Of a stretch of DNA of 30,856 bases, positions 1 to 30,856 are shown one piece after another. Origin of the DNA: a virus; IMG/VR virus record IMGVR_UViG_3300001849_000072, positions 1 to 30,856 of that record, one strand, 5' to 3'. Under the pieces are notes generated by a model, which did no database searches, was not told the origin of the DNA, and saw only the letters and a list, made by a program, of their open reading frames with translations. Numbering within the stretch: position 1 is the stretch's first letter; the number at the start of each line of letters is the position of its first letter. Position numbers and translations under genes: made by a program.

Positions 1-5
1 ATCAT

Positions 6-35
6 ATCTTACACGTTACGTTGTAGGTGTGTCAA
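6..35 (-). promoter_or_regulatory. Sigma70-like promoter leading out of the window
   Basis: On the minus strand there is a perfect -35 TTGACA (30-35), an 18-base spacer and a -10-like TAAGAT (6-11). It overlaps the end of the 227-residue gene and points to an unseen gene beyond the left edge. The -35 box is exact and the -10 matches 4 of 6 bases. Its position at a gene end matches the promoters before uvsY and gp45 in this window. Confidence 0.42.
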
Positions 36-699
36 GCACTTTTACATATGTATGTATACCATATGTTTTCTGTATTCGCTGCGATAATTCCTGTAAGCTG
101 GATTCAATTACGCTTATGTCATTGGCGTCCCACACAAGCAATCCCAATCGTCGTTCTTCTTCTATTTTATTTTTTGGAATCAAATAGTGACAGGTATTCG
201 CAAAATACTGTTCTGGATGGGTTTGAAGTAGTTCATAATCAATACAAATCGCATCTGGACGATTGCTAAAATACGTCTCACACCAATACATCAATGAACG
301 TTCAAAACGCCATAATTTTTCAACAATGGATAACTGTTCCATCATGATTTTGGGAGCGCGTAAAAACTGTTCAGGACTCCAATACAAGGGCCACTTTTGA
401 ATGAAAAACAATCGAAACATATCATATAAATTAGACCGATACAGAAACACTTTTAAATGTGGATATTCCATTAGATGTTGCTTAATTATCGGTGTTAAAG
501 TTGTTTCATGAATCGATAGACAAAAAAAAGGAGATTCGGTGATAAGGTCCGAATCTCCTGAAGACACATAATAAGGATAGTTAATGGAAGGGAGAAAGGT
601 GGTATATTCTGTTGGCCAATTTAGTACCACATAATCACGAAATAACGTGTCCTGTGGAAGGACTGAGTTCATAATTAAAAAATTTTGTTTCAAAATCAT
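16..699 (-). CDS. Uncharacterised 227-residue protein
   Basis: I do not recognise this protein. It is rich in aromatic residues (many Trp, Tyr and Phe), has no signal peptide or clear membrane segment, and has scattered cysteines. The middle part (VFLYRSNLYDMFRLFF, then a Trp-rich stretch and later DAICIDYELL) loosely recalls the arrangement in phage-encoded sulfotransferase-like proteins, where an arginine-containing strand is followed by helices and a tyrosine-aspartate strand. I could not find a convincing PAPS-binding P-loop near the N-terminus, so this is only a possibility. It begins 18 bases after the stop of the upstream coiled-coil membrane protein and is probably in the same transcript. 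The start at the first ATG gives a purine-rich but weak ribosome site (AGAAAG). Confidence 0.7.
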   Translation of the reverse strand: MILKQNFLIMNSVLPQDTLFRDYVVLNWPTEYTTFLPSINYPYYVSSGDSDLITESPFFCLSIHETTLTPIIKQHLMEYPHLKVFLYRSNLYDMFRLFFIQKWPLYWSPEQFLRAPKIMMEQLSIVEKLWRFERSLMYWCETYFSNRPDAICIDYELLQTHPEQYFANTCHYLIPKNKIEEERRLGLLVWDANDISVIESSLQELSQRIQKTYGIHTYVKVLDTPTT

Positions 700-717
700 A
701 ATAATTCTTTCTGAAAA

Positions 718-1191
718 TTATTTCATAATACTCAATAATGCGGGTAATAATTTCGTGAAGATAGCTCCTACTGCAATTCCAATTCCCATCAATAACCATT
801 TATAATTTTCTAACTTCTGAATTTTTTTATCTTGGGCAGACTTCTCTGTTTGAATTGATTGGTTCAATTCAGCGATGGCCTTCATAATTTTATCTTCTGT
901 CTTAGCGATTTCGCCTGACAATTCTCGATGTGTTGTTGTTATACGAGAATGTAACTCTTTAATGTCGGTTTCCAATTCGTTCCGCCGCGTTTCGATAGTT
1001 TGGTATAAATCAGTATTAATATTGTTTTGTTGAAGCAGTTTTTCCTCATGGACTGCTAACATCTTACTGATATTACTCGATAGTTCTCCAATACGTTCAA
1101 TCGCGGCATCCAACCGTGTAAACACAGAACTAATGGAATGCACTTCGTTCTGAAGGAGAGCTACTTGTGTTTCTATAGGTAAATCGGTCAT
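718..1191 (-). CDS. Coiled-coil protein with C-terminal membrane anchor
   Basis: This 157-residue protein is almost wholly helical. A long charged coiled coil (about residues 5-125, with repeated heptads such as AAIERIGELSSNISKML) is followed by one hydrophobic segment at the extreme C-terminus (about 131-155, WLLMGIGIAVGAIF). It would therefore be a tail-anchored inner-membrane protein with its coiled coil in the cytoplasm. Similar proteins of unknown role are common in T4-like marine phages. It stops 18 bases before the next gene and starts just after the 73-residue gene. It could be a lysis or superinfection-exclusion factor, but nothing in the sequence shows that, and the recognised lysis genes lie elsewhere (7968-9184). 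Confidence 0.75.
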   Translation of the reverse strand: MTDLPIETQVALLQNEVHSISSVFTRLDAAIERIGELSSNISKMLAVHEEKLLQQNNINTDLYQTIETRRNELETDIKELHSRITTTHRELSGEIAKTEDKIMKAIAELNQSIQTEKSAQDKKIQKLENYKWLLMGIGIAVGAIFTKLLPALLSIMK

Positions 1192-1197
1192 AAAGAA

Positions 1198-1419
1198 TTA
1201 CGATGACTTTTTAGGTTTACGACCACGGCGGGCCTTTACACCCTCAATCGCTCCTTGAGTGGCCGCAACGGTATATCCTGCCGTTTCAGTGGCAACCATT
1301 TTGACAGCCTCTGTTGTGGTTTCAACCACATGAATAAGATCATCTTTAACATGTCCATCGTTATTTCGATCAAAGAATGCTCTAATACGTTGATAGATAG
1401 ATTGAAATAGTTTCTTCAT
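1198..1419 (-). CDS. Small basic protein with a degenerate EF-hand-like loop
   Basis: This is a 73-residue protein. Residues 17-24 read DRNNDGHV, which matches the calcium-loop pattern DxNxDGxV. The acidic residue expected at loop position 12 is Leu28 (Asp26 and Asp27 lie just before it), so calcium binding is uncertain. The middle is an Ala/Thr/Val-rich amphipathic helix and the C-terminus is strongly basic (RRGRKPKK), similar to an AT-hook core (RGRKP), so it may touch nucleic acid. A very good ribosome site (AAAGGAGAGAG) precedes the ATG. It lies between a head-type protein and a tail-anchored coiled-coil protein. Function unknown. Confidence 0.7.
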   Translation of the reverse strand: MKKLFQSIYQRIRAFFDRNNDGHVKDDLIHVVETTTEAVKMVATETAGYTVAATQGAIEGVKARRGRKPKKSS

Positions 1420-1431
1420 GACTCTCTCCTT

Positions 1432-2343
1432 TTACCACTCGCCGTACGTACACACAGGACCGCATTTACCACTCTTATGTTTTTCACTATCAAAATGCTT
1501 CCGAATATCCTCAGTTCGTTCCGCATCTCTCGTAGCCCGACTCTTGCGCCATTTGACCGTAGATGCACCTTTATTTAATTCATCACAACGAGGACACCCT
1601 TCAACTCGGCGTCCAAAAACCACAGGATGTGAATGTTTTGTGGTAGGTGCTTCATCAATCGTCATCGTTTCTCCCAATGCATGACGAGCGGCAATTTGGG
1701 CACGACGACGACGCAAATCTGTATCATCCAATTTCTTTTTTAAACTATCGGCATTCTTCTGAGCCATTGACCGTGAAGGAGCATTTCTGGATACTTGCTG
1801 ACAGCGTGGGCAATTATCGGCGGTCTGTCCAAATGCATGAGTGTGTTTCAATTCGGCTTCTTTGACAATCGAACTCACCGAACGATCTGACCACATCTTG
1901 CATGACCAGTAATTTGCCTTCCATTTGGGTCCGGGCACAGCACAATTATGACGACTGCGGTAGGCTTTACGACGATTCAGACTATCACGCTTGATTTCCA
2001 TATTCGGATCACCAAACCCAACTTTTACAATATTTCCTTTGTCATTACGAACAAAGACATAAAATTTGTGCTTGCCATCACCGCTTCGAACTGGTTTATT
2101 TAACTGGACCGTGCGACCTTGATACTGGGCCGCTTCTTCCAATTCGCCCCAATCTTCATACAGAATTTCTTCTTTCATAGCAAGGAGACGACGAAACATG
2201 GGCGTCTTCTTCTTTTTACGCACATGAATACCGGGTTCACCTTTAGCACTCTTGGGAGGATATCCAATACCTTCGACACCCCCGCCACCCACTGCATTAG
2301 CGGCAACTTCTTTTAGGAAATCTTTAAAAGCTAAAATACTCAT
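1432..2343 (-). CDS. Zinc-binding protein with marine T4-like RHNC/YWSC domain
   Basis: This 303-residue protein has three recognisable parts. Residues about 72-150 form a domain common in marine T4-like phages: YQGRTVQLNKPVR, then FGDPNMEIKRD, RHNC (131-134), and KANYWSCKMW ending near 151. Its role is unknown, but it is usually near structural genes. Two His-x-His / Cys-Pro-x-Cys motifs follow: H167/H169 with C178/C181, and H237/H239 with C250/C253, each able to hold zinc. The C-terminus has CGPVC (294-298) followed by TYGEW. The second motif plus this ending resembles a small cysteine/histidine module I recall from actinobacteriophage proteins. Between the parts are Lys/Arg-rich helices. 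A virion-associated or nucleic-acid-binding role is an inference. It abuts the next upstream gene exactly (stop at 2344). Confidence 0.75.
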   Translation of the reverse strand: MSILAFKDFLKEVAANAVGGGGVEGIGYPPKSAKGEPGIHVRKKKKTPMFRRLLAMKEEILYEDWGELEEAAQYQGRTVQLNKPVRSGDGKHKFYVFVRNDKGNIVKVGFGDPNMEIKRDSLNRRKAYRSRHNCAVPGPKWKANYWSCKMWSDRSVSSIVKEAELKHTHAFGQTADNCPRCQQVSRNAPSRSMAQKNADSLKKKLDDTDLRRRRAQIAARHALGETMTIDEAPTTKHSHPVVFGRRVEGCPRCDELNKGASTVKWRKSRATRDAERTEDIRKHFDSEKHKSGKCGPVCTYGEW

Positions 2344-2703
2344 TTATATTCTCCGTAGAGCCGTGATAATACCAGAATCCAAATGTAGTTCAATAAATTC
2401 TTCAGGCGGCATATAATTTAAAAATACTAGAAACGTTTTTATATACGTCCAATATTTTTTTTCAACTTTATAAAATAACATGCTTGTGGCAAAGGGACCA
2501 AAGACATTATATAAAATAATTAAATGATTTAAAATTAATCGTTCATTTAAACGTCCAGTTTTTTCATAGCGTTTAAACAATCGCTTTAAGTATTTAAAGC
2601 GTTTTAAATCTTCATAAAAATCATGTAATCCTCGACAATTTGGGTTATCATAATTTTTAATCGCATAAATTAAAAAATTCTCATGAGTCAAACCACGTAT
2701 CAT
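2344..2703 (-). CDS. Conserved T4-like phage protein of unknown function
   Basis: This 119-residue, mostly helical, basic and aromatic protein contains the stretch GRLNERLILNHLIILYNVFG. That stretch closely matches a conserved small protein found in many T4-like cyanophages and related marine myoviruses, where it lies near structural genes. No catalytic motif or signal peptide is visible. The reading frame stays open upstream to a TTG at 2712, but the ATG at 2703 lies directly after the preceding gene's stop codon (TAA at 2705-2707) and gives MIRGLTHENFL, so I take that as the start. Function unknown; family membership is from recognition, not a search. Confidence 0.78.
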   Translation of the reverse strand: MIRGLTHENFLIYAIKNYDNPNCRGLHDFYEDLKRFKYLKRLFKRYEKTGRLNERLILNHLIILYNVFGPFATSMLFYKVEKKYWTYIKTFLVFLNYMPPEEFIELHLDSGIITALRRI

Positions 2704-2704
2704 A

Positions 2705-3157
2705 TTATTCAACGACAGTTGCTGTGCCCCCTAGAAAATACCACAATGACCCCAAACACATCATGAATGCCGTATCACCCACATTGGCAAACGAAACACT
2801 TGTGTATGGAATATTAGCGGTAATACTCAATGTGTTATCACCATCATTTCCAGTCATGACAAGAAGTTTCATTTGACCTTCAATGTCACTCACCGGCATA
2901 ATGATAGACCCGCTTGAATCTGTCGGATTTAATTTGGTAATTGGCACATCGAGTGAAACTGTTGAACCCGGTGTCGTAATAACTTGGGCCGTTCCCCCGA
3001 AGGCAATTTTTTTATTCATTTGGACAAGAACTGGTATGGCCGCAAACAAATTGGCAATACTTAGTTTCTTGTCCGTTGAATTTTGAATAAGGTAAAGAAG
3101 ATCCGCACTGTTCACGGTTGTGGCCGGTGTCAGTGCGGAGACTTTTGAATCAGCCAT
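2705..3157 (-). CDS. Virion structural protein, fibre/neck-like
   Basis: A 150-residue protein whose N-terminus (KVSALTPATTVNSADLLYLIQN, then KKLSIANLFAAIP) is the short module seen at the start of many phage tail-fibre and decoration proteins: a strand, a 'D-L-L-Y' strand, and a Lys-Lys-x-(S/T) strand leading to a helix. The rest is Gly/Thr/Ser-rich beta structure with hydrophobic strands and no cysteine pairs or signal peptide. It sits between the small conserved protein and the large 426-residue structural protein, with a short gap and a weak AGG ribosome site. I infer a virion surface or fibre role; the exact T4 counterpart is not evident. Confidence 0.7.
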   Translation of the reverse strand: MADSKVSALTPATTVNSADLLYLIQNSTDKKLSIANLFAAIPVLVQMNKKIAFGGTAQVITTPGSTVSLDVPITKLNPTDSSGSIIMPVSDIEGQMKLLVMTGNDGDNTLSITANIPYTSVSFANVGDTAFMMCLGSLWYFLGGTATVVE

Positions 3158-3169
3158 TGTGAATACCTA

Positions 3170-4450
3170 TTAATCTTCTGGGAACGGAATATCGTCTGCC
3201 GCATCACCCGTAATGCCATTCTTAGACATTGCGACTAATGTTTCATACTGAATACGTCCAGCGTGCTGACCAGTCATTACCGTACGCTTGACCCACCCCG
3301 TATGTGCCACGGCTCCAGATTCCCCAATAGGATCCCCTTGGTTGACACCAAGAGCGGCCACAGCAGTTGCTGCGGTTTCATCATTCTTGAGGAAATACTG
3401 TGCGTTATTTCCGGTTGTAGTAATATTAATTACGCCCAATGAATAGAATTTTTGGGCGTTATTACCTGTGCCCGTTAAATCGAGAGCACTTCCAGCAGGA
3501 GCGGACGCAACACTAAAATGATTTGCGTCTACATAAATGGCATAATAAGTAGTACCAGAAGTTAATTCAGGAATGGACGTACCGCCACCATTATTATACA
3601 CAATCGCATCATCCGTTTGTAAACCGTGACTATTAGCGGTGATTTGATTATTGGTAGTGTTAACTGCACTCGTAGCAATAATCATTGTCTCTACAACATT
3701 CAAAATAGCATGAGCCTGTGTATCACATGGAATAAAGTTATTAGCATCGACCACACCGGCATAATACACCGTTCCAGACGTTAAACCACCTGCGGACGAC
3801 CCACCACCATTATTATATTCAATCGCATCACCAGCAGTTAAACCATGACTGTTGTAATTAATACTGTCTTTATTGGCATTAACTTTGTTAGTCGCAAATG
3901 TCAAACGAGGCTTTTGAATGGTCACGGTGGGCTGCGTTTCGTATGATGAACCATTATTAGTCAAAGTAACTGCACTGATTTCACCATTCGCAACCGACGC
4001 CACTGTTGCTACAGCACCTGAACCGTCACCTGAAAAAGTGATCGCAGACGTGGTTTCAACATATCCTGTACCACCACCGGTTAACACAAGGGCTGATACA
4101 TATCCTCCTTGCTGGTCGCCGTGAATTTCATATTTATCCACACCGAACACTCCGGTTGAAACTGTGTTAGGATCGGATGCTAATGATGTGGGCTTTTCAC
4201 TTAACGTATAGGTGGCACCCGCCGTTACCGTAACAATCGCTCCATTTTCAGGATTTGCATTAATCACGGTTGCAGCAGTATCTGAAGCAATCGCTATAAT
4301 GATAAATTCCTGACCATCATTAGTTTTCAAGAAATCGCCTGTAGCGGCTTCTGTAGTAAATGCAGTTCCCGAACCGGTCACAGCACCACCTGAAGTAATT
4401 GCAACAGTTCCTGATACTGATTTGTTATCGTATTTTCCCCAACCTGACAT
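3170..4450 (-). CDS. Large beta-rich virion structural protein
   Basis: This 426-residue protein is rich in Gly, Thr, Ala and Ser and poor in charge. Residues 1-90 (GTVAITSGGAVTGSGTAF and following) form a beta module common at the start of marine T4-like virion proteins. Residues about 115-180 hold two Gly-rich strands of the type VLTGGGTGY and LTNNGSSYETQPTVTI, a pattern typical of phage adhesin-like repeats. Residues 196-240 and 269-312 are two copies of an NSHGL...LTSGTxYYA...VDANxF module. The C-terminal segment (GWVKRTVMTGQHAGRIQYETLVAM, ending in an acidic tail) matches a conserved ending in cyanophage structural proteins. It has a strong ribosome site (TTAGGAGAGA). Probably a tail or head surface protein. 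Confidence 0.78.
   Translation of the reverse strand: MSGWGKYDNKSVSGTVAITSGGAVTGSGTAFTTEAATGDFLKTNDGQEFIIIAIASDTAATVINANPENGAIVTVTAGATYTLSEKPTSLASDPNTVSTGVFGVDKYEIHGDQQGGYVSALVLTGGGTGYVETTSAITFSGDGSGAVATVASVANGEISAVTLTNNGSSYETQPTVTIQKPRLTFATNKVNANKDSINYNSHGLTAGDAIEYNNGGGSSAGGLTSGTVYYAGVVDANNFIPCDTQAHAILNVVETMIIATSAVNTTNNQITANSHGLQTDDAIVYNNGGGTSIPELTSGTTYYAIYVDANHFSVASAPAGSALDLTGTGNNAQKFYSLGVINITTTGNNAQYFLKNDETAATAVAALGVNQGDPIGESGAVAHTGWVKRTVMTGQHAGRIQYETLVAMSKNGITGDAADDIPFPED
3515..3865 (-). repeat. Two tandem HGL/VDAN protein-coding modules
   Basis: Inside the 426-residue structural gene, 3731-3865 (residues 196-240) and 3515-3646 (269-312) encode two diverged copies of one module. The shared pattern is NSHGL, then DAI-x-YNNGGG, then LTSGT-x-YYA, then VDAN-x-F. 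The copies are separated by about 28 residues. Such modules are frequent in phage tail adhesins. The similarity is at protein level, and the DNA has diverged. Confidence 0.75.
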
Positions 4451-4466
4451 AGTTCTCTCCTAACTC

Positions 4467-5591
4467 TTAAGAATTAAGTTTGTGATCGACCGTGGCAAAA
4501 AACTCGTGCTGTTCTTTGTCCGTCATCTGTTGTAATGATTTCCCTGTGGCTCGTAATTCTGCCTCAAATACGTCCTTATATGAACGCATAGGCTGTTCCG
4601 ATTCTGGCAAAATAAAACGATCTTTATCAGGCTTTGGAACTCCACCTTTCATAGTTGTGGATGAATGACGGCCTTTCAATAATCGATGAATCAGATTAGC
4701 TTCTTTTTTACCAACTTTGGCTTTTTTAATTGCCGTATCAACACTTTGCTTATTATACGATGGCATATCACCTTCTGACACAGGCTCAACCTGCTCCTTT
4801 GGTACACAGTTTGGAACACGCCGACCTTTCTTCATTTTCATTCCTATAGCGGTGTATCCTGTCCAACATGCATCAGATAAATTATTTTCTTTTTCTGTGA
4901 TGTTCTGTTCGTCCGATTCACCAAATAAATTTAATTGCTTTTTCCGTTCAGAGTGCTTTCGCATAGACGAGAGTTTAGCCGCAATTGCCATTTGACGACG
5001 CTTCTCTAAACTCTTTCCTTTAAACTGTGGAGCATCGGATTGTTGAAAATCTTTGATCCATGTATGAATACTCGCTGTCGGTGACAATACTTCATCAAGC
5101 GGTGATGTTTCTTCTTTCATACCATGTTTTGTCATCTTATCCATCGCCTGAGCCATACCTTGATGACGCTTACGACGACGATTTAAATATTGTGAAATCG
5201 ATTCCTTCGAACGCATTTTACTGGAATCGTAGGCGGCTCGATTACTATAATTTAATAACGTTTTTTGAGAAATTTCGCTAACCATATCAGTCGATTCCGG
5301 AATTCGTTTTGGACTTCGAGTCTTTAAATAACTCACCACTCTTTTATTTATGGCTTGAGAAAATCGCTTATTTTTTTCACGACCTTCTGGTGTATCGCGA
5401 TTAATCATATTCATACGATACGCCAGTCGGTCGCTAAAATGAAATGGACGAATACCTTTTTGCCCACGAACGAATTTGTGTCCTCGGCTTTGATTGCGAA
5501 GGGGTTCACTGGCTTTTCCCAGATACACATCACCCACGTCAGGATGTCCGGGATTCCGGCCTACGTCTTTATATTTGTATCTGGGGTCCAT
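4467..5591 (-). CDS. Probable head-associated protein (374 residues)
   Basis: Very basic and hydrophilic, with short motifs that recur in marine T4-like phage proteins linked to the head. Residues about 174-210 (IHTWIKDF, SDAPQFKGKS, RRQMAIAA) form a 'held-by-helix' module common in these phages. Residues 242-264 hold CWTGYTAIGMKMKKGRRVPNCVP, reported here in two parts: a Cys-Trp-x-Gly-Tyr start and a VPNCVP end, with two cysteines. The C-terminus (about 341-372) has FEAELRATGKSLQQM followed by EFFATVDHKLN, another recurring helical module. A possible prohead-protease site LDE/V lies at 165-168. The gene starts right after the stop of the 620-residue gene and shares its composition. Role inferred as scaffold or internal head protein; no enzyme motif is seen. 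Confidence 0.72.
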   Translation of the reverse strand: MDPRYKYKDVGRNPGHPDVGDVYLGKASEPLRNQSRGHKFVRGQKGIRPFHFSDRLAYRMNMINRDTPEGREKNKRFSQAINKRVVSYLKTRSPKRIPESTDMVSEISQKTLLNYSNRAAYDSSKMRSKESISQYLNRRRKRHQGMAQAMDKMTKHGMKEETSPLDEVLSPTASIHTWIKDFQQSDAPQFKGKSLEKRRQMAIAAKLSSMRKHSERKKQLNLFGESDEQNITEKENNLSDACWTGYTAIGMKMKKGRRVPNCVPKEQVEPVSEGDMPSYNKQSVDTAIKKAKVGKKEANLIHRLLKGRHSSTTMKGGVPKPDKDRFILPESEQPMRSYKDVFEAELRATGKSLQQMTDKEQHEFFATVDHKLNS

Positions 5592-7454
5592 TTACTTTCC
5601 ACTCTTCTTGGCACGCAATTTAGCAAGAACGGCACCAGCGACACGCTGTCCTGCTGCTTTTGAGCCATATTTCTTTCCAGCAGACTTGGCAATCTTTGAG
5701 AAATATTTCCCCTTCTTGCCAATATCCTTACCGGCAGCGGCCTTCTTTGCTGAATATCCGGCTTCGTCAATCTGTTCGACTTCTTCCTTCATATTCTTTC
5801 GAACGACCTTACCATCCTTGACATGCATAGTTGATGCGGCGTGCTTGGCTGCTTCTTCCGCTTCAGCACGACCTTCTTTTCCACTGCCATGATAGGACAC
5901 TGGGCCTTCACCAAGATGCTTGCCGTTATGATAGTGATGAACCTGATATTCATTCCAATCCGCATCATGGCGAACCTGTGTGGTATAGCCTTCTTCACCG
6001 CTATGACTTGAAATCTTCTTGGTGGCTTCTTCTAACGACACACTTTCTTCCATCTTCTTCTTTTTAAACGCCATACCAGATTCCACTTCCTTTCCACCCA
6101 CATACTTTGAAACAGTATGTTCTGGATGGGGTTCTGTGGTCACACTTGGGCGTCCCGCGAAAGGATGATTGACATAATGTGGCTTACCAGTCTTTTCACT
6201 CTTAGCTGCGGCATCCTTGTGCGCCATCTTCAAGGCATAACTGGTCTTTAAGGTCTCACGAGAAATGTTTCCGCGCAACGGGAAAGACTTTGGTGAGGCT
6301 TCGTCTAATTCCGTTTCTTCCTTCACGGTCGCATTGGCAGCGGTATAAAAACGATTAGCATCGAAACGTGGATTCTGCTTCTTGAAAATATCAGCGTGGT
6401 GCTTCGCTAATTCGGCACGCTTATCAGCATCAGGGTGTGCCTTAATGACATCCGCAACTTGCTGGAAATGCTTACGAGTTACACCTTCTAAAATATCTTC
6501 AATAGATTCGTCCTCGACATTTTCAGCCAAGTCTAAATCTTCACTTCCGCACTTTGGGCATGTTTGCTTAGACGTTTTACGGCCACATTCTTGACACTGA
6601 TAGGAACCGCCCTTTTTCGCTTCATCAAGTTCTTCGGTGTCTACATCTTCCTTGACACGATGATAAAGTTCCGCTGCGGCCATCTTATCGTCTTTGGTCG
6701 CGTAGCGATTCTTACGACGAATATACAACATGGCCTGTGTCTTACTCATTCCATGTACAATTCGAAACTCTTGGGGGGTCAATCTCTTGGCATCCCGAAG
6801 AAGAGTCTGAGCATTTTCTTCAGTTAATTCGATATTTGATTCCATAACTTCATTCTCCTCTGGAAGACGGGACGGTGATAGTTTTTTCTTAGGTGCCGGT
6901 GGCATATATCCCTGACGCTTGGATTCAGCTTCACCAGCTTTTTTGGCGGCATCAACTTTATTAGGATAATATTTACGAATGCGATCTAAAACCTTTCGAG
7001 CCTTTGAATAGGATTTGCGAGCCTGCGTATTATGCATGTGCATTCCTTCGCGATCCCCATATTCTTTAGCATCTTCCGCTGACTGTTCGTGCCAATCGGT
7101 ATCCGAAATATGTTTGGCGTAAGCTCGAATATGTCCTTTAATACTTTCATTCATATCTTTATTATCCTCTGTAGCGTAAGTAAATGACTGTGAGTTTTTA
7201 TTTTGTCGAATATATGCCATCGCTCGTGCATATACCGATGGATCATTAATAACAAAATTTAAAAACAATTCTAAAATGGTTTTTAAAGTTTCTCGTTCTA
7301 TTTGAATCAGACTACCCGTTGTAGACAGTTTATTCAGCGCACTCCAAAAATATGGTAAACGCCGAAGCGGTAACGCGCCAATACGAACTAACTGTAACAA
7401 CCGGTCTTGATTAATTTCCTGAATATCAATAACGTCTGATGTTGTTTGTTTCAT
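5592..7454 (-). CDS. Multi-module probable internal head protein with zinc ribbon
   Basis: This 620-residue protein is built of separate short modules joined by acidic linkers. Residues 1-85 form a helical start (DRLLQLVRIGALPLRRLPYFW). Residues about 105-180 are a charged helical bundle. Residues about 222-268 hold RLTPQEFRIVHGMSKTQAM. C287/C290 and C299/C302 form a CxxC-x8-CxxC zinc ribbon. Residues about 326-372 hold a KHFQQVADVIKAHPDADKR module, and 565-613 a basic ending (GYSAKKAAAGKDIGKKGK, KYGSKAAGQRVAGAVLAKLR) seen in many marine phage proteins. The linkers carry LDEA (276, 383), LEEA (474), IDEA (562) and ILEG (321), which fit the T4 prohead protease pattern (L/I)xE. There is no Shine-Dalgarno sequence before the ATG. 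Function inferred, not shown. Confidence 0.75.
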   Translation of the reverse strand: MKQTTSDVIDIQEINQDRLLQLVRIGALPLRRLPYFWSALNKLSTTGSLIQIERETLKTILELFLNFVINDPSVYARAMAYIRQNKNSQSFTYATEDNKDMNESIKGHIRAYAKHISDTDWHEQSAEDAKEYGDREGMHMHNTQARKSYSKARKVLDRIRKYYPNKVDAAKKAGEAESKRQGYMPPAPKKKLSPSRLPEENEVMESNIELTEENAQTLLRDAKRLTPQEFRIVHGMSKTQAMLYIRRKNRYATKDDKMAAAELYHRVKEDVDTEELDEAKKGGSYQCQECGRKTSKQTCPKCGSEDLDLAENVEDESIEDILEGVTRKHFQQVADVIKAHPDADKRAELAKHHADIFKKQNPRFDANRFYTAANATVKEETELDEASPKSFPLRGNISRETLKTSYALKMAHKDAAAKSEKTGKPHYVNHPFAGRPSVTTEPHPEHTVSKYVGGKEVESGMAFKKKKMEESVSLEEATKKISSHSGEEGYTTQVRHDADWNEYQVHHYHNGKHLGEGPVSYHGSGKEGRAEAEEAAKHAASTMHVKDGKVVRKNMKEEVEQIDEAGYSAKKAAAGKDIGKKGKYFSKIAKSAGKKYGSKAAGQRVAGAVLAKLRAKKSGK

Positions 7455-7458
7455 ATAG

Positions 7459-7466
7459 TATTTATT
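7459..7466 (-). promoter_or_regulatory. Late-promoter-like box before the 620-residue gene
   Basis: The minus strand reads AATAAATA, one base from the T4 late consensus TATAAATA and a fit to the NATAAATA form described for T4-like cyanophages. It overlaps the dps stop codon and ends only four bases before the downstream ATG, so any message from it would be leaderless or nearly so. The match could be chance in AT-rich DNA. Confidence 0.4.
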
Positions 7467-7911
7467 TGAGATAGGAATCTAACATCCACTGATGCTTTCG
7501 ATGAGCATGAATTCGATCTTGAATAAAATTTGATAATCCAATTTCATTATTCATTTCAGCCAATCGATACACGGCCTGTAATGATTCCAATACAGACGTA
7601 TTACTCGCTCGCAATTCTAGTACCATTAAACGCACATCCGTGCCACCAACTACCATATCAGAATCCGAAATGGTCGCATATTGCGTGAGCGAATATAAGC
7701 CAAAAGGCGCATATGCATTTAATGTTCGAATAAATTCTGCAATGTCATCAGCCGAACCAAAGACATCTTCATAAATTTTTTCAAAAAAACCATGCATTTC
7801 GGCAAAATTTGAACCTTCAACGTTCCAATGAAAGCCATGAGCCTTAAAATACATTTGGTAAATATTAGCTAATAATACCTTTAAAGATGTCACTAATTCA
7901 GCTTGTTCCAT
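7462..7911 (-). CDS. dps: Dps-like mini-ferritin
   Basis: This 149-residue protein of the Dps (DNA-binding protein from starved cells) branch of the ferritins is close to the usual length of the family core. The signature AHGFHWNVEGSNFAEMH lies at residues 24-40. By alignment with E. coli Dps, all five inter-subunit ferroxidase ligands are present: His28, His40, Glu44, Asp55 and Glu59. Dps proteins form 12-subunit shells that oxidise iron with hydrogen peroxide, store ferric iron and limit Fenton damage to DNA. The protein lacks the long Lys-rich N-terminal tail that gives E. coli Dps its DNA binding, so iron/peroxide detoxification is the safer inference. It lies between the holin-like gene and the head-type genes, with ribosome site AAAGGA and a late-type box 30 bases upstream, suggesting late expression. 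Confidence 0.93.
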   Translation of the reverse strand: MEQAELVTSLKVLLANIYQMYFKAHGFHWNVEGSNFAEMHGFFEKIYEDVFGSADDIAEFIRTLNAYAPFGLYSLTQYATISDSDMVVGGTDVRLMVLELRASNTSVLESLQAVYRLAEMNNEIGLSNFIQDRIHAHRKHQWMLDSYLK

Positions 7912-7940
7912 TGTTTATCCTTTGTGATTAAAGATATAAC

Positions 7941-7948
7941 TATTTATG
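7941..7948 (-). promoter_or_regulatory. Late-type promoter box before dps
   Basis: The minus strand reads CATAAATA, fitting NATAAATA. If transcription starts six bases past the box, as in T4, the dps message has a leader of about 24 bases carrying AAAGGA. It is intergenic and correctly oriented. One base differs from the T4 consensus. Confidence 0.5.
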
Positions 7949-7967
7949 CTTTTTAAAACTTATGATA

Positions 7968-8219
7968 TTAATTTGAGGGGTCAGATGGGCCACTTGGAGG
8001 GGCAAATTTCTCTAATCCGGTCATTCCCAAACCAGTTACCACCACATACATAATGGCATTGTAGATGTGTTCGGCAATATTAAACCCAAAAAACATATTT
8101 CCGACAAATCCAATAATCATCATTAATACACATAAAACGGTAACAATTCGTTTGGATGATAATGACCCATTTCTACCATCAGTAATGATAGATTTAATAT
8201 GGGCAAAAAAGTTTTTCAT
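7968..8219 (-). CDS. Holin-like two-helix membrane protein
   Basis: An 83-residue protein with a basic, soluble N-terminus (MKNFFAHIKSIITDGRNG), two hydrophobic helices (about residues 25-45, IVTVLCVLMMIIGFVGNMFF, and 52-70, IYNAIMYVVVTGLGM) and a short Pro/Ser-rich polar tail. This is the size and layout of a class II-type phage holin, which forms inner-membrane lesions that release or activate the endolysin. The start ATG overlaps the stop of the i-spanin gene (ATGA at 8216-8219), so the two are translationally coupled and sit in one lysis operon. The family was not identified by name. The T4 holin (gpT) is larger and has a periplasmic domain, so this would be a non-orthologous holin. Confidence 0.7.
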   Translation of the reverse strand: MKNFFAHIKSIITDGRNGSLSSKRIVTVLCVLMMIIGFVGNMFFGFNIAEHIYNAIMYVVVTGLGMTGLEKFAPPSGPSDPSN

Positions 8220-8749
8220 TTCTTCCTCTTTTTGGAATTTTCTGCATTAATACTGTCTACGGATTGCTGGTTGTCGATGATCCATTGCTGGAGGGCTGAC
8301 AATTGGTTGGTGTTTTGGATGCATCGGGCGTAGTTGGACACAATGACTCCAAGGGCTTGATTGTCTCTAATTCCTGAGGTGGTCTCATCAGCACTTCGGG
8401 TGGGGTCGGCATCACGAGCACTGGCACTTGAATCGTGGAGGTACACCCAACCAGAAGACATATCGTGCTGAGAAGGCACAACAGTTTCAGCTTGTTTAAG
8501 ATAGACATATTCTTTCTCCTTCACCGTTTGAACTTTATCAATGTATTTAATAACGACGCGCTCTTTAATTTCAGAATTCTTTTTTTCTAATTCTGTAATT
8601 TTTTTCGAGGCTTCAGCTTGAAACTGGGCTATTTCAACTTTAGCTTTATTGTGGCCTTTTTGGTATCCATATCCATATAAGGATACCGCTAATAGAAGAG
8701 CAGCACCTATTTTATATGGAAAGGGAATGGCTGAAAATAATGTTAACAT
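8216..8749 (-). CDS. i-spanin (Rz-like inner-membrane spanin)
   Basis: A 177-residue protein with one N-terminal membrane helix (about 12-28, IGAALLLAVSLYGYGYQ) followed by a long periplasmic coiled coil (about 34-90, FQAEASKKITELEKKNSEIK and onward). This is the Rz layout: a type II inner-membrane subunit that pairs with an outer-membrane lipoprotein to bridge the envelope and fuse the membranes in the last step of lysis of Gram-negative cells. The VPSQHDMSSGWVYLHDSSA segment (about 91-110) is typical of Rz-type proteins. Strong support comes from the o-spanin gene wholly embedded in another frame at 8257-8508. It follows the DUF5675 gene by three bases and is coupled to the holin-like gene downstream. 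Confidence 0.9.
   Translation of the reverse strand: MLTLFSAIPFPYKIGAALLLAVSLYGYGYQKGHNKAKVEIAQFQAEASKKITELEKKNSEIKERVVIKYIDKVQTVKEKEYVYLKQAETVVPSQHDMSSGWVYLHDSSASARDADPTRSADETTSGIRDNQALGVIVSNYARCIQNTNQLSALQQWIIDNQQSVDSINAENSKKRKK
8257..8508 (-). CDS. o-spanin (Rz1-like lipoprotein) embedded in the i-spanin gene
   Basis: This 83-residue protein lies entirely within the i-spanin gene in another frame. It starts with a classical lipoprotein signal: basic N-terminus, hydrophobic core (LKLLCLLSTICLL), and lipobox LVGC with the lipidated cysteine at residue 22. The mature part is rich in Pro, Thr and Ser (VPVLVMPTPPEVLMRPP), as in Rz1 proteins. It would be sent to the outer membrane by the Lol system and bind the i-spanin coiled coil across the periplasm. 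A strong ribosome site (AAGGAGAAAG) precedes its ATG inside the host gene. The fully embedded arrangement is known from lambda (Rz1 in Rz). Confidence 0.92.
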   Translation of the reverse strand: MSILNKLKLLCLLSTICLLVGCTSTIQVPVLVMPTPPEVLMRPPQELETIKPLESLCPTTPDASKTPTNCQPSSNGSSTTSNP

Positions 8750-8752
8750 ATT

Positions 8753-9184
8753 TTATGCCTTTGGTTGGGTGGGTGGTGAAACCACAGGATTTTGATATTC
8801 AATCCATTTCTCGGCGGAAGGTGAGGCTTGTAATTTCGCCATTAATACTTCCATGGCTTTTCGAGATTCATTGACTCGACCTTCAGCCCGACTAGTACCT
8901 ACAATTAAGCACCCTTCAGTATCTAAGGAGGTATTTCCCGAATGAATCCGCACGCCAGTAAAACCGGGTACATTCAAGACTTCTGGCAAGAGTTTTTGAA
9001 AACGATTACTCATGGACAAAATTAATTTATATCGTCCGGGAGGAATCGCAGTTTTCCCCTGCACTTTTACTCCTTGAGGACGTATCACATCTTCAATGGT
9101 ATGGCATTCAAATATCCCATCAATATATAGTTTGCCTAATGTATAATCGTTTTTACTAGGTTCGCGTACAACTTTGAGATTCAT
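8753..9184 (-). CDS. DUF5675-family protein, first gene of the lysis cassette
   Basis: A 143-residue protein that I recognise as the DUF5675 family. Diagnostic segments are TLGKLYIDGIFECHTIEDVIRP (residues 15-36, given here as one family hallmark), GKTAIPPGRY (43-52), SNRFQKLLP, and VRIHSGNTSLDTEGC (78-92). The HSGN...EGC ending resembles the His...Gly-Cys catalytic motif of YkuD-type L,D-transpeptidases (HxxG...GC), so His81 and Cys92 are candidate active residues for acting on peptidoglycan. That activity is an inference. No conventional lysozyme, amidase or peptidase gene is seen nearby, and this is the first gene after a consensus late promoter and directly before the spanins and holin, which is where an endolysin would be expected. 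Confidence 0.85.
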   Translation of the reverse strand: MNLKVVREPSKNDYTLGKLYIDGIFECHTIEDVIRPQGVKVQGKTAIPPGRYKLILSMSNRFQKLLPEVLNVPGFTGVRIHSGNTSLDTEGCLIVGTSRAEGRVNESRKAMEVLMAKLQASPSAEKWIEYQNPVVSPPTQPKA

Positions 9185-9201
9185 AGATTATCCCTCAGTT
9201 G

Positions 9202-9209
9202 TATTTATA
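9202..9209 (-). promoter_or_regulatory. T4-type late promoter for the lysis cassette
   Basis: An exact TATAAATA on the minus strand lies between the glycosyltransferase stop and the DUF5675 start. A T4-style start site six bases past the box leaves a leader of about 12 bases that carries GAGGGA, a good ribosome site. gp55 is encoded in this window (26282-26863), so its use as a late promoter is expected. Confidence 0.8.
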
Positions 9210-9210
9210 A

Positions 9211-9954
9211 TTAAATTACTCGTTCATAGGGAAAATTGAGTTTAGTCGTAATTTGTGGCATGGTTTTATAATTCGGACGAGGCGTTCGCAAAATCATATT
9301 TTTATTGTCATAAATAGGCATTTTCAGCGTATCATCAATAATGGTTTCTCGTCCTCCTCGATGATCTTTCAGAATAATATCAGGTAATTCCGTTCGAATA
9401 AATTGCTGTTCCAGTTCCCGCAAATATTCTCGATCACCCGTATGAAACGGTACATATGATTCATTATATCCACCATGAGACAAATAATCTTCACGATGAA
9501 TGATAAATTGATTTAAAGCGAATATTTTTCTTGATGCGCGAATAATTCCCCGTGTGTCTCGTTTGAAATAGGCTTTCATAAAAAACACATAAAAATGCTC
9601 ACGCCTCAATTCTGTTTCATGTTGCAATTGATATAACTGCGAAGGTTCAAGAGTACGGTCAATATCTAAAAACATTAACCATGCATTCGTAGCTTTATAC
9701 GCGGCTAGGTTTCGACAGCCATGACTATTGAATCCAATATCCTGTGTCACTCGCCACAATTGAAAATCAATAGACGATGGCAATTCTGTTAAATACGGTC
9801 TAATAATCGGTTCCGCTGGAATAGATTGAGAACCATCATCAACGACAATAAGGGTTAATGGCCCCGTGTATTTCATCCAATATTTAAATAATTGGCGTTT
9901 TAATTCACGGGGTTCATTATAATATGTATAGACTAATCCGAGATCATTGACCAT
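9211..9954 (-). CDS. GT-A family 2-like glycosyltransferase
   Basis: A 247-residue protein with the family 2 (GT-A fold) order of motifs: an N-terminal strand LVYTYYNEP, the nucleotide-sugar motif VVDDGS (37-42), an acceptor-side region with GFNSHGCRNLAAYKA, then LDIDRTLEP (95-103) carrying a DxD metal motif (Asp96, Asp98). The later GYNESYV and TGDREYLREL match the conserved Gly-x-(D/N)-E and ED-type catalytic region; here GDRE (173-176) is the likely base site. It would transfer a sugar from a nucleotide-sugar donor; the acceptor (modified phage DNA base, virion protein or host glycan) cannot be told. It overlaps the preceding gene by 11 bases and precedes the lysis promoter. Confidence 0.87.
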   Translation of the reverse strand: MVNDLGLVYTYYNEPRELKRQLFKYWMKYTGPLTLIVVDDGSQSIPAEPIIRPYLTELPSSIDFQLWRVTQDIGFNSHGCRNLAAYKATNAWLMFLDIDRTLEPSQLYQLQHETELRREHFYVFFMKAYFKRDTRGIIRASRKIFALNQFIIHREDYLSHGGYNESYVPFHTGDREYLRELEQQFIRTELPDIILKDHRGGRETIIDDTLKMPIYDNKNMILRTPRPNYKTMPQITTKLNFPYERVI

Positions 9955-10336
9955 TGCCAGTTTGAATATCCTCGACTATCTTATTCACATCTTCATCCAT
10001 TTTAGTCAAATCCTTAGCCGGAAAATCCACAATACCATTATTCACATAAAATTGAAAGGCTTCATTGTGTGTTAAATTGGTTTCTAAAAACAAATCATAT
10101 CCTGATAAAATTTCATAAAATCCATCTTTCGGATTCATGATTTCAAATTTATGTTTATTTTGTTCAAGGATTTGCGAAATTTCAAAAATATTGGGGTCGT
10201 GATCAAAGAAATGCACAATATATTCTTGACCCCCCACAGGTTTCCACAATGGCATATCCTCTGAGCCAAAGTTACTCCACAACCGAGTATTGGCGACTAA
10301 TTTAATACGAATAATACTTTTAGCTTGGTTGCTCAT
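9944..10336 (-). CDS. Uncharacterised protein downstream of gp41
   Basis: I do not recognise this 130-residue, acidic protein. It has mixed alpha/beta character, with strands such as SIIRIKLVANTRLW and EYIVHFFDHD and helices such as IFEISQILEQNKHKF, and no signal peptide, membrane segment or cysteine cluster. The start ATG overlaps the gp41 stop codon (ATGA at 10333-10336), so translation is coupled to the helicase. The end overlaps the glycosyltransferase start by 11 bases. Position suggests a replication-module accessory, but nothing in the sequence proves this. Confidence 0.75.
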   Translation of the reverse strand: MSNQAKSIIRIKLVANTRLWSNFGSEDMPLWKPVGGQEYIVHFFDHDPNIFEISQILEQNKHKFEIMNPKDGFYEILSGYDLFLETNLTHNEAFQFYVNNGIVDFPAKDLTKMDEDVNKIVEDIQTGNGQ

Positions 10337-11733
10337 ATATGAATCCTATGTGTCTTGGAGAAATCACGTTTAGTGAATACACTATCATCTTCGTCATCAT
10401 GAGACGTATGAGTAATATTGGCATCACTAATATTTTGTTGCTCGGACGGTGCTAAATCAAAGAGTTTCATTTTTCCCCGATCAATACCAAGCATGAATCG
10501 CTTATTCACTGAAGGATCATTATAACGATTCTTTAACTGCTTAATCATAATTTGATTAAGCTGATCTAGTTCTTCTGTGGCAATTAATGCAAACATAAAA
10601 TCGGCTGTTGCAGGCAATCCAAACGATTCAGATGTATCAGTAATTTCAACATCACTATTATCATAGCCTCCCCGAGTGGTTTGCGTAGCGGACACAATTG
10701 GCACATTCTGCTCAACTGCTAAACCACGCAATTCTTCAGCAATCGCTTTAATATATGTATACGAGTTAACATTGGAACTTGGTTTAAAACGGGAACTCGA
10801 ACAAATATTTAAATAATCTACAAAGATAATTTGTGGAACAAAATTCCGCTTTAATGCTAATTCAGATAACAATGTTTTAAAATGTCCAGCATGAGCCGCC
10901 GCTGTCGGATACTCTTTGATCACTAACTTACCTTCGGTGCCCTTTCGAATACGATCAATTCGATAATCAAATCGAGTTTTAGGAAGAGTTCGCAATTCCC
11001 CGATATTAATATCCATGAGATTCGCATCAATACGTTCAGCAATTCGTTCTTCAGACATTTCAAGGGTAATATATAATACATTAAATCCCTTGGCCAAATG
11101 ACTCGCGGCGACGTGGCACATGAACAAAGATTTGCCTACACCGGTACCCGCCAATGCAATATTCAAGGTTTTATTTGGTAAACCCCCATCAGTAATTTTA
11201 TTGAAGTATTCCAAATCAAAAGGCACCTTCATTTCTTTTCGATGATAGTATTCAAATCGCTGTTCAGCATTGTCTAAGTAATCATGACCAACATGATGGT
11301 CAAACCCTACACCTAAGGCTTGCTGAAGAATCGTCGGAATAGCATCTTGTTGATAATTTTTATCTGTGCCGTCAATAATTTGAATGCTTTGCACAATCGC
11401 ATTATATACCGCTTTATCTTTACAAAACTTTTCCGTTTCTTGCAACAACCACGAGATATCAGTTTCGCTTTCGGTCAGCGTTTCAATATCCGTAAAAACA
11501 GTTTTTGCATCATTTTCCGATACAGAACTATCATTTTGTACATCAATAAGAAGTGCCTGCTTCGAAGGAAGCGTATTATACTTCATAATATAGTGATGGA
11601 GTTTCTTAAATAGAATCCTCTCACTATTTTCTAAAAAATATTCTTCCTTTAAAAAAGGCAGAACTTTCCGTGCATATGTTTCATTGTAAAGAAGATGACT
11701 AAGAATGATCTTCTGTGTTGTCGTTGTCATCAA
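10333..11733 (-). CDS. 41: Replicative DNA helicase, T4 gp41 / DnaB type
   Basis: This 466-residue protein matches T4 gp41 at both ends and in the core. The N-terminus QKIILSHLLYNETYARKVLPF parallels the T4 start. A RecA-like core carries Walker A AGTGVGKS (195-202), then LEMSEERIAERIDANL, a Walker B strand IIFVDYLNI (about 303-311), and a downstream SATQTTRGG segment (motif H3-like). The protein forms a hexamer that moves 5' to 3' on the lagging strand and works with the gp61 primase; no primase gene is in this window. The start overlaps the small zinc-ribbon gene by 35 bases, and the stop is coupled to the next gene. Order uvsX - small zinc protein - 41 resembles that in T4-like cyanophages. 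Confidence 0.96.
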   Translation of the reverse strand: MMTTTTQKIILSHLLYNETYARKVLPFLKEEYFLENSERILFKKLHHYIMKYNTLPSKQALLIDVQNDSSVSENDAKTVFTDIETLTESETDISWLLQETEKFCKDKAVYNAIVQSIQIIDGTDKNYQQDAIPTILQQALGVGFDHHVGHDYLDNAEQRFEYYHRKEMKVPFDLEYFNKITDGGLPNKTLNIALAGTGVGKSLFMCHVAASHLAKGFNVLYITLEMSEERIAERIDANLMDINIGELRTLPKTRFDYRIDRIRKGTEGKLVIKEYPTAAAHAGHFKTLLSELALKRNFVPQIIFVDYLNICSSSRFKPSSNVNSYTYIKAIAEELRGLAVEQNVPIVSATQTTRGGYDNSDVEITDTSESFGLPATADFMFALIATEELDQLNQIMIKQLKNRYNDPSVNKRFMLGIDRGKMKLFDLAPSEQQNISDANITHTSHDDEDDSVFTKRDFSKTHRIHI

Positions 11734-11893
11734 TAGTTTCCCCGGACTTCATTTCTTCAAGAACTTCATCCCAAAAGTTTTCGATACACTCAGCACAGAT
11801 AAATGTTTTATTTTCTTCACTATCATGAAAACAAATACCTTCTGAGGTCTCTTCATCAATCGCAATATTACATCTAGAACAAACAGGCATCAT
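11699..11893 (-). CDS. Small zinc-ribbon protein between uvsX and gp41
   Basis: A 64-residue, very acidic protein with two CxxC pairs: Cys5/Cys8 and Cys33/Cys36, plus Cys21 and His23 between them. The four paired cysteines would bind one zinc in a ribbon. The C-terminus is almost all acidic. The start ATG overlaps the UvsX stop (ATGA), and the end overlaps the gp41 start by 35 bases, so it is cotranslated with the recombination and replication genes. It may be a protein-protein adaptor; T4 has no clear equivalent that I can name. Confidence 0.78.
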   Translation of the reverse strand: MMPVCSRCNIAIDEETSEGICFHDSEENKTFICAECIENFWDEVLEEMKSGETIDDNDNTEDHS

Positions 11894-12954
11894 TCCTCCT
11901 CTCCAATTGTGGCAAAGGCGTCCTCAATTTCTTTATCGTTCACAGACGTTTCCATCAACGCATTGGAAGACATGCAATACGTATCTTCAATCCACTTTCG
12001 AAAAGAGGCTTGAGAAAGAATCTTAAACCAAAATTCCTTGTTATCTGTATCCTTCTGCCGATACTTAGGTTCTTCGCCTGCAATCTGATACCAACCATTC
12101 TGCGGCTTAATCACATGTCCCGATTCAAGTGCCATTTCCAACAACCCCGACCACTTGGAAATACCACCATCAAAGGTCACAGAAATTGGAATCTTGGACT
12201 TTTCTTTCACATATCGCGACTTCTCAACATTGATAATAAAATTATATCCTACGACATCGGTGCCTTCCTTTTCTTGCTGCCGACCCAGAATAAAAATATT
12301 ATCCGCCGAATAGTATACGCCTGTACCACCAGAAACAATATCCTTCGGATATAAACCAATTTCCTTATACGTATGGTTTACGACAATCGCAGGAATATCC
12401 TTAATTGTCAAATGCGGTGTAATCATACGAAAGAGTGATTTCATTTGCTTGGCTCTGGTCATGTCTGCGACAGACTTACCCTCTAAGGCATCTTCGACTT
12501 CCTTCTTTGATGCCAAATTGCCTACAGAGTCCACAATGATAATAATATGGTCGCCACGCTCAATATTATTCATTTGCTGCATAATATCATGCTTGAGTTG
12601 TTCAATATCCGTAATCGGTGTATGAAGCACACGATTCGTATCAATATTGAAAGCATCAAAATATGACTGAGGACTTCCGAATTCAGAATCGTAAAATAAA
12701 ACGACCGCATCATCATACTTATCCACATATGTCTTGGCTAACAGAAGTGCAAAAGCGGTCTTAAAATGTTTGGATGGTCCTGCAAACACAGTTAATCCGG
12801 GAGTCAACCCACCATCGACTCGGCCAGAAAGAGCCACATTCAATGCGGGAACATTAGTCATAATCATGTCCTTCTTATTGAAGAACTTACTTTGACTTAA
12901 AACAGATGCGTCTTTAATGGTGGAATTTTTTTGTAACTTATCAAGTAGTTTCAT
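11890..12954 (-). CDS. uvsX: UvsX recombinase (RecA-like)
   Basis: A 354-residue RecA/Rad51-type recombinase. The phage-type Walker A GPSKHFKT is at 59-66 (T4 has GPSKSFKS), preceded by NVALSGRVDGGLTPGLTVFA. Then come YDSEFGSP (the catalytic Glu region), Walker B HIIIIVDSVGNL (about 136-147), MTRAKQMKSLFR, and a loop-2 region ending VSGGTGVYYSADNIF. UvsX coats single-stranded DNA, with UvsY as mediator, and drives strand invasion in recombination-dependent replication and repair. A strong ribosome site (AAGGAGA) precedes the ATG, nine bases after the gp43 stop. The gene order 43 - uvsX - (zinc protein) - 41 supports the call. Confidence 0.97.
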   Translation of the reverse strand: MKLLDKLQKNSTIKDASVLSQSKFFNKKDMIMTNVPALNVALSGRVDGGLTPGLTVFAGPSKHFKTAFALLLAKTYVDKYDDAVVLFYDSEFGSPQSYFDAFNIDTNRVLHTPITDIEQLKHDIMQQMNNIERGDHIIIIVDSVGNLASKKEVEDALEGKSVADMTRAKQMKSLFRMITPHLTIKDIPAIVVNHTYKEIGLYPKDIVSGGTGVYYSADNIFILGRQQEKEGTDVVGYNFIINVEKSRYVKEKSKIPISVTFDGGISKWSGLLEMALESGHVIKPQNGWYQIAGEEPKYRQKDTDNKEFWFKILSQASFRKWIEDTYCMSSNALMETSVNDKEIEDAFATIGEEE

Positions 12955-12962
12955 ACGTCTCC

Positions 12963-15476
12963 TTAAAATAAACTATCAAGAGATGACTGCGGCTCGGTCG
13001 TCCAATTGAGACCTTCAATAATACTCTGTAGTGGTTCAATAAATGTTTTTTGAAACATCATATCATAGTCTACGAATCGATGCAATTCAAATTCTTTCGG
13101 CAACTTAGACATAAAAGCCATACAGTTTTGTCGAAGTGGATTTCGTTCATTCAAATACAAAAATTTAATTTTGTTACCTTCCTCAATCTTTTCATACTTT
13201 TGTGTTATCTGTTTTTCGACAATCATCTTGTTATATAGCAAAGATGCTCGAACATGCATCGGCGTGCCTTTTGTATAAATCTCGGTGGCATGAGCATACT
13301 TTTCTAACCCATTGACACTTCGAGGAAACGCAATATCTTCTGGCGACAGGGTAAAGAATTTGGTTCGCATCTCTTGAATAAACGAATGTAAGGTCGATTC
13401 TTTTCCATCAAGACAAATCTTTACCGCATCCTTCAGGGCATCGCGAATAGCCGAAGGCGTGGAAGACCGAACGATTTCTAAGCCCATCACTTTTAATTTT
13501 GGAGTGGCGTATCGAACCCCTTCATTATCATAGACATTCAACGCATACCGCTTCTTAGAAACCCACAAACCTTTGTCCGCAATCGCTTCTCGCTTGAACG
13601 TAATTTTCTGTTGAAAGGCATTAGTATATTGAGCAATATCTTGACAGACCTCATCAAGTACCTCTTGGATTTTGGTCTTACAAATCGTGTCAATAATATC
13701 AATAATTTTATCTTTGGGAAGTTCTGCGTAATACTTTTTCACTAGTGGATCAAGTGTCACGTAACATGAATCGGTGTCAGAGTAAAAACTAAAATCAAAA
13801 TCTGTCGTGCCACATACAGTATTTAAATATGCATTTAATGCATTCCCCACATGTCGAATAATATACTGCCCGGTCATCGTAATACCTTCGGCTACACGGT
13901 CATCATAATATCGAAAATATTCTGACCCATACGCACCGAATAACGAATTAAGCTGAATCTTACGAGCCATCTGGAAATTATTAAACCGAGAGATATCTTT
14001 CAGTACAGCAGGATTCTTTGTGCTTTCATATTCCTTTTGAGCCAGAATCATTTGCTTTTTATAATCTTGACGCTCTTGAAACATGCGTTCAACAATTTCT
14101 GGAAAGAATCCTAGCTTGTTGGTTCGATAGCAATATCCATTTGCCGTCATACAATATTCCTCATCTCGCAAGGAATCAAGTGTATATTCTTTCTTTAGCA
14201 AACCTTCAACATTAGTATTCCTTCGCTTTGTCATGTCATATTCAAACATTTCCGGAGACATGTTATATTGCATAATGATTGACGGATACAGCGATGTGGC
14301 ATCAAATGAGACAACCCATTCATAGTGACCGGAACGAGGTTCTTTGACATATGCACCTTCAAAAATACGTGCCACTCGCTTCGTCGTTTTGTTGGGAATA
14401 ATCACGTTCTTTTTCAAGAGATGATTATAGACGATACAATCCCATGTCCGGACTTGCGAAAAGATATCAGAATAATTACATTTCGCATCATACGCCATCG
14501 TCAACAGCAATTCGATCAATTTTAATTTGTCTTCAAGCTGGTCTACAAGCTCTACGTCAATAATGTTATATTCGGTGAACAACTGCCAATCTTTTGTATA
14601 CAGTTCTTTCAGCGTATCATAACCATGTTCTAATTTCTTTCGCTTCAATTCCACAGAAGCAATATGATCAAGTTTATAACTTTCTTGGTTGGCATACGTA
14701 AACTTTTTATACAAATCAAGATAGTCAATAATTTCTACACCAAACAAATCATAGACCGTGACATACTTATTATTGATAGTCTTATTGATAGATTTGACGG
14801 CTCCCCATGGACTAAACTTTTTAGTTGCGTCTTCGCCCATAAGATAACGCATACGCGAAATCAAATACGGAATGTCAAACATATTCACATTCCATCCTGT
14901 CACAATATCCGGATACTCTTGCGTATAGAATTGCATAAAAGATTCCAGCAATTCCTGTTCAGATGAACATTGAGTATATTTCACCAGATGGGCACTTTTT
15001 GACGTAGACATTTTGGTCGCGTCAAACGGACGACACCCCCACGAATAAATTTTCTTCGTTGAAAGATTTCGTAGAGTAATAAGAAGAATTTCTTCAGTGG
15101 GATTATCAATTTGCGGAAAGCCCTGCTCTGAGGACGTTTCAATATCTAGCGTATAAACGAGAATAGATGAGATATCCCATTCAATATCGTGTGGATAGTA
15201 TTTACTGAGGAATTGGTATCCATAATTAGTTTGACCGTGAATAGAAAAATTATCCACATCAGAATACGTTTCCACAAACTGCTTACACGTATTAATATCT
15301 TCAAATTCAATACACTGAAGAGATTCACCATGAAGGGATGACCATTCGGTTGGCTCGGCACTATTCACAAAGAGTGACGGTTTAAACCCGACACGCCGAG
15401 TAAAACGTTTGCCATTAAAAACGCCACGCAACAAAATATTGTTTCCACGCTGTTTTGCAAACGTATAGAAATTCAT
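12963..15476 (-). CDS. 43: DNA polymerase gp43 (family B)
   Basis: An 837-residue family B polymerase with proofreading, shorter than T4 gp43 (about 898). Exonuclease motifs: Exo I DIE (111-113), Exo II GWNVNMFDIPYL (Asp201), Exo III YNIID (303-307). Polymerase motifs: motif A SFDATSLYPSI (390-400), motif B KIQLNSLFGAYGS (506-518), motif C YSDTDS (565-570), and the KKRYAL segment that contacts DNA. The C-terminus SSLDSLF matches the T4 clamp-binding tail (ASLDFLF), so it should bind the gp45 ring. All catalytic aspartates are present and there is no split or intein. It is the first gene after a strong terminator, and its ribosome site (GGTTGA) is weak. In T4 RegA represses several early messages; whether this one is a target is unknown. 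Confidence 0.98.
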   Translation of the reverse strand: MNFYTFAKQRGNNILLRGVFNGKRFTRRVGFKPSLFVNSAEPTEWSSLHGESLQCIEFEDINTCKQFVETYSDVDNFSIHGQTNYGYQFLSKYYPHDIEWDISSILVYTLDIETSSEQGFPQIDNPTEEILLITLRNLSTKKIYSWGCRPFDATKMSTSKSAHLVKYTQCSSEQELLESFMQFYTQEYPDIVTGWNVNMFDIPYLISRMRYLMGEDATKKFSPWGAVKSINKTINNKYVTVYDLFGVEIIDYLDLYKKFTYANQESYKLDHIASVELKRKKLEHGYDTLKELYTKDWQLFTEYNIIDVELVDQLEDKLKLIELLLTMAYDAKCNYSDIFSQVRTWDCIVYNHLLKKNVIIPNKTTKRVARIFEGAYVKEPRSGHYEWVVSFDATSLYPSIIMQYNMSPEMFEYDMTKRRNTNVEGLLKKEYTLDSLRDEEYCMTANGYCYRTNKLGFFPEIVERMFQERQDYKKQMILAQKEYESTKNPAVLKDISRFNNFQMARKIQLNSLFGAYGSEYFRYYDDRVAEGITMTGQYIIRHVGNALNAYLNTVCGTTDFDFSFYSDTDSCYVTLDPLVKKYYAELPKDKIIDIIDTICKTKIQEVLDEVCQDIAQYTNAFQQKITFKREAIADKGLWVSKKRYALNVYDNEGVRYATPKLKVMGLEIVRSSTPSAIRDALKDAVKICLDGKESTLHSFIQEMRTKFFTLSPEDIAFPRSVNGLEKYAHATEIYTKGTPMHVRASLLYNKMIVEKQITQKYEKIEEGNKIKFLYLNERNPLRQNCMAFMSKLPKEFELHRFVDYDMMFQKTFIEPLQSIIEGLNWTTEPQSSLDSLF

Positions 15477-15490
15477 AATATATTCAACCT

Positions 15491-15537
15491 AAATAAAAAA
15501 CGTGTGTTAGACTTCAAACTACTAGTCTAACACACGT
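15491..15537 (-). terminator. Intrinsic terminator after the Sm-like gene
   Basis: A perfect 14-base inverted repeat (15500-15513 with 15524-15537; arm ACGTGTGTTAGACT) with a 10-base loop. It is followed on the minus strand by TTTTTTATTT. It ends the transcript of the DUF1552 and Sm-like genes 15 bases before gp43 begins, so gp43 needs read-through or a promoter close by; none with both boxes was found. Confidence 0.93.
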
Positions 15538-15542
15538 GGGTC

Positions 15543-15863
15543 TTACTTGACAAGCGTTGGTGTAAATCCGGTGGGTGCAACAGAGGATGACGGCATAACA
15601 ATTCCACTTCCATACCGTGAATTATATTCATTCTTCAAATCTGTTTCAGGAAAATATAGAGACATAACACATGCACTCTTCACAGTAACCTTGCTATCTT
15701 CGGCCCATGGAAGAAATGGACCCAAGGCAATTCCATATGTATTGTTTCCCTGTGGAACCATCATAATCAAACATGGCTTATTCAGTAAAACCATATTATC
15801 TTCTTCGTGAACATCTGCAATAATATCTTCACCCGTCATCAACTTCACACACTTAATATTCAT
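15543..15863 (-). CDS. Sm-like (LSm/Hfq-fold) phage protein, copy 2
   Basis: A 106-residue protein of a family widespread in T4-like cyanophages: KLMTGEDIIADV at residues 7-18, NKPCLIMMVP (28-37), then LGPFLPWAED (47-56) and a C-terminal VMSLYFPETDLKNEYN helix with a GSGIVMP tail. The strand-G-(E/D)-I strand pattern is that of an Sm1 motif. To my recollection an Sm-like crystal structure of putative cyanophage origin belongs to this type of protein. Such proteins would form rings and may bind RNA; no target is known. A diverged relative is encoded at 27125-27544. A good ribosome site (GAGGAAA) lies 5' of the ATG. It is the last gene before the strong terminator. Confidence 0.75.
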   Translation of the reverse strand: MNIKCVKLMTGEDIIADVHEEDNMVLLNKPCLIMMVPQGNNTYGIALGPFLPWAEDSKVTVKSACVMSLYFPETDLKNEYNSRYGSGIVMPSSSVAPTGFTPTLVK

Positions 15864-15872
15864 TTTGTTTCC

Positions 15873-17180
15873 TCACAATAAATTAATTTTGCCTGTACTT
15901 GGTCCCATTTTTTCTATGTCTACACCGGCTACTTCTCCCATACCGACTAATAAATTCGCTACAGGAGTATCTTTCTGCACCATCAAATGACGATTACCTT
16001 TCAGTCGTCCATTCGCCCCACCAACCAACAGTGCTGGAGGATTGCTTCGATCATGCACGTTGCCATTACTCATACCTGCGCCAAAGTATATCATAGAATG
16101 GTCTAACATGGAACCAGAACCTTCTTTGGTTTCTGATAACCGTCGAACCAATTCGGCCAACTTCGCAACATGATAGGTATTAATTTTATTGTATTTGGCT
16201 AACGTCTCAGGATTATTCGCATGGTGTGAAATACTGTGATGAGCATCAGGTACACCGATATGAGCATAACTCCGACTACTCGCTTCATGACCAACCATAA
16301 AGGTCGCCACACGACTAATATCAGCACGATAGGCCAGATACATTAAATCATACGTAATTGTCATCTGTTCATCAAAGAGTTCGGGATTGACCGGAGCAGT
16401 GACATTTGGTAAATCGTTGGCTCGATTACTCATACGTTGCAACTTGGCTTCCACGTCTCGAATGTTGGTTAACCATTCATCCATAATAGTGCGATCTGAG
16501 ACGGGCAGTGTGCGTGAAAGACGATTGGATTCAGAAATAATTGAATCTAAAATACTTCTCTTCAACCGATTATTTCGTACCCGTTGTTCCGTCGTCCCTG
16601 CTTCACCAAACATTCGTTCAAACGTAATAGATGGAACTACGGAAATCGGAAGCGGAGTGGTCTCATCACGCCATGCCAACGAATTAAAGAACGCACAGGG
16701 ATACCCGTCACACGCACCAGCCGAGGTACCCATATCTTCCGTTCCCAATTCAATAGAACGTAATGGAGTATCATCGGCCACCTTGTCGGCAATAAACTGA
16801 TCAAGCGATTTCTTGGAAACCAACGCCGTAAAATCCCCACTCTTTCCTGCTGGACCAACGGCATTGAGCCACGCTGCACTGGCTCCAAGATGAATAGACC
16901 CGGACGGCGCACGCAATCCACTTACCGTGACTATCGAGTCACGAAAATCTTCTAGCGGACGCATGATGGGTTTAAATTCAAATGCCGCATCAGTAGTATC
17001 AGGATGCCAATACTCAGGGAAGATACCATTCGGAACATAAACGGCTCCGAAACGTAAGGGGTGACTACTCTCTTGGGCAAACGCAGGGGTCATACTATCA
17101 AGGAATGGAAGTGTCACAGCTACCGAACCCAAACCCCGTAATACGGTACGACGAGAAAGATGCTTTTTAGTAACAATCAT
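15873..17180 (-). CDS. Tat-exported DUF1552 (HXXSHH) protein
   Basis: A 435-residue cellular-type protein. The N-terminus is a twin-arginine signal: SRRTVLR at 9-15, hydrophobic core GLGSVAVTLPFLD, and a likely cut after AFA (residue 35). The mature part begins RFGAVYVPNG and carries the family hallmark HXXSHH at 315-320 (HSISHH, preceded by another His), then YFGAGMSNGN and PPALLVGGANGRLKG. The length matches full cellular DUF1552 proteins (PF07586). Their function is unknown; they occur with DUF1588/1592-type cytochrome-like proteins and are related to DUF1501, of alkaline-phosphatase-like fold, so a periplasmic hydrolase is possible. Hand counts give 43-53% GC in three 60-base samples against 37-40% in flanking genes, suggesting transfer. 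It starts 18 bases after a terminator and has no internal stop. Confidence 0.93.
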   Translation of the reverse strand: MIVTKKHLSRRTVLRGLGSVAVTLPFLDSMTPAFAQESSHPLRFGAVYVPNGIFPEYWHPDTTDAAFEFKPIMRPLEDFRDSIVTVSGLRAPSGSIHLGASAAWLNAVGPAGKSGDFTALVSKKSLDQFIADKVADDTPLRSIELGTEDMGTSAGACDGYPCAFFNSLAWRDETTPLPISVVPSITFERMFGEAGTTEQRVRNNRLKRSILDSIISESNRLSRTLPVSDRTIMDEWLTNIRDVEAKLQRMSNRANDLPNVTAPVNPELFDEQMTITYDLMYLAYRADISRVATFMVGHEASSRSYAHIGVPDAHHSISHHANNPETLAKYNKINTYHVAKLAELVRRLSETKEGSGSMLDHSMIYFGAGMSNGNVHDRSNPPALLVGGANGRLKGNRHLMVQKDTPVANLLVGMGEVAGVDIEKMGPSTGKINLL

Positions 17181-17190
17181 AATCGAACCC

Positions 17191-17223
17191 TAAAAAAAGG
17201 GCCACAGTATTTTTCTGTGGCCC
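17191..17223 (-). terminator. Intrinsic terminator after hsp20
   Basis: A 9-base perfect stem (17199-17207 with 17215-17223, arm GGGCCACAG) and a 7-base loop. On the minus strand it is followed by a run of seven T. It separates hsp20 from the DUF1552 gene. It leaves only 18 bases for the DUF1552 leader. Confidence 0.93.
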
Positions 17224-17234
17224 GTATTCAGTCT

Positions 17235-17750
17235 TTACTCTACTAAGAGAGTCTTGTCACCAGAACTTACTTTTCGCGGAGTTGTTGTATCCGCGATGGG
17301 ATAAGTCTTGGGCTTTTTAGATTCGGGAATAATATTCTTCAAGAGAATACGCAAAATGCCATTCCCAAACTCTACACTTTGCACTTCTACTGTGTCAAGA
17401 AGGGTAAACTGTCGCGTAAAAGAACGTGCAGAAATTCCTTTATGCATAAATTTACTTGATTCACGTTCTTCCTGTTGTGTCCCATTAATAAACAAGACAC
17501 CCTCTTTTCGAACAACATCAAGGTTTTTAATATCCCACCCGGCAAGTGCGACTTCGATAATATAGGTTTCGTCGTCGTCTTGAATAATATTATACGGAGG
17601 ATAGTTTGTAGCATTCATTTTTGTGCCAGCAAATCGTTCGAATAAACGATGATGACCAATAAAAAATGGATCAAACTTATGGGGATCAGTTAAAAAACTT
17701 GTGTCGAATACTAAGGAAGGGAACTGTTCAGTAGTTGTTGTTGTAGTCAT
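17235..17750 (-). CDS. hsp20: Small heat-shock protein (Hsp20 / alpha-crystallin)
   Basis: A 171-residue small heat-shock protein. The alpha-crystallin domain runs from about residue 52 (YNIIQDDDETYIIEVALAGW) through the beta-strands DVVRKEGVLFINGTQ and HKGISARSFTRQFTL to the conserved NGILRILLKN-type strand (about 128-138; the GIL form of the family A-x-x-x-n-G-v-L signature). The N-terminal arm is Phe-rich. The C-terminal tail has the KTYPI motif (about 146-150; Ile-x-Ile-like). These proteins hold unfolding proteins in a refoldable state without ATP. T4-like cyanophages commonly carry an hsp20. It lies between RegA and a terminator under a combined sigma70/late promoter. The ribosome site is strong (AAAAAAGGAGA). 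Confidence 0.95.
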   Translation of the reverse strand: MTTTTTTEQFPSLVFDTSFLTDPHKFDPFFIGHHRLFERFAGTKMNATNYPPYNIIQDDDETYIIEVALAGWDIKNLDVVRKEGVLFINGTQQEERESSKFMHKGISARSFTRQFTLLDTVEVQSVEFGNGILRILLKNIIPESKKPKTYPIADTTTPRKVSSGDKTLLVE

Positions 17751-17785
17751 GATTGTCTCCTTTTTTAAGCGAGTAAATAATTATA

Positions 17786-17806
17786 TGCTACCCATTAGGC
17801 ATAGCA
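17786..17806 (-). other. Imperfect hairpin in the hsp20 leader
   Basis: On the minus strand TGCTA (17802-17806) pairs with TAGCA (17786-17790), with a mismatch and a two-base CC/GG extension around a short loop. It sits at the 5' end of the predicted ~57-base leader of hsp20, far from the ribosome site, and may stabilise the message. It is weak structurally. Confidence 0.35.
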
Positions 17807-17812
17807 CAAAAT

Positions 17813-17843
17813 TATTTATATCATGAAACTACTCACAAGTCAA
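17813..17843 (-). promoter_or_regulatory. Overlapping sigma70 and late promoter for hsp20
   Basis: On the minus strand TTGACT (17838-17843), a 17-base spacer and TATAAA (17815-17820) form a good sigma70 promoter. The -10 box is part of an exact TATAAATA late box (17813-17820). It sits immediately after the RegA stop codon. Both types of start would give a leader of about 57 bases. hsp20 could thus be expressed both early and late. Confidence 0.75.
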
Positions 17844-17844
17844 G

Positions 17845-18261
17845 TTATTTCTTTCGACCGATATTATATTTGGGAACAAGATTCCATTCAGATTTTTCTT
17901 TAAAGGCAATAATTTTAATCTGATTTAATGGCGCACAATCTTCATAGGATTGAGGATTCAGAATGGTCACTAAACCCCAATCTTCCAACAACTTAGCGAT
18001 AGCATTTCGACGTTGAATATCGTTTAAATCGATATCGGCTTTCTTGCCATCTAAAGAAAAGAGTTCTTTAAAATGAACAATAAAATATCGTCCCTGCTTA
18101 TGCAAAATATGGCATGACTGGAATAAAGTTTTGTCTTTTCGTGATGCAACACCAATTCGAGATAGAGTTTCTCGAATCTTTAAGAAATCATCAGGACTAT
18201 TTAATGTTATCTCAAGTGCTACATAACCGGGGTAATTAATACGGAAAAAATCCACACTCAT
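17845..18261 (-). CDS. regA: RegA translational repressor
   Basis: A 138-residue protein that matches T4 RegA along its whole length: EITLNSPDDFLKIRETLSRIG, DKTLFQSCHIL, YFIVHFKELFSLDG, LLEDWGLV and SEWNLVPKYNIG (each parallels the T4 sequence). RegA is a small RNA-binding protein that blocks ribosome access at the start sites of many early phage messages, and also represses its own. Compared with T4, it has about 16 extra residues at the N-terminus (MSVDFFRINYPGYVAL). The start ATG overlaps the gp62 stop codon (ATGA at 18258-18261), so the two are translationally coupled, as in T4 where regA follows 62. Confidence 0.96.
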   Translation of the reverse strand: MSVDFFRINYPGYVALEITLNSPDDFLKIRETLSRIGVASRKDKTLFQSCHILHKQGRYFIVHFKELFSLDGKKADIDLNDIQRRNAIAKLLEDWGLVTILNPQSYEDCAPLNQIKIIAFKEKSEWNLVPKYNIGRKK

Positions 18262-18713
18262 GGTTGCCCACCTTTATTCAATTTCTTTTTAATATAGTTC
18301 AATTGTTTGTCTGTTAGAATCGTTAAAGCATGGTGTGCTTTTTCATTATTATACCCATAATATTCTTTAACCAATTCCAAATCTTTATTGTTGGCCTTTT
18401 TAAACCATTTATTATATCTTTTATGTGGCCTGACTATATTTATAAGAAATGCATTTTGTAAGGGTTTATCAAGAAAGGGAAAGCCATTCATACAATTCGC
18501 AATCATAATGGTATCCTTTCCCATGCTCAACCCCTTATTTATTAAATAGGGTGTATAGTCCTTTTCCGAGTGAGAATCGACAATCAGATTCTTCTTGTGA
18601 ACATAAATATCATTTAAAAAATCAAATAAATCGATTCTGCGACGTTTAGTGACAAACTCCTCTTGGGTGGGTTTTTGGTGTGGGTCTCCGAGTTCTTCTA
18701 AAAACCCGTTCAT
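18258..18713 (-). CDS. 62: Clamp-loader small subunit gp62
   Basis: A 151-residue protein that I identify as gp62 by position and by similarity to cyanophage gp62: FDFLNDIYVHKKNLI, DYTPYLINKGLSM, FLINIVRPHKRYNKWFKK and LELVKEYYGYNNEKAHHAL. It shares little with T4 gp62 except the central KRYxKW segment. Together with four gp44 subunits it opens and loads the gp45 ring. The frame stays open upstream to 18749, but the ATG at 18713 overlaps the gp44 stop (ATGA at 18710-18713), which is the coupled arrangement used by the other genes here, so I choose it. In T4, 44, 62 and regA are coexpressed. Confidence 0.9.
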   Translation of the reverse strand: MNGFLEELGDPHQKPTQEEFVTKRRRIDLFDFLNDIYVHKKNLIVDSHSEKDYTPYLINKGLSMGKDTIMIANCMNGFPFLDKPLQNAFLINIVRPHKRYNKWFKKANNKDLELVKEYYGYNNEKAHHALTILTDKQLNYIKKKLNKGGQP

Positions 18714-19651
18714 TCGAAATCCACCATAGACATAATGTCTGTTAAACACGCGACCATATTAATTTCTTGGTCGGCTACAAAGGCAGACTTATACTGATAA
18801 TCTGCCAAAGTCAAGACCAATTTTGGAATATCATTCTTCTTAGCACAATGGGCGTTATCAAAAATACGCCTAAACAAGGTAGAATAATCTACGTCCTGAT
18901 TTTCAGCGACCCACTGGCGCATCTCCGTCCAATTCTTTCGCTTCAAAATATCCATGAGGGTTTGAATAAAGTAATCTTCGTTTGAACCGAGAATACCAGA
19001 ATCAATATGACCATTCACGGAATATCGCTGCACCTCATTCAGAATGCGGCGATAATCAGGGAAAAACCTCTTGATAATTTCAACCAATACCTTTTCATCA
19101 AAGGTAACGTTTTCCTGAGAGAGAATCACCTTTAATCTCTTCAGAAATTTACCCGCCATGACAGGTTTATCCGCTTTGGTCAAATTAAAATCAATTACCG
19201 TTGAACGACTATGGAGCGGTTCAATGATACGATTCTTATAGTTACAGGTAAAAATGAATCGACAATTTTGATTAAATTCTTCGATGAACGCTCGAAGGGC
19301 GGGCTGAATAGAATTCGGATTCAAATAATCGGCTTCATCAATAATTACCACACGAGGCTTGCCCTCATACGAAAACGATGATGCAAACGATTTAATCTTA
19401 GTCCGAAGAACATCAATACCATTTTCTTCAGAACCGTTAATAATAATATAATCGCAATTCAATTGTTCACAAATTGCTCTGGCAATCGTGGTCTTGCCCA
19501 CACCAGATTTACCAGAAAGCAACATGGTAGGAATTTGGCCCTTTTCAATGAATTGCTGAAACATGACCTTTTGCTTTTCCGGAATGATACAATCTTCAAC
19601 TGTCTTTGGTCTATACTTTTCCACCCACAGAAATAACTCTTTCTCGCTCAT
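18710..19651 (-). CDS. 44: Clamp-loader ATPase gp44
   Basis: A 313-residue AAA+ ATPase. The N-terminus LWVEKYRPKTVEDCIIPE matches clamp-loader box II. Walker A SGKSGVGKT lies at 46-54, Walker B VVIIDEAD at 101-108 (DEAD box), sensor 1 FIFTCNYKNRI near 132-142, and the arginine-finger box is HSRST (147-151), where most loaders have SRC. With gp62 it loads gp45 onto primed DNA using ATP. Its start is overlapped by 41 bases by the end of the epimerase gene, and a good ribosome site (GAGGTGAAGA) precedes the ATG. Its end is coupled to gp62. Confidence 0.97.
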   Translation of the reverse strand: MSEKELFLWVEKYRPKTVEDCIIPEKQKVMFQQFIEKGQIPTMLLSGKSGVGKTTIARAICEQLNCDYIIINGSEENGIDVLRTKIKSFASSFSYEGKPRVVIIDEADYLNPNSIQPALRAFIEEFNQNCRFIFTCNYKNRIIEPLHSRSTVIDFNLTKADKPVMAGKFLKRLKVILSQENVTFDEKVLVEIIKRFFPDYRRILNEVQRYSVNGHIDSGILGSNEDYFIQTLMDILKRKNWTEMRQWVAENQDVDYSTLFRRIFDNAHCAKKNDIPKLVLTLADYQYKSAFVADQEINMVACLTDIMSMVDFE

Positions 19652-20360
19652 TCTTCACCTCATCCATAATATTATATTGCGGTTCCCATCCGAGAGAACG
19701 CATGTGATTGATGTTAGCACATGTTGACCAACGTTCACCAGAGACTTCTTTTATCGGAAGACCATGATCAGGTTCAAATCCTGCGGCAACATCACACACT
19801 GAAACAGGTTTGCCGGTACCGATATCAATCACCCCCGTCTCTTCATATTTTTCTAACAGAATATCAATCGCGGTCACGACATCATTAATATGAGTAAAAT
19901 CTCGTAAATGATTTGTCAGATATGTAACCTTTTGAGTAATCAATCGATCATAAAACATATCAGGTCGAGAATCTGGTCCATAGACCGTATGAAACCGCAT
20001 TCCTAATGTTGTTTTAGGAGCAATGGTTTCCATAACTTTTTTAGTGGTCGCATATGGATTTAACCACCATTCATAGACCGATGAACTTGAGGCATAGATA
20101 CACCGAACATTCACCTTACTACACCATGTAAAAATAGATTTACTGGCTTGCACGTTAACGTTCCAGTAGGCTTCTGGTTGTTGAAATGATGTTCGTACTC
20201 CGGTTAGAGCCGCTAGATGTAGCACCACATCAGGATAAAATGTTTTTGGCAACCAATGACAAATATCACCGTCATATCGAATAAATGTATACTTTGATGA
20301 AAGTTGGTTAACAACGTTTCGACCAATGAAACCTTGCCACCCCGTGATTAATACTTTCAT
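19611..20360 (-). CDS. NAD-dependent sugar epimerase/dehydratase
   Basis: A 249-residue extended short-chain dehydrogenase. The Rossmann signature is GWQGFIG (7-13, the GxxGxxG pattern), followed by VVLHLAALTGV (46-55), a substrate-side ASSSSVYEWW, and the catalytic pair Tyr103-x3-Lys107 (PYATTKK). The family member would oxidise or epimerise a nucleotide sugar; UDP-glucose/GDP-mannose types are about 310-340 residues, so this one has a shortened C-terminal substrate domain. It is inserted between the sliding clamp and clamp loader, starting 2 bases after the gp45 stop. It may supply an activated sugar for the glycosyltransferase at 9211-9954; this is inference. Confidence 0.87.
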   Translation of the reverse strand: MKVLITGWQGFIGRNVVNQLSSKYTFIRYDGDICHWLPKTFYPDVVLHLAALTGVRTSFQQPEAYWNVNVQASKSIFTWCSKVNVRCIYASSSSVYEWWLNPYATTKKVMETIAPKTTLGMRFHTVYGPDSRPDMFYDRLITQKVTYLTNHLRDFTHINDVVTAIDILLEKYEETGVIDIGTGKPVSVCDVAAGFEPDHGLPIKEVSGERWSTCANINHMRSLGWEPQYNIMDEVKNERERVISVGGKV

Positions 20361-20362
20361 AG

Positions 20363-21037
20363 TTATCTCTTAACAATCTTTGACGACATATCCATTGCAA
20401 TCCAATAATTTAACTTCATACGTTCGTTATACAAATGAATCGCATTCTTATGTCCTAATTCACACAAATAGGAACCCGGAATCATTTTATAATTTTCCAT
20501 CTTCATTCGACAATCAAAAGAGACCGGTGTATCGGTCTTCTCAATGGTTGAACGATAGGTATTGGCCGTATCATTCTTTGGGTCTGTAATGAACATATAC
20601 ACTACGCCATCTTCATTCTTAAAACACAGAGTCGGGTTATCAATATACGAAGCAATCCTTGATACGGTAGACATGTTTTCGTGGGTAAATTCAAATGACC
20701 AAAAAGGCTCAATATCTAAAATCTTATCAGGCGGAACTGTAATCACAGAAGTATCAGCATAATTATAGGTAATCTGAAATTTCCCATTCTTCATGACAAC
20801 ATGAGATTCCTGAAAATCTAAATCATAGTCATCGCCCATAATACTTAGGACACCCAGAAAATTACTTAAATCGTAGATAGCGAAATCACGAGGAAAGGTT
20901 TCATCAATTTCTGCACGAGCATAGACCACTCGACTATCGGTCATCGTTGTCAAAACATTTCCAGCACGCACATATAAGTTTTGATTAATGGTGCTGAAAT
21001 TCTTAATAATTGAAAGGGTATTACCACTCAGTTTCAT
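20363..21037 (-). CDS. 45: Sliding clamp gp45
   Basis: A 224-residue protein with the gp45 length and fold pattern: LSIIKNFSTINQNLYVRAGN, VVYARAEIDETFPRDFAIYDLSNFLGVLSIMG (parts listed separately here: ETFPRDFAIYDL and FLGVLSIMG) and a mirrored C-terminal half ending LNYWIAMDMSSKIVKR. It forms the trimeric ring that tethers gp43 to DNA and, in T4, is also the mobile enhancer that activates gp55-dependent late promoters via gp33. It is the first gene after a sigma70 promoter embedded in a terminator, with ribosome site GGAG. It is loaded by gp44/gp62, which follow after the epimerase. Confidence 0.96.
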   Translation of the reverse strand: MKLSGNTLSIIKNFSTINQNLYVRAGNVLTTMTDSRVVYARAEIDETFPRDFAIYDLSNFLGVLSIMGDDYDLDFQESHVVMKNGKFQITYNYADTSVITVPPDKILDIEPFWSFEFTHENMSTVSRIASYIDNPTLCFKNEDGVVYMFITDPKNDTANTYRSTIEKTDTPVSFDCRMKMENYKMIPGSYLCELGHKNAIHLYNERMKLNYWIAMDMSSKIVKR

Positions 21038-21050
21038 ATTTAATCTCCAT

Positions 21051-21092
21051 AAAATAAAAGACCATCATACAAGATGGTCGTATCACTGTCAA
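21051..21092 (-). promoter_or_regulatory. Sigma70 promoter fused to a terminator hairpin before gp45
   Basis: On the minus strand a perfect -35 TTGACA (21087-21092), a 17-base spacer and a -10 TATGAT (21064-21069, 5 of 6) form a near-consensus promoter. The same bases form a terminator: a 7-base stem GACCATC/GATGGTC (21060-21066 with 21073-21079), a 6-base loop, followed by a T-rich run TTTTATTTT (21051-21059). The -10 lies in the hairpin loop and one arm. The initiation point would fall in the T run. Confidence 0.85.
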
Positions 21093-21094
21093 GG

Positions 21095-21667
21095 TTATTG
21101 CTTCACATAACTTCCATCTGAATTGACCAGATAGGCTTCAAAACAAATAGACGGATGTTGATGGGCCAGTTCTTTAAACATTTTAATAATAACTGGCGAA
21201 TCATCGAACAGACGAACTTTAGTATATTGTTCTTGCTTAAGATATTTCGAAATAATAAATCGTTTATTCTTCGCTGCACCACCAAATTTCAAATTACCCG
21301 CACGTTCGACATAGACACTATCAATATCGAATTCATACTTTCGGAATGTATTCAAGAACATATCTTTATCATCAAAATCACTCCGAGCCGTCAAGATAAT
21401 CATTTTATTATCAGGATATTGCTTCACATACTTCAAAATATTCTTCGCTTTTTGAAGCGTCCTGCGAATCGGGCGCGATGTTTCATAAAAATGGCGAGCA
21501 CTGGTAAATTCAGAGAAATCAAATTCTTCACCAATTTTCAATCGATAATTATTGAATTCTTTGTTTGTCAATCGTTTAAGAATTTGATTATTACTTTTCA
21601 CCACAATTTTTGCGGTTGTGTGGAACAAGGTTTCGTCCATGTCCCAAATCGTAAGTGTCGTATGCAT
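21095..21667 (-). CDS. HAD-superfamily phosphatase
   Basis: A 190-residue HAD phosphatase. Motif I is WDMDETLF (8-15, with nucleophile Asp9 and acid/base Asp11), motif II IILTARSD, and motif IV LFDDSP (an acidic pair for magnesium). Cyanophages carry similar small HAD proteins, possibly acting on 3'/5' phosphates of nucleic acids or nucleotides; the substrate is not evident. The frame stays open upstream to a GTG at 21715, but the ATG at 21667 lies directly after the ClpP-like stop (21669) and begins MHTTLTIWDMDE, as expected for this fold. Its end lies just before the promoter/terminator of gp45. Confidence 0.86.
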   Translation of the reverse strand: MHTTLTIWDMDETLFHTTAKIVVKSNNQILKRLTNKEFNNYRLKIGEEFDFSEFTSARHFYETSRPIRRTLQKAKNILKYVKQYPDNKMIILTARSDFDDKDMFLNTFRKYEFDIDSVYVERAGNLKFGGAAKNKRFIISKYLKQEQYTKVRLFDDSPVIIKMFKELAHQHPSICFEAYLVNSDGSYVKQ

Positions 21668-21668
21668 T

Positions 21669-22313
21669 CTACGACTTGACGAATTTCGCTTTCTTGGCAT
21701 TTTTCTTCTTCTCACCCTTTAATTGACTAATGACATCTTTACGAATCTTTTGATATTTCTTCGACAAACGATTCGTGACTTCTTCTGCCGTCATCCAAAT
21801 GTCTTTATTGTCAATGATACCATTAATTTCATCATCTGTCAAAAAGTCTTTATATGTTTCTTTAAATAAATGCTCTGACCATTTTCTACCATGGATCACT
21901 TGTTCGAACATTTCCCCACCCTTGCCATATGTTCCACCAGAATAATTATGAAACATAAACATGGAGTGGTCACAAATATGCATTTCTGTACCCGCTAAAA
22001 ATAGGAGGGTCGCTGCGCTAAAACACATTCCTTCTACTGAAGTAATAATACTTGCTTTCGTTTCACTCATGACTTTCAAAAATTGAATCGCGGTAAACAT
22101 ATCTCCTCCATAACTATTAATATGGAGAAAAATATGATCTTGCTCTGACGCTGAAGAAATGATTTGAAACCACTCAATATAATTATCCGGAGATTTGATA
22201 TCGCCTGACAAATAGAAATGATAGGTTTTACTATTAAAATTTTGAAAATACTGGGAAGAAGAAGAACTTTCACAGGTGACATCTTCAGCTTTAATCGTTT
22301 TGTGTTCGGTCAT
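21669..22313 (-). CDS. ClpP-like serine peptidase
   Basis: A 214-residue protein of the ClpP/crotonase peptidase fold. The region HINSYGGDMFTAIQF (64-78) is the ClpP beta-strand/Gly loop; the catalytic Ser99 lies in GMCFSAATLLFLAG; His122 lies in MFMFHNYSGG; Asp171 is in DNKDIWMTAEEV. The Ser-His-Asp spacing (23 and 49) is close to that of E. coli ClpP (25 and 49). The C-terminus is a Lys-rich tail (KKKNAKKAKFVK). No Clp ATPase is nearby. It may assemble with a host ClpX/ClpA, or be a free-standing peptidase; the T4-like capsid protease (gp21) is of a different family and is not seen here. Its ribosome site is GAGG. Confidence 0.9.
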   Translation of the reverse strand: MTEHKTIKAEDVTCESSSSSQYFQNFNSKTYHFYLSGDIKSPDNYIEWFQIISSASEQDHIFLHINSYGGDMFTAIQFLKVMSETKASIITSVEGMCFSAATLLFLAGTEMHICDHSMFMFHNYSGGTYGKGGEMFEQVIHGRKWSEHLFKETYKDFLTDDEINGIIDNKDIWMTAEEVTNRLSKKYQKIRKDVISQLKGEKKKNAKKAKFVKS

Positions 22314-22656
22314 AAAACCTCGTAACGGCTAAAATTTTTTCAATTTGCTTATCTATAACAGCCAAGCGATTTGGCCAATGAATGTATTCCTTTTCAGGAT
22401 TTTTCTTTAAATTATATAATAATGGCAAAATAAGGTCTTCAGCCTGCTTCAATTTTTCAGCCACATCCTGTTCTATCAAATTGCGATGCTCTTGCAATAA
22501 TGTGCTATTATCTAATGATAATAGTCGATTTTCAATTTCGTATAACTTTTGTAGGACTTCATCCGATGTCTGTGGAGCCGAGACTTGAGGGGTCTCTGTG
22601 GCTGTTAATGGCTCATCAACAGCAGTAAATCCAAAATCAAAATTACTTAGATCCAC
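22291..22656 (-). CDS. Conserved T4-like phage coiled-coil protein
   Basis: A 121-residue protein conserved in T4-like cyanophages: it begins VDLSNFDFGFTAVDE, has a middle coiled coil (LQKLYEIENRLLSL), and ends with NPEKEYIHWPNRLAVIDKQIEKIL. Role unknown; it may act near the deformylase and ClpP genes. I choose the GTG at 22656 as start because a strong ribosome site (GGGAGG) lies nine bases upstream and the homologous proteins begin near SNFDFGF. The frame is open further upstream, but that part lies inside the deformylase gene. Its end overlaps the ClpP-like start by 23 bases. Confidence 0.82.
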   Translation of the reverse strand: MDLSNFDFGFTAVDEPLTATETPQVSAPQTSDEVLQKLYEIENRLLSLDNSTLLQEHRNLIEQDVAEKLKQAEDLILPLLYNLKKNPEKEYIHWPNRLAVIDKQIEKILAVTRFYDRTQND

Positions 22657-23221
22657 GTTGTCGTGCCTCCCGATATTTAGTTTTGGCGAATCGCAGAAGA
22701 TGCTGGCGTAAATTTGGTTCGTCAATACTTTTCTTGATATATTTCATGAAATCTTTAAAAGCGATTTCTAATTTTAATGGTCCTGCATAATCAGTAAAAC
22801 GCTTACCAATCATCAAATCAAATTCATGAAGAATGGTTCGAGCCTCGATACCTCCAAACATTTCAATCACAAATTCTCCCTGTTCATTTTGATAGGACAC
22901 TGTAATCTCCTTTGACCGTGATAAAGGTACCCAGAATCCCGGCAGACTAATACAGCCTTCACTCATAACCACTTCATCTTTAGATTTATGCGAAATACGA
23001 GGATTAAAAAAACACTTCTTTTGACCATTAAAGGACAACACAAACACACGATAGGGTAAACCGACTTGCGGGGCCGATAATCCTAACCCACCCCATTTTT
23101 CAAGATGAGCAAAAAGATTCTCTACCAATTCTTTCGGATCAATATCAGGCGTCTCGAAATTGAATTGTAATGGCAGCGTTCGAAGTGATGGATGAAGAAA
23201 TTCGACTAATTGTAATTCCAT
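22643..23221 (-). CDS. Peptide deformylase-like protein lacking one metal histidine
   Basis: A 192-residue member of the peptide deformylase family. Motif 1 GLGLSAPQVG is at 45-54, motif 2 EGCISLPG at 88-95 with metal ligand Cys90, and motif 3 at 132-136 is HEFDL. Normally motif 3 is HExDH, with both histidines binding the metal. Here the second is Leu136 (codon TTG at 22814-22816), while His132 and the catalytic Glu133 remain. Deformylases remove the formyl group from new proteins; T4-like cyanophages are known to carry active ones. This substitution would be expected to weaken metal binding or abolish activity. It sits behind an exact late promoter. Confidence 0.92.
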   Translation of the reverse strand: MELQLVEFLHPSLRTLPLQFNFETPDIDPKELVENLFAHLEKWGGLGLSAPQVGLPYRVFVLSFNGQKKCFFNPRISHKSKDEVVMSEGCISLPGFWVPLSRSKEITVSYQNEQGEFVIEMFGGIEARTILHEFDLMIGKRFTDYAGPLKLEIAFKDFMKYIKKSIDEPNLRQHLLRFAKTKYREARQRGSK

Positions 23222-23239
23222 AATTAAATCCTATTAAGT

Positions 23240-23247
23240 TATTTATA
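23240..23247 (-). promoter_or_regulatory. T4-type late promoter before the deformylase
   Basis: Exact TATAAATA on the minus strand, overlapping the gp46 stop codon. A T4-style start leaves a leader of about 13 bases with AGGA as the ribosome site. It would let the deformylase and the genes after it be made late. Confidence 0.75.
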
Positions 23248-24958
23248 CCATAACACTATAATTATTCTTTTTTTCAAATTTAATTTGTGTATCAAATTTA
23301 TCAAACAATTGATCGCCTTTATGACTAATAACAAAGACGTGTGTATCGGTATCAATGGTATTTAATAAATGCATGACAAATTCTGTGCCAGTTGTATCTA
23401 ATGAACTATCGAATACTTCATCAAGAATCAAAAGATTGGTATTCGTACTATTCTTAATCTTAGCAATCGCTCGCCATGTGAAAAGTAAGGCCAAATCGAT
23501 TCGCTGTTTTTCCCCTTCACTAAAACTCGCATAACTAAATTCATCACGATACCGAGATTTAATCGATTCGTTGAATTCTTCATCAAGAGTAAACTGCACA
23601 AAGAAATCCATTGCAGTCAAATACTTATTAATATACTTATTAATGGCATCCAAATATTGACGAATGATAATTGTTTTAATACCATTATCTTTTAATAATC
23701 TGGAAGCCGCATCCATATAGTATTTGTCTTGTGTCAGACGATCTTTTTCTTTTTCTTCCTCGACACCATCATTGACTAAAAGTTCTAATTTCGATTTTTC
23801 CTTTTCAATATCCGACGAATCCATGAGGATATTTTCTAATTCAGTCTTCAGCGTTCCAGCAAATCGAGAATCTACAAGTATCACGTTCATTCGTTCACGA
23901 ATTCGTTGTTCAACTTCTGATAGTTTCGATTCTATGGCTTGTTGGTCTTGTCTTTTACGAGACAATTCAACAAGTTTATCGTTAATTTTCTGTAACGACG
24001 ATTCCAGCTTGGTCTTATCTTGAAGTTTTTCATTCAGCATCTCTGCAATAAAATTTTTATCCAAATGCTGCTGACAGGTTGGGCATAATTCCGTATTCTG
24101 ATAAAAGCGAATTTCTTTCTCTAATTTAACCGTATCAGCGTGATAATTCCGCCGATATTCTTCGACCGACATAATATTCTGTGACAGATTCCCAAATACC
24201 GATAACTCATTCTGTAATTGGTCTTTTTGGGGAATCAATAATTCATCAAGCACTTTTTTATTGGCTTCAATCTTTTCGATTGTTTGCTGAATCTGTTGTT
24301 CTAATTCTTCTGTTCGCTTTTCTTTATTGTTTTTTAGCGTCACCAAATAGTTCATCTGTATTTCAGACTTTTGGCGAATCAACTGAAGCCGAGATTCACT
24401 TTGGGTAATGCTCTCCTTCAGCGTAGTGAGATTCTCTTTCAACACCGTATTCATCGTCGTGAAGATTTGAATATCTAAAATATCTTCAATAATTTCACGT
24501 CGAGTGACAGCAGGTAATTGCATGAAAGGCGTGAATGAGGCTGACCCCAAAATAACAATTTGAATAAACGATTTATAATTCAACTTTAAAATGGTTTGTT
24601 CAAGATATTTTTGATAATCCTTACTGGCCGCATCTTGATCGATTAATTCTCCTTGCTGGTAAATTTCAAAGATATTCGGATTCGTTCCACGAATAATCTT
24701 ATATTGTTTCGTCCCAATATTAAATTCAATTTCCACCACCATATCTTTTTTATTAATCGCATTGATAAGTTGTGGTTTATTAATTTTTCGATAGGGTTTA
24801 CCGAACAGACCAAAACAAATAGCATCGAGGAGAGTGCTTTTTCCACTCCCATTTTCTCCGACAATTAATGTCGTTTGTTTTTTATTTAAGACGACTTCGG
24901 TGAACGCATTACCGGTCGAAAGAAAATTCTTCCAACGAATAGTTTGAAAAGTAATCAT
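23243..24958 (-). CDS. 46: Recombination nuclease subunit gp46 (Rad50/SbcC-like)
   Basis: A 571-residue SMC-like ATPase. Walker A GENGSGKS (34-41) is followed by ATP-binding NTD features; a coiled coil runs to the zinc hook CPTC (Cys292/Cys295), then back; the signature FSEGEKQRIDLALL lies near 483-496, and Walker B LLILDEVFD near 512-520. With gp47 it resects DNA ends to feed UvsX; in T4 it is also needed for host DNA breakdown and late recombination. The start ATG overlaps the gp47 stop (ATGA at 24955-24958). Size and motif order match T4 gp46 (about 560). Confidence 0.97.
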   Translation of the reverse strand: MITFQTIRWKNFLSTGNAFTEVVLNKKQTTLIVGENGSGKSTLLDAICFGLFGKPYRKINKPQLINAINKKDMVVEIEFNIGTKQYKIIRGTNPNIFEIYQQGELIDQDAASKDYQKYLEQTILKLNYKSFIQIVILGSASFTPFMQLPAVTRREIIEDILDIQIFTTMNTVLKENLTTLKESITQSESRLQLIRQKSEIQMNYLVTLKNNKEKRTEELEQQIQQTIEKIEANKKVLDELLIPQKDQLQNELSVFGNLSQNIMSVEEYRRNYHADTVKLEKEIRFYQNTELCPTCQQHLDKNFIAEMLNEKLQDKTKLESSLQKINDKLVELSRKRQDQQAIESKLSEVEQRIRERMNVILVDSRFAGTLKTELENILMDSSDIEKEKSKLELLVNDGVEEEKEKDRLTQDKYYMDAASRLLKDNGIKTIIIRQYLDAINKYINKYLTAMDFFVQFTLDEEFNESIKSRYRDEFSYASFSEGEKQRIDLALLFTWRAIAKIKNSTNTNLLILDEVFDSSLDTTGTEFVMHLLNTIDTDTHVFVISHKGDQLFDKFDTQIKFEKKNNYSVMV

Positions 24959-26007
24959 GGAGTATAATTCTGTGCCTCAACATAAAGAGATTGAAACAAC
25001 TTTTTCAAACGAACTTTATCTAAATTCGTTTCAATCGAATCAATATACGTTGTCAATATCGACATCGTATCTTCCACGTTGATATCTTCTTCAATCGTGC
25101 CCTCATCGAGTTGTTTCATATCTTCAATCACACGAATTTCAATAGGATTTTGTAAATACATTCGTTCTAGCCATCGTTCAAAGGCTTGATGGTCTGTTTT
25201 TTTCACAACAATAATTTTAATACAGGTGCTCTTAGCATCATCCAAATACACATCATAATTCACGTCTGATGTATCATCATAAAAAATCTTATGAAACATC
25301 TTTCGTGTATTCGGAATAAATGTCAATTCATTCGAATAAGTATCGTAAATATGGAATCCTCGAAGATCGTCATAATCTGACCATGTAATCTCATAAGGAT
25401 TTCCTAGATACACAATATTATCTTTCGTATTTCGATGATGGAAATGTCCGGAACACACGAGATCAAACTTTTTGAATGGAGTAATATCATCTCCATGATC
25501 ATTAATTTGTCCTTTGAACATTTGAAATCCTTCCAATTCAAGGTGCCCAAAACACACATGTGCATCGGTCGTATCAAGCAATTTCATAGATTCTTCATGA
25601 TTGGCCTGACAAATCCATGGAAGGAGAAGAATCTTACGTTTCCCAAGAACAATATGTGTCGGTGAGGAATGAATTTGAATATTTGGATATTCTTGAAGAA
25701 GGAGTTCAACGGAATTGACATCATTGGTATTCTTATAAAAGGTATCATGGTTTCCAATAAGAATAATGACATCAATTCCTTCGTTCAAGGCTGTTTGAAA
25801 AAAATATTCTTTACAACGTTTCAGGGTAACGAAATTCACAAACTTTCTGCGATCAAATACATCTCCTAAATGAACAATCGTTTTAATCCCCTGTTCTTTT
25901 AACGACGGGAAAAAAATATCTCGATAGAACGAGGAAAAGAATTCATCAAACTGAATAGAGTCAGAGCGAGCACCAAAATGCGTGTCGGTAACAAGAGCCA
26001 CTTTCAT
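24955..26007 (-). CDS. 47: Recombination nuclease subunit gp47 (Mre11/SbcD-like)
   Basis: A 350-residue calcineurin-like phosphoesterase with the Mre11 motifs in order: DTHFG (8-12), HLGDVFDRR (about 48-56), GNHDTFY (about 84-90), a FGHLEL segment, and the GHFHHR motif (about 184-189). It holds two metal ions and is the nuclease partner of gp46. The frame extends upstream to 26049, but ATG at 26007 (MKVALVTDTHFG) is the correct start: it lies just after the stop of the preceding gene and begins as the family does. It is coupled to gp46 at its 3' end. Confidence 0.97.
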   Translation of the reverse strand: MKVALVTDTHFGARSDSIQFDEFFSSFYRDIFFPSLKEQGIKTIVHLGDVFDRRKFVNFVTLKRCKEYFFQTALNEGIDVIILIGNHDTFYKNTNDVNSVELLLQEYPNIQIHSSPTHIVLGKRKILLLPWICQANHEESMKLLDTTDAHVCFGHLELEGFQMFKGQINDHGDDITPFKKFDLVCSGHFHHRNTKDNIVYLGNPYEITWSDYDDLRGFHIYDTYSNELTFIPNTRKMFHKIFYDDTSDVNYDVYLDDAKSTCIKIIVVKKTDHQAFERWLERMYLQNPIEIRVIEDMKQLDEGTIEEDINVEDTMSILTTYIDSIETNLDKVRLKKLFQSLYVEAQNYTP

Positions 26008-26012
26008 GTTGG

Positions 26013-26258
26013 TTATTCCACATGACGAACGACAATGGTTTCGCCACACATCATATAATACTGACCGTCTCCTAAATCACTCTTTTCAAGAAAAATACAA
26101 TCAGGATTTTGAATCGTCACCTTCTTAATATTTTCTCGGGATTGGACCAAATCTTTCCATCCAATATGAACGGTGACAATAATCATTATCATAGTTAAGA
26201 TAGGCCAAAACCAGTTTGTCATAAATCGTGAAATTTCTGTCATAATATTTGAAAGCAT
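26013..26258 (-). CDS. Small single-pass membrane protein
   Basis: An 81-residue protein with one hydrophobic helix (about 14-33, NWFWPILTMIMIIVTVHIGW) after a short N-terminus, then a charged soluble part with two cysteines (Cys54, Cys71) and acidic stretches. The function is unknown. Its strong ribosome site (AAAGGAG) and position directly before gp47 and after gp55 place it in the replication/recombination transcript. Confidence 0.72.
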   Translation of the reverse strand: MLSNIMTEISRFMTNWFWPILTMIMIIVTVHIGWKDLVQSRENIKKVTIQNPDCIFLEKSDLGDGQYYMMCGETIVVRHVE

Positions 26259-26278
26259 AGTTTCTCCTTTACCAGAAA

Positions 26279-26307
26279 GTATTACACAACACCATTTGGA
26301 ATGTCAA
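26279..26307 (-). promoter_or_regulatory. Possible sigma70 promoter for the 26013-24955-23243 genes
   Basis: A perfect -35 TTGACA (26302-26307), 17-base spacer, and a weaker -10 TAATAC (26279-26284, 3 of 6) lie over the gp55 stop codon. The position at a gene boundary before gp47/gp46 fits, but the -10 is poor. Confidence 0.4.
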
Positions 26308-26863
26308 GGTTATTTTTGACAGCTTTCTTTTTATTCAGATATTTTGGTCGGCGTTTATAATTTGACTTTTCAATAAATTCAATATCTTCTGCCTGTTCCA
26401 CTTGCTTCTTCAAATAATTAATAAATTCATTGACATATTCGGTTTCATCTTGTTCTTGTTTAATAATCTCATGAATATTCAAATTTTTGATATATCGATT
26501 TTTAGTATCTTGATGTTTCTTTTCTCGAATAATCCGACGAACAAACGCATAATAACTAATTTGAGTAAAATAGGCAAAGGGATTGCTTGATTTGGTGGGA
26601 TCGAAATTATCAATATACGTAATACAATTTTCAATGGCATCTAAAATCATTTCATCACGATAGGTATAATTGATAAAATTTGATTTATAGGCTAAATGAT
26701 TTGCAATCTTCACAAAACATTCGCCAATATAATTTGGAACTAACGGCTTTTCTTCATTTTTGGTCAACGCCGTCTGCACGTCTGCATGATAGACTTTTAA
26801 GGCTTGATAAAATTCTGCATTATCAACATAATGCTGTGTATTTTTTAAATCACTTTTTTTCAT
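26282..26863 (-). CDS. 55: Late-gene sigma factor gp55
   Basis: A 193-residue sigma factor related to T4 gp55. Recognisable parts: HYVDNAEFYQALKVYHAD near the start, a region-2-like segment (YRDEMILDAIENCITYIDNFDPTKSSNPFAYFTQISYYAFVRRI, described by its ends YRDEMILDAI and FAYFTQISYYAFVRRI), and a basic C-terminus. It directs RNA polymerase to TATAAATA promoters; in T4, gp33 and the gp45 clamp assist. Exact boxes occur at 9202, 17813, 23240 and 30085. The ATG at 26863 is chosen; a GTG at 26875 would add four residues (MSET). Neither has a clear ribosome site. Confidence 0.94.
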   Translation of the reverse strand: MKKSDLKNTQHYVDNAEFYQALKVYHADVQTALTKNEEKPLVPNYIGECFVKIANHLAYKSNFINYTYRDEMILDAIENCITYIDNFDPTKSSNPFAYFTQISYYAFVRRIIREKKHQDTKNRYIKNLNIHEIIKQEQDETEYVNEFINYLKKQVEQAEDIEFIEKSNYKRRPKYLNKKKAVKNNLDIPNGVV

Positions 26864-26882
26864 AGTTTCGCTCACTTTTCGC

Positions 26883-26911
26883 TTGACAAGGGTGTTTTAA
26901 TGGATTATGAT
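26883..26911 (+). promoter_or_regulatory. Antisense sigma70-like promoter (plus strand)
   Basis: On the plus strand TTGACA (26883-26888), a 17-base spacer and TATGAT (26906-26911) match a strong sigma70 promoter. Every gene in the window is on the other strand, so the transcript would be antisense to the small membrane protein, the Sm-like gene and uvsW. The -35 lies in the palindrome CTTGACAAG. Function unproven; could be chance. Confidence 0.45.
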
Positions 26912-27096
26912 TTGGATGTCGGTTTTGAATTCATATCCATTTGATTTATTTCTTGTCGTAAACATTCACATTCTCTTTCAATTCTTGTATGCAATTCTTC
27001 TTCGATGTCATCCATTCGTCGTTCAACGGAGCGAACGTATGAAGCGACTTTAAATCCCACGTAGGCACTTGCAGCCATCAGTATTAAGTATATCAT
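26905..27096 (-). CDS. Small membrane-anchored coiled-coil protein
   Basis: A 63-residue protein with an N-terminal hydrophobic helix (MIYLILMAASAYVGFKVASYV, reported from residue 1) and an acidic/basic coiled-coil tail (ERRMDDIEEELHTRIEREC). Similar small proteins lie between gp55 and an Sm-like gene in cyanophages, role unknown. The frame is open upstream to 27123, but the ATG at 27096 has a good AGGAG seven bases upstream, so I choose it. Confidence 0.72.
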   Translation of the reverse strand: MIYLILMAASAYVGFKVASYVRSVERRMDDIEEELHTRIERECECLRQEINQMDMNSKPTSKS

Positions 27097-27124
27097 AAAA
27101 AATTCTCCTAGAAATAATTCCATA

Positions 27125-27544
27125 TTAATTAATATCCTTTTTTTTCAACTTCGGCTGTTCCTCGTCCGAATCAAAATAATCATCATCCAATTCAGAAATT
27201 TGCTGGCTGTGTTCGACCGCATCTTGCATCTGTTCTTTAAAATCTTTTTGTTCTTGAATATATAATACGTAATTACGAATGACTCGCAAGGAAGCCAAGC
27301 CAATCGTTAATACGTTTTCCATTTTAATAATAAACGAATCATCGTCACACAGCGGCATCCATGGTTTGAGAATAAACGATTCGCTGATTGTTTCGGTAAG
27401 TTTGGTTGTTTTGGAAAGAAGTTGGACCGGATTATAGACCGTGACGAAATCTTTTTCGAGAACGGATTCAAAGGCTTCATCAACCATACACACAATTACA
27501 TCACCATTGACCAATCGCATCACTTTACACAAACCTAATTTCAT
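27125..27544 (-). CDS. Sm-like (LSm-fold) phage protein, copy 1
   Basis: A 139-residue protein with the same core as the protein at 15543-15863, although strongly diverged: MRLVNGDVIVCMV matches KLMTGEDIIADV, VYNPVQLLS matches NKPCLIMMV, and LKPWMPLCDDDSF matches LGPFLPWAEDSK. It adds a C-terminal segment (MENVLTIGLASLRVIRNYVLYIQ) and a long acidic tail (SELDDDYFDSDEEQ). The LSm-like fold is inferred from strand pattern; a ring-forming RNA- or protein-binding role is possible. It lies directly after uvsW with a good ribosome site (AAGGTGA). Confidence 0.72.
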   Translation of the reverse strand: MKLGLCKVMRLVNGDVIVCMVDEAFESVLEKDFVTVYNPVQLLSKTTKLTETISESFILKPWMPLCDDDSFIIKMENVLTIGLASLRVIRNYVLYIQEQKDFKEQMQDAVEHSQQISELDDDYFDSDEEQPKLKKKDIN

Positions 27545-27548
27545 ATAA

Positions 27549-29033
27549 TCACCTTGTTATTAATGTTGTTACTGTATTAAATTCAAACCCTTCGTCTTGA
27601 TAAATTTTAATTCGTTCATATAAATGACGAAGAGTATAATTTTTATGACGCTTCCATGATAAATTATCACCAATATCAAAAAGCCGACATTCTAATTTTG
27701 CATTCCCTTTTCGTAATCCTCGTCCAATGGATTGAAGATTTCGAATACGCGATTTTGATGGTGAAGCAAAAATAATATTATGTAAGTTACGAATATTTAT
27801 ACCGGTAGAAAACGTGCCATATGATGCTACAATAATGGCATCATGTTCTTGTTCGGTTAATTCGCGCACTCGTTCTCGCTGGTCAGTATCCGTTCCACCA
27901 AAGACATAAAACACATGACGAGTGGAACTGGCTTCTGCACGAATCATCTCATGTAAAATGTGACCATGCTTTTCGACAAATTGAAATAGAATAAGCGTAT
28001 TACCTGTTTGACGTAATGCTAATTGTGTAATAAGTTTATTTCGTCCTTCATGTCGCACCAAAAAGTCAATTTCTTCTTGATATGTGTTTTCAACCATACT
28101 TTCACATATTTGTGGTGGATATTGAAGAACAATACAGGTAATTTTTAATTTGGCTAAATCATCTGAGTCCATCAGTTGACGAGTCGTGGTGACTTGCTGA
28201 ACCGTGCCAAATAATCCTTCTAATACAAGTTTATGCGTTTTGGTGCCATCTAACGTGCCGGTCATTCCAATACGATATTGAATATGAGGACATTTATTTA
28301 AAATAGTGATTAATGACCGTGATTTAAATAAATGAGCCTCATCACCGTAAATCACATCAAACTGTTCAAAAAACGATTTAGGCATTTTGTAAATCGATTG
28401 CCATGTGCTAATCACTACAGGTTGAAGAGTGGTCTTATCGTGACCGGCATAGATTCGTGTACAATGATCAGCAACATTCCAATTATTCTTCGATGAATAA
28501 TCAGCAAAATCAGTATACAATTGTTCGACTAATGATGTCGTCGGAACAATAATTAATTGTTTACGCTGCTTTCGTTCGTGAAAACGAACGAGACCATACA
28601 TGATTAATGATTTACCGGATGCCGTGGGTGACAGCAGTAGTGTGCGACCCCGACGTAATGTTTGATGAATGGCGTGAATTTGATAGTCTTTAAATGCAAT
28701 AGGAGTATTATTGACATGTGGCTGCAAGAGTGTCGTAAACTCCTGAATTTTTTCAAGACTAATGTCATATCCAATTGATGCAATATCAACGTGAATAGTA
28801 TAATTATGATTCTTGGCAAATTCACGAACATAAGGAAGAAGCCCAACATAAATTTCTTTTGTCCATGCATTAAATAATCGGGCTTTTCCATCCCATCTGC
28901 GTGCGCGGAACGCGGGCATATATTTTGCGCCCGGAACATCGAACGTAAAAAAGTCAGTGAGTTCTTGGGCGATACCAGATTCACACTCAATATTTAAATA
29001 TATTTCGTTGGTCTTGGTAACGCAAATATCCAT
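27549..29033 (-). CDS. uvsW: UvsW recombination helicase
   Basis: A 494-residue SF2 helicase. The N-terminal DNA-binding part includes GAKYMPAFRARRWDGKARLFN. Helicase motifs: Q/motif I LLLSPTASGKSLI (Walker A 135-142), DEAH box GDEAHLF (DEAH 231-234), motif III MTGTLDG, and motifs V/VI ATYGTFSTGINI-like and SIGRGLRKGN (the region near 418-455; the gene has IVASYGTFSTGINIR and QSIGRGLRKG). UvsW unwinds R-loops and branched recombination intermediates and shifts T4 from origin to recombination-dependent initiation. The ATG at 29033 overlaps the uvsY stop (TGATG), so it is preferred over the TTG at 29036. Confidence 0.96.
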   Translation of the reverse strand: MDICVTKTNEIYLNIECESGIAQELTDFFTFDVPGAKYMPAFRARRWDGKARLFNAWTKEIYVGLLPYVREFAKNHNYTIHVDIASIGYDISLEKIQEFTTLLQPHVNNTPIAFKDYQIHAIHQTLRRGRTLLLSPTASGKSLIMYGLVRFHERKQRKQLIIVPTTSLVEQLYTDFADYSSKNNWNVADHCTRIYAGHDKTTLQPVVISTWQSIYKMPKSFFEQFDVIYGDEAHLFKSRSLITILNKCPHIQYRIGMTGTLDGTKTHKLVLEGLFGTVQQVTTTRQLMDSDDLAKLKITCIVLQYPPQICESMVENTYQEEIDFLVRHEGRNKLITQLALRQTGNTLILFQFVEKHGHILHEMIRAEASSTRHVFYVFGGTDTDQRERVRELTEQEHDAIIVASYGTFSTGINIRNLHNIIFASPSKSRIRNLQSIGRGLRKGNAKLECRLFDIGDNLSWKRHKNYTLRHLYERIKIYQDEGFEFNTVTTLITR

Positions 29034-29473
29034 CAATTGCTGCCATGAGTAAATTTATAATAATCGACAGCCGTTTTAATATCCCATGTTCGACTATTAA
29101 TTGATTTAATAATTTGTTCGAGTTGATACAACATTGTTTTCATATATTCAACACGATCCATCGCCGTGATGATATCCGCGTCTGAGATTAAGACTTCTTC
29201 CATTTCATTGCGAAGAGGTTTGGGTCCAAGATATTGTGGCCAATTTAATTGAGCCAATTCTTCTTTAGACATCTCACCACGGTAATACCGAAGTTTTTGT
29301 CCTCTCAGACGATAGTATTGTGATTCATATTTTCGTAATTGAAGGCGAGTATTTGAAAGATATCGAAGGTATTTTGAATGTAATACAGGCACGCGAACGG
29401 CTTCTTTGCCCAAATTTGATTCATTAATTTCTGAATCTTTTTCCCATACATCTTGTAGTTCTTCAATTTTCAT
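29033..29473 (-). CDS. uvsY: UvsY recombination mediator
   Basis: A 146-residue protein that aligns with T4 UvsY: MKIEELQDVWEKDS parallels the T4 start, followed by ESNLGKEAVRVPVLHSKYLRY, a basic helix RLQLRKYESQYYRLRGQKLRYYRG, ISDADIITAMDRVEYM, and the SRTWDIKTAVDYYKF ending. UvsY loads UvsX on single-stranded DNA covered by gp32. The frame runs upstream to a TTG at 29479, but the ATG at 29473 has a well-spaced GGAG and is chosen. It is the first gene after a consensus sigma70 promoter. Confidence 0.94.
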   Translation of the reverse strand: MKIEELQDVWEKDSEINESNLGKEAVRVPVLHSKYLRYLSNTRLQLRKYESQYYRLRGQKLRYYRGEMSKEELAQLNWPQYLGPKPLRNEMEEVLISDADIITAMDRVEYMKTMLYQLEQIIKSINSRTWDIKTAVDYYKFTHGSN

Positions 29474-29496
29474 ACACAAGCTCCATAATGAAATAT

Positions 29497-29526
29497 ATTA
29501 TAGTACAATACAACCTATAGTGTCAA
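29497..29526 (-). promoter_or_regulatory. Consensus sigma70 promoter before uvsY
   Basis: On the minus strand -35 TTGACA (29521-29526) and -10 TATAAT (29497-29502) are both perfect, with an 18-base spacer. It lies between the tail gene and uvsY and would start an early recombination/transcription operon of uvsY, uvsW, Sm-like, gp55 and following genes by host RNA polymerase. Confidence 0.9.
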
Positions 29527-29527
29527 G

Positions 29528-30079
29528 TTATAATTGTGTATCAAACGTATAGTATAAGAATTTAAATGTGACCGTTCCAATTAAGTAGTCGGTAGAATTG
29601 CTTGATGAGGTGAAATTTAATGATTGTAATGAATACGGGAAAATGTCATAAAAATTTACACCCATCACAGGAACATTATCAGAATTTAAAATTAATAATT
29701 TTGCGTCTGAATAATCACTTTGATCGGTTTTCACTGAGGCTTCACCATATTTATTTTTACGATGTGTTTGCCATGCTGCATATTGTTCATAGTCATTGGG
29801 CGAACCAAGAGCCGTTAACCATTGATATAGTTCAATATAATTAATCATGTTTTCTTGAATGATAAACTGTAAATATAAATCGTTGTATGTGAGTTTTTCA
29901 CCCGGAAGAAAGCGATCAATGAATGGTGTATCTTGCTGTGCGATACCTAATGAAACGGTAGGAATATTCGCCTGTTGACAAAAATAAGATACATTTGGCA
30001 AGATATCAATCTTGAACAAAAATCCATTATGACGTAAAAAATTGTAATCTGAAGGAACGTTAGAATTTGGTATCGCCAT
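29528..30079 (-). CDS. Tail-tube-like structural protein (gp19-type)
   Basis: A 183-residue protein with the layout of T4-like phage tail-tube proteins in marine phages: GFLFKIDILPNVSYFCQQANIPTVSLG (GFLFKIDILPNV and CQQANIPTVSLG are the key segments), a P-G-E-K-L-T-Y segment (PGEKLTYNDLYLQF), then YIELYQWLTALG and a C-terminal IGTVTFKFLYYTF strand. It is likely a gp19-family tail tube or related tube/initiator protein (gp54-like); the exact T4 counterpart is uncertain. It follows the major capsid gene and a terminator. The frame stays open upstream to a TTG at 30097; the only ATG is at 30079. No ribosome site precedes it, and a late promoter ends five bases upstream. Confidence 0.72.
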   Translation of the reverse strand: MAIPNSNVPSDYNFLRHNGFLFKIDILPNVSYFCQQANIPTVSLGIAQQDTPFIDRFLPGEKLTYNDLYLQFIIQENMINYIELYQWLTALGSPNDYEQYAAWQTHRKNKYGEASVKTDQSDYSDAKLLILNSDNVPVMGVNFYDIFPYSLQSLNFTSSSNSTDYLIGTVTFKFLYYTFDTQL

Positions 30080-30084
30080 ATACT

Positions 30085-30092
30085 TATTTATA
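30085..30092 (-). promoter_or_regulatory. T4-type late promoter predicted to give a leaderless tail mRNA
   Basis: Exact TATAAATA on the minus strand. Five bases (AGTAT) separate it from the ATG of the tail gene. If the box sits at -13 to -6, as in T4, then +1 is the A of the start codon. Confidence 0.8.
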
Positions 30093-30095
30093 CTC

Positions 30096-30127
30096 AAATA
30101 AAAAAGGGGGAGCGTTTAGGCTCCCCC
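30096..30127 (-). terminator. Intrinsic terminator after the major capsid gene
   Basis: An 8-base GC-rich stem (arm GGGGGAGC, 30106-30113 with 30120-30127) and a 6-base loop, followed on the minus strand by TTTTTTATTT. It should stop most capsid transcripts and insulate them from the tail gene. Confidence 0.93.
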
Positions 30128-30130
30128 CTC

Positions 30131-30150
30131 TTTGGTTGGTTGTAACCAAA
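30131..30150 (-). other. Second hairpin directly after the capsid stop codon
   Basis: TTTGGTT (30131-30137) pairs with AACCAAA (30144-30150) around a 6-base loop. It begins right after the gp23 stop and lies before the main terminator; it may protect the 3' end of this very abundant message. Confidence 0.6.
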
Positions 30151-30151
30151 T

Positions 30152-30856
30152 TTACATCAAGTTGACAACCTTGACACGACGGTAGTACTGGTTGCGGTTT
30201 GCTGTGAAGGTATCCGCATCCGTTGCACCGCCATCCGTTGTGGTAACGAATGGATTTGCAATCATTCCGTAACGTGTCTTGAAGCCGACCTTTGGCTGGA
30301 AGGTGTTAGGATCGATTGCACGAACCATCTGGAGAGGCACGTATGGGCAGTAGAAAATACCTGCGTCATATGCGTTGGTTCCCTTGTAGCCGACTACGTA
30401 GAACTGTGAAGCCGCGCCAGTGTTAGCTGAATACGGATCAACATAGACCTTGTAACGACCATTTAACACGCCAGCGAAGGTGTTGCCCGTGTCATCAACA
30501 TTCAAGTTGGTTGACAATGCTGGTGTATAATCAAGAACGCCTGACATTGCGAGAGCACTTGCAACATCTGACGAGCAGATGATGAAGTTACCCTTGCCAC
30601 GACGTGTCTGCTGCGCGATAACGTTAGCATCGCGTTCGATATTGAACAACAGACCCTTGAAGCGTTCTACTGACCAACGACCGTTTGAATCTACGTCAAG
30701 GTCGAATGTACCGGGAACAGCCGTTGACGCTGCACCAGTCTTAGCAACCTTATAAATCGTACGAATGACTTCACGGTTGATTTCTGCCAAGATTTCCTGT
30801 GACAGAATGTTGGTTAATTCTGATTCAGCATCAAGACCGTGAATTGCCTTCAAGTC
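30152..30856 (-). CDS. 23: Major capsid protein gp23 (C-terminal part)
   Basis: The C-terminal 234 residues of the T4-type major head protein; the gene is cut by the window edge and continues upstream, so no start is given. Recognisable segments include LKAIHGLDAESELTNILSQEI, EINREVIRTIY, FDLDVDSNGRWSVE, IERDANVIAQQTRRG, NFIICSSDVASAL, VYVDPYSAN and KVGFKTRYGMIANPF (each shared with gp23 proteins). The first codon here is an internal TTG, not a start. gp23 forms the hexamers of the icosahedral head and in T4 is cut by the gp21 protease. Its codon use is more GC-rich than its neighbours, typical of a highly expressed gene. Confidence 0.97.
   Translation of the reverse strand, partial: DLKAIHGLDAESELTNILSQEILAEINREVIRTIYKVAKTGAASTAVPGTFDLDVDSNGRWSVERFKGLLFNIERDANVIAQQTRRGKGNFIICSSDVASALAMSGVLDYTPALSTNLNVDDTGNTFAGVLNGRYKVYVDPYSANTGAASQFYVVGYKGTNAYDAGIFYCPYVPLQMVRAIDPNTFQPKVGFKTRYGMIANPFVTTTDGGATDADTFTANRNQYYRRVKVVNLM

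Follow-up and report, generated by a model that had tools for sequence, protein, structure and literature searches.

The 30,856-nucleotide stretch of viral DNA analyzed here (the window, in the following) belongs to a T4-like phage that encodes, inside its replication region, an intact protein of the DUF1552 family. This is a phage gene of cellular origin bearing a Tat-type signal that is homologous to the signals of its cellular relatives, and we have little doubt that it is a real gene, that its predicted product is of the exported type and that phages have captured genes of this family repeatedly.

The DUF1552 gene and its product

The gene (positions 15873..17180, minus strand; also present in the independent contig L001) starts with ATG and encodes a 435-aa protein with predicted Tat export. 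The PF07586 (HXXSHH) profile matches this protein with an E-value of 4.9e-75 and 253 bits, against a curated cut-off of 30, and is covered over its full length (1-307 of 307). The motif that gives the domain its name is intact as HSISHH (residues 315-320; 16221..16238, minus strand) and is evident both in the sequence and in alignments A1 and A5, with H315 and H319 invariant in A5 and near-invariant in A8. At an identity of about 60%, the window protein retains 83 of the 92 positions that do not vary among the 21 cellular sequences in A1.

Residues 1-35 (MIVTKKHLSRRTVLRGLGSVAVTLPFLDSMTPAFA; 17076..17180, minus strand) comprise a twin-arginine signal peptide (SRRTVLRG ... AFA|QE), as judged from the sequence and the alignments. 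The N-terminus (MIVTKKHLSRRTVLRG...TPAFA|QE) is collinear with the corresponding Tat signals in the cellular homologs, the first 16 residues align to these signals without gaps, and R10 and R11 of the twin-arginine motif are invariant in alignments A1, A5 and A8. An earlier note made from the sequence alone had described a full-length 435-residue PF07586 protein with an intact twin-arginine signal and without a known function in T4-like phages, and each of these statements holds.

Genomic context and transcription unit

The T4-like core replication genes gp43, gp44, gp45, gp62, regA and uvsX were all matched in PHROGs, and related contigs show the same order of T4-like replication genes as the window. 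On the minus strand, the order is regA, hsp20, terminator, DUF1552, Sm-like gene, terminator, gp43 and uvsX, with regA, gp62, gp44 and gp45 located upstream of hsp20. The hsp20 gene (17235..17750, minus strand; PF00011, phrog_432), identified with both Pfam and PHROGs, is upstream of DUF1552, and the Sm-like gene (15543..15863, minus strand; phrog_527, with the function listed there as unknown) starts 9 bp downstream of it; the gp43 DNA polymerase gene (12963..15476, minus strand; phrog_262) marks the T4-like replication region.

An intrinsic terminator follows hsp20 (17192..17223, minus strand; identical in L001). It consists of a hairpin at 17199-17223 (minus strand) with 9 pairs followed by T7, and the T run ends 11 nt before the ATG of DUF1552. 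A second intrinsic terminator follows the Sm-like gene (15500..15537, minus strand), and the folding of both is much more stable than that of shuffled sequence (z -4.2 and -5.0, respectively). Thus, the position between hsp20 and the Sm-like gene and the preceding terminator, as originally read from the sequence, are both confirmed. Given that terminators precede DUF1552 and close the unit behind the Sm-like gene, these two genes form a separate two-gene unit. No promoter is evident in the 11-nt gap between the hsp20 terminator and the DUF1552 ATG; a sigma-70-like match is located within hsp20. The late-promoter motif TATAAATA was considered as the DUF1552 promoter and rejected: it sits upstream of hsp20 and occurs across the window at a frequency that does not clearly exceed chance expectation.

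Elsewhere in the window, there is a gene for an Rz-like inner spanin (8216..8749, minus strand), with an outer-spanin lipoprotein nested in another frame at 8257-8508; this nested pair implies that the host should possess an outer membrane and a periplasm. Further host-type genes of this phage encode a Dps-like ferritin (window 7462-7911), a nucleotide-sugar epimerase (19611-20360), a ClpP-like protease (21669-22313) and a peptide deformylase (22643-23221). A 227-aa ORF at 16-699 showed no significant Pfam or PHROG match.

Integrity of the locus and base composition

With the family otherwise absent from reference phages, assembly chimerism or bacterial contamination of the contig has to be considered as the source of the gene. 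For the window, this explanation is refuted and we assign it next to no weight; it may still apply to L162, another DUF1552-bearing contig described below. The IMG/VR contig L001, which comes from a different metagenome, covers window positions 11192-17995 (6.8 kb) at 99.84% identity, including both junctions of the gene (15873 and 17180), at which the earlier note had advised a check for chimerism, and differs from the window by 11 SNPs, none of them in the DUF1552 gene; the phage-like GC3 of the gene argues in the same direction.

The same note had also drawn attention to the GC content of the gene. The overall GC is indeed higher than in the neighbors (0.45 vs 0.38-0.39), whereas the reading of this excess as a sign of recent foreign transfer is ruled out by the GC3 of 0.37, which falls within the range of the phage genes (0.26-0.41, except for a gp23 fragment with 0.50). 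Because the GC3 is phage-like, the excess is attributable to amino-acid composition rather than to recent transfer. In the Acidobacteria homologs of the window clade, GC3 is 0.72-0.96, the low-GC exception, L021, belonging to another group. The gene either has resided in the phage long enough for adaptation or derives from an unsampled low-GC donor.

The hsp20-Sm slot in related phages

The gap between hsp20 and the Sm-like gene was measured in 42 phage loci; among these, only the window and L001 carry DUF1552 in this slot. In the closest relatives (L036, L037 and L081-L083), hsp20 and the Sm-like gene are nearly adjacent, with 12-159 bp between them. No DUF1552 was found in fifteen longer viral records or in G006-G009. 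Several relatives possess a nuclease gene on the opposite side of the Sm-like gene, that is, between this gene and gp43: an SNase in L030, L036, L037, L082 and L097, and an Endonuclease_NS in L081 and L083. Sec-type signals are present on the SNases of L030 (345-791) and L036 (4584-5030) and on the Endonuclease_NS proteins of L081 (7452-8096) and L083 (1616-2263), and none is evident in L037, L082 and L097; the signal-bearing nucleases may act on incoming DNA, on host DNA or in scavenging. The neighborhood of the Sm-like gene appears to be a site of cargo uptake, with part of the cargo predicted to be exported.

DUF1552 in other phages

A tblastn search of the window protein against 50,697 phage records yielded no match, no PHROGs family matches the window DUF1552, and the DUF1552 proteins of L175 and L162 had no match among reference phages either. 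In IMG/VR, scans with the window protein or a narrow alignment returned only L001, and a broader alignment returned L162; onward searches with the L162 protein led to L164 and L165, and searches with the latter two to L175, L176 and L177. The search of viral databases that the earlier note proposed thus leaves the reference phages empty and yields further T4-like phages with DUF1552 in IMG/VR, so that absence of similar genes from all other phages, which together with breaks in coverage at the junctions would have spoken against the note's reading, is not what is found: L162, L164, L165 and L175/L176/L177 carry it.

In L162, the DUF1552 gene is flanked by gp23 and two homing endonucleases, and its GC3 is 0.61, vs 0.24-0.38 in the neighbors; this copy, known from one contig and discordant in GC3, has the appearance of a recent capture. 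L164 contains two DUF1552 genes along with gp6- and gp25-like baseplate genes, and L165 is a relative of L164 in which DUF1552 is cut by the contig end. L175, L176 and L177 represent one phage from three metagenomes, with 99.9% identity across 15 kb; the core genes on the L175 contig are gp23, gp41, gp43-47, gp55, gp62, regA, uvsW and uvsX. The DUF1552 reading frames are intact in all phage lineages found (the L165 fragment ends at the contig edge), and in the window, L164 and L165 their GC3 is near that of the phage itself.

Several features of these contigs were recorded in passing. In L164 and L165, DUF1552 lies beside runs of ORFs with signal-like N-termini (L171:6858-11801 for the L164 contig and L172:1-8385 for the L165 contig), which include cohesin-domain proteins, and L165 also has a signal-bearing Endonuclease_NS near DUF1552. 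An ORF of about 130 aa directly upstream of DUF1552 in L175 (L175:5706-6098) contains a twin-arginine-like stretch (LSRRSFLTGAAF) and shows a weak zinc-ribbon match. A protein with the conserved segment YQGRTVxLxKPxRSxDGKHKFYV... is common to the window phage (window 1432-2343), L164 (L170:18701-19000), L165 (L173:1390-1635) and L175 (L175:9819-10718); in the window and L175 it corresponds to phrog_7595.

Number of captures and selection

In AU tests, a single clade of all phage DUF1552 proteins was rejected (p 3e-5 with five rows and 6e-5 with six rows), whereas L164, L165 and L175 as one clade remained compatible with the data (p 0.40, six rows); the groups were defined after the loci had been seen, and some branches are long, with uncertain attachment points. 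Because a single origin is rejected and the L164/L165/L175 clade is compatible, these trees point to at least three captures of DUF1552 by T4-like phages, namely those in the window, in L162 and in the L164/L165/L175 group. The captured proteins are most similar to Acidobacteriota subfamilies. For L164a compared with the L165 fragment, dN/dS is about 0.11, a rough value given that dS is 1.8, near saturation, and this ratio indicates purifying selection on DUF1552 in that phage lineage.

These data bear on the possibility that DUF1552 is a passenger, acquired accidentally and of no advantage to the phage. That the version found in the window occurs in only one phage population and that the L162 copy looks recent (GC3 0.61 vs 0.24-0.38) would fit such an origin; nevertheless, the intact frames, the phage-like GC3 values of the window, L164 and L165 copies, the duplication in L164, the dN/dS of about 0.11 and the repeated independent capture already disfavor it, and we consider it very unlikely.

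Cellular relatives and the predicted host

Scanning 84,980 species of bacteria and archaea identified 27 loci, nearly all in Acidobacteria records, with the best at about 60-62% identity. In the maximum-likelihood tree with cellular homologs, a placement that the earlier note had recommended, the window protein is nested inside an Acidobacteria clade (99% support) on a branch of 0.5. The Acidobacteriota proteins of L003, L006, L008 and L009 show 61-62% full-length identity to the window protein, and no closer donor, with an identity above 62%, emerged from searches of 396 genomes from the G002 phylum and 369 from the G003 class. The nearest cellular relatives of the L175 protein, in a search within Acidobacteriota, are 61-64% identical to it. 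Among the Acidobacteriota genomes examined, single ones contain up to 23 DUF1552 copies over the Pfam cut-off. The L006 record is titled Acidimicrobiia; its DUF1552 sits among Acidobacteriota, its neighbors within the class include the Acidobacteria record G001, and the title may be wrong.

The host of the window phage is plausibly a bacterium with an outer membrane that belongs to the Acidobacteriota, an assignment drawn from gene phylogeny as opposed to direct linkage. Few phages of Acidobacteriota are known, and the present data suggest that these bacteria may be hosts of T4-like phages.

The PSCyt3 partner

In L006, L007, L016, L021, L025 and L029, DUF1552 follows a gene for a PSD/PSCyt3 protein (DUF1592/1588/1595, and in most cases also DUF1587/1585), and an ankyrin-repeat gene precedes PSCyt3 in L006, L007 and L021. 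The order ankyrin, PSCyt3, DUF1552 thus also occurs in L021, a record titled SAR86 cluster bacterium with 44% GC. In the two genomes compared, the gene immediately upstream of DUF1552 and in the same orientation is PSCyt3 in 10 of 10 cases in G002 and in 4 of 5 in G003, for a total of 14 of 15. This pairing agrees with the published remark that PSCyt3 genes usually neighbor a family of unknown function; the same work links them to carbohydrate metabolism and sulfatase genes (PMC5615132). PSCyt3 was detected in none of the seven viral records, all of which are fragments, such that the partner could lie elsewhere in the respective genomes, and a scan of IMG/VR for relatives of the PSCyt3 partner found none. 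Repeated capture without the cytochrome implies that the DUF1552 half is useful either alone or together with host partners.

Predicted fold and candidate site

A second AlphaFold2 model, built from the broader alignment, reached pLDDT 81.7 and pTM 0.85 (pLDDT 65 for the first model). Its top PDB matches are an S1 carbohydrate sulfatase, a phosphonate monoester hydrolase and LtaS (E 6e-4 to 5e-3, TM 0.36-0.42), and the five best matches all belong to the alkaline-phosphatase/sulfatase superfamily, with probabilities of 0.91-1.00 and TM of only about 0.4; the weaker first model produced similar matches. A sequence search against solved structures returned nothing useful, and a viral structure library contained no convincing match to the model. 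The structure comparisons suggest a distant, modest resemblance to the sulfatase/alkaline-phosphatase fold, and to this extent they support the alkaline-phosphatase-like fold that the earlier note had raised.

In the alkaline-phosphatase superfamily, the fold of which is that of PhoA, the first strand usually ends in acidic metal ligands. In the model, this strand ends in P-N-G instead, and therefore catalysis of the alkaline-phosphatase type is not assured; the conserved residues H97, D127, H315, H319 and H376 could form a different site. This detail weighs on the idea that the protein works in the periplasm as a phosphatase or sulfatase and scavenges phosphate or sulfate for the infected cell, an explanation which we regard as improbable. 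The fold matches to sulfatases and to phosphonate monoester hydrolase, as well as the presence of phoA beside pstS in T4-like cyanophages (PMC3037559), would favor such scavenging; however, the first strand of the model does not show the usual acidic metal ligands, and the vicinity of the gene in the window yielded no gene for phosphate uptake.

Proposed role

We propose, tentatively and with slightly less than even confidence in the mechanism as a whole, that the window gene encodes a host-derived, Tat-exported periplasmic protein that acts on sugars in trans with host cytochromes. The protein would be made and would fold in the host cytoplasm during infection, would be exported in the folded state by the host's own Tat system and would then act in the periplasm, with a fold like that of sulfatases and alkaline phosphatases. 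There, it would most likely cooperate in trans with the resident PSCyt3 cytochromes of the host, because the phages bring only the DUF1552 half of the pair. As a result, the periplasmic handling of sulfated or phosphorylated sugars, whether from the envelope or scavenged, might be raised or redirected for phage production, and DUF1552 would be an exported auxiliary metabolic gene in a role comparable to that of phage phoA and pstS.

A serious rival, not far behind this in-trans reading although doubtful in its own right, is that the exported protein is an effector that modifies or shields some structure at the cell surface or in the periplasm and so excludes later phages, or that it aids lysis control. 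T4 itself secretes the periplasmic inhibitor Spackle gp61.3 (PMC7650644), nucleases beside the Sm-like gene bear Sec-type signals in several relatives (L030, L036, L081 and L083), L165 has its signal-bearing Endonuclease_NS near DUF1552, envelope enzymes such as LtaS are among the fold relatives, and the lack of the cytochrome partner suggests that the protein acts by itself. Against this, the PHROGs search, which is distinct from a direct comparison with Spackle or Imm, revealed no similarity to these or other known exclusion proteins, and the window protein matches a cellular family over its full length and retains most of the conserved residues, which suggests that the ancestral activity was kept as well. 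A broader formulation, in which DUF1552 without the cytochrome is a recurrent, Tat-exported effector of T4-like phages that remodels the envelope or periplasm and is often encoded within or close to loci for other exported phage proteins, nucleases among them, might apply, although we would not favor it. DUF1552 probably helps T4-like phages to act on the outer layers of infected cells, given that unrelated T4-like viruses have captured it at least three times.

DUF1552 is a large uncharacterized family of exported proteins. A limited search of open-access literature, which does not prove that none exists, revealed neither a publication on DUF1552 in phages nor a biochemical function for any member of the family. 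The repeatedly captured phage copies offer a compact and testable way into the function of the family, and Tat export of such a large folded protein, as predicted here, would be an addition to what T4-like phages may do to their hosts. The takeover strategy that the earlier note saw in such export is a hypothesis.

Comparison with known systems

The Acidobacteriota DUF1552 proteins of L003, L006, L008 and L009 share the Tat signal and the motif with the window protein, whereas their genes have a GC content of 64-68%, compared with 45% for the phage gene; cellular DUF1552 genes adjoin a PSCyt3 gene, and the window gene lacks this neighbor and is found beside hsp20 and the Sm-like gene instead. 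The SNases and Endonuclease_NS proteins of the sister phages L030, L036, L081 and L083 are likewise cargo with export signals next to the same Sm-like gene, but they belong to nuclease families, carry Sec-type signals and are encoded on its opposite side. T4 Spackle gp61.3, a 97-aa lysozyme inhibitor with a cleaved 22-residue signal that acts in the host periplasm (PMC7650644), is a T4 protein exported to the periplasm, as is predicted for DUF1552; no similarity between the two was detected. The phoA and pstS genes of T4-like cyanophages (PMC3037559) are, like DUF1552, host-type genes for periplasmic proteins, although they represent other protein families and are linked to phosphate stress. 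This precedent shows that host-type functions of the periplasm are indeed found in T4-like phages.
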